DNA of 64,000 nt from Bacteroidales bacterium. GTDB taxonomy: Bacteria > Bacteroidota > Bacteroidia > Bacteroidales > PUMT01. The notes under the pieces are model-generated. The model ran no database searches, was not told where the DNA came from, and worked only from the letters and a program-made list of their open reading frames with translations. Position 1 is the stretch's first letter. Every line of letters begins with the position of its first letter. The stretch is taken from assembly GCA_007132715.1 (NCBI GenBank), contig SLOE01000084.1:1-64000 (forward strand), written 5' to 3'. This document shows, in pieces, positions 1 to 64,000 of this stretch. The translations under genes and the position numbers were made by a program.

Positions 1-123
1 GGTACCGAAGGTTTTTGCGACATTAATAACACAGTTTGTTTCTCAGCGGGCAAAGATAGTATTAAATGATTAAAGCATGTGGCGAAAATACCTCATACTA
101 CCAGGCCGGGTTCTTCTGCCGGA

Positions 124-480
124 TCAGCTTAAAAAACGTATGCATAACGGATACCTGAAGCGGACACCCTCATTGGCCTTGACAGCCGCAATCACGGTAA
201 TTATAAGCCTGAAAAAGAACAGTGCCACAAGTAACGGTATGCCGACAAGAGCCAGGATCAGTATTGCCGATATAACGTAATAGATAAAAATTGAAATGTT
301 GAAATTTATTGCCTCTTTGCCCTGGTCGTCAACAAGTTCATACTGGTCCTTTTTCATTGCCCAGGTGATTATAGGGCCGATGATACCGCCAAAAGGTATG
401 ATATACCCGGCAAAAGCACTCAGGTGACAGAACATTGCCCATGTTCTTTCATTCTGCGGGTGTTCGTCGATTCTTTCCAT
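124..480 (-). CDS. DUF4870 domain membrane protein
   Basis: A 118-residue hydrophobic protein. An N-terminal polar stretch (residues 1-15) is followed by a membrane segment around residues 18-42 and a long hydrophobic region around 60-95, ending in the FRYPL motif near the C-terminus. This layout and the ending are typical of DUF4870 (Tic20-like small membrane proteins, function unknown). Length is normal for the family. It lies 61 bases downstream of ettA on the same strand, so the two could be co-transcribed, but nothing in the sequence proves this. A membrane location is well supported; no biochemical role can be assigned. Confidence 0.85.
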   Translation of the reverse strand: MERIDEHPQNERTWAMFCHLSAFAGYIIPFGGIIGPIITWAMKKDQYELVDDQGKEAINFNISIFIYYVISAILILALVGIPLLVALFFFRLIITVIAAVKANEGVRFRYPLCIRFLS

Positions 481-541
481 TTTTGCTGATTTAATTTATC
501 AAAGTGGTTTGGTAAACCGGGTTCTGCCCCGGTATCGCTCA

Positions 542-2224
542 TTATGATGTCAGTTTTCTGTAACGTATTCGTTTTGGTCCTATATCTCCCAGCCTTTTAC
601 GGCGGTTCTCCTCATATTCAGAGTAACTTCCCTCAAACCAGCAGACCCTTGATTCGCCTTCGAATGCCAGTATATGGGTTGCCACCCTGTCGAGGAACCA
701 CCGGTCGTGAGAAATAATGACCGCGCAACCTGCAAAACTTTCAAGACCCTCTTCCAGCGCCCTTAAGGTATTAACATCTATATCGTTGGTGGGCTCGTCA
801 AGAAGAAGGACGTTGGCATTCTCTTTCAGGGTAAGTGCAAGATGAAGCCTGTTAAACTCACCGCCCGAGAGCACCCCGCATTTCTTCTCCTGATCAGCTC
901 CGGTAAAATTGAACCGCGCCACGTATGCCCTTGCATTCATCGAACGCCCTCCCAGCTGAACCAGCTCGCTGTTGTCAGATATAACTTCGAAGACCGTTTT
1001 TTCGGGATCTATTGCCGCATGAGCCTGGTCAACGTACGCAACTTTTGCAGTATCTCCAATTGCAAACCCACCCTTATCGGGTTCCTCCGAACCCATTATC
1101 ATCCTGAAAAGGGTGGTCTTACCCGCCCCGTTGGGTCCAATTATGCCGACGATCCCTGCCGGTGGCAGCATGAAGCTGAGATCTTCGAACAGCAGCTTAT
1201 CGCCATAAGCCTTGGCAACGCTCCGGGCCTCGATCACTTTATCGCCGAGCCGGGGACCATTGGGAATGAAAATTTCCAGCCGATCCTCCTTCTGCTTAAC
1301 ATCCTCATTAAGAAGCTTATCGTAAGCCGAAAGCCTGGCTTTGGACTTGGCATGGCGGGCTTTTGGGGCCATACGTACCCACTCAAGCTCCCTTTCGAGT
1401 GTTTTCTGTCTCTTGCTGGCCGTTTTCTCTTCCATCGCGAGACGTTTTGCTTTCTGCTCGAGCCATGACGAATAATTCCCTTTCCATGGGATGCCCTCAC
1501 CCCTGTCGAGTTCCAGTATCCAGCCCGCAACATTGTCGAGAAAGTACCTGTCATGGGTAATAGCTATAACAGTACCCTTGTACTGCTTCAGGTGTTGCTC
1601 AAGCCATTGGACAGACTCTGCATCGAGGTGATTGGTGGGCTCATCGAGCAGCAGTATCTCAGGCTCGTCGAGCAGAAGCCTGCATAAAGCCACCCTGCGG
1701 GCCTCTCCACCGGAGAGGTTTGTGACGGGACTGTCCCCGTCCGGGCACCTCAGTGCATCCATCGCCCGCTCAAGCTTACTGTCAAGCTCCCATCCTCCAA
1801 GGTTGTCGATTTTTTCGGTAAGCTCACCCTGGCGTTCTATCAGCTTGTTCATCTCATCATCATCCATAGGTTCTGCAAACCGCATATTGAGTTCTTCATA
1901 CTCCTTCAGCAAACCTGCCACCCCGCTCACACCTTCCATTACGTTTTCGCGTACCGTCTTTGAGGGGTCAAGTACCGGTTCCTGCTCCAGCATGCCCACC
2001 CTGTATCCCGGAGAAAACACCACTTCACCCTCTGTTGGTTTCTCTTTGCCGGCAATTATTTTAAGCAGGGTTGACTTGCCCGATCCGTTGAGGCCTATTA
2101 TCCCTATCTTTGCCCCATAGAAAAAGGAGAGGTAGATATTGTTCAGGACCTTTTTGTGGGGCGGCCAGGTCTTGCTAACCCCCACCATTGAGAAAATCAC
2201 CTTTTTATCTTCACTCATAAACAA
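542..2224 (-). CDS. ettA: Energy-dependent translational throttle protein EttA (ABC-F ATPase)
   Basis: A 560-residue soluble protein with two ABC ATPase domains and no membrane segments. The first domain has Walker A GLNGSGKST, signature LSGGEARR and Walker B LLLDEPTNHLD; the second has GPNGAGKTT, LSGGEFNR and LLLDEPTNDID. The linker between them is lysine/arginine-rich, as in ABC-F proteins that sit in the ribosomal E site. Length and the motif pair match EttA, which in E. coli gates entry of the 70S initiation complex into elongation according to the ATP/ADP ratio. The ORF start MFMSEDKK leaves a second ATG two codons in (MSEDKK) as an equally likely start. Assignment to EttA rather than Uup or YheS rests on overall similarity and the missing C-terminal coiled coil. 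Confidence 0.93.
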   Translation of the reverse strand: MFMSEDKKVIFSMVGVSKTWPPHKKVLNNIYLSFFYGAKIGIIGLNGSGKSTLLKIIAGKEKPTEGEVVFSPGYRVGMLEQEPVLDPSKTVRENVMEGVSGVAGLLKEYEELNMRFAEPMDDDEMNKLIERQGELTEKIDNLGGWELDSKLERAMDALRCPDGDSPVTNLSGGEARRVALCRLLLDEPEILLLDEPTNHLDAESVQWLEQHLKQYKGTVIAITHDRYFLDNVAGWILELDRGEGIPWKGNYSSWLEQKAKRLAMEEKTASKRQKTLERELEWVRMAPKARHAKSKARLSAYDKLLNEDVKQKEDRLEIFIPNGPRLGDKVIEARSVAKAYGDKLLFEDLSFMLPPAGIVGIIGPNGAGKTTLFRMIMGSEEPDKGGFAIGDTAKVAYVDQAHAAIDPEKTVFEVISDNSELVQLGGRSMNARAYVARFNFTGADQEKKCGVLSGGEFNRLHLALTLKENANVLLLDEPTNDIDVNTLRALEEGLESFAGCAVIISHDRWFLDRVATHILAFEGESRVCWFEGSYSEYEENRRKRLGDIGPKRIRYRKLTS

Positions 2225-2378
2225 CTATCAATAAAATACAACTTATCTGCCACATTCGTTTTAACGGGATGTCTATACAAATATAAACTAAAACACTATC
2301 ATTGTATACTCAAGACCTGATGCTGGCCGGGGAATGATTATTTGACGGGTTTAAAGATACACTATCACAGTTTTTTAT

Positions 2379-2386
2379 TACATTTG
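2379..2386 (+). promoter_or_regulatory. Candidate -7 element for the hybrid kinase gene
   Basis: TACATTTG matches the Bacteroidota -7 consensus TAnnTTTG and lies 56 bases upstream of the ATG at 2443. No good TTG is seen at the expected -33 distance, so support is weak. Confidence 0.3.
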
Positions 2387-2442
2387 AGATATTAATACAG
2401 GCCTGGCTGAGGTAACTGATACGGCCGGCAAAATAACGGAAA

Positions 2443-4203
2443 ATGAATATTTTCAACAGGCTGGCAGGGTTATTAAGTTCCGGGTTGCAGGAAAAATACG
2501 ATGAACGTCTTGTAAGCAAGGTCGTATTTATCAACCTGCTCAGTCTTGCAGGCTTTATCCTTTTCCTCGTCTTCGGCATCATGGCGCTTCTGAGGGGTGA
2601 ATACTTTTTTGGTACAGCTTCCCTTGCATCATCAGCCCTGTTATTATCAAGCATACATTATGTAAGAAAAACCGGGAAATATAAAATAGCAGCCAAGTTT
2701 AACCTGACCCTGGTCATACTGGTACTTTTTACAATGTTTGCCTCAGATCAGACCGACGGCTCGGTGATCATATGGTTTTGTGCCTTCCCGATCCTGTCAG
2801 TTATTATTCTGGGTATCAGGAACGGAACTGCAGTGTCACTCGTCTTTCTGATTGTAAGTCTCCTTTTCTTCATCCTGCCCGAAACAATGGTTTACAGACC
2901 TGATTTACCTGCAATGTTCATCATAAGGTTTTTCGGTCTTTATACGGCCATGTATGTTGTCGCCATCATATTTGAATACTACAGGATGAGCTATCTCAAA
3001 GCCCTGGAACTGCAACTCCTTGAAGCCAGAAATGAGACCAGGCTGAAAGAATCATTTATCAGCAAACTTTCGCATCAGATACGTACACCATTGAGCAATA
3101 TTATGCTGGTAGGTCATATGGTGAATAAGGTAAACCTCACGCCCGAACAACGGGAAATGATGGAAACCATTATTGCATCGGCAAATAACCTAGTCAGCAC
3201 CATTGAGAACATTGCAGAGATTACCGAAGTTGATATAGAAAGTGAGAAAAGATCTGAAAAGACCCGCTTCAACCTTCTGTCAACTCTGGAAAGCTCAGTC
3301 AGGCTCTTTACAGTCCAGAAAGAACCGGTTGTGGATTTTAACCTTTCAGTTGATGACAAACTTAAATCTCGGGATCTGGAGGGAGATCCGGTCAGGCTGA
3401 AACAGGTGTTCCTTAACCTTATTGAGACGATTCTGAAGAACAAGAGACCGGGGAAAATCAATATTAATATCCTGGCCGACATCCATGGTCAGATATCCGA
3501 CATTACAGAGATCAGGTTTGAACTGCGTACAGACAAACCCATTAACCTGGTTCAGCCGGAAAGAACATCTACCAGTGGTGGATCGGGGTTTATAGGCCAG
3601 AATTACGGTAGTTTAAGCAACAACCTTGATCTGAATATAGCCCGGAAGATAATAATACAACTGGGAGGAAAGCTTCATGTCCTGCAAACAAAAGACAAAA
3701 ACCAGGTATTTCTCTTCACCCTCCCCTTCAGGACAGCAGCATCCCCTGTTCCATCAGCAAAAGCTGATGTAAAAACTGAAAGAGAGAAAATGGCTGATAA
3801 GGTTACAGCCGGGGAAAAGCTGAAGGATGCCAACGTACTCCTTGTGGAAGATAACACCATTAATCAGAAAATTGTAGTATTGAGCCTGAACAAGTATATT
3901 AAGAACATAGATGTTGCAAACAACGGCAAGGAGGCACTGGATAAGTTTGGCACATCTAAATATGATGTTATCCTTATGGATGTTCAGATGCCGGTTATTG
4001 ACGGATTTGTTGCAACAAGGAAGATACGGGAGATTGAAGCCACCACCAAATCCCACACCCCGATCATTGCTATAACCGCAAATGCCCTTCACGGCGACAG
4101 GGAAAAATGCCTGGCCGCGGGCATGGACGACTACATAAGCAAACCCTTCCAGGTAGAGGTTCTGGTAGATAAGATAAGAAACCTCCTTCCGGGTAAAAGC
4201 TGA
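2443..4203 (+). CDS. Membrane hybrid histidine kinase-like protein with degenerate ATP-binding motifs
   Basis: A 586-residue protein. Residues about 27-185 hold roughly six hydrophobic segments with no large extracytoplasmic sensor domain. A short coiled region leads into a HisKA-like helix with the phospho-acceptor H211 in SHQIRTP, where the usual acidic residue after His is Gln. The expected HATPase region (about 290-430) is unusual. The N-box reads NLIETILKN, without the canonical Asn, no G1 box with DxGxG is evident, and the G2 position reads NNLDLNIA instead of GLGLxI. A canonical receiver domain closes the protein (about 463-586): acidic pair in VEDN, phospho-acceptor in ILMDVQMP, later TA and KP motifs. 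So H and D are present but ATP binding is doubtful. It converges on the propeller/SpoIIE gene, the two stops being 11 bases apart. It may receive phosphate from a partner kinase rather than autophosphorylate; that is inference. Confidence 0.85.
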   Translation: MNIFNRLAGLLSSGLQEKYDERLVSKVVFINLLSLAGFILFLVFGIMALLRGEYFFGTASLASSALLLSSIHYVRKTGKYKIAAKFNLTLVILVLFTMFASDQTDGSVIIWFCAFPILSVIILGIRNGTAVSLVFLIVSLLFFILPETMVYRPDLPAMFIIRFFGLYTAMYVVAIIFEYYRMSYLKALELQLLEARNETRLKESFISKLSHQIRTPLSNIMLVGHMVNKVNLTPEQREMMETIIASANNLVSTIENIAEITEVDIESEKRSEKTRFNLLSTLESSVRLFTVQKEPVVDFNLSVDDKLKSRDLEGDPVRLKQVFLNLIETILKNKRPGKININILADIHGQISDITEIRFELRTDKPINLVQPERTSTSGGSGFIGQNYGSLSNNLDLNIARKIIIQLGGKLHVLQTKDKNQVFLFTLPFRTAASPVPSAKADVKTEREKMADKVTAGEKLKDANVLLVEDNTINQKIVVLSLNKYIKNIDVANNGKEALDKFGTSKYDVILMDVQMPVIDGFVATRKIREIEATTKSHTPIIAITANALHGDREKCLAAGMDDYISKPFQVEVLVDKIRNLLPGKS

Positions 4204-4215
4204 TTAGCTCAGCTT
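4197..4215. terminator. Possible bidirectional hairpin between convergent genes
   Basis: AAGCTGA and TCAGCTT form a perfect 7-bp stem with a 5-base loop, spanning the stop codons of both convergent genes. The T-tracts are poor, so it may be only a weak terminator or chance. Confidence 0.35.
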
Positions 4216-7200
4216 ATTCATGGTTTAGACCGGGCCTGATGCCGATAACCAGGATATCATCAACCTGTTCCTCGCTGCCCATCCACTGGATCATGCTCTC
4301 CTCAAGCATATCTTTTTGCTGCATGGTGGGAAGTTTGTGTATATTGAGCAACAGGTGCCGGAACCTCCTGAACTTGAATTTTTTGCCATCCTCCCCCCCG
4401 AACTGATCCGGATAACCATCAGAAAACAGGTATATCACATCATCCTCTTCCAGGTGAATAGTATGGTTTGTAAAGGACTCTCCGATCAGATCTTCCATAA
4501 TACCAACAGGAAAACGATTGCCTTTCACCTCGGTTATTGACATATCCCTTATCAGATACATAGGCGAGAAAGCCCCGGAAAACTCAAGTAATGATTTTCC
4601 GCGGTCAATCACAACAAATCCGACATCCATCCCGTCGCGGAATGAATAATCCTTTTCCCCATCCGAGTCAAAAATTTTGGAAAAATCGACATTAAGTTCA
4701 TTCAATATATCGGCCGGACTTTCAATGCCTTTAACATTGATGATGGTCCTGAGAAGTTCGTATCCTATTATTGACATAAAAGCACCGGGAACACCGTGAC
4801 CGGTGCAATCAACCACAGCAATAAATACTTTATCCTTTCTTTTGCTTACCCAGAAAAAATCACCGCTGACAATATCCTTGGGACTGTAGAAGATAAATGA
4901 ATCGTGAAAATGCCTTTGCAACTGGCGGGATTTCGGCATCATAGCCATCTGAATTCTGCGTGCATAGTTTATGCTGTCGGTAATATTCCTGTTCTTTAAC
5001 GACAACTCCTCCTTCTGGCGTGCCACCTCCTGTGATGCCTGCTCTTTTTCCCTCAGTACCTGGTTTGCCGTTCGAAGCTGAATGGTGCTGAACATTACAA
5101 TTATGTATATAAATCCCAGTACTGAAATAACATAAAAGAAATATGCATAACCCGACATCCACCAGGGTGTTACTACCACGATCCTGACCGATGCACCTTC
5201 TTCGTTCCATATTCCGTCATTATTAGATCCCCTTACCCGGAACAGGTATGTACCCGGAGGCACCCTGTTAAATCCTGCGACCCTCCTGGCACCCGAGTAT
5301 ATCCAGGTATCTTCCAATCCATCAATTGTGTATGAGTACCTGTTCCTGTGGGGCCGGGTAAAATCGAGGGCTGCAAACTCAATACTGAATGAATTCTCAT
5401 AAGGCTGCAGGATGATCTCTTCAGTACCTGTGACCGGTATAGATCTTTCATATCCGGGTGCCTGTACCTCAAAAGATGTTATTACGACAGGCGGTATATT
5501 ATCATTGTACAGGATTGAATCAGAATAAAAGCTGTTAAACCCTGATACCCCACCAAAAAAAATTTCACCTTCATTACTCTTATAGACTGCTCCCAGATTA
5601 AACTCATAATCCTGCAAGCCATCATCCACATTAAAGTTTATCACTTCAAAATTATCAGGATCAAACCTTGCAATCCCGTTGTTGGTGCTCAGCCAGAGCC
5701 TGCCGTTATCGTCTTCGGCAATAGCATAAATCAGGTTGTCGGGCAGTCCCTCGATTTCAGAAAATACCATGAAAGATCCTGTGCGGGGAAAGAACCTGTT
5801 GAGTCCCGCAACAGTCCCTATCCACAGGTTACCGCCGGCATCTTCATGAATTGCCGTTACCTCATTATTGCTCAGGCTGAACCGTCCCATCTCAGGGTTC
5901 TTGAGGTAGCTGAGAAAAATTCCGGTCTCCCTGTCATAACGGTTCAGTCCCCTTGCAGTTGCCAGCCATATATACCCGTTACTGCATTCTTTGATGTCGT
6001 GGACCTGGTTGGATGATATTGAGTTATCATCGTCGGGGTCATGAAGGTATTCAAGCATTTTACCATTGTCAAAAGCATAAAGTCCGTTCCGGGTGGCAAC
6101 CCACATAACCTGCCGGGAGTCCTCCAGTACCGAATATACCCGGTTGGAACTGAACACAGAGCAGTCACCCGGGTCGTCTGACGGGCAATAGGGAGCAAAC
6201 CCAATGTTCTCCCCAAGGTATATATCCAGTCCGTCCCTTGTTCCCAATATTAAGTTCCCGTCACTGCGTTGAAATATGACATGAACGAAATCATTGCTTA
6301 TCCTTCTTGTGGTAACGGCCGACAATGAAGAGTAGTGCACGGCGTCGATTGCATTTCTTTTTATCCTGAAGAGCCCTCCGCCCCATGTACCGACCCAGAG
6401 TTCATCATCACCTGCCAGACTGATTGATGCGATGATCCTGGCAGCAGGAGCAGCTTCAGGCATATAGTCATGTATCCTGTAAGATCTGAACTTGTTATTT
6501 CCATCTGCCATGAACAAACCGCCAAGTGTGCCAACCCACAAATTACCCGAATTATCCTCAGTAACTGAGGTCACCTCCATGTTCATAAATGGCGTAACAC
6601 CACGGCCGGAGGTAAAAGTCCCGAACACACCTGAAACTGGCGAAAATGAAAAAAGGCCTCCGTTAGTACCTGTCCACACGGTACCATTTCTGTCTTCATA
6701 AATATGGTTAATATGATTTATTTCGGTACCGGCGGTTATATAACTCCCGGGTAAGAACCTGACGAATTGTTGTTTACCCGGATAGAAAATATTCAGCCCG
6801 TTGTCCGTACCTATAAGCATATGTCCGCCGGAAGTTTCAAAGACTGCTCGTACGTTGTTGCTGCTTATTGATCCAGGATCATCCGTATCATGCCGGTATA
6901 CCTGAAACTGTCCTCCAATCCTGTCAAATAACAGCAACCCGTTATTAGATCCAATCCATAAGCGCCCCCTGGAATCCTCATAAATTGGTTCGCCCCCGTT
7001 CTCTTCCGTCCATACTGGTGAAAGATCATAAGACCCTGCATTTTCAAACACACCCGATTGCTGATCAAATCTATCAAGGCCAAGTGGCGTTTTAATCCAT
7101 ATTGTACCACCGCTGTCCCGGAAGAGCCCTGTTACTTTATTGTGACTTAATGAATACCTGTTACCCGGTTCATGCCTGTACACAATAAAGGTTTCACTTT

Positions 7201-7669
7201 TCCGGTCAAACATGTTCAGACCGTCATCAGTGGCCACCCATAAATTACCCCGGTCATCTTCAATAACAGAGTTGATGGTGCTGTTTGACAACGAGCCCCT
7301 GCCAGACGGCTGATGCTTGAAAGCCCTGAAACCGTACCCATCAAACTGGTTGAGCCCGTATTGGGTCCCGACCCAGATGAACCCGTAGGAATCAAGGAAT
7401 ATGGAGTTCACCGATATTTGGGATAACCCCTCCTCCAGGCTGTATCCGACAATCCTGATATCCCTGCCGGGAGTTGCAAAACTACGGGTACAGACAAAAA
7501 CCAGTAACATCATTGCCGCCAAAAACAGGGTGACTTTACCTCCAAATAATACAGGCAGGCAGGCATCTCTGTTATAATGGGAAAACCGGCAATTATTCAC
7601 TGTCAGCAAGACTTTTCTGTTATATCCCGCTAATTTACTATTTATACCGCAATCAGTGCTAAATAGCAC
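4214..7669 (-). CDS. Two-component-type propeller sensor with SpoIIE/PP2C phosphatase output
   Basis: An 1151-residue sensor. A hydrophobic signal segment (about 46-65) precedes about 14 propeller blades with the recurring pattern D-G-x-[LI]-W-[VI]-G-T-x-x-G-L (for example DRGNLWVATDDGL, GGNLWIGTVAGL), which would make two seven-bladed propellers. A Y_Y_Y-type domain (about 780-850), one transmembrane helix (about 860-880) and a coiled coil follow. The last about 240 residues are a SpoIIE/PP2C phosphatase with metal-ligand aspartates in SGDFFW, DCTGHG, FSDGYPDQ and QVDDIL. The outer half resembles the hybrid two-component systems that sense glycans in Bacteroides, but the output is dephosphorylation, classically of anti-sigma antagonists; no STAS or RsbW-like gene is in the window. 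The true start is uncertain: the ORF start lies next to the gltA terminator T-tract, and ATG codons at 7513 and 7510 are alternatives, although they remove the only Lys before the signal helix. Confidence 0.88.
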   Translation of the reverse strand: MLFSTDCGINSKLAGYNRKVLLTVNNCRFSHYNRDACLPVLFGGKVTLFLAAMMLLVFVCTRSFATPGRDIRIVGYSLEEGLSQISVNSIFLDSYGFIWVGTQYGLNQFDGYGFRAFKHQPSGRGSLSNSTINSVIEDDRGNLWVATDDGLNMFDRKSETFIVYRHEPGNRYSLSHNKVTGLFRDSGGTIWIKTPLGLDRFDQQSGVFENAGSYDLSPVWTEENGGEPIYEDSRGRLWIGSNNGLLLFDRIGGQFQVYRHDTDDPGSISSNNVRAVFETSGGHMLIGTDNGLNIFYPGKQQFVRFLPGSYITAGTEINHINHIYEDRNGTVWTGTNGGLFSFSPVSGVFGTFTSGRGVTPFMNMEVTSVTEDNSGNLWVGTLGGLFMADGNNKFRSYRIHDYMPEAAPAARIIASISLAGDDELWVGTWGGGLFRIKRNAIDAVHYSSLSAVTTRRISNDFVHVIFQRSDGNLILGTRDGLDIYLGENIGFAPYCPSDDPGDCSVFSSNRVYSVLEDSRQVMWVATRNGLYAFDNGKMLEYLHDPDDDNSISSNQVHDIKECSNGYIWLATARGLNRYDRETGIFLSYLKNPEMGRFSLSNNEVTAIHEDAGGNLWIGTVAGLNRFFPRTGSFMVFSEIEGLPDNLIYAIAEDDNGRLWLSTNNGIARFDPDNFEVINFNVDDGLQDYEFNLGAVYKSNEGEIFFGGVSGFNSFYSDSILYNDNIPPVVITSFEVQAPGYERSIPVTGTEEIILQPYENSFSIEFAALDFTRPHRNRYSYTIDGLEDTWIYSGARRVAGFNRVPPGTYLFRVRGSNNDGIWNEEGASVRIVVVTPWWMSGYAYFFYVISVLGFIYIIVMFSTIQLRTANQVLREKEQASQEVARQKEELSLKNRNITDSINYARRIQMAMMPKSRQLQRHFHDSFIFYSPKDIVSGDFFWVSKRKDKVFIAVVDCTGHGVPGAFMSIIGYELLRTIINVKGIESPADILNELNVDFSKIFDSDGEKDYSFRDGMDVGFVVIDRGKSLLEFSGAFSPMYLIRDMSITEVKGNRFPVGIMEDLIGESFTNHTIHLEEDDVIYLFSDGYPDQFGGEDGKKFKFRRFRHLLLNIHKLPTMQQKDMLEESMIQWMGSEEQVDDILVIGIRPGLNHE

Positions 7670-7695
7670 AAAAAAACCGGCATTTGCCTGCCGGT
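7670..7695 (-). terminator. Intrinsic terminator downstream of gltA
   Basis: On the minus strand ACCGGCA-GGCAAA-TGCCGGT forms a perfect 7-bp stem and is followed by six T. It begins 19 bases after the gltA stop and separates gltA from the propeller sensor gene. Confidence 0.88.
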
Positions 7696-7714
7696 CTCCT
7701 GGTGATATTTAATA

Positions 7715-9019
7715 TTAAATTCCTGCCTGCTTTTTAAACCAGTCAAGCGGATGCGATGTTGGCCTCTCTATCGGTAATCCGTAAGCCCTGTCCCAGCACA
7801 GTGAAGCAAGAACACCAAGAGCACGGGATACCCCGAACAGTACCGTATAAAAATCAAACTCCTTTATTCCATAATGCATGAGGAGTACACCTGAACCGGC
7901 ATCAACATTTGGCCAGGGGTTCTTGATCTTGTTGATGCCGCCCAATACCTCCGGAACCACCTCATAGAGGCAGGTCATTGTTATCAGCCAGGGATCATCA
8001 GGAAGGTATTTCTGTCCAAACTCAAGCTGGGCGGTAAATCTCGGATCCGTCTTCCTGAGCACCGCATGTCCGTAGCCCGGAACTACCTTTCCGGATTCTA
8101 TCTGCTGCAATACATACTTCCTTATCTTCTCCTTGTCATCACAGGCAGGACCGATATCTTCAATCATATTGAACATCCACCGGATAACCTCCTGGTTTGC
8201 AAATCCGTGTAACGGACCAGCCAGTCCGGTCATCCCTGCTGCATATGCATAATAGGGATTGCTCAGGGCTGAACCTACCAGATGGGTGGTGTGTGCGGAA
8301 ACATTCCCTCCCTCATGATCTGCATGGAGAAACATATAGAGACGCAACAGACGGTGGACCTCATAATTGTCAAACCCCATCATATGTGCAAGGTTTGCTG
8401 CCCAGTCGAGCGAGGGATCAGGATCTACCTGTTTGTTATCATGATACATCCTGCGGTATATATACGCTGCAATACGGGGCAGTCTGGCTATAAGGTCCAT
8501 CACATCTTCGTAGGTTGTATCCCAGTGTTCCTTTTTGCCAAGACCGTCAAGGTAAGCCTCCATGAACTTTGAGTCCCTGGCCATTGCCAGGATGGCTGCT
8601 GAAAACTGGACCATCGGACGGGTATCTGCCGGGAAAGAATCAATTATCCTGTACACGTATTCCGGCACTTCGGCACGGGATGCCCATTCGCTGCTGAGAG
8701 CATCAACATCTTCCATTGTCGGCAGTTCATCCAGCAACATCAGGTAGAACAATCCTTCAGGCAGAGGCTCGCCTTCAGGGTTCTTTTTGGGGAGTTTTTC
8801 CCGTAACTCGGGAATGGAATAACCTCTGAAACGGATACCTTCCTCAGGATCGAGCTTTGAAGTATCACACAGCAGGCTCACTGTACCTTTCATTCCTGTA
8901 AGAACGCTTCCTATGGTGACTTCGCCAATGACCTTGCCGGAATGTTCGGCAAGTAAGTTCCTGAACTCTGCAACCCTGGGAAGGGCCATATCAACAAATT
9001 TCTTCTTTATCGGATCCAT
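7715..9019 (-). CDS. gltA: Citrate synthase, eukaryotic (mitochondrial)-like type
   Basis: Condenses oxaloacetate and acetyl-CoA to citrate, the entry step of the TCA cycle and of glutamate synthesis in anaerobes. The 434 residues match the mitochondrial and Geobacter type of citrate synthase rather than the E. coli NADH-regulated hexameric type. Diagnostic stretches are FRGYSIPE, EPLPEGLFYLML, LHADHEGGNVSAHT, the catalytic His region GPLHGFANQEV, NPWPNVDAGSG with the catalytic Asp, and YTVLFGVSRALG. The mitochondrial NVDAHSG reads NVDAGSG here. The start MDPIKKKFVDM fits the family without a transit peptide. It lies downstream of eno, but a strong terminator follows each gene, so it is probably transcribed on its own. 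Confidence 0.95.
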   Translation of the reverse strand: MDPIKKKFVDMALPRVAEFRNLLAEHSGKVIGEVTIGSVLTGMKGTVSLLCDTSKLDPEEGIRFRGYSIPELREKLPKKNPEGEPLPEGLFYLMLLDELPTMEDVDALSSEWASRAEVPEYVYRIIDSFPADTRPMVQFSAAILAMARDSKFMEAYLDGLGKKEHWDTTYEDVMDLIARLPRIAAYIYRRMYHDNKQVDPDPSLDWAANLAHMMGFDNYEVHRLLRLYMFLHADHEGGNVSAHTTHLVGSALSNPYYAYAAGMTGLAGPLHGFANQEVIRWMFNMIEDIGPACDDKEKIRKYVLQQIESGKVVPGYGHAVLRKTDPRFTAQLEFGQKYLPDDPWLITMTCLYEVVPEVLGGINKIKNPWPNVDAGSGVLLMHYGIKEFDFYTVLFGVSRALGVLASLCWDRAYGLPIERPTSHPLDWFKKQAGI

Positions 9020-9168
9020 AGCATCAAATTATATGATAAATGTCATAAAAACATAAAGCTAACAAAAATCATCTATTATGCAAAATATAATAAGTCAGGC
9101 AAGGAGAATAATATCAGAGCCCCACACACAACAGTGAGCGAATGCGTGGCAACCAGGTGGATGAAGGC

Positions 9169-9196
9169 AAAAAAAACGGGGGCACTGCGGCCCCCG
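9169..9196 (-). terminator. Intrinsic terminator downstream of eno
   Basis: On the minus strand CGGGGGC-CGCAGT-GCCCCCG gives a perfect 7-bp GC stem followed by eight T, 28 bases after the eno stop codon. Confidence 0.92.
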
Positions 9197-9223
9197 ATAA
9201 ATTTGTCTGAAAAACCCTATCTG

Positions 9224-10525
<1,302 letters not shown>

Positions 10526-10581
10526 TTAGGTGTTTAAAAAATATTTAACTGGTCATCTTGTTGTTTGCTCTACCCTGCCCG

Positions 10582-10615
10582 AAAAAAAAGGACAAGGATT
10601 AATATCCTTATCCTT
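10582..10615 (-). terminator. Intrinsic terminator ending the ribosomal supercluster
   Basis: On the minus strand AAGGATAAGGAT-ATTA-ATCCTTGTCCTT forms a 12-bp stem with one G-T wobble and a 4-base loop, followed by six further T. It begins 31 bases after the rplQ stop and closes the str-S10-spc-alpha run. Confidence 0.92.
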
Positions 10616-10645
10616 TAAATTCTTAAGGCATTCTAAATATTATTG

Positions 10646-11371
10646 TCAGGATTTCTGCTCATCTGAAGGTTTTTCATCCTTTTTTCCCTCCTCTTCGGCG
10701 GCAGGTTCCTCTTTCACCTCCTCTTCGGCGGCAGGTTCCTCTTTCACCTCTTCGGCGGCAGGTTCCTCTTTCACCTCCTCTTCGGCGGCAGGCTCCTCTT
10801 TCTTCTCTTCGGCGGCAGGAGCTTCTTCCTTAGCCGCTTCTGCAACGGCAGTCTCTTCCTGCTTTTGCTCTTCGGCGGAAGGTGCTTTTTCGGGAGTTCC
10901 CTTTACCTGTCCGGTAGCCGGGGTCTCGCCGGCTCCTGCACCCTTGCCCCTGCGTCCTCTTCTGCTCCTTTTGCCGGCGGCTTTCTTCTCCTTTTGTGCT
11001 TCGAGCATATTCTCGTTATAATCTACAAGCTCGATGATGCACATATCTGCATTATCGCCCAACCTGTTACCCGTACGCAGTATCCTTGTATAACCGCCCG
11101 GCCGTTCAGCCACTCTTGGAGACACTTCACGGAATAGCTCTGAAACAGCATATTTGTCCTTCAGATAGCTGAAAACCACCCGTCTTGAGTGAGTGGAGTC
11201 CTCTTTTGATCTTGTAATAAGCGGTTCCACATATATCCTTAATGCCTTTGCTTTTGCAACGGTTGTTGTAATCCTTTTGTGAAGAATTAGTGAAGAAGCC
11301 ATATTGGCCAGCATGGCTTTCCTGTGAGAACTGGTCCTCCCCAAATGATTTAACTTCTTTCTGTGTCTCAT
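10646..11371 (-). CDS. rplQ: 50S ribosomal protein L17 with long acidic repetitive C-terminal tail
   Basis: L17 lies near the exit tunnel of the large subunit. Residues 1 to about 120 are the ordinary fold ([12 protein letters not shown] start, [32 protein letters not shown]). After a short basic link ([12 protein letters not shown]) comes an acidic low-complexity tail of about 85 residues built of repeated EEPAAEE-VK units, making 241 residues against about 115-165 usual. Tails on L17 are common in Bacteroidota, but this one is long and strongly acidic. It is the last gene of the supercluster, 5 bases after rpoA. Confidence 0.96.
10691..10822 (-). repeat. In-frame tandem repeat encoding the L17 tail
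   Basis: Two adjacent identical 30-base copies (10691-10720 and 10721-10750), a 27-base version (10751-10777), a diverged 30-base copy (10778-10807) and a partial copy. All lengths are multiples of three, so copy-number change keeps the frame. They encode the EEPAAEE/KEEPAAE units. Confidence 0.9.
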
Positions 11372-11376
11372 TTTTA

Positions 11377-12369
11377 TTAATCCTTGTCTAATTTATACTT
11401 TGAAATATCCATGCCGAAATTCAGGTTCATCGATTCCAGAAGCTCATCAAGCTCTGTAAGGGACTTCTTTCCGAAGTTCCGGAATTTCAAAAGATCGTTC
11501 TTATTGAACTTGACCAGGTCACCCAGTGTCTCAACTTCGGCGGCCTTCAGGCAATTAAGGGCCCGTACCGACAGGTCAAGATCAACCAGCCTGGATTTCA
11601 GCAACTGTCTCATGTGAAGCACTTCCTCATCAAACTCCTCATTGGCGAACTTCTCATCTGTTTCCAGGGTGATCTTCTCGTCTGAGAACAGCATCAGGTG
11701 GTAAATCAGAATTTTGGCAGACTCCTTAAGGGCTTCCTTGGGATGGATTGAACCATCGGTCTGTATCTCAAATATCAGCTTCTCATAGTCAGTCTTCTGC
11801 TCTACCCTGTAGTTCTCAACCGAATACTTAACATTCTTTATGGGTGTAAAAATGGAATCCGTTGCGACCAGCCCGAATTCGGTCTCTGCAGGCTTATTTT
11901 CCTCCGAAGGGACATAACCGCGTCCTTTGGAAATATTTAATTCAATCTGAAGCTTTGTTTCAGGTTCCATCCTGCAAATTACCTGCTCAGGGTTCAGTAC
12001 AATAAAGCCACTCAGGAACTTTGAAAGGTCTCCTGCTTTGAGCTCCTTCTGCCCGTTGACTGAAACAGAGATTTTTTCTCCCTCGCTATCTTCAATCTGC
12101 TTTTTGAATCTTACCTGCTTAAGGTTCAGGATTATCTCGGTCACATCTTCCAGAACACCTGTAATGGTGGAGAATTCGTGATCAACACCCGCAATTTTAA
12201 TCGAAGTGATCGCATACCCTTCAAGTGATGATAGCAACACTCTTCTAAGCGCATTCCCGATGGTAATTCCATATCCAGGTTCGAGAGGACGAAATTCGAA
12301 TTTCCCGATAGTATCGGTCGATTCGACCATTATGACTTGTTCCGGTTTCTGAAATGCTAATACTGCCAT
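11377..12369 (-). CDS. rpoA: DNA-directed RNA polymerase alpha subunit
   Basis: Assembles the polymerase core and contacts activators and upstream DNA. The 330 residues comprise the N-terminal dimerisation domain ([26 protein letters not shown], residues about 24-50) and a C-terminal domain (about 255-325) with the helix-hairpin-helix [16 protein letters not shown]. Length is normal. It sits between rpsD (7 bases) and rplQ (5 bases), the usual alpha-operon order. Confidence 0.98.
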
Positions 12370-12376
12370 TACAATT

Positions 12377-12985
12377 TTATTTTGAGTACAATTCTACAAT
12401 CAATTGTTCTTTTATATTTTCAGGAATATCTTCCCTTTCAGGCATATTCAAAAACCTGCCTCTCATCTGATCAGCATCCCATTCAATCCAGGAATATGCA
12501 TTGCGTTTTCTTCCGTTGAGTGATTCGGTTATGGCCTCAAGAGATTTCGATTTCTCCCTTACCCCAACGTAATCACCGCCTTTTACAATATATGAGGGAA
12601 TATTTACAACCTTGCCGTTAACCGTGATATGCCTGTGAGAAACAAGCTGGCGGGCAGCCGCCCTTGTAGGGGCTATCCCCATTCTGAATACCACGTTATC
12701 CAGCCTTGATTCAAGAAGCTGCAGCAAAACCTCCCCGGTAATGCCCTTTGCACGGGAGGCTTTCTTGAAAAGATTGCTGAACTGACGTTCCAGCACACCA
12801 TATGTATACTTGGCCTTCTGCTTCTCCTGCAGCTGCACCCCATACTCGGAAGTCTTTTTACGTCTCCGCATATTCCCGTGCATTCCAGGCGGATAGTTTT
12901 TCTTTTCCAGTACTTTGTCAGCTCCAAATATCGGTTCTCCGAACTTTCTTGCGATTTTGGTTCTTGGTCCTGTATATCTTGCCAT
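12377..12985 (-). CDS. rpsD: 30S ribosomal protein S4
   Basis: A primary 16S binding protein and, in E. coli, the translational repressor of the alpha operon. The 202 residues show [16 protein letters not shown] at the N-terminus and the S4 RNA-binding domain ([26 protein letters not shown]). The N-terminal region lacks a CxxC zinc knuckle, so it is the zinc-free form. It lies in the normal order between rpsK and rpoA. Confidence 0.98.
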
Positions 12986-13025
12986 TTCTTTTAACAGATT
13001 ATTTTATTTTCTCAATCAATTCCAA

Positions 13026-13415
13026 TTATACACGCCTGCGCTTGGGCGGACGACAACCGTTGTGAGGCATCGGGGTTACGTCAACTATCTCGGTAACCTC
13101 AATCCCCGACGTGTGTATTGTCCTTATGGCAGATTCGCGGCCCGAACCCGGTCCCTTGACAAAAGCCTTTACCTTGCGCAGGCCAAGGTCATACGCTTTC
13201 TTGGCACAATCAGCTGCAGAAACCTGTGCGGCATAAGGAGTATTCTTCTTTGAGCCCCTGAATCCGTTCTTACCGGCAGATGACCAGGATATTACCTGAC
13301 CGTTGTTATTTGTAAGGGTAACAATGATATTGTTGAATGAAGCATGTATGTGAGCCTGACCCACGGGCTCAACTTTGACGACTCTCTTTCTTGATGTACC
13401 TGTTTTCTTTGCCAT
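13026..13415 (-). CDS. rpsK: 30S ribosomal protein S11
   Basis: Part of the small-subunit platform, near the Shine-Dalgarno/anti-Shine-Dalgarno helix. The 129 residues include [14 protein letters not shown], the [13 protein letters not shown] loop and the basic C-terminal end [12 protein letters not shown]. Length and position (after rpsM, before rpsD) are standard. Confidence 0.98.
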
Positions 13416-13429
13416 ATTTACTTAACTGT

Positions 13430-13807
13430 TTATTTGGTAGCCATCTTCTTGTTGGCAACGGTTTTCTTTCTGCCCTTACGGGTTCTTGCATTGTTCTTGG
13501 TGCTTTGTCCCCGCACCGGCAACCCGATACGGTGACGTATACCCCTGTAGCACCCGATGTCCATCAAACGCTTTATATTCATCTGAACTGAGGAGCGCAG
13601 TTCTCCCTCTACCTTAAGTTTCTCGTTGATGATGTTCCTGATGCCTGCAAGCTGACTGTCATCCCAGTCCTTTACCTTGATGTTCCTGTCAATACCGGCC
13701 TCATCCAGGATTTGCCGGGCGGTGCTGTGGCCTATTCCGTATATATAGGTCAGCCCAACCTCACCCCTTTTGTTTTTTGGTAAATCTACACCGACAATTC
13801 TTGCCAT
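13430..13807 (-). CDS. rpsM: 30S ribosomal protein S13
   Basis: Head protein of the 30S subunit that contacts the P-site tRNA and L5. The 125 residues show [28 protein letters not shown], the signature [14 protein letters not shown] and a basic tail reaching toward the P site. It is 14 bases upstream of rpsK. Confidence 0.98.
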
Positions 13808-13904
13808 AGTTTATTTATTATTTAAAATTTATTGCATTGGTATAACATTGTAACATACCCCGCACTTTCCCCGGCCCAATAAACAGGTCGGAGATAACGC
13901 AGAT

Positions 13905-14021
13905 CTATCCCTGTCTTTGCTTGAATTTGGGATTCTTCTTGTTGATAACATAAAGTCGTCCTTTTCGGCGGACTATCTTACATTCCGCACTTCTCTTCTT
14001 GACTGAAGCTCTGACTTTCAT
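13905..14021 (-). CDS. rpmJ: 50S ribosomal protein L36, zinc-ligand-poor form
   Basis: Found by hand; too short for the ORF track. The minus-strand frame from ATG at 14021 reads [20 protein letters not shown] and ends NPKFKQRQG, then TAG: 38 residues, the usual L36 length. Only one cysteine (C14) remains of the CxxC-C-H zinc set, so this is the zinc-independent paralogue type. It sits between infA and rpsM as in the standard spc/alpha junction. A gap of 97 bases separates it from rpsM. Confidence 0.95.
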
Positions 14022-14038
14022 AACAGATTGTTTTTATA

Positions 14039-14257
14039 TTATTTATACCTGTAACAAATTCTTCCTTTTGTAAGATCATAGGGTGACATTTCAACCTTGA
14101 CCTTGTCACCGGGAAGGATTTTTATATAATGCATCCTCATCTTCCCGGAAATATGTGCAATTATTGTGTGACCGTTCTCAAGCTCAACCTTAAACATCGC
14201 ATTTGATAAGGCCTCAATAATGGTGCCGTCCTGTTCTATGGCTTTCTGTTTTGCCAT
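14039..14257 (-). CDS. infA: Translation initiation factor IF-1
   Basis: Binds the 30S A site during initiation. The 72-residue single OB-fold protein has the normal length and motifs ([47 protein letters not shown]). Its ATG lies 22 bases inside the end of map, so the pair is probably translationally coupled. Confidence 0.98.
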
Positions 14258-15048
14258 GGTAACCCGTTGTTTTTGGTTAATAAAACTTCTTCTATATACT
14301 CGAATGTAGACAAGATATCAGCAGAGTCTTTGCTCACAACAACCGGAAGCTCGTAATGTGCTGACGGTTTGTTGTCCCGCGTGCGTATGGTCCATCCGTC
14401 AGCCTCCTGCACTATGCTTCTCCCGCCAAGATTGATCATCGGCTCTATGCATATCACCATTCCCTCCCTGAGAAGGGATCCGCGCCCCCTTTTCCCGTAA
14501 TTGGGCACTTCAGGATCTTCATGCAGTTTTTCACCAATACCATGACCAACCATCTCCCTCACCACGGAAAACCCGGCAGCTTCGGCATGCTGCTGTACTG
14601 CAAACCCTATATCGCCCAGCCTTTTGCCGGAAACCGCCTGTTCTATTCCCCTGTAAAGGGATTCATAGGTTACACGCAACAATTCGGCTACCCGGCTGTC
14701 AATCTCCCCAACTGCAAAGGTATAGGCGGTATCGCCGTAATATCCTTTCATCCTTACACCGCAGTCGATAGAAACAATATCATTCTCTTTCAGAACATAA
14801 TCCGATGGAATTCCATGTACGACCTGTGAATTGACCGATGTGCAGAGAGTTTTAGGAAACCCGTTGTATCCCTTGAACCCGGGTTCTGCACCGCTATCAG
14901 TGATAAATTGTTCTGCTATACGGTCAAGTTCAAGGGTGGTCACTCCAGGTTCCAGAATTGCCGCAACCTCAGCAAGTGTTCGTGACACAAGGAGGTTGCA
15001 CTCCCGCATGATCTCTATCGCTTCCCTTGTCTTGTCATTTAACATCAA
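14236..15048 (-). CDS. map: Methionine aminopeptidase type I
   Basis: Removes the N-terminal Met from nascent chains. Metal ligands typical of the pita-bread fold are visible: D in SIDCGVRM, D in [10 protein letters not shown] in [15 protein letters not shown] in ICIEPMIN and E near the C-terminus. The 270 residues exceed the usual 250-265 slightly because of a tail ([17 protein letters not shown]) that overlaps infA by 22 bases. The start [12 protein letters not shown] offers two adjacent ATGs. It follows secY directly; adk, often placed between them in other phyla, is absent. Confidence 0.97.
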
Positions 15049-15066
15049 AGAACTTGTATTATCAGG

Positions 15067-16404
15067 TCAGATGCCGCCTCCGCCGCTTCTTCCCTTTATT
15101 CTGCCTGTTTTCATCAGGCCGTCATAATGCCTCATCAGCAGGTGACTTTCAATCTGCTGAAGGGTATCAAGTACAACTCCAACCATAATAAGCAGTGAGG
15201 TGCCACCATAAAACTGTGCCCACTGTGAGTTAACACCGGCCAGCATGGCAAATGCGGGCATAATTGCAACAAGTGCCAGAAACATGGAGCCGGGCAGTGT
15301 GATCCTTGACATTATGGTATCAAGGAACTCCACAGTTTTCTTCCCGGGCTTGACACCGGGTATAAAGCCTCCGTTACGTTTCATGTCCTCAGCCATCTGC
15401 GAGGGATTAATTGTAACGGCCGTATAAAAATATGTAAACAATATAATAAGAACCGCAAAAGTAAAATTATACCAAAACCCGGTAAAATTGCTGAAAGCCG
15501 CTGCAAAACCGGTCATCGTCTCGGTCGGTGCAAAACTTGACAAGGTTAAGGGGATGAACATAAGTGCCTGGGCGAAAATTATTGGCATGACACCCGCTGA
15601 ATTCACCTTAAGGGGTATATATTGCCGCACACCACCATACTGTTTATTTCCAACTATACGTTTCGCATACTGAACAGGTATTCTCCTTGTACCCTGTACC
15701 AGCAATATGGTACCCATGAAGACAAAGAACAACACGACCATCTCTACAATAAACATAATGAGCCCTCCGCCTACCTGCTGCTCGAGCTTTGAAAGGAATT
15801 CGGCAGCAAGTGCAAACGGAAGCCTTGCAATGATCCCTACCATTATAATAAGCGAGATCCCGTTTCCAATTCCCTTGTCGGTAATACGCTCACCAAGCCA
15901 CATAACGAACATGGTGCCCGCTATCAAAATTATTACCAGGAATGCCCAGAACATGGCTCCTTCCATTACAAAAGCCTGCGGAACCTGTCCCCTCAGGTTT
16001 GTAAGGTAGGCCGGGCCCTGGAAAATAAGGATGAGAACGGTAAGATATCTTGTTATCTGGTTGATCTTCCTGCGGCCGCTCTCGCCTTCGCGCTGCAGTC
16101 GCTGAAAATAAGGAATTGCTATACCGAGAAGCTGTACTACGATCGATGCCGATATATACGGCATGATACCAAGTGCAAATATTGAAGCATTCGCAAAGGC
16201 TCCTCCCGAGAACATGTCCAGAAGCCCGAGTATTCCATCAGCGGTCTGCATCTTCAGTGCAGCCAGTTCTGAAGGATCTATCCCCGGAAGAACAACAAAC
16301 GAACCGAGGCGATATATAAGCAGTATCCCAAGAGTATAAAGAATTCTTGAGCGCAGATCCTCAATCTTGAAAATGTTCTTTATGGTTTCAATGAATTTCT
16401 TCAT
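15067..16404 (-). CDS. secY: Preprotein translocase subunit SecY
   Basis: The channel-forming subunit of the Sec translocon in the inner membrane. At 445 residues it has about ten membrane helices, the N-terminal LRSRILYTLGILLIYRLGS, the plug-region GGAFANASIFALGIMPYISASI and C-terminal FLDTIMSRITLPGSMFLA. It lies between rplO and map, the normal spc-operon position. Confidence 0.98.
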   Translation of the reverse strand: MKKFIETIKNIFKIEDLRSRILYTLGILLIYRLGSFVVLPGIDPSELAALKMQTADGILGLLDMFSGGAFANASIFALGIMPYISASIVVQLLGIAIPYFQRLQREGESGRRKINQITRYLTVLILIFQGPAYLTNLRGQVPQAFVMEGAMFWAFLVIILIAGTMFVMWLGERITDKGIGNGISLIIMVGIIARLPFALAAEFLSKLEQQVGGGLIMFIVEMVVLFFVFMGTILLVQGTRRIPVQYAKRIVGNKQYGGVRQYIPLKVNSAGVMPIIFAQALMFIPLTLSSFAPTETMTGFAAAFSNFTGFWYNFTFAVLIILFTYFYTAVTINPSQMAEDMKRNGGFIPGVKPGKKTVEFLDTIMSRITLPGSMFLALVAIMPAFAMLAGVNSQWAQFYGGTSLLIMVGVVLDTLQQIESHLLMRHYDGLMKTGRIKGRSGGGGI

Positions 16405-16409
16405 AGAGG

Positions 16410-16856
16410 TTAAATTTTTACCGCAGTACCACCTGATTTCTCAATTGCTTCCTGGGCCGACTTGGAAAACGCGTGGGCTTTCACTTCCAATTTAGCATCC
16501 AGGGTGCCGTTCCCAAGTATCTTTACCATGTCGTTGCGCGAAACAAATCCGGCACTGACCAGTGTCTGGACATCTATTGATGTTGCCCCGGTCTTATCTG
16601 CCAGTCCCTGTAATACACCAAGATTTATCCCTTTGTAGGACTTGCGGTTTATATTCTTGAACCCGAATTTGGGGACCCTCCTCTGAAGCGGCATCTGCCC
16701 TCCCTCGAATCCTGCCTGCCTGCTGTATCCGGAGCGGGATTTCTGACCCTTATGGCCTTTTGTAGCAGTATCTCCTCTGCCGGAACCCTCGCCCCGTCCA
16801 AGCCTTTTATTGCGTTTTACCGAACCTTTTGCCGGTTTTAAATTACTCAAATCCAT
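16410..16856 (-). CDS. rplO: 50S ribosomal protein L15
   Basis: A late-assembling large-subunit protein. The 148 residues start [22 protein letters not shown] and carry the Gly/Arg-rich loop [18 protein letters not shown] and the region [18 protein letters not shown]. It is 5 bases upstream of secY. Confidence 0.98.
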
Positions 16857-16875
16857 ATCTGAAACAATGATTAAA

Positions 16876-17058
16876 TTATTTTATCTTTTCGACCTTAAGC
16901 AGATGACGCACCTTCTCAACCATGCCCAGTACCTGGGGTGTCGATTCAGCTTCGACGCTGCTGCTTATCCTTTTCAGGCCCAAAGCCGCCAGGGTCCTTT
17001 TCTGACTCTGGTTACTGCCGATCCTGCTCTTTACCTGTGTAATCCGAATCTTTGCCAT
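16876..17058 (-). CDS. rpmD: 50S ribosomal protein L30
   Basis: A 60-residue protein with the family pattern [23 protein letters not shown] followed by VRHLLKVE. Length is the bacterial norm. It sits between rpsE (13-base gap) and rplO. Confidence 0.97.
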
Positions 17059-17071
17059 GATATATTAATTT

Positions 17072-17587
17072 CTAACCGTTAAAAACCTTTTCCAATGGTA
17101 TCCCCCTGAGTTCAGAAACCGTATGCGCGTCACGCAACTCCATAAGCGCTTCAAAGGTGGCCTTGACAAGGTTGTGGGGATTGGAAGACCCCTTTGACTT
17201 GGCAAGCACGTCGGTCACTCCGACACTTTCAAGCACTGCACGCATCGCACCTCCGGCAACTACACCGGTTCCGTGTGAGGCTGGCTTCATAAAAACCCTG
17301 GCACCGCCGTATTTGGCCGCCTGCTCGTGAGGTATTGTGCCTTTGTGTATCGGCACTCTTACCAGGTTCTTCTTGGCATCTTCAATACCCTTTGCAATTG
17401 CAGTTGTTACCTCATTGGCCTTACCAAGACCGTATCCCACTATTCCATCTTCATTCCCAACCACCACTATGGCGGAAAAACTGAATGTGCGGCCTCCCTT
17501 TGTTACCTTGGTCACACGCTGAATACTTACGACCCTGTCTTTCAGCTCCAGATCACTGGTTTTTACTTTTCTTATTGTTGTTGACAT
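17072..17587 (-). CDS. rpsE: 30S ribosomal protein S5
   Basis: Needed for decoding accuracy and for spectinomycin binding. The 171 residues carry the double-stranded RNA-binding part ([21 protein letters not shown]) and the C-terminal [26 protein letters not shown]. It is 2 bases after rplR. Confidence 0.98.
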
Positions 17588-17589
17588 AA

Positions 17590-17949
17590 TTAAAATTTTA
17601 ATCCTGCTTCCCTGGCGGCATCAGCCAAAGCCTTTACCCTGCCATGATACAAATAGCCGTTTCTGTCAAATACCACTGTCGAAATACCTTTTTCAAGAGA
17701 TTTTTCGGCAATGAGTTTACCAACATGTTTTGCCTGTTGGGTTTTGGTGACCTTTTTGGGATCCTCACCGATCTCTTCTTTTGAGGTTGCGGCAACCAGT
17801 GTTCTCCCGTTGAGATCGTCAATCAGCTGAACATAAATACCCCTGTTGCTGCGGAAAACCGACATCCTGGGCCGCTCCTGGGTCCCTGACACATGTCTGC
17901 GGATCCTCATCTTTATCCGCTTTCTTCTCTTAAGCTTAGTTAAAGCCAT
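17590..17949 (-). CDS. rplR: 50S ribosomal protein L18
   Basis: Binds 5S rRNA in the central protuberance. The 119 residues include a basic N-terminus ([16 protein letters not shown]), [20 protein letters not shown] and the C-terminal [22 protein letters not shown]. It is a normal member of the spc operon. Confidence 0.98.
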
Positions 17950-17973
17950 GATTTATTACCTGTTTTGAAAAAA

Positions 17974-18528
17974 TTAAACACTTGCAGATTTGCCGGCCTT
18001 CTTCCTTATATGCTCTCCCACGAACTTCACTCCCTTGCCCTTGTAGGGTTCAGGTTTGCGGAATGACCTTATTTTGGCTGCAACCTGGCCTATAAGCTGC
18101 TTATCTATTCCCTTCAGGGTAATGACCGGGTTGCTGCGCCTCTCAGTTTTGGCCTCAACCGCTATCTCAGGTGGAATTTCAAAAAATATATCATGTGAAT
18201 ACCCGAGACTGAGCTCCAGCACCTGACCTTTAGCTTCAGCCCTGTAACCGACGCCAACAAGTTCCTGTTTGATCTCATAACCCTTTGATACCCCTTCAAC
18301 CATATTATACACAAGGGCCCGATACAAACCGTGCATCGACTTTGACTGGTTGTCTTCCGACGACCGCGAGAATACCACCTGGTTTTCCTCTACCTTTACG
18401 GTTATCCGGCTGTCAAGCTTTTCATTCAGCTCGCCCAGCGGTCCTTTTACGGTTACAAGATTATCCTTGTCGACTGATACGGTTACTTTCTCGGGTATCT
18501 CTACCGGTAAATTTCCTATTCTTGACAT
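17974..18528 (-). CDS. rplF: 50S ribosomal protein L6
   Basis: Lies near the factor-binding centre of the large subunit. The 184 residues start MSRIGNLPVEIPEKVTV, show the duplicated beta fold and end with the signature region PEPYKGKGVKFVGEHIRKKAGKS. The gene is 24 bases before rplR. Confidence 0.98.
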   Translation of the reverse strand: MSRIGNLPVEIPEKVTVSVDKDNLVTVKGPLGELNEKLDSRITVKVEENQVVFSRSSEDNQSKSMHGLYRALVYNMVEGVSKGYEIKQELVGVGYRAEAKGQVLELSLGYSHDIFFEIPPEIAVEAKTERRSNPVITLKGIDKQLIGQVAAKIRSFRKPEPYKGKGVKFVGEHIRKKAGKSASV

Positions 18529-18542
18529 TTATAATCCTCCAG

Positions 18543-18938
18543 TTAATAAACGTAACACATTACTTCACCGCCGATACTCATCTTGCGGGCTTCCTTATCG
18601 GTCATAACCCCCTGGGATGTCGACATTATAGCAACACCAAGTCCGTTAAGCACTCTCGGAAGGTCATCCTTGCCTTTATACTGCCTGAGACCGGGCCGGC
18701 TGACACGGCGAAGCGATTTAATGGCCGGCTGCTTTGTCCCGGGGTGATACTTCAGGGCAATCTTAATGATCCCCTGTACCCCGTCATCCTGGAACTTATA
18801 GTTGAGAATATAACCCTTCTCATGAAGAATTTTGGTTATATCCTTTTTTACATTGGAAGCAGGAATCTCAACGATCTTATGCTTTGCCATGATGGCATTT
18901 CTCAGCCGCGTAAGATAATCTGCTATCGGATCTGTCAT
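18543..18938 (-). CDS. rpsH: 30S ribosomal protein S8
   Basis: A 16S central-domain binding protein and, in E. coli, the translational repressor of the spc operon. The 131 residues begin [15 protein letters not shown] and end with the family signature [20 protein letters not shown]. It follows rpsN and precedes rplF by 14 bases. Confidence 0.98.
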
Positions 18939-18962
18939 CTCAGTTATTATTTTAATAATTAA

Positions 18963-19232
18963 TTACCAACTAGCTTTTCTTATACCGGGGATCAGACCCT
19001 TGGATGCCATCTCCCTGAAAGTTATCCTGCTTACACCGAACTGCCTTATATAACCTTTGGGCCTTCCTGTAAGCTTGCACCGGTTATGAAGACGAATAGG
19101 GTTGCTGTTACGTGGCAGGCGGCTCAATCCGACATAATCACCCTCTGCTTTAAGCTGGGCCCGCTTCTCTGCGTAACGGTCCACAAGTTTTTGCCGGCGC
19201 TTTTCACGCGCTTTCATTGACTCTTTTGCCAT
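18963..19232 (-). CDS. rpsN: 30S ribosomal protein S14, zinc-independent form
   Basis: The 89 residues contain the signature [20 protein letters not shown]. Only one cysteine is present and the two CxxC zinc knuckles are absent, so it is the longer C-minus type that needs no zinc. It is positioned between rplE (3 bases) and rpsH. Confidence 0.98.
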
Positions 19233-19235
19233 TTT

Positions 19236-19793
19236 CTAATTCTTTTTTACGTTCTTGAATGGTATCCCAAACTCCCTGAGTAACGCATACCCCTCTTCAT
19301 CTGTGGCGGCAGTGGTCACAAAGGTGATCTCCATTCCCAGTATTTTATTGATCTTGTCAATATCTATTTCCGGAAAAATAATTTGCTCGGCGATGCCCAG
19401 AGTATAGTTGCCGCGTCCGTCGAGCTTACCGCTAACTCCCCTGAAATCCCTGATCCTTGGCAAGGCAGCGGCTATAAGTCTTTCCAGGAACTCATACATC
19501 TTCTCACTGCGGAGCGTAACACGCACCCCGATCGGCATATCGCGCCTGAGCTTGAAGTTTGAAATATCTTTCCTAGAGACCGTCTGCACAGCTTTCTGAC
19601 CAGCTATAGCAGTAAGTTCAGCCTGTGCCGTTTCGATCAGCTTCTTGTCCGCTACCGCAGCTCCGACGCCCTGGTTTATTACGATCTTTTGCAATTTGGG
19701 CACCTGCATGACAGTCTTGTATTTGAACTCCTTTTTGAGTGCAGGCACAATCTCATTGAAATATTTGTCTTTAAGTGAAGGCTTGTAGTCCAT
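19236..19793 (-). CDS. rplE: 50S ribosomal protein L5
   Basis: Carries 5S rRNA in the central protuberance and contacts the P-site tRNA. The 185 residues show [27 protein letters not shown] and the [20 protein letters not shown] region. The start codon overlaps the rplX stop by one base, suggesting coupling. Confidence 0.98.
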
Positions 19794-20116
19794 TACTTGA
19801 TTTCCTCCCCCGTTTTTTTAGAATAACGTACCAATTTGTTTTCATCATTGACCCGACGGCCCACTTTTGTGGGATTGCCCGTTGAAGGGTCTACCAGCAT
19901 CAGGTTGGTAATATTGACAGGTGCTTCCTTCCTGATTATTCCTCCCTGTGTGTGCTTTGCATTGGGTTTCGTGTGCCGGGCCACCATGTTAACACCTTCA
20001 ACAATGGCCTTCCCGTCTTTTGTAATCACATTGAGAACCCTTCCCTGTTGTCCCCTGGATTCACCAGAGTTAACGTAAACCGTATCACCTTTCTTTATAT
20101 GGAATTTTCTGCCCAT
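19793..20116 (-). CDS. rplX: 50S ribosomal protein L24
   Basis: An assembly initiator near the peptide exit. I place the start at the ATG at 20116 ([20 protein letters not shown]), giving 107 residues, the family norm. The track start at 20158 adds 14 unrelated residues and would overlap rplN by 20 bases. The KOW motif region [19 protein letters not shown] is clear. Confidence 0.96.
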
Positions 20117-20138
20117 CAGACTGTTATTTAATGTTTTA

Positions 20139-20504
20139 CTATAATACTTCCGGCGCAAGCGAGACTATCTTCATATATTTCTCACGAAGCTCGCGCGGGA
20201 CGGGGCCGAATATACGGGTACCCCTTATTTCACCAACGTTGTTAAGAAGAACTACCGCGTTGTCATCGAACCGGATATAGGATCCGTCGTTTCTGCGTAT
20301 TTCGTTCTTGGTGCGGACAACCACGGCCTTGGTTACTGTTCCCTTCTTGATTTCACCTGAGGGAATGGCGCTTTTTACAGTAACAACTATCTTATCGCCT
20401 ACTCTTGCATATTTCTTTCCGCTTCCGCCAAGCACCCTGATGCAAAGGACCTCCTTGGCCCCTGAGTTGTCAGCTACGCCTAATCTGCTCTCTTGTTGTA
20501 TCAT
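20139..20504 (-). CDS. rplN: 50S ribosomal protein L14
   Basis: Contacts 16S rRNA across the subunit interface (bridge B8) and is the docking site of the silencing factor RsfS. The 121 residues start [19 protein letters not shown] and end IVSLAPEVL, both typical. Confidence 0.98.
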
Positions 20505-20506
20505 CG

Positions 20507-20761
20507 TTATTTAGCTCTTTCTATTATTTCTACCAGCCTCCAGCATTTATCCTTGCTCAAAGGCCTCGTTTCCATTATCTTGACAGTATCACCAATATTA
20601 CAGCTGTTCTGCTCATCATGAGCCATCAGCTTGGTCGATTTCTTTAAAAACTTTCCGTAAATCGGATGCTTAACCCTGCGGTTAACGGTAACTAATATGG
20701 ACTTCTCCATTTTGTTGCTTATAACAACACCGACCCGTTCTTTTCTAAGTTTCCTTTCCAT
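20507..20761 (-). CDS. rpsQ: 30S ribosomal protein S17
   Basis: An early-assembly 16S binding protein. The 84 residues have an OB fold with [21 protein letters not shown] and the signature [20 protein letters not shown]. It lies 8 bases from rpmC and 2 from rplN. Confidence 0.97.
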
Positions 20762-20769
20762 TGGTATAA

Positions 20770-20976
20770 CTAACTTTTCTGTTTCTCTGTTAACATACGT
20801 TGATGCAATTCAGTCTTCAACCTGGCAATATTCCTTCTGGTAGCCGGTATTTTAAGAGGATTGTCAAGCGGCGATACCGTATGGTTCATCCTGAGCTTGA
20901 GCAGGAGGCTCTTCTCAGTATCGATCCGCTCCTCTATTTCGCTGGTGGATAACTCCTTTATCTCTTTAATCTTCAT
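20770..20976 (-). CDS. rpmC: 50S ribosomal protein L29
   Basis: A small helical protein at the tunnel exit. The 68 residues include the pattern [13 protein letters not shown] and a C-terminal [14 protein letters not shown]. Position between rplP and rpsQ is standard. Confidence 0.96.
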
Positions 20977-20994
20977 ATTGTATTATTCTTTAGA

Positions 20995-21423
20995 TCAATT
21001 GGGTTTGTGCTCAAAATCACGCCGTACAACGAATTTCGTGGTAATAGGCAGCTTCTGGGCTGCAAGCCTGAGAGCCTCCCTGGCGACTTCAATAGGCACA
21101 CCTTCCGCCTCTATGATTATTCTGCCGGGAGTAACCGGTGCAACGAAAGCTTCGGGAGCACCTTTACCCTTACCCATACGGACCTCTGCGGGTTTTTTGG
21201 TTATAGGTTTATCCGGAAATATCCTTATCCAGATCTGCCCCTCCCTTTTCATATGACGGGTAACCGCCTGCCTGGCAGCTTCGATCTGACGGCTCGTGAT
21301 CCAGGATTCCTGAAGGGCCTTTATGCCGAACGAGCCGAATGCCAACTGGTTGCCGCGCTGTGCGTTGCCCTTCATCTTGCCTTTCTGCTGCCGTCTGTAT
21401 TTCGTTTTCTTTGGCTGTAACAT
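20995..21423 (-). CDS. rplP: 50S ribosomal protein L16
   Basis: Lies beside the A-site and 5S rRNA. The 142 residues begin [19 protein letters not shown], include RKMKREG-type basic segments and the signature [16 protein letters not shown]. The Arg-Met-Gly-Lys context of the hydroxylated arginine in E. coli L16 is kept. Confidence 0.98.
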
Positions 21424-21453
21424 TGGTACAATATCTTATTGTATATTAATAAA

Positions 21454-22170
21454 CTATTTTTTCCTTCTTTTAAATCCTCCCCTGTCCTTCGGCTTATCTC
21501 CGGTTGCAGGTCCGCCTGCACCCAGGTTAGGCGACAGGTCGCGTTTTCCGTAAACTTCTCCGTTGCATATCCATACCTTTACGCCGATCATTCCCACCTT
21601 GGTCAGGGCCTCGCTGAGTGCATAATCAATATTGGCCCTAAGGGTATGCAGGGGTGTACGTCCCTCCTTGTACATTTCCGACCTTGCCATCTCTGCGCCG
21701 CCGAGCCTGCCGCTGATCTGCACCTTAATTCCTTCGGCGCCCATTCGCATGGTCGAGGCAATTGCCATCTTGATGGCACGCCTGTAGGATATCTTACCCT
21801 CAATCTGCCTTGCAAGGTTGTTGGCTACTATTGTAGCGTCAAGTTCCGGGCGCTTTACCTCAAAAATATTGATCTGCACATCCTTCTGCGTGATCTTCTT
21901 TAGTTCCTCCTTAAGTTTGTCTACTTCCTGTCCGCCCTTCCCGATAATTATCCCGGGCCTGGCAGTATTCACGGTTACCGTGATTAGCTTGAGTGTCCGT
22001 TCGATTATAATTTTTGAGATACTCGCCTTTGCAAGCCTCGCAGTTAGATACTGCCTGATCTTGTGGTCCTCAACCAGCTTGGCAGAATAATCGTTGCCTC
22101 CATACCAGTTGGAATCCCAACCCCTGATTATGCCCAGCCTGTTACTTATCGGATTAACTTTTTGTCCCAT
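21454..22170 (-). CDS. rpsC: 30S ribosomal protein S3
   Basis: Forms part of the mRNA entry channel. The 238 residues begin [20 protein letters not shown], contain the KH motif ([16 protein letters not shown]) and the C-terminal domain [19 protein letters not shown], then a basic tail ([10 protein letters not shown]) that is a little longer than in E. coli. Confidence 0.98.
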
Positions 22171-22176
22171 TGACTA

Positions 22177-22599
22177 TTATTTTGTATCGACTTCTGTCGG
22201 TTGTTGTTCAACTTTGTCCAGTACCACGGTCACATGGTTGGAGCGTTTCCTTATACGATGAGCCCTGCCCTGCGGGGCCGGCCTCAGTCTCTTGAGGGTC
22301 CTTGCCTGGTCAACCTTTACCTCGCTTACCACAAGGCTTGTATCTTCAATACGCACTCCCTCATTCTTTATCTGCCAGTTGGCAATAGCTGAAAGCAGAA
22401 GCTTCTCCATCCTCCGGGATGCTTCCTTTGAGCTGAATTTAAGGGTGTCAAGAGCCTTGTTAACTTCTTCACCCCTTATTATATCGGCAACCAGCCTCAT
22501 TTTACGCGGAGAAGTGGGGCAATTGCGCAGCACGGCAAAATACCTGCTTTTCTTTTCCTCCTTTATCTTCTGAGCTCGTTGTTGTTTTCTGGATCCCAT
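22177..22599 (-). CDS. rplV: 50S ribosomal protein L22
   Basis: Lines the nascent-peptide tunnel; its beta-hairpin loop is where macrolide resistance changes occur. The 140 residues show [19 protein letters not shown] and the C-terminal hairpin [20 protein letters not shown]. It has a short N-terminal extension ([17 protein letters not shown]) common in Bacteroidota. Confidence 0.98.
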
Positions 22600-22630
22600 C
22601 TCTGAAAATTATAATGAATGTTGTATAATC

Positions 22631-22900
22631 CTATTTATTCCTTTTACCTCCGTGACCGCGGAACATCCGGGTGGGAGAAAATTCGCCGAGCTTGTGTCCC
22701 ACCATGTTCTCGGTAACATATACGGGAATGAATTTGTTCCCGTTGTGAACGGCAATCGTATGGCCCACAAAATCGGGCGATATCATCGAACGGCGCGACC
22801 AGGTCTTGATAACTGTCTTCTTGCCCGACTTGTTCATGTCGGTAACCCTTTTTTCCACCTTGTAATCAATAAAAGGTCCTTTCTTCAGTGAGCGACTCAT
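22631..22900 (-). CDS. rpsS: 30S ribosomal protein S19
   Basis: Head protein that contacts S13 and the A-site finger. The 89 residues start [19 protein letters not shown] and contain [23 protein letters not shown], a strong family signature. It is in S10-operon order. Confidence 0.98.
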
Positions 22901-22921
22901 AGTGATCGTTTATTATCAGTT

Positions 22922-23746
22922 TTATTTTTTCCTTTTCTCAACAATATACTTGCTTGAAGCCTTCTTTTTCGAACGGGTCTTGTAACCCTTTGCAGGCAAA
23001 CCTTTTCTTGACCTCGGATGTCCGCCTGAAGCACGTCCTTCCCCGCCACCCATCGGATGATCAACCGGGTTCATCACAACGCCCCTCACCCTCGGCCTGC
23101 GTCCCAGCCAGCGGCTGCGGCCGGCCTTGCCGGAACGTTCAAGTGCATTGTCAGGATTGGATACCGACCCGATTGTAGCACGACAGGTCACGAGTATCAT
23201 CCTCATCTCGCCCGAAGGCAGCTTGATAATGGCATACTTACCTTCACGGCTGGTGAGCTGTGCATATGATCCTGCGCTTCTTGCCATTGCCGCGCCCTTA
23301 CCTGGCTGCAGCTCAATATTATGAATTACCGTACCAAGGGGTATATCCGAAAGGAACAGTGTGTTTCCTATCTCCGGTGCCACATCCTTTCCAGACATAA
23401 TTGTCTGTCCAACCTGCAATCCTGCCGGCGCTATTATATACCTTTTTTCGCCGTCAGCGTAAACCACCAGTGCAATCCTCGCCGAACGGTTGGGATCATA
23501 CTCGATGGTTTTTACCACGGCAGGAACTCCATCCTTGTTCCTTTTGAAATCGATGACCCGGTAACGGCGCTTATGACCGCCACCCAGATACCTCATTGTC
23601 ATCTTACCCTGATTGTTCCTCCCGCCCGATTTCTTATGCGGTGCAAGGAGCGACTTCTCGGGCTTGTCGGTAGTGATATGCTCGAAAGTCGATTTTATCT
23701 TGTGCCTCTGGCCCGGGGTAACCGGGTTTAATTTACGTACTGCCAT
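22922..23746 (-). CDS. rplB: 50S ribosomal protein L2
   Basis: Essential for subunit association and the peptidyl transferase centre. The 274 residues carry [20 protein letters not shown] and the conserved C-terminal [17 protein letters not shown], with the His whose equivalent in E. coli (H229) matters for peptidyl transfer. Confidence 0.98.
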
Positions 23747-23812
23747 TTTTGTAGAAACTCTATTCTGTTATTATTATCTCCCTTTCGGGGAAGACAACGC
23801 CTTCCCTGTTCA

Positions 23813-24103
23813 CTATATATTACTGTAGAAATCAATCATATCACCCTCGGCAAGAGTTATTATTGCCTTTTTGAATGATCCAGTCTTGCCGTGTATCATT
23901 CCGGTCTTGGTATACCTGGATTTTGACTTGCCTCCGTAAACAATGGTGTTTACCGCATCAACCCGCACATCATACATCTCTTCTACGGCCTTTTTTATCT
24001 GTATTTTGTTGGCCTTCTTTTCTACAATAAAACCATACCTGTTCAGCTTATCGCCGAGATTGGTCATTTTTTCGGTAATGATCGGTTTTTTTATAATTTC
24101 CAT
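23813..24103 (-). CDS. rplW: 50S ribosomal protein L23
   Basis: Docking site for trigger factor and SRP at the tunnel exit. The 96 residues include IIKKPIITEKMTNL, YGFIVEKKANKIQIKKAVEEMYDVRV and a C-terminal acidic end. It lies between rplD (5 bases) and rplB (66 bases). Confidence 0.97.
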   Translation of the reverse strand: MEIIKKPIITEKMTNLGDKLNRYGFIVEKKANKIQIKKAVEEMYDVRVDAVNTIVYGGKSKSRYTKTGMIHGKTGSFKKAIITLAEGDMIDFYSNI

Positions 24104-24108
24104 GATTA

Positions 24109-24747
24109 TTACTGTTTTCGGTTGCTTAACATGTTGTCCAGGATATCGACAGAGCTTTCGGCAATTAAAAGTACCGAAGCGTTCATGATGTCATATGTAT
24201 TCAGTTCTGAAGCGATGATAACCTTTACACCCTGCAGATTACGCGATGACAGATATATGTTGTTGTTCTGTTCATTCAGCACCAGCAGTGATTTTTCACC
24301 GTTAGCCTTGAGGTTGCTGAGAAACGCGGCATAATCGGCAGTGCGTGGTGCCTCCAGGATGAAGTCCTCAATAACGCGGATCTTGTCGGATTTGGCCTTG
24401 TATGTAAGAGCTGACCTCCTTGCAAGTTTTTTCACCTTCTTGTTCAGCTTGAAGCTGTAATCGCGCGGTTGGGGACCAAAGGTACGGCCTCCGCCCCTGA
24501 AGATGGGACTCTTTATATCACCTGCACGCGCAGTGCCTGTTCCTTTCTGCCTTTTGATCTTTTTAGTACTGCCGGTAACCTCCGAACGCTCCTTGGTCTT
24601 GTGAGTGCCCTGCCTTTTGCCGGCCATGAAATGTTTCACATCAAGATAAATAGCATGATCATTCGGCTCAATTCCGAAGATGCTGTCATCCAGGCTTACG
24701 TTCCTGCCTGTCTCTTCACCTTTGATATTATATACTGCTAACTCCAT
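24109..24747 (-). CDS. rplD: 50S ribosomal protein L4
   Basis: Lines the exit tunnel with L22 and, in E. coli, autoregulates the S10 operon. The 212 residues show the basic tunnel loop ([40 protein letters not shown]). No E. coli-type S10 leader is expected or seen here. Confidence 0.98.
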
Positions 24748-24748
24748 C

Positions 24749-25366
24749 TTATTGCTGAATAATTAAATATGAACCTTTCGCACCCGGAACTGATCCTCTG
24801 ACCAGCAGAAGATTGCTCTCGGGTATTATCTTTACGACCCTGAGGGATATCATCATAACATTTTCCCCGCCCATCCTTCCGGCCATCCTCATTCCTTTGA
24901 ATACACGTGACGGATATGACGAACTTCCGATCGACCCGGGCGCACGCATCCTGTTGTGCTGTCCGTGAGTAGCCTGACCCACTCCAGCGAAACCGTGCCT
25001 TTTCACCACACCCTGAAATCCTTTTCCTTTTGACATCCCCGTAATATCGAGCCAGGTGTCATTCTTCAGCAGGTCTACGGTAATTACATCTCCAAGCTTC
25101 ACCTCCTGTGTAAAGTTGTAAAATTCATGCAGTTTCTTTTTCGGGGTGGTTTTGGCCTTCCTGAAATGCCCAAGCATAGGCTTGTTGCATGACTTCTCCT
25201 TCTTCTCGTCAAAGGCAAGCTGAACAGCCTCATAGCCGTCTTTCTCCATTGTCTTTACCTGTGTAACGACACAGGGGCCCGCCTCAATAACTGTACAGGG
25301 AGTATTCCTCCCGTCCTCATCAAACACCGAGGTCATGCCTATCTTTTTACCAATTAATCCGGACAT
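24749..25366 (-). CDS. rplC: 50S ribosomal protein L3
   Basis: Organises the peptidyl transferase centre. The 205 residues start [20 protein letters not shown] and contain the signature [20 protein letters not shown] and the tip region [18 protein letters not shown]. One base separates it from rplD. Confidence 0.98.
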
Positions 25367-25387
25367 CTTATCTCTGTTTACAAAAAA

Positions 25388-25693
25388 TTACACTTTTATT
25401 TCAACCTCAACTCCGCTGGGCAATTCCAGTTTCATCAGTGCATCTATTGTTTTGGGAGTTGAACTGTATATATCAAGCAGGCGCTTGTATGAACTCAGTT
25501 CAAACTGCTCCCTCGATTTCTTGTTTACGAACGGCGAACGCAGAACCGTGAATATCCTCTTGTGGGTGGGCAGCGGGATTGGCCCGCTCACGATTGCTCC
25601 CGTTGTCTTTACGGTCTTAACGATCTTTTCGGTCGACTTGTCCACCAGGTTGTGATCGTATGATTTCAGTTTTATTCGTATTTTCTGGCTCAT
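25388..25693 (-). CDS. rpsJ: 30S ribosomal protein S10
   Basis: Also serves as NusE in antitermination. The 101 residues contain [17 protein letters not shown] and the signature [19 protein letters not shown]. It follows fusA by 12 bases; tuf, present at this point in many phyla, is absent. Confidence 0.98.
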
Positions 25694-25705
25694 TTTATTT
25701 GTTGA

Positions 25706-27811
25706 TTATGCTGATTCTTTTCGCCCGGTTGAGCTTTCCAGTAATTTTTTTGCTATAACGTCAGTAACCCTCTCGTAATGTGAAAACTCCATTGTTGAAG
25801 TGGCCCTTCCCGATGTAAGTGTGCGCAGCACGGTAACGTAACCGAATTGCTCGGCAAGCGGCACCCTGGCACGTATGATCCTGGCACCTGCTTTCCCTTC
25901 CATCTTTTCGACGTTGCCCCTCCTTTTATTGAAATCTGATATTACATCTCCCATGTACTCCTCAGGGGTAACCACTTCTACTTTCATTATCGGCTCCATC
26001 AGTACAGGTTTTGTCTTCGGCAGCGCATGCCTGAAGGCCTGTTTTGCCGCGATTTCAAATGAGAGGCTGTCTGAGTCAACATTGTGATATGATCCGTCAA
26101 CAAGCTCAACCTTAAGGTTCTCAACAGGGTATCCTGCCAGCACACCGTTTTGCATCGCCTCTGCAAACCCCTTCTGAACCGAGGGTATGTATTCCTTTGG
26201 AATATTGCCTCCCTTGACCTCATCAATAAATTGAAGTCCGGTATGCCCCTCATCAGCCGGGGATATTCTTACTATTATGTCGGCAAACTTACCCCTGCCC
26301 CCTGTCTGCTTCCTGAACACTTCCCTGTGTTCAACGGGCACGGTGATAGCTTCCCTGTAGGCCACCTGGGGCGCACCCTGGTTGCACTCCACCTTGAATT
26401 CACGTTTAAGCCTGTCAACCAGTATCTCAAGGTGCAGTTCTCCCATACCGTTTATCAGGGTCTGCCCTGACTGGTCGTCGTATCTGACCTTGAATGTGGG
26501 GTCCTCCTCAGAAAGCTTGTTTAGAGCTAACCCCAGCTTGTCGATATCCGCTTGTGTTTTGGGCTCTATTGCCACGCCGATTACCGGTTCGGGAAAAGTG
26601 ATCGATTCCAGCAGTATTGGCTTTTTCTCCTCACAAAGTGTATCGCCGGTCCTCAGATCCTTGAGCCCTACTGCGGCGCATATATCACCAGCCTCAATGA
26701 CCTCCTTGGGATGCTGCTTGTTTGCATGCATCTGGTACAGCCGGGTGATGCGCTCCTTCTTGCCTGTACGAACATTCAGAACATGGCTTCCGGCTACGAT
26801 CCGTCCGCTGTAGACCCTCAAAAACGCAAGACGCCCGACAAACGGGTCGGTAGCTATCTTAAACGCCAGGGCTGACATTGGCTCTGTATTGTCGGGCTTC
26901 CTTTCAATCAATTCGTCGTTGCGGGGGTTAATGCCCTTTACGGCTTCAATATCGACCGGTGACGGGAGGAAAGCCACAATAGCATCCAGCAGGCGCTGAA
27001 TACCCTTGTTCTTGAAAGCCGCACCGCACATTACCGGCACAACGGTCATACCGATGGTTGCTTTCCTTATGGCAGCTATGAGCTGCTCATTGGTAATTGA
27101 TCCGGGGTGCTCAAGATACTGCTCGAGTATGGTATCGTCGGCATCGGCTACCGATTCGATCAGCCTGCCCCTCCACTCCTGTGCCTCTTCTGCCAGATCA
27201 TCGGGTATACCGGTCAATTCATAGGTAACGCCAAGCTTATCCTCATGCCAGATCACGGCCTTCATCTCGATCAGGTCGACAACACCCCTGAAGTTCTCTT
27301 CAGAGCCAATTGGTAACTGCAAGGGCACAGGGTTTGCTCCCAGCTTCTCATGTATCTGCGACACCACTGTAAGGAAATCGGCTCCCGAGCGGTCCATCTT
27401 GTTTACAAACCCGATACGGGGCACCCTGTACCTGTCGGCCTGCCTCCATACGGTCTCTGACTGCGGCTCGACACCTCCAACTGCACAAAAAACGGCAACG
27501 GCCCCATCCAGTACCCGGAGCGACCGTTCCACCTCAACTGTAAAATCGACGTGACCGGGTGTATCTATAATATTTATCTTATAATCTTCATTATTGTATT
27601 TCCAGAAGGTTGTGGTTGCTGCAGAAGTAATGGTAATGCCGCGCTCCTGCTCCTGGACCATCCAGTCCATAGTAGCAGCACCGTCATGCACCTCGCCCAT
27701 CCGGTGAGTTATGCCTGTATAAAACAGGATCCTCTCCGTTGTGGTGGTCTTACCGGCATCAATGTGGGCCATTATGCCGATGTTTCGCGTATTTTTTAGA
27801 TTCTTTACCAT
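25706..27811 (-). CDS. fusA: Translation elongation factor G (canonical)
   Basis: The GTPase that drives translocation. The 701 residues carry P-loop [15 protein letters not shown], switch [13 protein letters not shown], switch [10 protein letters not shown] with the catalytic His, and VNKMDRSG, then domains II-V ending [14 protein letters not shown]. It stands in the str operon after rpsG (42-base gap). A second, divergent EF-G is encoded at 31752-33908, which makes a useful comparison in the same genome. Confidence 0.98.
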
Positions 27812-27853
27812 TTATTAATTATACAACCTCTCTGCTTCTATTGTCCTGTTCAG

Positions 27854-28330
27854 TTAGAACCTGAAATGGGCAAAAGCCTTGTTCGCCTCAGCCATCCTGT
27901 GCATATCCTCTTTTCTTTTGAAAGCGGCGCCTTCCTCATTGAATGCTGCCACAATCTCAGCTCCCAGCTTGTCGGCCATGGTCTTTCCGGCACGCTTGCG
28001 CGAAAAAAGGATCATATTCTTCATGCTGATGGAAACCTTCCTTTCCGACCTGACCTCCTGCGGTACCTGGAAAGTAGCCCCACCAACCCTGCGGCTTTTA
28101 ACCTCTACCATGGGAGTTATGTTCTCCAGTGCTTTCTTCCATACCTCGAGAGGTGTCTTGCCCGAATCCTTAGTCTTTTTCTCAACGATATCCAGTGCGT
28201 CGTAAAAGATATTAAATGAAAGACTCTTCTTGCCCTGATACATCATATTGTTTACAAACCGGGTAACCTCAATGTCTCCATATTTTGGATCCGGAAGCAG
28301 GATTCTCTTCTTTGGTTTTGACTTTCTCAT
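27854..28330 (-). CDS. rpsG: 30S ribosomal protein S7
   Basis: Nucleates the 30S head and, in E. coli, represses the str operon. The 158 residues include [22 protein letters not shown], the signature-like region [20 protein letters not shown] and the C-terminal AFAHFRF. It follows rpsL by 20 bases. Confidence 0.98.
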
Positions 28331-28350
28331 CTGCTTATGCTGATTTTATA

Positions 28351-28731
28351 TTATTTTTTGACCTTTGGCCTCTTTGTGCCGTACTTTGACCTTCTTTGCG
28401 TACGTCCTTCAACTCCTGAAGTGTCCAGTGCGCCGCGAACCAGGTGGTATCTCACGCCGGGCAGATCCTTAACCCTGCCGCCCCTGATCAGAACAATAGA
28501 GTGTTCCTGCAGGTTGTGACCTTCTCCGGGGATATATGAATTCACTTCCTTCCCGTTGGTAAGCCTTACCCTGGCCACTTTCCTCATGGCCGAGTTGGGC
28601 TTTTTCGGTGTGGTAGTATAAACACGCACACATACACCCCTTCTTTGAGGGCATGCATCCAGAGCAGGAGCCTTCTTCTTTTCGGTCAGCCTGGTCCTTC
28701 CTTTTCTTACTAACTGCTGAATTGTAGGCAT
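28351..28731 (-). CDS. rpsL: 30S ribosomal protein S12
   Basis: Decoding-centre protein and streptomycin target. The 126 residues include [41 protein letters not shown] (streptomycin-sensitive Lys in its usual place) and the loop [15 protein letters not shown]. It is the first gene of the minus-strand supercluster. Confidence 0.98.
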
Positions 28732-28776
28732 AAAGATTAATTCAAATATTTACAAACATTTTATTAAACGGGTGTG

Positions 28777-28805
28777 CAAAGGTATACTTTTTTTTGTAAA
28801 AACAA
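28777..28805 (-). promoter_or_regulatory. Predicted promoter of the str-S10-spc-alpha supercluster (proximal)
   Basis: On the minus strand TTG, an 18-base spacer, then TACCTTTG, matching the Bacteroidota -33/-7 consensus TTG-N(18-21)-TAnnTTTG. The -7 element ends 46 bases before the rpsL start. Confidence 0.7.
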
Positions 28806-29114
28806 GAATCCTTAATTAATATTTTCCTCCGTTCCTCGCCTGTTTGCAGGCAGTATGCCATCTGCACGATGTCAGTCTCCTACCCGTCTCAATGTACCCG
28901 GTTCCGTTCCGGTGGTAGTCCTGCTATTTCCAATCCCGTCTGTGCAATCCGGCAACAATCGGATCATCCTGTTTCCGCCACATAATATATAATATTATGT
29001 ATGCTGCAAACAGGCTTGCCAGGTGATCAGTAAATTCGAAAATAGAGTAACCCTGTATAACAGAAACTGTTTAAGGGGAATGTACTACAAGTACGGCACC
29101 CTTCCGAAGGTCTG

Positions 29115-29144
29115 CAAAGGTAGTAAAAAAGTTTTTCCGGTCAA
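29115..29144 (-). promoter_or_regulatory. Second predicted promoter upstream of rpsL (distal)
   Basis: On the minus strand TTG, a 19-base spacer and TACCTTTG, the same -7 octamer as the proximal site. It lies just past the GH3 stop codon and would give a leader of about 375 bases before rpsL. Confidence 0.6.
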
Positions 29145-29165
29145 CAATTTTGCAGTTAAAATCGA

Positions 29166-31493
29166 TTATTTTCCCGAATATCTCAGAGTCCGTTCATCGG
29201 CAATCGGTCCATTCCAATCCATTCCAAAGGCAAAACCGTAACAATTTCCTTCGCTGTCGCAGTAAACTTCCATGTCATGGGGAACGTCCTCAAACTGTTC
29301 TTCAACCGTTCGCATATTGGCCGGCAGTTGAAGGGGCAGAAGACCCCGTGGTGAAAACTTCCCCGAAAGGATATCCATCAGGGCCTGGTCCTGAACGCCG
29401 AAATGAACGACAATGGCATCGGCCAGCGGCTCAATTTCGCTAAAAACGGCCGGGTTAGACATATTCATAACTACTACTACCGGTCGGTCACCCATCTTGT
29501 CGCGGGTCTGCCTGACAAGGTCAAGATCGGTCGTATTGCTTACAGTCACTGTTTTACCCCGGTAGGAACGGTTGGTGAAATTTTCCAGTGGATCGCCCCC
29601 GGCTATGCTTTCCTCCCTGGCGTAGGTTGCGGTATAGGGTTCGTACTGCAAACTCATCGGGATGTAACCGTTCCCGCCCCCACTGAAGTCATCCCTGCTG
29701 TACCCGCTTCCCCGGTCAGGACTCTCAATAAAAACGAATGCATATTCTGCATGGTCCGGATCAGAAGTGACCCTGAAATAGTTCCCTGCAATCTCAAGAC
29801 TTACCGGATGCTCATGACGCTCAGGAGTTGTCATTCCAAACCAGTTCATCCTTGAGGGGATAAAACGCTCGGGTATGTACACACTGGCTTCGTAACCGGC
29901 AGGTAGCACGCCTCCCGAATTCTTGAGCATTACAACCGATTTTAGCTGTGCATCGTAGCCTGCCTGCATAAATTCAGGATTACCAACGGTCCTGCGTGTT
30001 TCTTCCGGATCAACGTAAGGGTTCTCAAAAAGCCCTGTGCGGAACATGTTAAGCAGCAGCCTTTTTGCAGACTTTTCAAAACGGCTGCGCATTTTGGCCT
30101 CGCCCAACCTGGCCACACCCATAAAATAGGCCTCTATCACCGGACCTGCATCGTTGTTACCCCCGAACTGGTCTACCCCGGCCATTATGGCTTTGTAGTG
30201 CCTTTCGGCTTCTGACAGGTCCTCTACTCCCCAGCCTGCATTACCGAACTGGTCAACCGCCGTGGCGGTACGCGTCACGCCCCAGTCAGTGCAGACCACC
30301 CCCGCATATCCGTATCTCTTCCGCAGCAGGTCGGTAATGATGTACCTGCTATAGGCGTTGCCCACATTCTCTCCATAGACGGTATCCTGTTGCCATGAGA
30401 TGGTATAGTAAGGCATAACGGCAGATGCTTGTCCGGTCCCCCCCTCCAGTCTGAAAGCCCCCTCAACAAAAGGCTTAAGCTGCTCTTCGAGGTTATTGCC
30501 CGGATAGACCGCATACTTGCCGAAGGCATAATGGGCATCCCTTCCGCCCTCTCCTGTGCCCCCGCCGGGCCAGTGCTTCACCATCGCATTCACGCTTTCC
30601 CTTCCCCAGCCACTGGAGATGTCGGTCAGGGTGGACTGGAAGCCGTCTATATATGCCCTGGTCATTTCGGTTACAAGAACAGGGTCCTCACCGAATGTGC
30701 CTCTCACACGGCTCCACCGCGGATCGGTTGCAAGATCGGCCATTGGCGAAAGTGCCGTTGCAAGTCCCAGTGCCCTGTATTCTGTTGAAGCTATCCTGCC
30801 GAACTCATATACAATCTCAGGGTCAAAGGTTGCAGCAAGTCCGAGTGCACCCGGCCACATCGATATATCACCCCCGGCACCGGCATCAAATTCGGCGCTT
30901 GCAACTGTGCCATGCCGTGGATCGGAGCTGTTGTTGGCCGGAATTCCGTGTCCTAAACCTTCAACGAATCCCTGCACCCTGTTGTTCCACCTGGCAGCAA
31001 TCTCCGGACTCTGTACAAAAGTTACCAGTATATGCCTGAGATTGTCGTACTTAAGGAAATTCTTCTGCTGGTCGGACAGCTCCCACGGATCGGCACCGCT
31101 CTCCTCGAAACTGACCCCCTTAAAGGTATTCGCTGCAAACCTCGATGAACGGGCCGGAACGGACTGGTGCCCGCTATACAGCATCAGTCCCGCGATCTCC
31201 TGGATACTCAGCCTGGAGGCAAGGTCACTGACCCTCTCCTCCGGCGAAAGCCGCCAGTCCTCGTACCTGTCAAGCTTCCCGTTCCTGTTAAGGTCTTTGA
31301 AGGCGAACCCGCGGTCGGTGATTATCTCCACACCCGATAAAGGTGTGTAGGCAATGTCGGTCCCGCCCCTGTTTGTTACCAGTACGTAATTGCCCCTGTC
31401 CTGTTCCTCCCATAACTGCTCATAAGTACATGAAGCTGCAATAAAAGCCAGGGCAATCAAAACAGGATCTGTGAATATATTTAATCTGCTCAT
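29166..31493 (-). CDS. Glycoside hydrolase family 3 lipoprotein (beta-glucosidase-like)
   Basis: Likely releases terminal beta-linked sugars from oligosaccharides. I choose the ATG at 31493: MSRLNIFTDPVLIALAFIAASC is a lipoprotein signal with Cys at the end of the lipobox, giving 775 residues; the track start at 31637 adds 48 residues before this signal. The GH3 N-terminal barrel runs from about residue 80 (LSIQEIAGLMLYSG, later SPMADLATDPRWSRVRGTFGEDP and VKHWPGGG). The nucleophile is the Asp (about D403) in VVCTDWGV. The C-terminal alpha/beta sandwich follows (SVVMLKNSGGVLP). A second short tract, LDRYEDWRLSPEERV, precedes the barrel as in the Bacteroidota subfamily that hydrolyses plant or microbial glucans. 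Probably exported and anchored in the envelope. It has no SusC/D neighbour, so it is not part of an obvious polysaccharide utilisation locus. The substrate cannot be told. Confidence 0.92.
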   Translation of the reverse strand: MSRLNIFTDPVLIALAFIAASCTYEQLWEEQDRGNYVLVTNRGGTDIAYTPLSGVEIITDRGFAFKDLNRNGKLDRYEDWRLSPEERVSDLASRLSIQEIAGLMLYSGHQSVPARSSRFAANTFKGVSFEESGADPWELSDQQKNFLKYDNLRHILVTFVQSPEIAARWNNRVQGFVEGLGHGIPANNSSDPRHGTVASAEFDAGAGGDISMWPGALGLAATFDPEIVYEFGRIASTEYRALGLATALSPMADLATDPRWSRVRGTFGEDPVLVTEMTRAYIDGFQSTLTDISSGWGRESVNAMVKHWPGGGTGEGGRDAHYAFGKYAVYPGNNLEEQLKPFVEGAFRLEGGTGQASAVMPYYTISWQQDTVYGENVGNAYSRYIITDLLRKRYGYAGVVCTDWGVTRTATAVDQFGNAGWGVEDLSEAERHYKAIMAGVDQFGGNNDAGPVIEAYFMGVARLGEAKMRSRFEKSAKRLLLNMFRTGLFENPYVDPEETRRTVGNPEFMQAGYDAQLKSVVMLKNSGGVLPAGYEASVYIPERFIPSRMNWFGMTTPERHEHPVSLEIAGNYFRVTSDPDHAEYAFVFIESPDRGSGYSRDDFSGGGNGYIPMSLQYEPYTATYAREESIAGGDPLENFTNRSYRGKTVTVSNTTDLDLVRQTRDKMGDRPVVVVMNMSNPAVFSEIEPLADAIVVHFGVQDQALMDILSGKFSPRGLLPLQLPANMRTVEEQFEDVPHDMEVYCDSEGNCYGFAFGMDWNGPIADERTLRYSGK

Positions 31494-31624
31494 AGATAGC
31501 TGCATGACCCTTCTGTTGGTTCTGGTAAAGGATTCCCGGTAAAAATACCAATTATCAGCCGTCATTTGCAAAAGCTTAACAATACTTAACATCTCCTCAT
31601 AAAAGCCATATTGACAAACGATAA

Positions 31625-31655
31625 TTGAATCTTGCATAAAAATTTATTACTTTTG
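31625..31655 (+). promoter_or_regulatory. Predicted promoter of the EF-G2-like gene
   Basis: TTG at 31625, a 20-base spacer and TACTTTTG at 31648-31655 fit the Bacteroidota consensus. It leaves a leader of about 90 bases before the ATG at 31752 and lies in the region shared with the divergent GH3 gene. Confidence 0.65.
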
Positions 31656-31751
31656 GGGTCCCGCTTGCAACCTGCAGGTCATTTGTCATTACAGATCAGT
31701 ATATTAACACAGAAAAAGCATTATATAATCCAATTAAACAACACGATAGAT

Positions 31752-33908
31752 ATGAAAACATACCAGACCGACCAGATAAGGAACATAGTGGTTTGCGGAA
31801 ATCCCAAATCAGGAAAAACAACTCTGGTGGAGGCCATGCTTTTTGAAGGAGGGGTAATTGACAGGAGAGGCTCGGTTGAAAGCAGGAATACTGTCTCAGA
31901 CTACAACGAGATTGAGCACGAGAACGAGAACTCGGTATTTGCAACAGTATTATATACCGAGTATGCCGAAAAGAAGATCAATATTATTGATACTCCAGGT
32001 CTTGACGACTTCAGCGGGGGATTGATAACGGCACTGCGACCGGCAGATTCTGCCCTGATGCTGATCAATGGGCAGCATGGTGTTGAAATAGGTACCGAAA
32101 TACAGGGCAGGCATCTCGAATCACATGAAAAACCGGCCATCCTGGCAGTAAACCAACTCGACCATGATAAGGCCAATTTCGAAAAAGTTGTCGAGTCGCT
32201 CAAACAGAGTTATGGCAGCAAGGCGGTAATAGTGCAGTACCCTGTCAGCACAGGCGAAGGGTTCAACTCGGTTATCGATATTGTTAAGATGAAGATGTAC
32301 AAGTATCCGGCCGACGGCGGCAGTCCTGAGGTGTCTGATATTCCGGGCGACCATGCAGACCGTGCCGAAGAACTACGCAACGAGCTCATCGAGGCTGCCG
32401 CAGAGAATGACGAGAGCCTGATGGAGACCTTCTTCGACAAGGGGACACTTGACGAGCAGGAGATGCTCAGCGGCATAAAGCTGGGGATCATCTCAAGGAA
32501 CATGTTCCCTGTTCTCTGCATATCGGCAAAAAAGAACATGGGTGTCGGCAGTCTTCTTGAATTCATTGCCAACGCTGCTCCCGGCCCGCACGAAGCAGCA
32601 TCAGCCGTAACCAAAGATGACGACGAGGTGAAATGTGACTCCTCCGGGCCTGCTTCGGTATTCGTGTTCAAGACAAGCCTTGAGCAGCACATTGGTGAGA
32701 TCAACTTCTTCAAGGTCATGTCGGGCGAGATCGCCGAAAGCATTGACCTTGTCAATACCAACACCTCGGCCAAGGAGAGGTTCTCCCAGTTGCTTGTTGT
32801 TGCAGGCAAGACCCGCAACAAGGTGAGCAAGCTGGTTGCCGGCGATATCGGTGCAACAGTAAAGCTGAAAAATACAAAGGCAAACCATACCCTTACCGCT
32901 CCCGGCAAATCGTTCGAATTTGAGCCTATCGTATACCCCGAGCCCAAATTCCGCACTGCCATCAAGGCAAAGAGCGAATCGGACGACGAAAAGCTGGGCG
33001 AAGCCCTTTCAAGGATGCACGACGAGGATCCCACCATCGTGATTGAGTACTCAAAGGAGCTGAAACAGATCATTGTGTACGGACAGGGCGAGTACCACCT
33101 TAACATCCTTAAGTGGCATCTCGACAATATATTCAAGATAGAGACCGATTTCATTACCCCGAAGATCCCCTACCGCGAAACCATAACCAGGACCGCTCAG
33201 GCTACCTACCGCCACAAGAAACAGTCGGGCGGAGCCGGACAGTTCGGCGAGGTGCATATGGTGATCGAGCCCCATGCCGAGGATATGCCTGATCCTGCTA
33301 AGTACAAGGTTGACGGTAAGGAGATAAACGTTTCTGTGAGGGGCAAGGAGGAGCACAAGCTTCAGTGGGGAGGCATGCTGATCTATTTCAACTGCATCGT
33401 GGGCGGTTCGATCGATGCCCGCTTCATGCCCGCCATACTCAAGGGAATTATGGAAAAGATGGAGGAGGGGCCGCTCACGGGATCATATGCCCGTGATATC
33501 AGGGTGGCCGTTTACGACGGCAAGATGCACCCGGTCGACTCCAACGAGATATCCTTCAAGCTGGCTGGCCGTAATGCCTTCAGGGAGGCCTTCAAAAATG
33601 CGGGTCCCCGCATCCTTGAGCCCATCTACGATGTTGAGGTGCTGGTTCCCTCAGAGAGGATGGGTGATGTGATGAGCGACCTCCAGGGCCGCCGTGCCAT
33701 GATCGAGGGTATGACCAGCGAGAAGGGCTTCGAAAAGATCAAGGCCAGGGTGCCCCTGGCCGAGATGGCCAAATACTCGACGGCTCTGAGCTCGCTTACC
33801 AACGGCCGCGCCACCTACACAATGAAGATGGCCAAATACGAGGCCGTACCGGGTGATCTGCAGGAGAAGCTGCTGAAAGCCTATGAGGCTGAGCAGGAGG
33901 AAGAATAG
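31752..33908 (+). CDS. EF-G2-type elongation factor G paralogue with altered GTPase motifs
   Basis: A 718-residue EF-G homologue; start chosen at ATG 31752 (MKTYQTDQIRNIVVCGNPKSG), because the 40 residues before it in the track have no counterpart. The P-loop GNPKSGKTT is intact. Switch I lacks the RGITIT tract (ENENSVFAT instead), switch II reads DTPGLDD with Leu84 in place of the catalytic His of DTPGH, and the G4 motif is NQLD. Domains III-V are complete and end SSLTNGRATYTMKMAKYE. Bacteroides thetaiotaomicron has an EF-G paralogue (EF-G2) reported to support translation without GTP hydrolysis and needed for gut fitness under carbon limitation; this protein shows the same kind of change. 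That it works the same way is inference. It is divergent from GH3, with its own predicted promoter. Confidence 0.93.
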   Translation: MKTYQTDQIRNIVVCGNPKSGKTTLVEAMLFEGGVIDRRGSVESRNTVSDYNEIEHENENSVFATVLYTEYAEKKINIIDTPGLDDFSGGLITALRPADSALMLINGQHGVEIGTEIQGRHLESHEKPAILAVNQLDHDKANFEKVVESLKQSYGSKAVIVQYPVSTGEGFNSVIDIVKMKMYKYPADGGSPEVSDIPGDHADRAEELRNELIEAAAENDESLMETFFDKGTLDEQEMLSGIKLGIISRNMFPVLCISAKKNMGVGSLLEFIANAAPGPHEAASAVTKDDDEVKCDSSGPASVFVFKTSLEQHIGEINFFKVMSGEIAESIDLVNTNTSAKERFSQLLVVAGKTRNKVSKLVAGDIGATVKLKNTKANHTLTAPGKSFEFEPIVYPEPKFRTAIKAKSESDDEKLGEALSRMHDEDPTIVIEYSKELKQIIVYGQGEYHLNILKWHLDNIFKIETDFITPKIPYRETITRTAQATYRHKKQSGGAGQFGEVHMVIEPHAEDMPDPAKYKVDGKEINVSVRGKEEHKLQWGGMLIYFNCIVGGSIDARFMPAILKGIMEKMEEGPLTGSYARDIRVAVYDGKMHPVDSNEISFKLAGRNAFREAFKNAGPRILEPIYDVEVLVPSERMGDVMSDLQGRRAMIEGMTSEKGFEKIKARVPLAEMAKYSTALSSLTNGRATYTMKMAKYEAVPGDLQEKLLKAYEAEQEEE

Positions 33909-33910
33909 TA

Positions 33911-35020
33911 TCATCGGGGGTGGGATTTCCCCCCGGAAACGGGATCAGGGCTTTTTCCCTCCGGGTCGAGCAGGACCCTGGCCTTTGGCAGGCACTGCGG
34001 GTACTTCTCCTGCATGAAAGCAAGCAGTTTTTCACGTACCTGCACCCTCAGGTCCCATGCCGTGGGCGAATCGGCGGCACTGACCAGTGCCCTGATCTCA
34101 ACCGTCCTTTCGGTTGCATTGGTCACCTGTACCACCTTAACCTTGCCGTCCCACAGGGGGTTCCCTTCCAGAATTCTGTCCAGTTCATCCCTCACGGCAT
34201 CGACAGGCAGGGTATAGTCGGCATAGATAAAAACCGTACCCATTATCTCGGCCGTTGTACGTGTCCAGTTCTGAAAAGGTGTTTCAATGAAATAGGTTGT
34301 CGGTAAAACCAGCCGGCGCTTATCCCATATTGCCACCACAACATAGGTGAGGTTGATCTCCTCGATCCTTCCCCACTCGTTCTCTACGATAACCACATCG
34401 TCAAGCCTGATGGGCTGGCTGATGGCTATCTGTATCCCCGCAAGGATTGTCCCTATGGCCCTTTGAGCCGCAAAACCAATAATTATACCGGCCACACCGG
34501 CCGATGCTATAAGGCTGACACCTATCTTCCTTATACCGTCGAAAGACATCAGCACCAGAGAGACTCCCACCAGCACAATCAGGAAGATCACGATATTCTC
34601 GAGAACCCTGAACTGGGTGTAGATCTTCCTTGCCTGCAGGTTATCCTTCTCCTCAAGATCAAACCTGCGCAGCAGGAAAAACTTTATAAGGTGCACCGAC
34701 TGGATCAGTATCCAGCACACAAAAACGATAACCATTACCGAGGTAAGGTGACTTATTGCTCCCTGGTGCCTTAACTGATGCTCAAAAAAGGAAAGTGGCA
34801 TTACAAGGGAAAGGAAAACCGATAACAGCACAAAGGGTACTTTGAGCTTCTTTTTTAAACGCCTGACGAATTCCAGGCTCTCTTCCCCTGCCCACATGCC
34901 TGCAACCCTGCCCAGTACGAATACAAGCACCAGCAGCACCGCAAATACCACCAGTACACTCAACAGGTATTGAACAATAAACAGATTATCTCCGCTTATA
35001 CCGCTGATAAGTGCATCCAT
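33911..35020 (-). CDS. MscS-family mechanosensitive ion channel
   Basis: An inner-membrane channel that releases solutes on hypo-osmotic shock. The 369 residues show about four hydrophobic helices in the first half, a pore-lining segment rich in Gly and Ala (SAGVAGIIIGFAAQRAIG, about 185-205), then the soluble beta/alpha vestibule domain (DVVIVENEWGRIEEINLTYVVV, VLPTTYFIETPFQNWTR). It is longer than E. coli MscS (286) because of extra N-terminal helices. It converges on the EF-G2 gene with only two bases between the stop codons. Confidence 0.92.
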   Translation of the reverse strand: MDALISGISGDNLFIVQYLLSVLVVFAVLLVLVFVLGRVAGMWAGEESLEFVRRLKKKLKVPFVLLSVFLSLVMPLSFFEHQLRHQGAISHLTSVMVIVFVCWILIQSVHLIKFFLLRRFDLEEKDNLQARKIYTQFRVLENIVIFLIVLVGVSLVLMSFDGIRKIGVSLIASAGVAGIIIGFAAQRAIGTILAGIQIAISQPIRLDDVVIVENEWGRIEEINLTYVVVAIWDKRRLVLPTTYFIETPFQNWTRTTAEIMGTVFIYADYTLPVDAVRDELDRILEGNPLWDGKVKVVQVTNATERTVEIRALVSAADSPTAWDLRVQVREKLLAFMQEKYPQCLPKARVLLDPEGKSPDPVSGGKSHPR

Positions 35021-35051
35021 AATAATTAATTTTATGTTCAGCCAACAAAAG

Positions 35052-35081
35052 CAAAGTTAATTACAATCAGCGGCAATGCAA
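35052..35081 (-). promoter_or_regulatory. Predicted promoter of the MscS gene
   Basis: On the minus strand TTG (within TTTTG), a 19-base spacer and TAACTTTG match the Bacteroidota consensus. The implied transcript would start about 25 bases before the MscS ATG. Confidence 0.62.
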
Positions 35082-35195
35082 AAACGGGAGACGTCATAAT
35101 GCCGCCTACAGATACACCAGGGTATCACTACCGATCCACCTGATGGGAAGCCGGGTTAACCGGCATAAAAACAGGAAAGCTGCAAATGCAGTTCA

Positions 35196-36437
35196 CTACC
35201 TGGTCCTGAAGAGGTAAAGGGGGCCGGTGAATTCGTACTCTATATCGTCCCAGCCCTCACCGGTAATTATATAGAAATAAACCCCCGGCGATGCCGGGGT
35301 GCCGTCTATCTGGCCATCCCATCCTTCCTCCGGGTCGGTCCACTCAAATACCTTCCTTCCGTTCCGGTTATATACAATAGCCCGGAATTCACGAAGTGAA
35401 ACCGCCATCACCCTGAAAAACTCATGAGAGGCGCCCGGGCCGACCGAAAAGACATTGGGCACCTCAAGTTCTGAGGGCAGGACCCTGACAGGATCGGGGA
35501 GAATAAAAAGGTCCTCGCAGAAAAACTCCGAGACGGTCCTGAGCCCGACCTGGTATTCGCCGGGAATATAATACGTATGGACGGGGGCCTCAGTACGGTA
35601 CTCAGGAACATCCAGGTCTGTTGTATCGGGATGGTAAAACATGTACCAGTTGTATTCAGCAGCATTGAGTGAAGCACTGGCATCAAAGGTCACCTCCAGG
35701 GGGGCTTCTCCCTCTTCCGGGTCAACCGTAAACTCAGCTTTCGTGGTGACAGGCTCTTCGGTGACCGTGTAACTCGACCTGCACTCGTAATAACTGATCT
35801 CGAAGGTGTAATCGGTGGTCACGGGAGGAGGGTTCCAGACCCTGGTCTGCGGCGTGTTGCTAACAGGGACAAACGGATCGGCGGTCCACACCGGGGTGAA
35901 TTCGCCCGGCAGTTCATATCTCTCGCCTGTAACAGGATCATAGTAGCGGAAGGTATCTATCTCAACCGTACCGAACAGGTCAAGTGCCTCGCACCTGCTT
36001 ACTGTTGCCTCTTCATCTACTCCCGCGAGCGGACTGTTTACAAAGACCCAGGCCCTGAAAACGGTGTCAATATCCTCTCCATCGGATATCCTTACCCGGT
36101 AGCCCCCGCTTTCAAGGTTCTCAGCCGTTGAGGAGCCGCCACTGTCAGATCTGAACGGGGCGCCATACTCCCCGGTAAGCGAATCATACCTTGACCAATC
36201 AAACCCGAGCTGCGACCCGGCACCGGGAAGCGAAGCAGACAGACTGCCATTCTGGTTGCAGAAAACATATATATTGTCCTTTAATACAGTATCCGGATAT
36301 TCAACATCATATCCGCCAACTACAATAGTTGAGTAACCAGACGAGGTTATCTGGGCACCAACGTAGAGTATCCCTGCCGGGAATACCAAAAGCAGGCACA
36401 AAACAAATTTCAGCCACGGCAGGCGGATTTCAGTCAT
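35196..36437 (-). CDS. Type IX secreted protein with PKD domain and CHU_C/gliding-type C-terminal domain
   Basis: A 413-residue exported protein. Residues 1-29 are a signal peptide (FVLCLLLVFPAGILYVGA then Q). A middle beta-rich part is followed by a PKD-like domain at about 247-325 (AEFTVDPEEGEAPLEVTFDASASLN). The C-terminal about 85 residues (VPNVFSVGPGASHEFFRV, VYNRNGRKVFEW, YFYIITGE) are the gliding-motility-associated or type B sorting domain that directs export and surface retention through the type IX secretion system. The secretion genes themselves are not in the window. The ligand or role is unknown; such proteins are usually adhesins or surface scaffold parts. Confidence 0.88.
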   Translation of the reverse strand: MTEIRLPWLKFVLCLLLVFPAGILYVGAQITSSGYSTIVVGGYDVEYPDTVLKDNIYVFCNQNGSLSASLPGAGSQLGFDWSRYDSLTGEYGAPFRSDSGGSSTAENLESGGYRVRISDGEDIDTVFRAWVFVNSPLAGVDEEATVSRCEALDLFGTVEIDTFRYYDPVTGERYELPGEFTPVWTADPFVPVSNTPQTRVWNPPPVTTDYTFEISYYECRSSYTVTEEPVTTKAEFTVDPEEGEAPLEVTFDASASLNAAEYNWYMFYHPDTTDLDVPEYRTEAPVHTYYIPGEYQVGLRTVSEFFCEDLFILPDPVRVLPSELEVPNVFSVGPGASHEFFRVMAVSLREFRAIVYNRNGRKVFEWTDPEEGWDGQIDGTPASPGVYFYIITGEGWDDIEYEFTGPLYLFRTR

Positions 36438-36518
36438 ACTGTCTCACTGTTTCGTCGCTACAGCAGTTCGGCTTTAATTAAACTGACTGTCGGGCATCTA
36501 TATTATATTATAAGTCCC

Positions 36519-36548
36519 CAAAAATATCAATTCTTTCGTAAACCTCAA
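36519..36548 (-). promoter_or_regulatory. Predicted promoter of the type IX secreted protein gene
   Basis: On the minus strand TTG, a 19-base spacer and TATTTTTG match the consensus; the leader would be about 75 bases. The region is AT-rich, so a chance match is possible. Confidence 0.5.
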
Positions 36549-36639
36549 TATGTTGATAAATGAACGACGCCTTAGTTGGAGATAATAAACCAACAGGGTA
36601 ATTTTACAGTTTTTTAATCCCAAAAAATAGACCAGTCCG

Positions 36640-39075
36640 GTGACAGATTTTCTGAATGACCTTAATAAAGCCCAGAAAGAGGCCGTAACCGATACCGAGG
36701 GCCCGGCACTCATCATTGCCGGTGCTGGATCGGGCAAGACCCGGGTCCTGACATACAGAATTGCATGGCTTCTCAGCAGGGGTGTGCCGGCACATTCTAT
36801 CCTTGCACTTACATTTACCAATAAGGCGGCCGCCGAGATGAAGGAACGCATAGCAAACCTTGTCGGGGCCGGTAACGCCAAATACCTGTGGATGGGGACA
36901 TTCCATTCTGTGTTTGCCAGAATACTGCGAGCAGAAGCAAAGCACACCGGCTATTCCTCAAATTTCACCATCTACGACACACAGGATTCACGCAACGTAA
37001 TTAAATCAATCATCAGAGATATGGTTCTTGACGAGCAGACCTACAAGCCCAACGAGGTGTACGGCAGAATATCGTTTGCCAAGAACAACCTGGTAACACC
37101 GCAGGCCTATGCCTCAAATGCGTCACTCACGGCAGAGGACAGCCGGAGCCGCAAGCCGATGATCGCAGAGATCTACAAAAGATACCAGCAAAGGTGCCGC
37201 ACCGCCGATGCAATGGATTTCGACGATCTGCTGCTGAACACCAATATCCTTTTCAGAGACAACCCTGAAGTGCTCGAAAAGTACAGTAACGCCTTCCGGT
37301 ACATTCTGGTGGACGAATACCAGGACACGAACTTTGCCCAGTACCTTATAGTTGCCAAACTTGCCTCGGGTCACGGGAATCTTGCAGTTGTGGGCGATGA
37401 TGCACAAAGTATCTATTCATTCAGGGGTGCCCGCATTGAGAATATACTCAATTTCAAGAAAGATTACCCCGGTTACAAACTGTTCAAGCTTGAGCAGAAC
37501 TATCGCTCTACAAAAACGATAGTGGAGGCTGCCAACAGCCTGATATCAAAAAACCGTAACCAGATCACCAAGAAGGTATGGTCGGCAAATGCAGACGGTG
37601 AAAAGATAAAGGTGGCAGGATGTGCCACAGATCATGAAGAGGGAGCTCTTGCTGCACGGCTCATTGAAGAAAAATCGGCCTCAGGTGACTGCGTATACAG
37701 CGATTTCGCCATCCTGTACCGTACAAATGCACAGTCGAGGATATTTGAAGAGACCCTTCGCCGCAGGGGTATCCCCTACAAAGTCTATGGAAGCCTCTCG
37801 TTCTACCAGCGCAAGGAGATAAAGGACCTGCTGGCATATTTCAGGCTTACTGTAAACAAGCGCGACATTGAAGCTTTCTACAGGATAGTAAACTACCCGG
37901 CAAGGGGAATTGGCAGGACCACCACCGACAGGCTCAACAGGTACTGCAATGAAAACGGGCTTATCCCCTGGGATGTTACAGGCAATCCCGGCCCGCATTC
38001 CTTAGCCCTGGGGTATAACCGGGGCACCCTGGCAAGACTTGCCTCATTCAGTTCAATGATAAACGGGTTTACCCGGATTGCCGGATCGGCCGATGCATGG
38101 CAGGCTGCCCGTGAGATTGCCTCCTCATCGGGTATCCTGAAGGATCTTTTTGATCCTAAATCACCTGAAAACATTGCCAAATACGAAAACATCCAGGAAC
38201 TTCTGAACGGGGTCAGGGAATTTACCGAACAGCAGATGGCAGAGGGTCAGGATGCATCACTGGCAGCCTTCCTGCAAAACGTGTCGCTGCTGACCGACCA
38301 GGATACCGAAAAACCCGACGACCGTAACAAGGTGACCCTGATGACGGTGCATTCTGCCAAGGGGCTGGAGTTCAGGCATGTATTTGTAGGCGGACTTGAG
38401 GAGGAGCTCTTCCCGAACCATTTTTCCAGCTCATCGCCGGCGGGACTGGAAGAGGAACGCAGACTCTTTTATGTCGCGCTTACAAGGGCAGGAGCCACTG
38501 CTACCCTATCCCACTCACAAACACGTTACCGCTGGGGAATGCCAGTAATGTGCAGGCCAAGCAGGTTCTTATCTGAAATAGACAGCCGTTTTCTGGAATA
38601 TCCTGACGGCTTTTCAGGGAACAACACAGATACCGGCACTGAAAGGGTCCGGGTACCCGGTAATACCCGGCAGAAACTCAGCACCCGTAAGCCCGGTGAA
38701 CAAACCCCGGCGGGGAATGCTCCTCTGAAAAACCCGATGAGAAGATTGCGCAGGATCCGGCCCGATGAGGCAGAAGCCGGAAGCAGCAAGGCAACGGGAG
38801 GTCACGATGGCAACCATCAGGAACCGCTTCCATTGCACGGACCTTCAGACAGCCATCTGCCGGTTGGCGGCAACGAAGTTACCCGGGAAACCGCAAATAC
38901 CGGTCAAACGGATTTCCGTCCCGGAATGACCGTCGAACATACCCGCTTCGGGAAAGGAAGGATAACGGCTCTCGAGGGCCATCCTCCCAATGTCAGGGCA
39001 ACGGTCAGTTTTGAGGGAGCCGGGCAAAAGCAACTCCTGCTCAAATTTGCAAAACTCAGGATTATCTCCGGCTGA
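36640..39075 (+). CDS. ATP-dependent DNA helicase, PcrA/UvrD type
   Basis: Superfamily 1A 3'-5' helicase for excision repair and removal of RecA or stalled replication complexes. The 811 residues start with GTG (MTDFLNDLNKAQKEAVTD). Visible motifs: Walker A GAGSGKTRVL, LTFTNKAAAEMKER, DEYQDTNFAQY (motif II), GDDAQSIYSFRGA (motif III), EQNYRSTKTIVE (IV), TVHSAKGLEF (V) and LFYVALTRA (VI). A variable low-similarity linker (about 665-765) precedes a C-terminal Tudor-like tail (VEHTRFGKGRITALEG), the RNA polymerase-contacting region known in PcrA. Normal length. It stands alone, divergent from the type IX cargo gene. I leave the symbol empty because PcrA and UvrD names are used interchangeably. 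Confidence 0.95.
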   Translation: MTDFLNDLNKAQKEAVTDTEGPALIIAGAGSGKTRVLTYRIAWLLSRGVPAHSILALTFTNKAAAEMKERIANLVGAGNAKYLWMGTFHSVFARILRAEAKHTGYSSNFTIYDTQDSRNVIKSIIRDMVLDEQTYKPNEVYGRISFAKNNLVTPQAYASNASLTAEDSRSRKPMIAEIYKRYQQRCRTADAMDFDDLLLNTNILFRDNPEVLEKYSNAFRYILVDEYQDTNFAQYLIVAKLASGHGNLAVVGDDAQSIYSFRGARIENILNFKKDYPGYKLFKLEQNYRSTKTIVEAANSLISKNRNQITKKVWSANADGEKIKVAGCATDHEEGALAARLIEEKSASGDCVYSDFAILYRTNAQSRIFEETLRRRGIPYKVYGSLSFYQRKEIKDLLAYFRLTVNKRDIEAFYRIVNYPARGIGRTTTDRLNRYCNENGLIPWDVTGNPGPHSLALGYNRGTLARLASFSSMINGFTRIAGSADAWQAAREIASSSGILKDLFDPKSPENIAKYENIQELLNGVREFTEQQMAEGQDASLAAFLQNVSLLTDQDTEKPDDRNKVTLMTVHSAKGLEFRHVFVGGLEEELFPNHFSSSSPAGLEEERRLFYVALTRAGATATLSHSQTRYRWGMPVMCRPSRFLSEIDSRFLEYPDGFSGNNTDTGTERVRVPGNTRQKLSTRKPGEQTPAGNAPLKNPMRRLRRIRPDEAEAGSSKATGGHDGNHQEPLPLHGPSDSHLPVGGNEVTRETANTGQTDFRPGMTVEHTRFGKGRITALEGHPPNVRATVSFEGAGQKQLLLKFAKLRIISG

Positions 39076-39164
39076 CAGGTCACAGGCCGATACCGGCAAC
39101 ACTCCCGATCATTCCCAAAAACATAAATTAACTGCTAAATACCTTTTTTTCACCGGATATTTAG

Positions 39165-39172
39165 TAATTTTG
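39165..39172 (+). promoter_or_regulatory. Candidate -7 element for the DUF4290 gene
   Basis: TAATTTTG fits TAnnTTTG and lies 22 bases before the ATG at 39194. At the -33 distance there is only a T-run without the G, so it is incomplete. Confidence 0.4.
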
Positions 39173-39193
39173 CAGAACAATCATCTTTAAACA

Positions 39194-39844
39194 ATGGAAG
39201 ACAAGAATAATCAGACGGGCCGGAACCTGGTCGACGACTACAACACGAGCAGGGAAAAGATGGCTATTCCCGAATACGGCAGGAATATCCATAATATGAT
39301 AAAGCATATCGGGACAATAGAGGACCGTGAAGAACGCAACAAGGCGGCACGAACCATCATTTCCATAATGGGGAACATGAACCCGCATTTGAGAGACATC
39401 AATGATTTCAAGCACAAGCTGTGGGACCATCTGGCCATAATGTCAGAATTCAGGCTTGATATTGATTATCCATATGAACCGCCCCGTCCCTCAATCCTGA
39501 CTGAAAAGCCCAAACCGGTTCCTTATCATACCTATCCTATCAGGTACAAACATTACGGCAGGCTGCTGGAGCAGATGATCAAGGCTGCAACAGAGATGGA
39601 AGAGGGAGAGAAGAAAGAGGCACTTGTGCACCTGATTGCCAATCATATGAAGAAATGCTACCTGACATGGAACAGGAGCCAGGTTACCGATGAGATAATA
39701 TACAATGATCTCAGGGAGCTTAGCGGGGGACTCATTGAAAGGGGATCTGAGATTAGACTGTCCGAGTCCAGGGAAATATTGTCCCGCGCCAGGAAGAAAA
39801 AGACACAGCGAAAATACAATCCCAGGCAACAGCAAAAGCAATAG
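39194..39844 (+). CDS. DUF4290 domain protein
   Basis: A 216-residue hydrophilic protein of a family restricted to Bacteroidota, recognised by the segment MAIPEYGRNIHNMIKHIGTI and by HLRDINDFKHKLWDHLAIMS. It is mostly helical, with no signal peptide, membrane helix or catalytic motif that I can name; the C-terminus is Lys/Arg/Gln-rich (RARKKKTQRKYNPRQQQKQ), which may bind nucleic acid. Function unknown. It lies 96 bases upstream of murA on the same strand; this pairing is frequent in the phylum, so a link with cell-wall synthesis or growth is a reasonable guess only. Confidence 0.88.
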   Translation: MEDKNNQTGRNLVDDYNTSREKMAIPEYGRNIHNMIKHIGTIEDREERNKAARTIISIMGNMNPHLRDINDFKHKLWDHLAIMSEFRLDIDYPYEPPRPSILTEKPKPVPYHTYPIRYKHYGRLLEQMIKAATEMEEGEKKEALVHLIANHMKKCYLTWNRSQVTDEIIYNDLRELSGGLIERGSEIRLSESREILSRARKKKTQRKYNPRQQQKQ

Positions 39845-39940
39845 TATCAGGGTTTTTTGAAAGATCCCTGAAGCCAGCCCTAAAAATCCGGCAGAACGGG
39901 GACAGGGTTTCCTTTTGCCTGTTTAAAAATCTGTCATGTT

Positions 39941-41248
39941 ATGGCATCTTTTGAGATCAGGGGCGGGTATCCCCTAAAAGGAGAACTGACTGCCCAGGGT
40001 GCAAAGAACGAAGCGCTTCAGATCATCTCTGCAACACTTCTTACATGCGAGAAGGTCACCATCGGCAACGTTCCCGAAATCCTTGATGTGATCAGGCTTA
40101 TTGAGCTTATCGAAAAGCTTGGCGTAGAGGTCGCAAAAACCGGTGAAGGCCGCTACGAATTCAGAGCGTGCAATTTAAACCCCGAGTACCTTCTTTCTGA
40201 CGATTTCAGGGCAAGGGCTGCCAACCTCCGCGGATCGGTCATGATAATTGGCCCGCTACTGGCAAGGTTCGGCAAGGCATATATGCCCAAGCCGGGAGGC
40301 GACAAGATAGGGCGCAGGAGACTTGACACCCACTTTACGGGCTTCATTAAACTTGGTGCCAGATTTGAATATGATGTAAGGCAGGATTTTTACCGGGTTG
40401 AGGGAAAAGATCTGAAAGGATGCTATATGCTTCTTGATGAGGCATCGGTAACCGGAACAGCGAATATTGTGATGGCGGCGGTTCTTGCAAAGGGAACCAC
40501 TACGATATATAATGCCGCATGTGAACCTTACCTTCAGCAACTATGCAAAATGCTGAACCGTATGGGCGCAAGGATTTCGGGTGTGGGATCAAACCTTCTT
40601 ACAATTGAGGGAGTTGAGAGCCTTGGCGGCACAGAACACATGGTTCTGCCCGATATGATAGAGATAGGCTCCTTCATCGGCATGGCAGCAATGACCGAAT
40701 CGGAAATTACCATAAAAAATGTATCCTACGACAACCTGGGTATAATACCCGATGCCTTCAGCAGACTTGGTATAAAGCTTGAAAGACGAGGTGATGATAT
40801 ATTCATTCCTTCACAGTCCCACTATGAGATTGAGACATATATAGACGGTTCAATAATGATAATCGCCGACGCCATATGGCCGGGACTCACACCAGACCTG
40901 CTCAGTGTCTTCCTGGTGGTGGCCACCCAGGCAAAAGGGAGTGTACTGATACATCAGAAAATGTTTGAAAGCCGTCTCTTCTTTGTTGACAAGCTGATGG
41001 ATATGGGAGCCCAGATTATACTCTGTGACCCCCACCGCGCAACGGTAATTGGCCTCAACAAACAGTTCAGGCTCCGGGGGACAAACATGGTCTCGCCCGA
41101 TATAAGGGCCGGTGTGGCCCTGCTCATAGCGGCCATGTCGGCCGAGGGCACAAGTGTCATCAATAATATCGACCAGATCGACAGGGGATACCAGAGAATT
41201 GATGAAAGGCTCAATGCCATAGGTGCCAGAATTAAAAGGATCGCGTAA
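39941..41248 (+). CDS. murA: UDP-N-acetylglucosamine 1-carboxyvinyltransferase MurA, Asp variant
   Basis: First committed step of peptidoglycan synthesis: enolpyruvyl transfer from PEP to UDP-GlcNAc. The 435 residues carry GAKNEALQIISATLLT with the active-site Lys and Asn, RGSVMIIGPLLARFG and DMIEIGSFIGMAA. The active-site loop reads MPKPGGDKIGRRRLD: Asp121 (codon 40301-40303) stands where E. coli has Cys115. That Cys is the residue alkylated by fosfomycin; Asp in its place keeps activity and gives intrinsic resistance in Mycobacterium, Chlamydia and Borrelia. Followed by the TlpA-like gene after 66 bases. Confidence 0.97.
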   Translation: MASFEIRGGYPLKGELTAQGAKNEALQIISATLLTCEKVTIGNVPEILDVIRLIELIEKLGVEVAKTGEGRYEFRACNLNPEYLLSDDFRARAANLRGSVMIIGPLLARFGKAYMPKPGGDKIGRRRLDTHFTGFIKLGARFEYDVRQDFYRVEGKDLKGCYMLLDEASVTGTANIVMAAVLAKGTTTIYNAACEPYLQQLCKMLNRMGARISGVGSNLLTIEGVESLGGTEHMVLPDMIEIGSFIGMAAMTESEITIKNVSYDNLGIIPDAFSRLGIKLERRGDDIFIPSQSHYEIETYIDGSIMIIADAIWPGLTPDLLSVFLVVATQAKGSVLIHQKMFESRLFFVDKLMDMGAQIILCDPHRATVIGLNKQFRLRGTNMVSPDIRAGVALLIAAMSAEGTSVINNIDQIDRGYQRIDERLNAIGARIKRIA

Positions 41249-41314
41249 ACATCTCCCGCGGTTTATTGTTATTCATCATCAGAGAGCAGTCCAGATAATT
41301 AAACTGATCAGAAA

Positions 41315-41920
41315 ATGCGCATTATAAAATTTGCTGCGCTCGCAGCACTGGTTATAATACTTGCTTTGTGGCTAACAGACAGGAACAACGGAATTACAGG
41401 CACTTCACCTGAAAATGCCGTGAGTGTTCAGCCTACCGGCAACACGGGAAACAGGATAGGCGACACCGCCCCCGACATAGAGCTGCTAACTCCAAACGGA
41501 GAAACTGTTGCACTTTCCTCACTGAGGGGCAACGTGGTGATGCTCGATTTCTGGGCATCGTGGTGCGGACCCTGCCGCAGGAGTAATCCTGCAAAGGTCG
41601 AGGCCTGGCACCAATTCAGGGACAAGGAGTTCGTCAACGGCAGCGGCTTCAGGCTGTTCTCCGTTTCGCTCGACACCAACAGGGAGGCCTGGATCAAAGG
41701 TATTGAAAATGATGATCTCGGGTGGAAGCACCATGTCAGCGATCTTCAGGGATGGAGCTCCGAAACTGCTGCACTGTACCAGGTAAGGGGCATACCGGCA
41801 AGCTGGCTGATAGACGGCAATGGAATGATAGTTGCCAGGAACCTGAGAGGCGACGATATTGCAGAGACACTGACCGGACTGCTTGCCGAGCAGGATGCCG
41901 GAACCCTTTACAATTTATAA
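41315..41920 (+). CDS. TlpA/ResA-like thioredoxin-fold protein
   Basis: A 201-residue membrane-anchored or periplasmic thioredoxin-like protein. A single N-terminal hydrophobic segment (residues 4-21, FAALAALVIILALWL) acts as signal anchor. From about residue 48 the redoxin fold follows: APDIELLTPNGETVALSSLRGN, then the active-site WASWCGPCRR (CxxC) and the cis-Pro segment GIPASWLIDGNGMI. Such proteins reduce disulphides in the envelope, for example in cytochrome c maturation or in oxidative protein repair; the partner is unknown. There is no DsbD-like gene in the window. Confidence 0.88.
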   Translation: MRIIKFAALAALVIILALWLTDRNNGITGTSPENAVSVQPTGNTGNRIGDTAPDIELLTPNGETVALSSLRGNVVMLDFWASWCGPCRRSNPAKVEAWHQFRDKEFVNGSGFRLFSVSLDTNREAWIKGIENDDLGWKHHVSDLQGWSSETAALYQVRGIPASWLIDGNGMIVARNLRGDDIAETLTGLLAEQDAGTLYNL

Positions 41921-42067
41921 ATGATGTGCTGACCGGCGCCGGTAAACATTGACCGGGACCCGTCACAGGATCTCTACGCCCTATGCCAAAATGTCGGTTG
42001 CGGAGATATGGCCCGGTATTTGCTTGGCAGTAGGTTCCTTTATAACAATAAAAAACGTGTAAGAAAT

Positions 42068-42652
42068 ATGGTAAAGAAAAAGACCTCCGGGAAGAAGCAG
42101 AAGGAAGGTGTTAAGACCGGTAAGGGGAAAGCTGCCAACAAGGAGAACGATTTTGTGAGACCCGGTGATAACGGCAATACCGGCGAAGCGGTTACTGAAG
42201 ATACTGCTGCGGCCGGACTTGAAGAGAAGCTCAGGGAGACTGAGAACAAGTACCTGAGGCTGGCAGCGGAATTTGATAATTACCGGAAACGGACACTTAA
42301 GGAAAAGGCTGATCTTGTGCGTCTTGCAGGAGAGGAGATCTTAACGGAACTGCTACCCGTGATGGACGACTTTGACCGTGCATTGCAGAACCTTGACGGT
42401 ACGAATGAGATCGAAGCCATAAGGAAGGGTGTGGAAATTATTCATACCAAGCTGACGGACTATCTCAGAAGAAAAGGAGTGAAAGAGATCGAGGCCATGG
42501 GAGATGAGTTCAGCACCGATATGCATGAGGCGGTGACAAAAATCCCGGTTGACGAAAAAAACAAAAAGGGCAAAATTGTTGATGTGATAGAGAAAGGGTA
42601 TATGCTTCATGATAAGGTGATCAGGTACGCCAAAGTTGTTGTGGGCGAATAG
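42068..42652 (+). CDS. grpE: Nucleotide exchange factor GrpE
   Basis: Releases ADP from DnaK. Start chosen at ATG 42068 (MVKKKTSGKKQKEG), which gives 194 residues; the track start at 42008 adds 20 residues not typical of the family. A Lys-rich disordered N-terminus is followed by the long helix (LEEKLRETENKYLRLAAEFDNYRKRT) and the beta-wing domain (FSTDMHEAVTKIPVDEKNKKGKIVDVIEKGYMLHDKVIRYAKVVVG). It is 36 bases upstream of dnaJ; dnaK is not in the window. Confidence 0.96.
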   Translation: MVKKKTSGKKQKEGVKTGKGKAANKENDFVRPGDNGNTGEAVTEDTAAAGLEEKLRETENKYLRLAAEFDNYRKRTLKEKADLVRLAGEEILTELLPVMDDFDRALQNLDGTNEIEAIRKGVEIIHTKLTDYLRRKGVKEIEAMGDEFSTDMHEAVTKIPVDEKNKKGKIVDVIEKGYMLHDKVIRYAKVVVGE

Positions 42653-42688
42653 CCTTTTATAATCAAGGTCTTAAATTCAGGCAGATCA

Positions 42689-43834
42689 ATGGCAAAAAGA
42701 GATTATTACGAAATACTCGATGTTAAACGTAATGCCACCCAGGCAGAAATAAAGTCGGCATACCGGAAAAAGGCGCTGCAGTATCACCCCGACAAAAACC
42801 CTGGCGACCCCACCGCCGAGGAAAAGTTCAAGGAGGCTGCCGAGGCTTACGAGGTTCTTGGCAACGAACAGAAGAGGGCAAGGTACGATCAGTACGGACA
42901 TGCCGGAGTTCAGGGAGACGCAGGCGGCTTTGGCGGGGGCGGCATGACCGTGGAGGATATATTCAGCCATTTCGGCGATATCTTTGGCGGCAGTTTCGGT
43001 GGTTTCAGCGGATTTAGCAGTGGCAGGAGAACCCGCAGGGTCAATAAGGGCTCAAACCTGAGGGTTAAAGTAAAACTCAGCCTGAAAGATATTGCCGCCG
43101 GTGTGGAGAAGAAGATAAAGGTAACCAAATATGTGGCATGCAAAGTATGTGACGGCACCGGGGCTCAGAACGGAACCGCTTTCAGTGAATGCCCGACATG
43201 TCATGGTGCCGGACAGGTTACCAGGATTTCCAATACATTTCTCGGACAGATGCAGTCCACCACAACCTGTCCCTCCTGCGGCGGCGAAGGCAAGAGTATC
43301 ACAAGCAAGTGTGCGTCATGTTACGGAGAGGGTATCATAAAAGAAACTGAAGTGGTAAAACTCAATATTCCTGCCGGTGTTGCAGAAGGCATGCAGATGT
43401 CGGTCAGCGGCAAGGGTAACGCGGCCCGGAGGGGGGGCGTCAACGGCGACCTCCTGGTGGTCATTGAGGAGGACAAGCATCCTGAGCTTATAAGAGACGG
43501 TAACGACCTTATATATTATCTTTACCTGAGCTTCCCTGAAGCGGCCCTGGGAGTACCTGTCGAGATACCCACTGTAGACGGTAAAGTGAAGATAAAAATT
43601 GAACCGGGGACTCAACCGGGCAAGATACTGAGGCTGCGGGGTAAGGGACTGCCTGATATTAACGGCTACGGCAAGGGTGACCTGCTTGTCAACATAAACG
43701 TATGGGTGCCCAAAAATCTGTCAGGTGAAGAGCAGCAGGCAATCGGGAAATTGAGAGACTCAAGCAATTTTACACCTGATCCCAGCAGGGAAGATAAAAA
43801 CTTTTTCGAGAGGATGAAGAGTTATTTTGAATAA
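42689..43834 (+). CDS. dnaJ: Chaperone protein DnaJ
   Basis: J-domain co-chaperone that loads substrates on DnaK. The 381 residues show the J domain with HPDKN (about 33-37), a Gly/Phe-rich stretch, four zinc motifs CxxCxGxG ([32 protein letters not shown]) and the C-terminal substrate-binding and dimer domains. Class I (DnaJ, not CbpA). Operonic with grpE. Confidence 0.98.
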
Positions 43835-43932
43835 GGATACTATATTTATAGTCCGGTTGAATTTTGCATTCATCTTCATCCGGCGCAGGACTCAGTACTG
43901 TAGCCTTTTTAACGTTTTAGCCAGGTAAAATC

Positions 43933-44862
43933 ATGGAATTATTCTCTGCCAGGGAGGTATCGAAAAGCTTCGTAAATCACCGTGCTCTCGATAATGTAAG
44001 CATGTCGGTACCTGAAAAGAGTATTTACGGTCTGCTGGGGCCCAATGGTGCCGGTAAAACAACCCTTATACGAATAATCAACCAGATCACTGCGCCCGAT
44101 ACGGGAGAGATCAGGCTGAACGGGCGCAACCTTAAGCCTGACGATATTTACCGCATCGGATACATGCCTGAGGAGAGGGGACTTTACAAAAAGATGAAGG
44201 TCGGAGAGCAGGCACTGTATTTCGCCAGGCTCAAGGGACTGGATAAAAAAACCGCCATGAAACGGCTCAGGCACTGGTTTGAAAAGTTTGAAATCCAGAG
44301 CTGGTGGAATAAAAAAGTTGAGGAACTTTCCAAGGGTATGCAGCAGAAAGTACAGTTCATCATCACCATCCTCCATGAACCGGAGCTGCTTATATTTGAT
44401 GAGCCATTCAGCGGTTTTGACCCAATAAATACCAACCTGCTCAAGAATGAAATAACCGGGATAAGGGACCGGGGCGCCACGATAATTTTCTCAACACATA
44501 ACATGGGCTCTGTTGAGGAGCTGTGCGACCACATCACCCTTATCAACAATTCAAAGTCAGTCATCGAAGGACCCGTTAACGGTATCAGGGATCAGTTCAA
44601 ACTTGATATCTACAGGATAGGATTTGAAGGTGATGCTCAAAAGCTTTACGATGTTCTCAGTCCCGCCTACGAGGTGCTGGAACTTACCGGGGGCCGGGCC
44701 GGGCACCACGCAAGGATCAAGGTACACAGCAAAAGCACTGAGAATGTGCTTCTGAAACTGTTAATGCCCCATTTTCACATTACCTCATTCACTGAGGAGA
44801 TCCCATCGATGAACGATATTTTCATAGATCTGGTCCAGCAGAAAACCAAGGTAAACAACTAA
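43933..44862 (+). CDS. ABC exporter ATP-binding protein (NatA-like)
   Basis: A 309-residue ATPase. Walker A GPNGAGKTTLI (about 36-46), the Q-loop region, signature LSKGMQQKVQ, Walker B LLIFDEPFSGFDP and the H-loop STHNMGSVEEL are all intact. The C-terminal about 75 residues form an extra domain, common in the ABC-2 group. With the next gene (11-base gap) it makes a two-component ABC-2 exporter; NatA/NatB export Na+ in Bacillus, but the substrate here cannot be told. Confidence 0.93.
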   Translation: MELFSAREVSKSFVNHRALDNVSMSVPEKSIYGLLGPNGAGKTTLIRIINQITAPDTGEIRLNGRNLKPDDIYRIGYMPEERGLYKKMKVGEQALYFARLKGLDKKTAMKRLRHWFEKFEIQSWWNKKVEELSKGMQQKVQFIITILHEPELLIFDEPFSGFDPINTNLLKNEITGIRDRGATIIFSTHNMGSVEELCDHITLINNSKSVIEGPVNGIRDQFKLDIYRIGFEGDAQKLYDVLSPAYEVLELTGGRAGHHARIKVHSKSTENVLLKLLMPHFHITSFTEEIPSMNDIFIDLVQQKTKVNN

Positions 44863-44873
44863 ACCCTCCTGAG

Positions 44874-46223
44874 ATGACAGCCAAAACTTCAATTGTGATT
44901 GCAAGGGAGTACCTGACCAGGGTCAGAAAAAAGTCATTCATTATCATGACCATAATCGGGCCCATCCTGTTTGCCGCGGTAATAATAGGTCCGGCCTGGT
45001 TTGCAACTCTGGAGGACAGGGAGGTCAGGGTTGTTGCAGTTATCGACAGCTCAAAGCTCTTTATCGGTCATCTGCCGGAAACCGATTACCTCAGATTCGA
45101 ATACCTTGAAAACACAACCGTCGAAGAACTGCGTGAAAATTTCGACGACACAGATTATTATGCTGTTCTGTATATAGCACATATAATTGCCTCCACCCCT
45201 TCGGCTGTACAGCTTATGTCCGACCGCCAGCCAGGCATGAATATAAGAATGCATATCGCAAATGCACTGGAAAAAGAGCTTGAAAGGCAAAAGCTTGCAG
45301 CATATGATATTGAAGATATCGACAGGATACTGGAGTCGGTCAGGACCCGGGTCAGTATCCGAACCATCATCTGGCAGGACGACGGTGGTGAGAAAGAGAG
45401 TTTTTCAGAACTGGCCATGATAGTCGGGTATGTCGGCGGTTTCCTTATCTACTTTTTTATCTTCCTTTTTGGCGCCCAGGTAATGAGGGGTGTCATTGAG
45501 GAGAAATCCAGCCGGGTGGTTGAGATCATTGTGTCTTCGATAAGGCCTTTTCAGCTTATGCTGGGTAAGATCGTGGGAATCGGTCTTGTGGGGCTGACCC
45601 AGTTCCTGCTTTGGGTAGTTCTCAGCTTTGTGCTGGTAGTAGTGTCACAGCAGCTTTTCTTTCCCGACATTGGCACCCCTTCATCAGAAACCGTGGTGGC
45701 TGAGGAACTTTTTACTTCAGGCACTCTGCAGCAATCACATCCGGTTGCAGATGATTCTCATGACAGGTTCGGCGAAATGTTCGCATCAATTTCGTCGATC
45801 AACTTTGGTGTCATGCTGCTTTCATTCCTGTTCTACTTCCTGGGAGGTTACCTTCTGTATGCTTCGCTCTTTGCTGCAATAGGATCGGCGGTTGACAACG
45901 AAACCGACACCCAGCAGTTCATGCTGCCGATAACAATTCCCCTGATCATCTCCATCATTGTGATGATGAATGCCATAATGAACCCGTACGGGCCGATCGC
46001 ATTCTGGTTCTCTTTAATCCCCTTCACATCGCCAATAATAATGATGGCAAGGATACCCTTTGGCGTGCCGTTTTGGGAGGTGGCTCTGTCGGCCGGCCTC
46101 CTTGTTGCCACTTTTATTTTTACCACCTGGCTGGCAGGGAAGATATACCGCACCGGCATCCTTATGTACGGCAAAAAAGTCAATTACAGGGAGCTGTGGA
46201 AATGGATCAGGTACACCGGCTGA
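44874..46223 (+). CDS. ABC-2 type exporter permease (NatB-like)
   Basis: A 449-residue inner-membrane protein. One N-terminal helix (SFIIMTIIGPILFAAVIIGPAW, about 22-43), a periplasmic domain of about 160 residues, then about five helices (about 185-445), including the loop EEKSSRVVEIIVSSIRPFQLMLGKI characteristic of ABC-2 permeases. It pairs with the preceding ATPase. Confidence 0.9.
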   Translation: MTAKTSIVIAREYLTRVRKKSFIIMTIIGPILFAAVIIGPAWFATLEDREVRVVAVIDSSKLFIGHLPETDYLRFEYLENTTVEELRENFDDTDYYAVLYIAHIIASTPSAVQLMSDRQPGMNIRMHIANALEKELERQKLAAYDIEDIDRILESVRTRVSIRTIIWQDDGGEKESFSELAMIVGYVGGFLIYFFIFLFGAQVMRGVIEEKSSRVVEIIVSSIRPFQLMLGKIVGIGLVGLTQFLLWVVLSFVLVVVSQQLFFPDIGTPSSETVVAEELFTSGTLQQSHPVADDSHDRFGEMFASISSINFGVMLLSFLFYFLGGYLLYASLFAAIGSAVDNETDTQQFMLPITIPLIISIIVMMNAIMNPYGPIAFWFSLIPFTSPIIMMARIPFGVPFWEVALSAGLLVATFIFTTWLAGKIYRTGILMYGKKVNYRELWKWIRYTG

Positions 46224-46241
46224 TCACTTTAACTATTATAA

Positions 46242-47180
46242 ATGATTTACGCAATACTCGACCTTGGCACAAATACTTTCAATCTGCTGATCATACAGAC
46301 AGGAGGGAACAAAACCAGGAAGATCCTGCTCAGCCGTAAGGAGCCTGTCAAACTTGGTGAAACCGGAATAACAAAAGGCATAATCAGCAAAAAGGCTTTT
46401 GACAGGGGCCTGAATGCCATAGAGAGGCATATGAAGCATATTCAGGACTATCAGGCTGATCACATCTATGCATATGCAACGTCGGCAATCCGCTCGGCCG
46501 GTAACGGACTTGAGTTTGTGCGTTTAGTGTACGAAAGGTTCAATATAGGGATACAGGTGATATCGGGCGACAAAGAGGCCGAACTTATCTACCGGGGTGT
46601 CCGGCAGGCCGTTAATATGGGCGATACTAAACACCTTGTACTCGATATTGGCGGCGGGAGCAATGAACTGATCATAGCAGACAGCAAGAATATCTACTGG
46701 AAACAAAGCTTCCCCTTGGGAATGGCAAGGCTGCTGGAACAGTTCAGACCATCCGACCCGGTAACGGAGGAAGAGATAAGAATATTTGAGAACCACTTCG
46801 AAAATTCACTGGAAAATTTTCTTGAAGCCGCCCGGGAACACAAACCTGAAATACTCATAGGCTCATCAGGAAGTTTCGACACCTTCAGAGCGCTCCTGGT
46901 ACCAGACGCTCAGACCCCGCCCGGAACCGACTCTCCTGCTTTCATCATCGATCCGGAAGATTTCCAGAAGCTGCACAGGCGTCTGCTGGAATCCAATTCC
47001 GCCGAAAGGCTGGAGATGGAAGGAATGGACCCCATGAGAGTTGAAATGATTGTTATTGCCGCCATTTTTGTTAATTTTATCGTCAGCCGCCTGGGTATAC
47101 GGACAATGATCCAGTCAGATTACTCCCTCAAGGAAGGGGCAGTATCGGAAATCATCGAAAGAAAGATACTGTCTGCATAG
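46242..47180 (+). CDS. Ppx/GppA family phosphatase (exopolyphosphatase-like)
   Basis: A 312-residue member of the ASKHA actin-like fold, cleaving polyphosphate or pppGpp. The N-terminal phosphate-1 motif DLGTNTFNLLI, the phosphate-2 region DIGGGSNELI and the signature ATSAIRSAGNG are visible. It lacks the C-terminal HD-like domain of E. coli Ppx/GppA (about 510 residues), as in the short Bacteroidota and actinobacterial forms. The neighbouring response regulator gene starts 41 bases downstream. Which of the two substrates it uses is unresolved. Confidence 0.9.
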   Translation: MIYAILDLGTNTFNLLIIQTGGNKTRKILLSRKEPVKLGETGITKGIISKKAFDRGLNAIERHMKHIQDYQADHIYAYATSAIRSAGNGLEFVRLVYERFNIGIQVISGDKEAELIYRGVRQAVNMGDTKHLVLDIGGGSNELIIADSKNIYWKQSFPLGMARLLEQFRPSDPVTEEEIRIFENHFENSLENFLEAAREHKPEILIGSSGSFDTFRALLVPDAQTPPGTDSPAFIIDPEDFQKLHRRLLESNSAERLEMEGMDPMRVEMIVIAAIFVNFIVSRLGIRTMIQSDYSLKEGAVSEIIERKILSA

Positions 47181-47221
47181 AAGCTATCCGGCACCCCGGC
47201 CAATTACAATACCGGTATACT

Positions 47222-48388
47222 ATGGCAAACATCCTTGTTATTGATGACGAAAAAAGCATCAGGAACTCCCTGAAGGAGGTGCTGGAATACGAAAAGCACA
47301 ATATTGACCTTTCGGCCGACGGTGAGGAGGGGCTGGAACTTTTCAGAAAGAACAAATATGATGTTGTACTTCTCGACATCAAAATGCCGGGTATTGACGG
47401 AATTGAAGTGCTGGACAAGATCATGGAAGAGGCCTCCGATATCCCGGTAATAATGATTTCCGGCCACGGCAATATCGATACTGCGGTAGAAGCTATCAAG
47501 AAGGGCGCCTATGATTTTATTGAAAAACCGCTTGACCTTAACAGGCTGCTGATAACCATAAGGAATGCGCTTGACAAATCAGATCTGATTACAGAGACCC
47601 GGGCACTTAAAAGAAAAGTGAGCAAGACCTGCGATATGGTGGGAGAATCCCCACCTATGCGTAAGGTAAAAGAGATGATCGACCGGGTTGCCCCCACCGA
47701 CGCCAGGGTCTTGATAACCGGCAGAAACGGAACTGGCAAAGAGTTGGTAGCCAGGTGGCTGCACGAAAAGAGCCATCGGGCATCGCAACCCTTTGTTGAG
47801 GTCAACTGTGCAGCAATCCCCTCCGAACTGATCGAGAGCGAGCTGTTCGGGCATGAAAAAGGCGCCTTCACCTCCGCCCACAAGGAGAGAAAGGGCAAGT
47901 TCGAACAGGCCAACAAGGGCACCATCTTCCTCGACGAGATAGGCGACATGAGCCTTGCGGCACAGGCAAAGGTACTCAGGGTACTCCAGGAAAACCGCCT
48001 CTCTCCTGTAGGCAGTGACAAGGATATAAAGGTCGATGTCAGGGTGATAGCAGCCACTAACAAGAACATGAAAGAGGAGATAGCGGCAAACCGTTTCAGG
48101 GAGGACCTCTACCACAGGCTGAGCGTAATTTTGATAAACGTACCCACACTGAACGAGCGTACCGAAGACATACCGTTGCTGGCTGAGCATTTCAACGAAC
48201 AGATTTGCAGCGAATACGGCATGCAGACAAAGGTGATAACCGAAGAGGCCGTTGCCGAGTTGCAGAAGATAACATGGACCGGCAACATAAGAGAATTCAG
48301 GAATGTGCTTGAGAGACTTATTATATTGTGCGACAAAGCGATAACAGCAGAAGATGTAGCAGCTTACTCCCAGCCCATCTCCAGGTAG
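47222..48388 (+). CDS. NtrC-family response regulator, receiver plus AAA+ only, GAFTSA variant
   Basis: A 388-residue protein. A receiver domain (1-115) has acidic DDE, phospho-acceptor Asp in VVLLDIKMPG and the KPL lysine. The sigma-54-type AAA+ domain (about 140-375) has Walker A GRNGTGKE, Walker B FLDEIGDM, RVIAATN and the arginine-finger region FREDLYHRL. Two features are unusual. The L1 loop reads GAFTSA (214-219), not GAFTGA, the loop that contacts sigma-54. And the protein ends at AEDVAAYSQPISR with no Fis-type helix-turn-helix. It may act from solution, or on a different sigma factor; that is open. No sensor kinase gene lies beside it. Confidence 0.9.
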   Translation: MANILVIDDEKSIRNSLKEVLEYEKHNIDLSADGEEGLELFRKNKYDVVLLDIKMPGIDGIEVLDKIMEEASDIPVIMISGHGNIDTAVEAIKKGAYDFIEKPLDLNRLLITIRNALDKSDLITETRALKRKVSKTCDMVGESPPMRKVKEMIDRVAPTDARVLITGRNGTGKELVARWLHEKSHRASQPFVEVNCAAIPSELIESELFGHEKGAFTSAHKERKGKFEQANKGTIFLDEIGDMSLAAQAKVLRVLQENRLSPVGSDKDIKVDVRVIAATNKNMKEEIAANRFREDLYHRLSVILINVPTLNERTEDIPLLAEHFNEQICSEYGMQTKVITEEAVAELQKITWTGNIREFRNVLERLIILCDKAITAEDVAAYSQPISR

Positions 48389-48428
48389 GCCGGCAGGCGG
48401 CGATCCGGTTACCGGAAAAACAGACTAT

Positions 48429-49871
48429 ATGAGAACCGAAAAGGATTTTCTCGGCGAAAAAGAGCTGCCCCAGGATGCCCTTTACGGCATTCACTCTGCA
48501 AGGGCGGTTGAGAACTTCCCCTGCGAGATGCCATTCCATACCGAATGGTACCGTGCAATGGGACTTACCAAGCTTGCATGTTACCGTACATGCCGTTCCT
48601 TCATCAGGGCCGCCACCGGAAAATACGGCAGGATACCCGGAGCCGTCGCCGCAGTGAGCGAAGAAATTCTTGACAACCTTGAGGCATCCGCGACCGAAGT
48701 GGCGGCCGGCAAACATTCCGGCCATTTCATCGTACCTGCCATACAGGGAGGCGCTGGCACCAGCATAAACATGAATGTCAACGAGATCATCGCCAATGCC
48801 GCACTTGTCAGGATGGGCTCCCTTCCGGGGAATTACACGCTGATCGACCCCATCGAACACGCCAACATTTACCAGAGCACCAACGATGTGGTACCTACTG
48901 CACTCAGGGTTGCTGTAATGAAGCTGCTCCTGGAGCTCGAAGAGCGTATAAACGGACTGCGGGCATCGGTCGAAAAAGCCGAAACCCTTCACCGGGGAAG
49001 TATCCGTATTGCCTACACGCAGATGCAGGCAGCGGTACCGTCTTCATGGGGAATGCTGCTGGGGGCATATAATGAGGCTTTATCGAGGGACTGGTGGAGG
49101 GTGTCGAAATGCATCGAGAGGATAAAAACCGTTAACCTGGGAGGCAGTGCAGCAGGTACGGGGATTGCCGTGCCCAGGTACTTCATCATGGAAGTGGTGC
49201 CCGAACTGCAGAGGCTTACCGGACTGCCCGTTGCCCGGAGCGAGAACATGCCCGATGCCACATCAAACCACGACAGCCTTGTCGAGGTGCATGCCATCAT
49301 CAAGTCCTGCGCAGTCAATTTCGAAAAGATGGTCGCCGACCTTCGCCTTCTTGCATCCGACGTTGCAGGCAGCGGCGAGGTTACCCTGCCAGACCTGCAG
49401 GCCGGAAGCTCGGTAATGCCCGGTAAGGTTAACCCCGTCATTCCCGAATTTGTGATAAGCGCCTCCCGCAAGGTATATGCCAATGACCAGCTAATCACCT
49501 CGCTTGCCGCTTCCGGATGCCTTGACCTTAACGCATATATACCCCTGATTGGGCATGCTCTGATCGAAAGTCTTAAACTGCTTATCGCAGCAGCAGAATC
49601 AATGACCGGCAAGCTTTTTGGAAAGCTGGCCATAGACGGGCGGGTGTCCGAAGCCAGGCTTCTCGCCAGCCCATCGGTAACCACCGCCCTTGTGCCTTTC
49701 ATAGGCTATAACAGCGCCGGACGGCTTGCGGCACTCATGAAGGAGAAGGGTATTGACATTTACGCGGCAAACGACGAACTTCAGCTGATCGACCGGGAAC
49801 GGCTGGCAGGGATACTGAAACCTTCAAATCTCCTCAAAACAGGATTCTCGCTCGACGACCTGACCGGCTGA
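48429..49871 (+). CDS. aspA: Aspartate ammonia-lyase
   Basis: Reversibly deaminates aspartate to fumarate, feeding fumarate respiration in anaerobes. The 480 residues show the family N-terminus RTEKDFLGEKELPQDALYG, then HSARAVENF, the three conserved regions including NEIIANAAL and STNDVVPTALR, and the signature GSSVMPGKVNPV with the catalytic-loop Ser. Bacteroidota AspA and class II fumarase share this fold; the ALYGIHSARAVENFP opening favours AspA. The plus-strand gene is the last before the structured repeats. Confidence 0.93.
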   Translation: MRTEKDFLGEKELPQDALYGIHSARAVENFPCEMPFHTEWYRAMGLTKLACYRTCRSFIRAATGKYGRIPGAVAAVSEEILDNLEASATEVAAGKHSGHFIVPAIQGGAGTSINMNVNEIIANAALVRMGSLPGNYTLIDPIEHANIYQSTNDVVPTALRVAVMKLLLELEERINGLRASVEKAETLHRGSIRIAYTQMQAAVPSSWGMLLGAYNEALSRDWWRVSKCIERIKTVNLGGSAAGTGIAVPRYFIMEVVPELQRLTGLPVARSENMPDATSNHDSLVEVHAIIKSCAVNFEKMVADLRLLASDVAGSGEVTLPDLQAGSSVMPGKVNPVIPEFVISASRKVYANDQLITSLAASGCLDLNAYIPLIGHALIESLKLLIAAAESMTGKLFGKLAIDGRVSEARLLASPSVTTALVPFIGYNSAGRLAALMKEKGIDIYAANDELQLIDRERLAGILKPSNLLKTGFSLDDLTG

Positions 49872-49893
49872 CCTTGCCGTGGCGTAAAGCCGG

Positions 49894-50023
49894 CTGTCAA
49901 CAGCAGCTTGCGGCAGCCCCGGCTGCTCCACTGCAAGGATGATCTTTCCGTAAAGCATACTGCCAACTGTCAACAGCAACTTGCGGCAGCCCCGGCTGCT
50001 CCACTGCAAGGATGATCTTTCCG
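49894..50023. repeat. Two-copy 57-bp direct repeat with nested hairpins
   Basis: Copy 1 (49894-49950) and copy 2 (49967-50023) are 57 bases long, 56 identical, at a 73-base period. Each carries CTTGC...GCAAG arms (49907-49937 and 49980-50010) around GCAGCC-CC-GGCTGC, so each can form a two-tier hairpin. They fill the gap between aspA and the flippase-like gene. No similar sequence was noticed elsewhere in the window. A REP-like or small mobile-element remnant is possible. Confidence 0.9.
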
Positions 50024-50073
50024 CAGCAGGGACCGAGGAAACATGTTTCAGTTTTTTTCTTTAGTTTTGGAAA

Positions 50074-50988
50074 ATGCAAAGGCTTTTCCGCATCCTTCTC
50101 TACCTTTCGCTGCTTTTCTTTGCCTGGTACCTGTACCGTGCCGAATATATCGTTTTCAAGGGCCTGTCCCCTGACCCGTTGCTGCTTACGCTTTCTTTGC
50201 TTCTGCTTTTTGCAGGCTTTGTGACAGGAGGAGTAAGCTGGGCAGCTGCCATGCGGCAGGAAGGCCACCAGGCAGGAATCGTAAAGGCGGTCATATCGCA
50301 CGGATTGTATATATTCTCAAAATATATCCCCGGGAAGTTCTGGGTCATACTGGGCCGCGCATCATACATCAGTTCAGGAAAACGACATATGAAGCAACTG
50401 TCGCTTGCATCACTGCAGGAGCAGTTACTGTTTGTCTGGTGGGGAATGATCCTGAGCCTGCCGCCAACATTCCTTATCCTGAAGAGACCATGGGTCGGGA
50501 TCATTATTTTCGGGGTACTGCTGCTTCTTTCATTCCTGTTGTTCTCGGGGTGGTTCCACAGGATCTTCAGGCGGGTTCTGGAGAGGGTGCTGAAAAAAGA
50601 GTTCAGTTTCAGGCCGATGAAAGGCTCCTTTTTTTTGAAGGTCAGCATCCCTGTCCTGGTTTTCTGGCTGCTGTGGTCAGCCGGATTCTGGCTGCTGCTG
50701 CTTTCAATACATGGAGATGGAGGTCCGTTAACTGTTGGCAGTGCAGGTCCGCTTGCAGCGCTGATCTGGCCCGCAGCCATGACCTACGGTTTTGTGATTG
50801 TTATCCTGCCGGCCGGTATTGGTGTCAGGGAAGGAATCCTTGTCTCATTCCTTGTCGCCGGTGGCATGGAACCCCAGAGTGCAGTCACATTCTCAGTCAT
50901 CTCACGCTTCTGGTTCGTTACAGGCGAAGTATTCCTTTTCCTTCTTGCTGCCTCAATGAAGGTACTTGCCACCGGCCAATCCGGTTAA
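50074..50988 (+). CDS. Lysylphosphatidylglycerol synthase TM/flippase-like membrane protein
   Basis: A 304-residue polytopic membrane protein with about seven hydrophobic segments and the family motif KYIPGKFWVILGRASY (about 88-103), plus ILPAGIGVREGILV near the C-terminus. These mark the UPF0104/LPG_synthase_TM (flippase-like) domain. It lacks the soluble synthase domain of MprF, so it is the stand-alone integral form, proposed to move lipid-linked molecules. The substrate is unknown. A TAGTTTTG at 50062-50069 would place a transcript start at or next to the ATG. Confidence 0.85.
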   Translation: MQRLFRILLYLSLLFFAWYLYRAEYIVFKGLSPDPLLLTLSLLLLFAGFVTGGVSWAAAMRQEGHQAGIVKAVISHGLYIFSKYIPGKFWVILGRASYISSGKRHMKQLSLASLQEQLLFVWWGMILSLPPTFLILKRPWVGIIIFGVLLLLSFLLFSGWFHRIFRRVLERVLKKEFSFRPMKGSFFLKVSIPVLVFWLLWSAGFWLLLLSIHGDGGPLTVGSAGPLAALIWPAAMTYGFVIVILPAGIGVREGILVSFLVAGGMEPQSAVTFSVISRFWFVTGEVFLFLLAASMKVLATGQSG

Positions 50989-51151
50989 CAATGAACCCGG
51001 AAAAACAGTCCGCCGGGGAGATTGCGAAGATGCACCCAATGGGGAAATTTCCACGAGGAGAGGCTGATAAAAACCAATCCGATGAGGAATCTTCCCGCCG
51101 GAGCGGTTGCGAAGATCAACCCCTCAGTGAAAGGTTTTTTCTTGCTTCCGG

Positions 51152-51577
51152 TCAGAGTTGAACGGTTAGCACATTGTCCTCCCGGGCAATTGTATATCTT
51201 TTTACCGCAGTTGATGCAGGGCCCTCCACTACGGAACCGTCTGCCGCAAATATCGACCCATGGCACGGACAGGGGAAATTGCCGTTTGAGTGATTGTAGG
51301 TTATCTGACAGCCGTTATGCGTACATACGGCGGACAAGGCAACAAACTGGTCATTCCCGATATTTGCAATGATAATATTATTAATGACAACAGCATTCCC
51401 AGCCGTGTTCAGCAGTGTGTAATCCTGGGAATCCAGATCGATAACGATGTTATTTCCGTTACCGTCAGGAGGATCAATATCATTATCATCATCCTTGCTG
51501 CACGAGACAACGGTAAGGGGAATTACAACAGCAGCGCCTGCCTGCATGGTTCTTAACAAAAACTCTCTTCTTTGCAT
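51152..51577 (-). CDS. Rieske [2Fe-2S] lipoprotein
   Basis: A 141-residue exported electron-transfer protein. The N-terminus has a twin-arginine-like start (MQRREFLLRTMQAGA) and a hydrophobic run ending in VVSC, a lipobox. The cluster ligands are CTHNGC and CPCHGS, the normal two-Cys two-His set. It is smaller than the Rieske subunit of cytochrome bc complexes and no cytochrome b lies near, so it probably works with another partner. The DUF5777 gene starts 46 bases upstream on the same strand. Confidence 0.9.
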   Translation of the reverse strand: MQRREFLLRTMQAGAAVVIPLTVVSCSKDDDNDIDPPDGNGNNIVIDLDSQDYTLLNTAGNAVVINNIIIANIGNDQFVALSAVCTHNGCQITYNHSNGNFPCPCHGSIFAADGSVVEGPASTAVKRYTIAREDNVLTVQL

Positions 51578-51623
51578 GATTTGTATTCTAAGTTAAACAT
51601 CCCTGAAAGACTCTCCGAAAAAA

Positions 51624-52487
51624 TCATAAATAAAAAACACGTGTAATAGTGAACCCGAAAAATATATCGCCTTCTTGCCACTGCCCCGTTGTATTTACAA
51701 GCCAGGCCTTATCAGCTATCCCCTGGGTATTGGAAAAGAAAAGCTGAAAAACATGGCCGCCTGTTTCTATGTCAAAACCAACTGACAGCGGATTGGTGCG
51801 GTTAACACCATCATCGATGATTGAGGGAATATATTCGATGTTCAGGTGGGTCATCGGGGTCAGCCTGACCCTTGTTGCGGCTCCGAGTGAAAAATGATTT
51901 ACAGCAGACATGGTCTCGGGCAGATAGCTGCTTCTTAACAAAATGGAGCTGATTTGCAGTGAAAAAAGTTCTGAAAACTTCCTGCTCACCATAAGGCTGT
52001 GTATAAAACTCGTTTTGTCAAGGAAGTTGTCATGCTGTTCGGGGTAAATGTTGCGTATTGTCGCCTGCGAGGCAGCCGCGTAGTAGGTAAGGCTGAAGGG
52101 GTACCGGAGCCTTCCTTCCTGGGTGATCAATCTCGCCTTAAGATAACCGTCCCAGTTTTTCTGGAATGTGCTGCGCCCCATACCGGCAGCCAGCCATGAA
52201 TTTATCCCGTAATCCAGTCCCAGCCGTATGGTTGCCATATCCAGCCCGAACATATTGTAAAAGCCCCTCTGAACGTTCCCGAAACGGTGACCTACGGTAA
52301 ATGCAAGCTCACCGGGATAAGGATTCTCGACCGATTGCATATTAACAATACGGGTGCTTCTGAAAGTCTTGAGAGGCAGGCTGACAACATCATCCCATCC
52401 CCCAAACTCATCAAACATGTTGTCTGTTATCTGGGCTGTAAGCAATGTACCTGTCAGCAACAAGGTTAATACAGCAAATGTCTTCAT
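51624..52487 (-). CDS. DUF5777 predicted outer-membrane beta-barrel protein
   Basis: Start at ATG 52487 (MKTFAVLTLLLTGTLLTAQ, a clean signal peptide), giving 287 residues; the track start at 52499 is a TTG four codons earlier. The mature protein has alternating beta-strand patterns (MATIRLGLDYGINSWLAAGMG) and ends in an aromatic strand (ITRVFYL), as in beta-barrels. The function of DUF5777 is not known. It sits 8 bases after the YceI stop, in a probable operon with YceI and Rieske. Confidence 0.83.
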   Translation of the reverse strand: MKTFAVLTLLLTGTLLTAQITDNMFDEFGGWDDVVSLPLKTFRSTRIVNMQSVENPYPGELAFTVGHRFGNVQRGFYNMFGLDMATIRLGLDYGINSWLAAGMGRSTFQKNWDGYLKARLITQEGRLRYPFSLTYYAAASQATIRNIYPEQHDNFLDKTSFIHSLMVSRKFSELFSLQISSILLRSSYLPETMSAVNHFSLGAATRVRLTPMTHLNIEYIPSIIDDGVNRTNPLSVGFDIETGGHVFQLFFSNTQGIADKAWLVNTTGQWQEGDIFFGFTITRVFYL

Positions 52488-52495
52488 AGAAATAT

Positions 52496-53047
52496 TCAAT
52501 TTACCGGAGCCAGCCTTATATCCACTGTAACCTCTACGACTTCGGCGATGTTGCGGACCAGCATCCTGGGAATTCTGATATCATAATCTTCCAGGCTTAC
52601 AGGAAAAACCGCACGGCATACATAATGCGGACCCGACCTTCTGAACGACCCGGCAACCGCAACCTCGTTGGTAACACCACGTATGGTCATGTTTCCCCTT
52701 ACGGTAACTTCATCGGGGTAACCATCTTCGGCAAATTCATCAAAACCCTCAATATATCCATCAAACCTGGCTTCGGGATAATTATGCGACTCCATGTAGT
52801 TTTCATTGAAATGCTTCTGCATGAGAGACTTTCTGAACTGAAAATCCTCAATCCTCATTCTGACTGCGATCTCTCCCGAGGAATTGTCAAGAAGAGCCTG
52901 AACCCTGCTGTTTACAGCCTCTATATCCTCAATCGGAGCTGAAGAAAAAAAGGATATCTTTCCTTCCCGGGTAAAATGCGTGATTTGAGCAATTCCGGAA
53001 AAGGAGATTGTTATGATAAGGGCAACTATAGAAACTATTGTCTTCAT
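52496..53047 (-). CDS. YceI-family periplasmic lipid-binding-like protein
   Basis: A 183-residue exported protein; start chosen at ATG 53047 (MKTIVSIVALIITISFSGIAQ, signal peptide), because the track start at 53098 precedes the signal with 17 unrelated residues. The lipocalin-like YceI strands are visible (FFSSAPIEDIEAVNS, NYPEARFDGYIEGF, VRGNMTIRGVTNEV). Members bind isoprenoid quinone-like lipids in the periplasm. First gene of a probable three-gene operon with DUF5777 and Rieske. Confidence 0.9.
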   Translation of the reverse strand: MKTIVSIVALIITISFSGIAQITHFTREGKISFFSSAPIEDIEAVNSRVQALLDNSSGEIAVRMRIEDFQFRKSLMQKHFNENYMESHNYPEARFDGYIEGFDEFAEDGYPDEVTVRGNMTIRGVTNEVAVAGSFRRSGPHYVCRAVFPVSLEDYDIRIPRMLVRNIAEVVEVTVDIRLAPVN

Positions 53048-53120
53048 GCCGGTTTTTATCAAGTAACAAATCTGCTGGCAGCTTTGTTTAACCGGCAAAA
53101 AAAAAGTTAACAGCCAGAAT

Positions 53121-55304
53121 TTACCCTATCTCAAGGTTTGATATCTCCTCTGTGATCCTGTAAGGGTATTCAGGATACTCGAACAGCGGCATCCTGGGTT
53201 CGGTCTCACCTATCGAATACCCCCATATGCTCAGGTATTCATCTATATTCTCACCCATGTCCTCAAGCTGATGAAGATATTCACCCACAGGTTTACTCTC
53301 TATTATGATCATCTTTCCCAGCTTGTTTATAATAGGACTGTGCCAGCGGTTGTGATCATGATCAAACTCGAGTATGCGGCGCCCCCACCTTGTTATGCCT
53401 ATAGTTCTGAATGTCATGCTCTTGCCGACTGCCGGAAGATTGATCACGTTCCTGTCCGTCGCGAGGAACGGGATACCGTTTTCTTCCCTGATAGCTTCAA
53501 GGTTCTCTTTCATCCTCTCCGGCTCATCAGAGAGGCTCCTGATCTTCTCACGGTAATTACCGGTTAAGGCACCTATATACTTCTCCTCCTCCTGCTCCTG
53601 AACGGCACGTGCATTGGTTGCATAGTTGAATGTGTTTTCAAGGAATCCCTTGACCGAAAATGTGTAATAGGTTACAACACCGATGTCGTTCAGCACCTTT
53701 CTCAGCATGGCAGTATGCCCCCTCCTTGATGCTGCGGAAGTGAAGACAAGCTGGTTGACAACCATCCATCCGGCATCTATCAGTCTCCTGACAGCAATTT
53801 CGGCTTCAGGTGTCACCTCCATGGGGCTTTCAAAATGGGTCTGTACGACAAACTGCTTAATGCCCGCTGCCGCAGCCTTCTTCCTGAAGCCGGCGAGAAT
53901 CTGCTGCAGACTGGGAGTTACCCTCTGGGGAAGATAGGCCAACAGCCTGGTACCAAGCCTTATCCTCAGTATCCCGGCATATTTTTCACCATCAGGTCTC
54001 TTTTTGTTGGCCTCCCTCTTCCTGACAGCCATATCATAAACCTGATCGAGTATCTTTTCAAGAGACTTGTCGCGGCTCATCAGTGCATCTCCCCCGGTGA
54101 TCAGGATATCCCTGAGCTGCGTATCACTTTCGTAATAATCAAGCAGCCTTTTCAGCTTCTCATCCCAGGTCTCTTTGGGCTTCAGCTTGTCAAGGTTGAA
54201 ATTAAGGTTGCCCCTCTGAAAATCATACATCCTCTGGCAGGATACACAAAGTCCCCCGCAGGCCCTGCCCATTGTGTCAGGTATCATAATGGCAACTTCA
54301 GGATACCGCCGGTGCACATTGTGGTGAGAGGGAAGCAGCCATCCCGCAGCATTCGGCTTTCCGGGCTCAACCTTATCCTCCTTCTCCCATGCCTCAATAT
54401 TTCCGAACTGATCAATCAGCGGTTTGGAATATATTACATAGTGCCGTATTGCAAGATCCGCTCCGGCAGTAAATCCCGGGGTCCTGGTACTAAGAAGGGA
54501 TATATAATAGGGATTGACAAAGAATGGTATACCCTTTTTCTCAGCTCTTTCCAGTAATTTCTGGGTATCAAGATCGAGAGAATAGTCCAGCAGCTCGTTC
54601 AGCAAAGCTGGCGACCTGACTGCAAACCTCAGGTGAAACATATAGTCGTCCCACCATTCTTTTACTTTTGCGACCTTCTCATCGTAACTCATTCCCTCCT
54701 TGAAAAAATACCTGGTCTCACCCGGTTCGCAGCTTTCAATCCTCTCCACCAGCACCCTTATGATCCTTTCCCTGTTCTTCCCACGTTCTTTTATGATCTC
54801 CGGTTCCAGACCGTGCCTCCACCGATTCATCCACTGTTCCACCTTCTGCTTGTCCGGCCTGCCCCGGGGAAGCTGTCCCGTAAGCTGCCTGAAGAGATTG
54901 ATCATATCGTCAAAGAAAAGGGGTTTGGCTCCGCCTGTCCCGTTCCTGGACCCAAGCCACAGAAGGTTGAATGGGTCACTTACCGTGATCTCCCCACTCC
55001 TGTATGGATTCGGAAATCCCCGGCCGGCGTTGTCAAGATAATCCAGGATCCGTATAGCAGCCAGGTCCTGCCAGCGTAATCTTCCGTATGCCTCAGGCCC
55101 CTTTTCTTCCCTACGGTAATATGCCAGAGCATGTATGTTTGTATCCAGCACCTCTTCGGCCCACCTGCGTATCAATTCCTTTGCCTTATCCTCAGTATCC
55201 GATCCGGAAAATATCTTTTTCAGTCGTGGGTTCTCACTGAACAGACGACGGAGAAGCTTCGAAGATTTGACAGACAATGCTATTTTTTCAGGATAATAGT
55301 GCAT
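53121..55304 (-). CDS. KamA-family radical SAM protein (lysine 2,3-aminomutase-like)
   Basis: A 727-residue radical SAM enzyme; ATG 55304 (MHYYPEKIALSV) preferred over the GTG three codons earlier. The [4Fe-4S] ligands are C349, C353 and C356 (ACGGLCVSCQRMY, CxxxCxxC). The core then shows ILITGGDALMS and the barrel (GTRLLAYLPQRVTPSLQQIL, KQFVVQTHFESPMEVTPEA). A late segment, INLPAVGKSMTF, holds a Lys that could be the PLP Lys. It is about 310 residues longer than classical KamA, with an N-terminal helical region of unknown role. The reaction may be aminomutase-like, but the substrate cannot be inferred. Divergent from hydF across a 134-base region containing the palindrome CTGCCGGCAG. Confidence 0.87.
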   Translation of the reverse strand: MHYYPEKIALSVKSSKLLRRLFSENPRLKKIFSGSDTEDKAKELIRRWAEEVLDTNIHALAYYRREEKGPEAYGRLRWQDLAAIRILDYLDNAGRGFPNPYRSGEITVSDPFNLLWLGSRNGTGGAKPLFFDDMINLFRQLTGQLPRGRPDKQKVEQWMNRWRHGLEPEIIKERGKNRERIIRVLVERIESCEPGETRYFFKEGMSYDEKVAKVKEWWDDYMFHLRFAVRSPALLNELLDYSLDLDTQKLLERAEKKGIPFFVNPYYISLLSTRTPGFTAGADLAIRHYVIYSKPLIDQFGNIEAWEKEDKVEPGKPNAAGWLLPSHHNVHRRYPEVAIMIPDTMGRACGGLCVSCQRMYDFQRGNLNFNLDKLKPKETWDEKLKRLLDYYESDTQLRDILITGGDALMSRDKSLEKILDQVYDMAVRKREANKKRPDGEKYAGILRIRLGTRLLAYLPQRVTPSLQQILAGFRKKAAAAGIKQFVVQTHFESPMEVTPEAEIAVRRLIDAGWMVVNQLVFTSAASRRGHTAMLRKVLNDIGVVTYYTFSVKGFLENTFNYATNARAVQEQEEEKYIGALTGNYREKIRSLSDEPERMKENLEAIREENGIPFLATDRNVINLPAVGKSMTFRTIGITRWGRRILEFDHDHNRWHSPIINKLGKMIIIESKPVGEYLHQLEDMGENIDEYLSIWGYSIGETEPRMPLFEYPEYPYRITEEISNLEIG

Positions 55305-55438
55305 AACAATCACAATTTTGCTTCCAGCGATATTGTAAAAATACTAAAACCGGAGCTATCCGGAAAGTTTATCGCTGCCGGCAGGCATCGATAAATTTTA
55401 AAAAACCCTAATTTAGCATAATAATAACCAGGGATATC

Positions 55439-56668
55439 ATGCAAAGAGGAAAAGACACCAAACCGCATATTGGCATATACGGGAGGCGAAACAACGGTAA
55501 AAGCACCCTTATAAACATGCTGGCGGGTCACGAAATAGCAATAGTAAGCGAAGTAGCCGGCACAACGACCGACCCGGTCAGAAAGTCATTCGAGATTACG
55601 GGGTTCGGACCGGTAGTTCTTATTGATACGGCCGGATCGGATGACACCGGCGAACTTGGAGAAAAACGCATCTCCAAAACCCTGCATACCCTTCACACAG
55701 TCGACCTGGCTATCCTGGTCATTACACGGAACAACTTTGAAAAGCCGGAAAAGAGACTGGTGGCCGAATTCCGGAAACTCAGACTGCCGTTCATAATTGT
55801 GCACAGCAAGTCCGACCTTGAAAAGCTTTCAGCCGGAACAAAAGACCTGATTGAAAAATATACCGGGACCGGTGTCATTGAGTTCAGCAGTGTTGACGGC
55901 AAATACCCTGAAGAGATAATCTCAGCAATAAGGTCGTCAATTCCCGGGTCGGCATGGAGTAGCGCGGGACTGGTGGGTGATCTTCTGAGCCATGGTGACA
56001 TTGTCCTTCTCATTACACCCATCGATGTGCAGGCACCGGCAGGAAGGCTTATCCTGCCGCAGGTACAGGCTATACGCGATATAATTGACAATGACTGTGT
56101 GGCAGTGGTCCTCAAGGAGAGGGAGGTGGATGCCTTCCTGAGAAAAACAGGTATACGGCCCAGGCTGGCAATAACCGACAGCCAGATCTTTGTAAAGGCG
56201 GATGCCTCGATACCCCCGGATATCATGCTGACCTCCTTCAGCATCATTCTTGCAAGGCAGAAAGGAGACTTTGAGCTATATCTGAAAGGAACGCCTGCAA
56301 TATCTGACCTGAAAGACGGTGACCGCATCCTGATTCTTGAATCGTGTACCCACCATGTATCGTGCGATGATATCGGCCGTGTCAAGATACCCAGGTGGAT
56401 CAGCAACTTTACCGGCAAAAAGCTGGAGTTCGAAGTGGTCGGGGGACTGGCTGAATGGCCCCGGCCGGTAACAGATTATGCGCTGGTAATACAGTGCGGG
56501 GGGTGCGTTATAACACGCAGGCAGCTCATTAACAGGATCAGGCAGGCAGCCGACGCCGGGGTGCCCGTAACCAATTACGGCATGGCAATCGCATGGGTGC
56601 AGGGTATTTACAAGAGGGCCGTTGCCCCGTTCACCGGAGGCAGCAAAGGTGAAGCTGACTATCTGTAA
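55439..56668 (+). CDS. hydF: [FeFe] hydrogenase maturation GTPase HydF
   Basis: The scaffold GTPase that delivers the 2Fe precursor to [FeFe] hydrogenase. The 409 residues carry an N-terminal GTPase domain (P-loop GRRNNGKST, GTTTDP, switch II DTAGSDD, G4-like HSKSD), a dimerisation domain and a C-terminal Fe-S domain. The cluster ligands C303 and H305 (CTH) and C353, C356 (QCGGC, 352-356) are present. The residue before CGGC is Gln352, where the family consensus is HCGGC. hydE, hydG and the hydrogenase are not in the window. It implies hydrogen metabolism in this organism. Confidence 0.95.
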   Translation: MQRGKDTKPHIGIYGRRNNGKSTLINMLAGHEIAIVSEVAGTTTDPVRKSFEITGFGPVVLIDTAGSDDTGELGEKRISKTLHTLHTVDLAILVITRNNFEKPEKRLVAEFRKLRLPFIIVHSKSDLEKLSAGTKDLIEKYTGTGVIEFSSVDGKYPEEIISAIRSSIPGSAWSSAGLVGDLLSHGDIVLLITPIDVQAPAGRLILPQVQAIRDIIDNDCVAVVLKEREVDAFLRKTGIRPRLAITDSQIFVKADASIPPDIMLTSFSIILARQKGDFELYLKGTPAISDLKDGDRILILESCTHHVSCDDIGRVKIPRWISNFTGKKLEFEVVGGLAEWPRPVTDYALVIQCGGCVITRRQLINRIRQAADAGVPVTNYGMAIAWVQGIYKRAVAPFTGGSKGEADYL

Positions 56669-56689
56669 GCAACCGTATCGCCCCTTACA

Positions 56690-56727
56690 ATAAAACGGTG
56701 GGGAAGCACTTACGTACTCCCCCACCG
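56690..56727 (-). terminator. Probable terminator of the surface repeat gene
   Basis: On the minus strand CGGTGGGG...CCCCACCG is an 8-bp perfect stem with further partial pairing in a 16-base interior, followed by TTTTATT. It begins 51 bases after the stop of the repeat protein gene. Confidence 0.6.
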
Positions 56728-56778
56728 AACCAAATTAACCCACCTATAAACCTAAAACTTAACCTAAATTATGAAAAA

Positions 56779-57990
56779 CTACCAAAACCTGAATCCTGCG
56801 TTTATACCTGCCCAAACCCAGGTGTCAGCATGCCTGCTGCTAAACTCAAAGATATGGTATGGTGCAATCCTGGTTCCGTTGTTTCCTTCGCGGCCCTCTC
56901 TTATCACCTGAAAATTCAGTACAGGGCCTGCAAAAAACTGCCATCTGTCATCAAGATCTGCGGCATATGTTACCCGAAGCTGGTTCAGTACATTTACCCT
57001 GTCATATTCCCACCACCTTTTCTCCATAAGGTGATGCGAAATGATCTCAACATTCAGGTAACGGTCATCCCGGAGGTTAAACTCCGAACCAATACCGTAT
57101 CCGTAACTAATAACTGTATTATCCTGCAAAAATTGAGTTCCAAATGTTAAAATATTATAAAATTTTCTCACACCTGTCTTCAGCCCAATGCCAATGTTCA
57201 TGGCATCTCCTCCATACAATTCAACCTTCCTGTAACCGTCCCTTACAATACTTACCAGTCCGATCGGCAACCCGTCAACCGAGTCGGCAATATTCACAAG
57301 ACCTACCTGCACTCCCTTTACATTTCCGGCCACGTTAACGATTCCGGCTGCCTGTATACCCTCAACCTTGCCGGCCACATTTACAAATCCGGAGCCCTGA
57401 ACACCATCTACTTCCCCGGCAATTCCGGCAAAACCCGATATCTGTACGCCAGTGAGCTTCCCCCCGGTCACACTGCCAAACCCCGAAGCCTGAACACCTT
57501 CAAAGTTGCCCGAAGTAACCCCGGCAAAACCGCTGCCCTGCAGACCTCTTGCATTACCGTCAATAATATTGCCAAAACCGGCACCCTGAAGTACCCTGGC
57601 TTCGCCATTTACAACGTTCAGAAAGCCTGCTCCCTGTATTCCCTTAACGTTCGAACCGCTCACGTTAAGGAAACCTGAAAACTGCACTCCATCAACCTCT
57701 CCGCCTGTGATATTTCCAAATCCTGAAGCCTGTAGTCCGGTAACCGAATACCTGTTGATATTCAGGAATCCCCCGAATTCAATTCCGTCAACACCTCCTG
57801 TGACTCCCCCGAACAGATTCAGCGATACATTGTAAACATAGTTATGGCTGTAGGCACCCTCTGTGCCGACAAGGGGGAAAACACTTAACTGAAAGGGCCT
57901 GGTTTCAGGAACCTCGTCATTCTGCGCGCTCACAGGGCCGGCTGTTACAATAAAGCAAACCAGGATAGAGGCAAAAACGTTCTTCTTCAT
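56779..57990 (-). CDS. LA_2272-type surface repeat protein with beta-barrel-like C-terminus
   Basis: A 403-residue exported protein with a signal peptide (residues 1-22, ending PVSAQ). Residues about 68-252 are twelve repeats of the pattern G-[VIL]-Q-x-[SA]-G-F-x-N-[VI]-x-G-x. The first seven are 16 residues, the next three 15, and the last two 14; a weak repeat precedes them (52-67). Such Gly-rich units suggest a beta-helix or beta-roll. The C-terminal 150 residues (from about 253) alternate aromatic and polar residues (TFGTQFLQDNTVISYGYGIG) and end GFRFW, as outer-membrane barrels do. LA_2272 is a family name from Leptospira; a role is not established. No obvious operon partner; convergent with hydF. 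Confidence 0.8.
   Translation of the reverse strand: MKKNVFASILVCFIVTAGPVSAQNDEVPETRPFQLSVFPLVGTEGAYSHNYVYNVSLNLFGGVTGGVDGIEFGGFLNINRYSVTGLQASGFGNITGGEVDGVQFSGFLNVSGSNVKGIQGAGFLNVVNGEARVLQGAGFGNIIDGNARGLQGSGFAGVTSGNFEGVQASGFGSVTGGKLTGVQISGFAGIAGEVDGVQGSGFVNVAGKVEGIQAAGIVNVAGNVKGVQVGLVNIADSVDGLPIGLVSIVRDGYRKVELYGGDAMNIGIGLKTGVRKFYNILTFGTQFLQDNTVISYGYGIGSEFNLRDDRYLNVEIISHHLMEKRWWEYDRVNVLNQLRVTYAADLDDRWQFFAGPVLNFQVIREGREGNNGTRIAPYHIFEFSSRHADTWVWAGINAGFRFW
57235..57789 (-). repeat. Coding repeats with stepped period (16, 15, 14 codons)
   Basis: Twelve units in residues 68-252 of the surface repeat protein: 7 x 16, 3 x 15 and 2 x 14 codons. The protein units are similar, not the DNA copies, so this is an old array and not a recent slippage product. 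Confidence 0.85.
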
Positions 57991-58190
57991 AATATAAAAT
58001 TTATTCTTATCATTATTTTAGTTCATGTCAGGCCGGGCATGTTTTAACTTCAATCAATGTTTGTGCCATCATCATTAATCCACTGAATATCCGCCACTAA
58101 AACAAACTTTAAGAATGCGGCGTATACCTGCCTGCTGTCCGGTACCGTACAACAGGCGTACATCAGCACCTGCAGAACTGACAGCGTCTG

Positions 58191-59720
58191 TCAGAACCTG
58201 AAATAGATAAATGGCTGCGTTTCGGCCGACCGTACCTGGTATATTAGAAATACAATCAAAACGGCTGCCGCAATCTTGATAAGAAGATGTGACCTTATGA
58301 ATGCGCCCCTGTAATACTCCTTCAGCCTTGCCGGAAGCCAGTGTATGATCATAGCAAGCGCCATAAGCAAAAAGACGTTTCTGTGAGCAATGGTCATTCC
58401 GGGAACCAGGTCGCCTCCGAAACTGCTGAGCATCTGCGAAACCATTGCATTCACCTCATACATGCCTTCAGCCCTGAAAAAGAGCCAGGCGAAAGAGACA
58501 AACTGGAATGTGATGAAAACCGAAAGGAATTTCCTCAAACCCGGCATGCGCCTTCCTGTTCCGCTGCCGGGGAATATACCCTGCCACGCCTTATGAACGG
58601 CAAGTGCAACACCGTGAAGCCCGCCCCACAGGATGAACCTCAGATCTGCGCCATGCCACAATCCGCCCAGCAGCATAGTCACTATCAGGTTGGCATACCT
58701 GCGTAGCAAGCCTTTCCGGCTTCCCCCGAGAGGGATATAGAGATAATCCCTCAACCATGTGGATAACGAAATGTGCCACCTTCTCCAGAAGTCTGTTATG
58801 TTAACTGCCTTGTAAGGTGAGTTGAAGTTAACCGGAAGCCTGAAGCCCAAAAGCAGCGCCACTCCTATCGCAATATCGGTATAGCCCGAAAAATCACAGT
58901 ATATCTGCACCGAATACCCGTAAACAGCCATCATGTTCTCGAATCCCGAATATGCCAGCGGATTGTCAAACACCCTGTCAACATAATTCACCGAAATATA
59001 GTCGGATATCACCATCTTCTTTACCAGCCCGCTCAGCACCAGAAAAATTGCATGGCCCATCTCCTGCATTGTAAGTTTGAAGGAAGCATAAAGCTGGGGC
59101 ATGAATTCAGCCGCGCGTACTATAGGACCCGCCACAAGCTGGGGGAAGAATGAAACATAAAAACCGAAATCAATGATGTTACCCACCGGTCGGAGCTTGC
59201 CCCGGTACACATCGACAGTATAGCTGATTGTCTGAAAGGTGAAGAAGGATATTCCCACTGGCAGCACAATTACCGAGACATCCATGCTCCCTCCGGCCAG
59301 ACTGTTGTAAAGCAGCGATAAAAAATTGACAACTTCGAGATCGGTTCCGGCAACCCTGTTGACCAGTCCGGTCAGAAAATAGGCGTACTTGAAATATGCC
59401 AGCAGCCCTAAATTCACTGTTACGCTTGCTGCCAGCCACAATCGTTTCCGAAACCTGCTGCCTCCATTGAAAATCAGATGCCCCAGGGCAAAATCTGCTA
59501 TTGTTGAGAAGACCAGGAGCGAAAAGAAATAGCCGCCCGACTTGTAATAGAAGAAGAGACTCATCGCAAAGAGCCAGGCATTGCGCAGGGTGTTCTTTTT
59601 GTATACCAGGCTGTAACCCACGAGCAGTACCAGGAAGAAGCCCCAGAAATAGAGGCGTGTAAAAAGCATGGGTGTCTCTTCCGAATATTTTAAAATTCCA
59701 GGGAAAAGGTCCATCTGCAT
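58191..59720 (-). CDS. MBOAT-family O-acyltransferase (AlgI/PatA-like)
   Basis: A 509-residue polytopic membrane protein with about eleven hydrophobic segments. The MBOAT core shows [23 protein letters not shown], the [15 protein letters not shown] segment, [32 protein letters not shown] and the catalytic His in [21 protein letters not shown]. These match AlgI (alginate) and PatA (peptidoglycan) O-acetyltransferases. It lies 17 bases downstream of the SGNH-domain gene, which would be its acyl-transferring partner, and close to a lytic transglycosylase. The acceptor glycan is not proved. Confidence 0.93.
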   Translation of the reverse strand: [509 protein letters not shown]

Positions 59721-59737
59721 AAAGGTTATGTCCTAAA

Positions 59738-61387
59738 TTAGTTACTCTCCAGCCACCTTTCGTACCCCTGCATTATGGCATCATAAAGCAGATCACCTAT
59801 AAGTGCCGAACCACGGAAGGTAAAATGAACATGGTCGGCCTGTCCGAGCGGCGGATCGGCATTCACCCACGATGGCATGGAATTCCTTCCCCCCATTGCC
59901 CCGTATAGATCCCAGAAAGCCGCGCCTGAACGGAAGGCGGCACGCCTCTGGGCATCCCTGATAAGACCTATGTTGGGAAAAGATTCATAATATCCTCCGG
60001 GTCTTGTCAACGACATGTCCGATACTCCGATTACAATTATTGAAATGTCATGTGAAAGTGACTTCAGGTAATTCAACTGCCTGACCAGTGAGTTCTCGTA
60101 CCATGTATAGTCATCGGCAATATCCGGAACAACATTTACACCAAACTGCAATATAAGTAGCCGGACGTTCAGCAACTCCATCATTTTTGCCATGGGTTCC
60201 CGGCTGCTCCTGGAAAATTCGAGTCCGCTGCTTCCCCTCATCGGCACATTGTCAATACCGACTCCCAGGTAATTGTCAACCGACACCGAAAAAACAGGGA
60301 GACTGCCCCGGCCGGCAAACCGGACAGTATACTCTGCACTTCCGTTCGGAAGCAACCACCTTGCAAACACAAGTGAATCGGACGGGAAGATCAGGTCTGC
60401 ATCAATTCTCTGCTCCCCCGACAGCAACTCGACAGTAAACGGGCTGCTGTTAAATCCTGTGAAAACTGTCAGCATCTCCATCTCACGTGAGCGGGCCGGG
60501 CCCAGTCCCGTTGGCCTGAGCGTAAAAGCCCCTTCAGTGTTGCCGCCGGTTACAGGCTCAAGCGAGCAGAACGACATCAGCAAACCGTACCGGAAGTCCT
60601 CCCTGCTCTCCCTGGCTCGCTCAAGCGGTGTGTACCTCACCCAGTTCCCGCCGGTCATTACCCTGACAGATGCATTGTGCGGTGCAGGTGAAATAACCGG
60701 GAACATACCGGTACCACCTCCTCCAAACCTGGCCTGCATCCTGTTTCTCAATGCGGAGGTGATCCTGTTGTTCTCAATCTGCGAATCGCCATAATGAATT
60801 ATCCTCATAGCACCCCCTCCTTCACCGGCATTATGGAGGTGGCTGAAAAAGGGATCAAGCACTTTGATCTCACCATCCGGCAACTCCAGCGGGAATATGA
60901 CCTCCCTTAGCCTGCCTTCATCAGCCGGGACAGGTTCTTCACCAGGAGGAGCAGGTTCTGTGTCAGTCATGGCATGTTCACCGTTAGCCGAAGCAGGTCT
61001 GCCGTCACCTGTCACATCATTAACTTCCGCCTTCTTTTCTGCTTCTGAAGCCGGCTGCAGTAATCCCTCATCCATTTCAGGTCCTGCATCAGGTCCGGCT
61101 GTATCCCTGACCGTGTCGACAACAGTATCCCTGCCCGTCCACTCCCCGCCTGCAAACTCTTCATCCGGCCGGTATCGTTCCGTTAAATGGGATATATCTG
61201 CATACTCAGGTATATCAGTTTGCAGTACCGATTCCAGGTTGGGAAACCTGAACCGGAAATCATCGCTGATCTTTATGCCTTCCGGCGGAAAAAACAGCGA
61301 TACAGCCGCAAGAACAATGAATACGGCAGAGATGAAAAGCAAGACGGTAAGTGGATTAACCTGGTTTTTCATACGACTGTTTGACAT
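59738..61387 (-). CDS. Membrane-anchored SGNH/GDSL-type hydrolase or acyltransferase
   Basis: A 549-residue protein with one N-terminal helix (LTVLLFISAVFIVLAAVSLFF, about 13-33), then an acidic disordered linker (about 70-170) and a periplasmic SGNH domain. Block I reads IIHYGDSQIENNR with the catalytic Ser; a later QADHVHFTFRG has the DxxH pair. The arrangement fits AlgX/AlgJ or PatB/OatA-type partners of MBOAT proteins, which transfer acetyl from the membrane enzyme to the glycan. The gene lies between the transglycosylase and the MBOAT gene, all minus strand. Confidence 0.85.
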   Translation of the reverse strand: MSNSRMKNQVNPLTVLLFISAVFIVLAAVSLFFPPEGIKISDDFRFRFPNLESVLQTDIPEYADISHLTERYRPDEEFAGGEWTGRDTVVDTVRDTAGPDAGPEMDEGLLQPASEAEKKAEVNDVTGDGRPASANGEHAMTDTEPAPPGEEPVPADEGRLREVIFPLELPDGEIKVLDPFFSHLHNAGEGGGAMRIIHYGDSQIENNRITSALRNRMQARFGGGGTGMFPVISPAPHNASVRVMTGGNWVRYTPLERARESREDFRYGLLMSFCSLEPVTGGNTEGAFTLRPTGLGPARSREMEMLTVFTGFNSSPFTVELLSGEQRIDADLIFPSDSLVFARWLLPNGSAEYTVRFAGRGSLPVFSVSVDNYLGVGIDNVPMRGSSGLEFSRSSREPMAKMMELLNVRLLILQFGVNVVPDIADDYTWYENSLVRQLNYLKSLSHDISIIVIGVSDMSLTRPGGYYESFPNIGLIRDAQRRAAFRSGAAFWDLYGAMGGRNSMPSWVNADPPLGQADHVHFTFRGSALIGDLLYDAIMQGYERWLESN

Positions 61388-61444
61388 AACCGCCCGTCAT
61401 TGCCGGCAAAGATGCGAGGAACCAGGTATCTGCAGTATACGCTC

Positions 61445-63076
61445 CTATCCTGCCGGTTTGATCCTGAGCTGCTGGCCCGGGTAGATCCGGTTGGCGTTAC
61501 TCAGACTGTTAAGCCTCAGTATGTCACGCTCACTAACTCCCGGGAACTGCCTCGCTATACCCCAAAGGGTATCTCCACGGCGAACCGTATAATAGAGAAA
61601 CTCTCCCGATTCGTCACTAACGACAGTAACATCAGCCCGGTTAGCTGATGGTGTCCTGCCGACACGTGCCTGTTTTGCTGCAAAGCTCAGATTGTTGACC
61701 TCATTATAATAATTGGTCTGATCTGAAGGCACGTATATTACAAGCCTCTGTCCTGTCCGTATAAGGTTGCCGCTTATACCGTTCCAGTGCCTCAGGTCGG
61801 ATACCCTGACATTGAACCATTGTGAAATAAATCCGAGATTATCGCCGCTTTTGACCGTATAATTCAACTGTGAGCGGCCTGCCGGCGGATCAGGCATCAC
61901 TCCGGGACGACCGGGTGCAACAACAAGGTTCTCCCGTCTCAGGTAATGATCTGCCCGGTACGCATAAACACTGTCGGCCAGGCCAACAAACCTGGTTGTC
62001 TCCCCTGCCGGCAGCCTTAAAGTAAAAGGTCTTTCATCTGCAGGGATCACATCGCGCCGGTACTGCGGGTTCATGTCCCTTATCATACTGACCGGAATAT
62101 CCAGTACCTCTGCAACCTGCATGAGATGAAGGTTCCTGTTAATAATCACAGTATCGGTAAAGAGGGGCAGTTCCAGGTCTGCCGGCCTCAGGGCATGCTC
62201 CGTGTAATAGTTCATTGCATATGTTGCAGCAATAAATGCAGGCACATAACCCCTTGTTTCCCTTGGCAGGAAATAGTAAATGCTCCAGTAATCCCTTGAG
62301 CCCCCTGCCCTTCTTATGGCCCTGTTAACATTACCCGGACCGCAGTTATAGGCGGCAAGGGCAAGTGTCCAGTCATTGTATATCTCAAACAGGTGTTTCA
62401 GGTACTTTGCGGCTGCATGTGTCGAAGCATACGGATCACGCCGCTCATCCACAAGTGAGTTCATTGTCAGGTTATACATCCTTGCCGTGCCGAACATAAA
62501 CTGCCAGATCCCCGTGGCACCGGCCCTTGATACAGCACGCGGATTGAGCGCAGATTCAACGACAGGCAGATACCTCAGTTCAAGCGGGATATCATAATAG
62601 TCCAGTATCTGCTCAAAGAGCGGAAAATAATACTCGGTCAGGGCAAGCATCACTTCCATCTGCTCCCTGCGGTTCACAGTATAGACATTGATATAGTTCC
62701 TTACAACATTGTTGAAGGAGAGATCAATTACAGACGGTAACCTTGCCAGCCTTTCTATATAAACCGAATCCGGGAAAGAGGGAATGACAAAATCAGAGCT
62801 GTCGCCAAGTGGCTCGGTCCTGATCCGGCGGGGAGCATTCCTGACGTACCAGAGGTTGAGCAGGCTGTCAAGATTGCTTTCAAAATCCAGTTCAACAGGA
62901 TCGGATATTTCAGGCATGGTCTCCTCTGCAGTGGCAATAATGCCTTCCGGCAGAGTGTCGTTTTCATGCACAGCGGTTCGACCAGGGAGAGTATCGGTTT
63001 CATCTCCCCGGGCAGTAAATGATATCAGAGAGAGAAATGCCAGGGTCGAACACAGGATGTATACAGGTCTTTTCAT
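61445..63076 (-). CDS. LysM-containing lytic transglycosylase (MltD-like)
   Basis: Cleaves the glycan strand between MurNAc and GlcNAc to form anhydro ends. The 543 residues have a signal peptide (YILCSTLAFLSLISFTARG), an SLT domain (about 165-290) with catalytic Glu in PVVESALNPRAVSRAGATGI and the later AYNCGPGNVNRA signature, and at least two LysM domains (VKSGDNLGFISQWFNVRVSDL and VRRGDTLWGIARQFPGVSE), with a weaker one between. It lies 31 bases downstream of the DUF5683 gene. A peptidoglycan acylation module next to a lytic transglycosylase would fit their known functional link. Confidence 0.94.
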   Translation of the reverse strand: MKRPVYILCSTLAFLSLISFTARGDETDTLPGRTAVHENDTLPEGIIATAEETMPEISDPVELDFESNLDSLLNLWYVRNAPRRIRTEPLGDSSDFVIPSFPDSVYIERLARLPSVIDLSFNNVVRNYINVYTVNRREQMEVMLALTEYYFPLFEQILDYYDIPLELRYLPVVESALNPRAVSRAGATGIWQFMFGTARMYNLTMNSLVDERRDPYASTHAAAKYLKHLFEIYNDWTLALAAYNCGPGNVNRAIRRAGGSRDYWSIYYFLPRETRGYVPAFIAATYAMNYYTEHALRPADLELPLFTDTVIINRNLHLMQVAEVLDIPVSMIRDMNPQYRRDVIPADERPFTLRLPAGETTRFVGLADSVYAYRADHYLRRENLVVAPGRPGVMPDPPAGRSQLNYTVKSGDNLGFISQWFNVRVSDLRHWNGISGNLIRTGQRLVIYVPSDQTNYYNEVNNLSFAAKQARVGRTPSANRADVTVVSDESGEFLYYTVRRGDTLWGIARQFPGVSERDILRLNSLSNANRIYPGQQLRIKPAG

Positions 63077-63099
63077 ATCAGGCTCACAATTATCTGCTG

Positions 63100-63107
63100 C
63101 AAATATA
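63100..63107 (-). promoter_or_regulatory. Candidate -7 element for the lytic transglycosylase gene
   Basis: On the minus strand TATATTTG fits TAnnTTTG; the ATG at 63076 follows by 23 bases. There is no clear -33 TTG, so the gene may also be read from the upstream operon. Confidence 0.35.
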
Positions 63108-63785
63108 TTAAAATTTCACACTGAACCTGACACCCATTCCGGGACTGAATCCCGGTTTTCCGGCAACCGGCTGACCGGGAAATGTCATAACGGGGCTGAC
63201 CTTCATCCCAAGATCCTCGCTCACATCGAACTCAAAAAAATGAGCATCTACGGTGGCCTCAATAATGTTGAGGGCGTAAAAGGCCGCGATCCAGATATAG
63301 GAGCGGTCACGCTGCCTGCGGTAGTAATCCCTGAACCTCTTCAGCACATCTTCGGTATACCTGAAATCACCTGCAAACTCATCTATTGTCTCCGGATTGC
63401 CGTCAATACGGAAACTATGCGCATTCCTGTATCTGGCATACTCATCATGGGTGAACATCGCATACCATGAGAGGGCGGCAAAACCGCCATATACAATAGG
63501 CACTTTCCAGTACCGGCGGTTATAAACCTGTCCAAGTCCGGGAAGAACCGCCGAATAGATAGCCGCTTTTCGCGGATCGGGAATAAACCGGTCATCACCT
63601 TCAAAAACGGTGACACCTGTATAAAGGGTGTCTTCCGGTGTCAGTGCTGCAGTTTGGGATCCGGGATCCGATCCTGCCACAAAGCCATCCTGTCCGGTTT
63701 GGCCGGCATAACCCTGATAGCCGGCCACAGTTGCAAGCAACAGTACCAGCTTGAAGATATATGAGTTTAGGGATCTTGTTATCAA
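63108..63785 (-). CDS. DUF5683 domain membrane protein
   Basis: A 225-residue protein with a signal-like start (IFKLVLLLATVAGYQGYAG) and the motif DPRKAAIYSAVLPGLGQVYNRRYWKVPIVYGG, a membrane-embedded Gly/Pro-rich region that defines DUF5683. A second hydrophobic tract (IWIAAFYALNIIEATVDAHFF) lies later. Function unknown. It follows the parB gene by 46 bases, the usual Bacteroidota order (parA-parB-DUF5683). Confidence 0.88.
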   Translation of the reverse strand: MITRSLNSYIFKLVLLLATVAGYQGYAGQTGQDGFVAGSDPGSQTAALTPEDTLYTGVTVFEGDDRFIPDPRKAAIYSAVLPGLGQVYNRRYWKVPIVYGGFAALSWYAMFTHDEYARYRNAHSFRIDGNPETIDEFAGDFRYTEDVLKRFRDYYRRQRDRSYIWIAAFYALNIIEATVDAHFFEFDVSEDLGMKVSPVMTFPGQPVAGKPGFSPGMGVRFSVKF

Positions 63786-63831
63786 AACGGTAAAAATTCA
63801 GGTACCTCTCAATAACGAACTGCGGGAGGAT

Positions 63832-64000
63832 TTAAGTATTGAGCTTGTCAAGCAATCCCACGATCCGTTCCAGTTCATCATTTGAGCCGAAAGGAATGAC
63901 TATCTTACCCTTGCCCTTTTCATTTCTCCTGAACTGAACATCGGTACCGAAATATCCTGCAAGGTGGTCACGTAGCGTTTCGTAGCCGTCAAGCTCACTC
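63832..64000 (-). CDS. parB: ParB-like chromosome partitioning protein, C-terminal fragment
   Basis: Not in the ORF track because it runs off the window. The minus-strand frame ends in SELDGYETLRDHL, GYFGTDVQFRRNEKGKGKIV and ERIVGLLDKLNT, then TAA at 63832-63834. The region GTDVQFRRNEKGKGKIVIPF is the ParB C-terminal dimerisation domain. It is followed by DUF5683, as in other Bacteroidota. Only about 55 codons are visible; the start lies outside. Confidence 0.85.
   Translation of the reverse strand, partial: SELDGYETLRDHLAGYFGTDVQFRRNEKGKGKIVIPFGSNDELERIVGLLDKLNT

Follow-up and report, generated by a model that had tools for sequence, protein, structure and literature searches.

A repeat protein encoded in a Bacteroidales genome carries an array of coils that shorten in steps from 16 through 15 to 14 residues, and we think it probable that this order is an inherited, conserved C-terminal end module of its solenoid class, attached to a body that gains and loses 16-residue units. 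The ramp is not confined to the one gene in which it was noticed but is shared across the phylum by this solenoid class. Repeat proteins are usually described by a single period; here, one end is marked across the phylum by a conserved, ordered shift in period, which provides a simple rule for predicting the end of such solenoids from sequence, as well as a natural set for testing solenoid capping. It also gives a first handle on the function of an uncharacterized repeat family that is tied to sigma-FecR signaling operons. No paper on a stepped period in this repeat class was found in our literature search.

The Repeat Protein and Its Stepped Array

The window (i.e., the whole stretch of 64,000 nucleotides that was analyzed, contig SLOE01000084.1) encodes the repeat protein on the reverse strand (56779..57990) as an ORF of 403 amino acids, comprising a signal peptide, the repeat array, and a barrel-like tail, and a genome search identified no second copy of the gene in its genome. 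The probable signal peptide, as read from the sequence, covers aa 1–22 (MKKNVFASILVCFIVTAGPVSA; 57925..57990, reverse strand). It is followed by an N-terminal lead-in (aa 31–66; 57793..57900, reverse strand) that shows the conserved pattern PFQLSxxPxxGTxG...SxNxxxGxxGG in the alignment of homologues, where it is coil-like immediately before unit 1. The array, also on the reverse strand, then consists of seven 16-residue units with a Q-N spacing of 6 and an N-Q spacing of 10 (aa 67–178; 57457..57792), three 15-residue units with spacings of 6 and 9 (aa 179–223; 57322..57456), a 14-residue unit with spacings of 5 and 9 (aa 224–237; 57280..57321) within a match to NCBIfam NF047436 (aa 216–236), and a terminal unit with a Q-N spacing of 5 and no next unit to set its period (aa 238–251, VDGLPIGLVSIVRD; 57238..57279). 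Judged from this layout, the window protein is probably an exported outer-membrane protein, with a signal peptide, a lead-in, a beta-solenoid of about 12 coils, and a C-terminal barrel.

Counted from aa 67, the start-to-start distances of the 12 units are 16 (seven times), 15 (three times), and 14 (once), ending in the terminal unit. The original prediction of seven repeats of 16 residues, three of 15, and two of 14 in order toward the C-terminus was therefore right in its order, with the second 14 assigned by likeness to the one that can be measured, since the terminal unit has no successor; the array is placed here at nt 57238–57792 (aa 67–251) rather than at 57235–57789. A self-comparison that makes no use of the motif gave a best lag of 16 at aa 67–178, of 15 at aa 163–223, and a mix of 15 and 14 at aa 194–253. 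The 7, 3, and 1 units that could be measured can be arranged in 1,320 ways, of which the sorted order is one; this count treats the repeats as exchangeable, which they truly are not. The G-[VIL]-Q-x-[SA]-G-F pattern had been assigned to every unit and is exact in only 7 of the 12, compared with 0.0015 exact motifs in shuffled arrays. Deviations include E for Q and G for S/A in unit 1, V for G in unit 5, and I for F in unit 10; in addition, the last two units lack the S/A residue of the motif and are shorter for that reason. No tandem repeat was detectable at the DNA level in the window array, and the units are therefore old.

Two one-residue deletions, which are separate and both lie close to the C-terminal end, account for the steps. 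Along the window array, the N-to-Q distance falls first, from 10 to 9, in the loop, and the Q-to-N distance falls afterwards, from 6 to 5, in the strand. Among homologue coils, those of 16 residues combine a Q-N spacing of 6 with an N-to-next-Q spacing of 10, those of 15 are mostly 6 + 9, and those of 14 are 5 + 9. Another route to losing one residue is seen in loci L022 and L115, in which a constant 15-residue period is built as 5 + 10; L022 has a weak match to pentapeptide models as well.

The repeat gene is flanked by HydF on one side and by MBOAT, GDSL, SLT-LysM, and DUF5683 genes on the other, the latter forming an upstream run in the order MBOAT, GDSL-like, SLT/LysM, and DUF5683 (window positions 58191–63785). 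This neighboring gene order is kept within the genus only, and MBOAT and GDSL genes were not found at the matching site in a relative (G007, locus L132). As the pair was not found there and synteny does not reach beyond the genus, an operon role with the upstream MBOAT-GDSL genes was rejected.

Conservation of the Short C-Terminal Coils in Bacteroidota

Relatives of the window protein are frequent in Bacteroidota, where a profile search found them in 66 of 294 genomes at the level of the order and in 114 of 393 at that of the phylum, and the loci compared here were taken from these genomes and from plasmid records. The main set comprised 64 Bacteroidota homologues with less than 45% identity and a barrel-like tail, and their arrays were cut into coils by a dynamic program with scores for the Q and N sites and no bias to any allowed spacing or position. 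The comparison of period order in homologues, proposed as a check with the original prediction, came out in its favor. The ordered change of period recurs phylum-wide in this set: in 59 of the 64 homologues, the final three coils are on average shorter than those of the body (means of 14.91 vs. 15.74; Wilcoxon 3e-11), the first coil has 16 residues in 56, and the last measured coil has 14 residues in 35 and 15 residues in 23, together 58 of 64. Strict stepping is found in 31 homologues, where about one would be expected in a like set with coil order shuffled within proteins. The other 33 are not strictly stepped, and exceptions include arrays that alternate as 16/15/16/15 (L043, L055), that are constant at 15 (L022, L115), or that keep 16 to the end (L067, L070, L072). 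The ramp is still present below 35% identity, and the next-to-last coil is the best conserved coil between proteins.

Solenoid proteins that lack a barrel (L127, L129, L182–L200) carry short VLPxINxHF-type tails and show a 16-15-14 ending. With coils cut by a re-trained version of the dynamic program, nearly all of the 23 loci in this barrel-less set (8 groups at less than 45% identity) end in a run of 16-residue coils, two to five coils of 15, and one or two of 14. Because the barrel-less proteins end alike, it is the end of the solenoid, and not the barrel, that the ramp accompanies. Mapped on a tree built from the tails, the total number of coils shows at least 40 changes, strict stepping shows 15, and the presence of two final coils of no more than 15 residues shows 5; these counts are rough, with many inner branches weakly supported. 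Set against 5 changes in the two short final coils, the 40 or more changes of coil number point to a body that varies and an end that is fixed.

Related loci were also sought in viral contigs, where none was confirmed; two gut records labeled Bacteriophage sp. (MT835586.1 and MT837802.1) encode relatives with 27–29% identity and may be host DNA. The matches of L129 to Cupriavidus CopB and Shewanella TraG were taken as chance.

A Proposed End Module and Its Alternatives

In this reading, the body is assembled from 16-residue coils, and its size is altered by their gain and loss. Over the final few coils, one residue is dropped in the loop from N to the next Q, and the Q-x-[SA]-G-F-x-N strand of the last two coils is one residue shorter as well. 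Closure of the solenoid core is the most likely task of the narrower coils, a capping role suggested by their position, and they most likely offer a fixed end to the next part of the protein, which would be the barrel in the window protein and the short tail in the barrel-less relatives.

The shared order might also come from descent alone. An ancestral array could by chance have contained blocks of 16-, 15-, and 14-residue coils that were inherited without any function, with tandem duplication keeping the runs of equal length. Consistent with this, all homologues share ancestry, so that their common orientation amounts to few events; duplication of neighboring coils creates runs, and a coil usually finds its best match elsewhere in the array to which it belongs. 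However, such a functionless ramp is unlikely given the imbalance in the tail tree between turnover of coil number and retention of the short last two coils, and given that the ramp persists at less than 35% identity and in proteins without a barrel. The barrel-less proteins also bear on the idea that the coils shorten in order to fit the following membrane barrel in width. Although short coils adjoin the barrel in nearly every barrel-bearing homologue, an equal ramp is present where no barrel follows (L129, L182, L185, L192, L197, and others), and an adaptor at the barrel junction is accordingly quite improbable.

The original prediction was of a surface array whose shrinking turns would give a tapering rod, and on this reading the taper itself would do the work. 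The ordered shrinkage on which it was based is real, but it removes only 2 residues out of 16, strict tapering is absent from many relatives, and a periplasmic N-terminal side of the array is indicated by the STN-bearing relatives in sigma-FecR operons. Strict stepping is lacking in about half of the homologues, and what is conserved is the set of short coils at the C-terminus; a rod whose taper does the work was not borne out, and we consider it very improbable.

Predicted Fold of the Array and Tail

Full-length AlphaFold modeling with the window protein and one relative gave a pLDDT of 44, which is too poor to use, and its fold matches were set aside. Modeling of aa 30–262 gave a mean pLDDT of 64, with values of 70–82 over most of the array and a mostly beta structure. 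The nearest solved folds to the array model were beta-helices, e.g., P22 tailspike and Ag43, none of them a significant match. The array of the window protein is likely a beta-solenoid, as had been proposed, the all-beta model and the beta-helical nearest folds speaking weakly in favor and the lack of a significant match against. It would have its solenoid class in common with pentapeptide and right-handed beta-helix proteins, which are weak nearest folds with no significant match in sequence or structure.

The tail (aa 252–403; 56782..57237, reverse strand), which ends in an aromatic residue, is probably a small outer-membrane beta-barrel. Among 11 homologous tails, 5 match the OMP_b-brl family (PF13505; best 4.8e-5), and F, Y, or W is the last residue in 41 of the 64 homologue tails. 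The window tail ends in FW and, searched by itself against Pfam, had no match.

Comparison with Known Repeat Proteins

The window protein is probably a divergent relative of the NCBIfam LA_2272/VC2662 repeat proteins of unknown function (NF047436, LA_2272 surface repeat; NF047437, VC2662). These families have GxQxG-type repeats in common with the window protein, and their unit of 14–15 residues matches its C-terminal coils (aa 216–236). By contrast, most window units have 16 residues, and the window protein has a barrel tail. NF047436 scored 21.6 bits against the window protein in hmmscan and 26.2 bits in the genome search, with a cut-off of 25, and its GxQxGxxN unit of about 14 residues fits only the last window coils, the other ten having 16 or 15 residues. 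NF047437, with a cut-off of 140 bits, gave no match to the window protein, and barrel-less relatives reach at most 84 bits. LA_2272 threads on pertactin (1dab) (PMC2387172), and VC2662 is uncharacterized, its deletion having left the phenotype of an ompU mutant unchanged (PMC10865864). Pfam, PHROGs, and PDB sequence searches with the window protein gave no useful match.

The solenoid of ice nucleation proteins likewise has 16-residue coils and joins a variable number of body coils to a near-fixed number of special C-terminal coils: the water-organizing coils vary in number, while the C-terminal R-coils are nearly fixed (PMC10727499). Unlike the coils described here, those C-terminal coils are marked by residue content (Arg) and not by length, and the likeness is one of analogy only, with no claim of homology. 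The window repeats contain no TxT ladder, and ice nucleation is not suggested.

STN-Bearing Relatives and the Location of the Array

Long homologues possess STN and CarboxypepD_reg domains N-terminal to the array. FecR is encoded directly upstream in 19 of 21 long STN-bearing loci, and a sigma factor as well in 18 of these 21. For short homologues without an STN neighbor, the window included, FecR was found in 0 of 29 loci; some flanks are short, and loci were chosen rather than random. STN domains of known transducers act in the periplasm. Because the array lies between the STN domain and the barrel, it is more likely periplasmic than surface-exposed in the long homologues, by analogy with these transducers. 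The description of the repeats as a surface array is thus not supported, given the periplasmic STN domain that precedes the array in long homologues and their FecR neighbors.

The STN domains of known transducers work with an anti-sigma factor (PMC11637429, PMC7186176). Compared with these FecA/FecR-type transducers, the long homologues alone are similar in having an STN domain on an outer-membrane protein beside sigma factor and FecR genes, and they differ in having a solenoid and a small barrel in place of the TonB plug and large barrel. The STN-solenoid-barrel proteins of sigma70-FecR operons may be outer-membrane signal transducers of an undescribed type. A broader proposal would combine this with the end module: coil length would be a conserved positional code, in which two ordered one-residue deletions label the C-terminus and determine where the stack ends or where its folding starts, with or without a barrel, and the STN-bearing relatives would be an undescribed signal transducer whose solenoid replaces the TonB plug. 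Taken jointly, these claims are tentative and rather doubtful.

The window protein differs from FecA/FecR-type transducers, and FecR signaling was rejected for it: a Pfam search found no STN domain in the protein, and FecR was detected neither in the neighborhood of the gene nor in its genome, which is 85% complete. As this genome has no FecR match, the context of the long homologues says nothing direct about the role of the window protein. By analogy with its STN-bearing relatives, minus the signaling domain, it may be a ligand-binding outer-membrane protein.

Operons in which sigma70 and FecR genes are followed by a gene for an STN, CarboxypepD_reg, solenoid, and barrel protein occur in many Bacteroidota (L142, L143, L144, L146–L151, L153–L161, L172) and often adjoin a short solenoid paralogue. 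On a Hymenobacter volaticus plasmid (L029, 1–4161), a sigma factor, FecR, a separate DUF4974/STN-like ORF, and a solenoid gene lie in a row.
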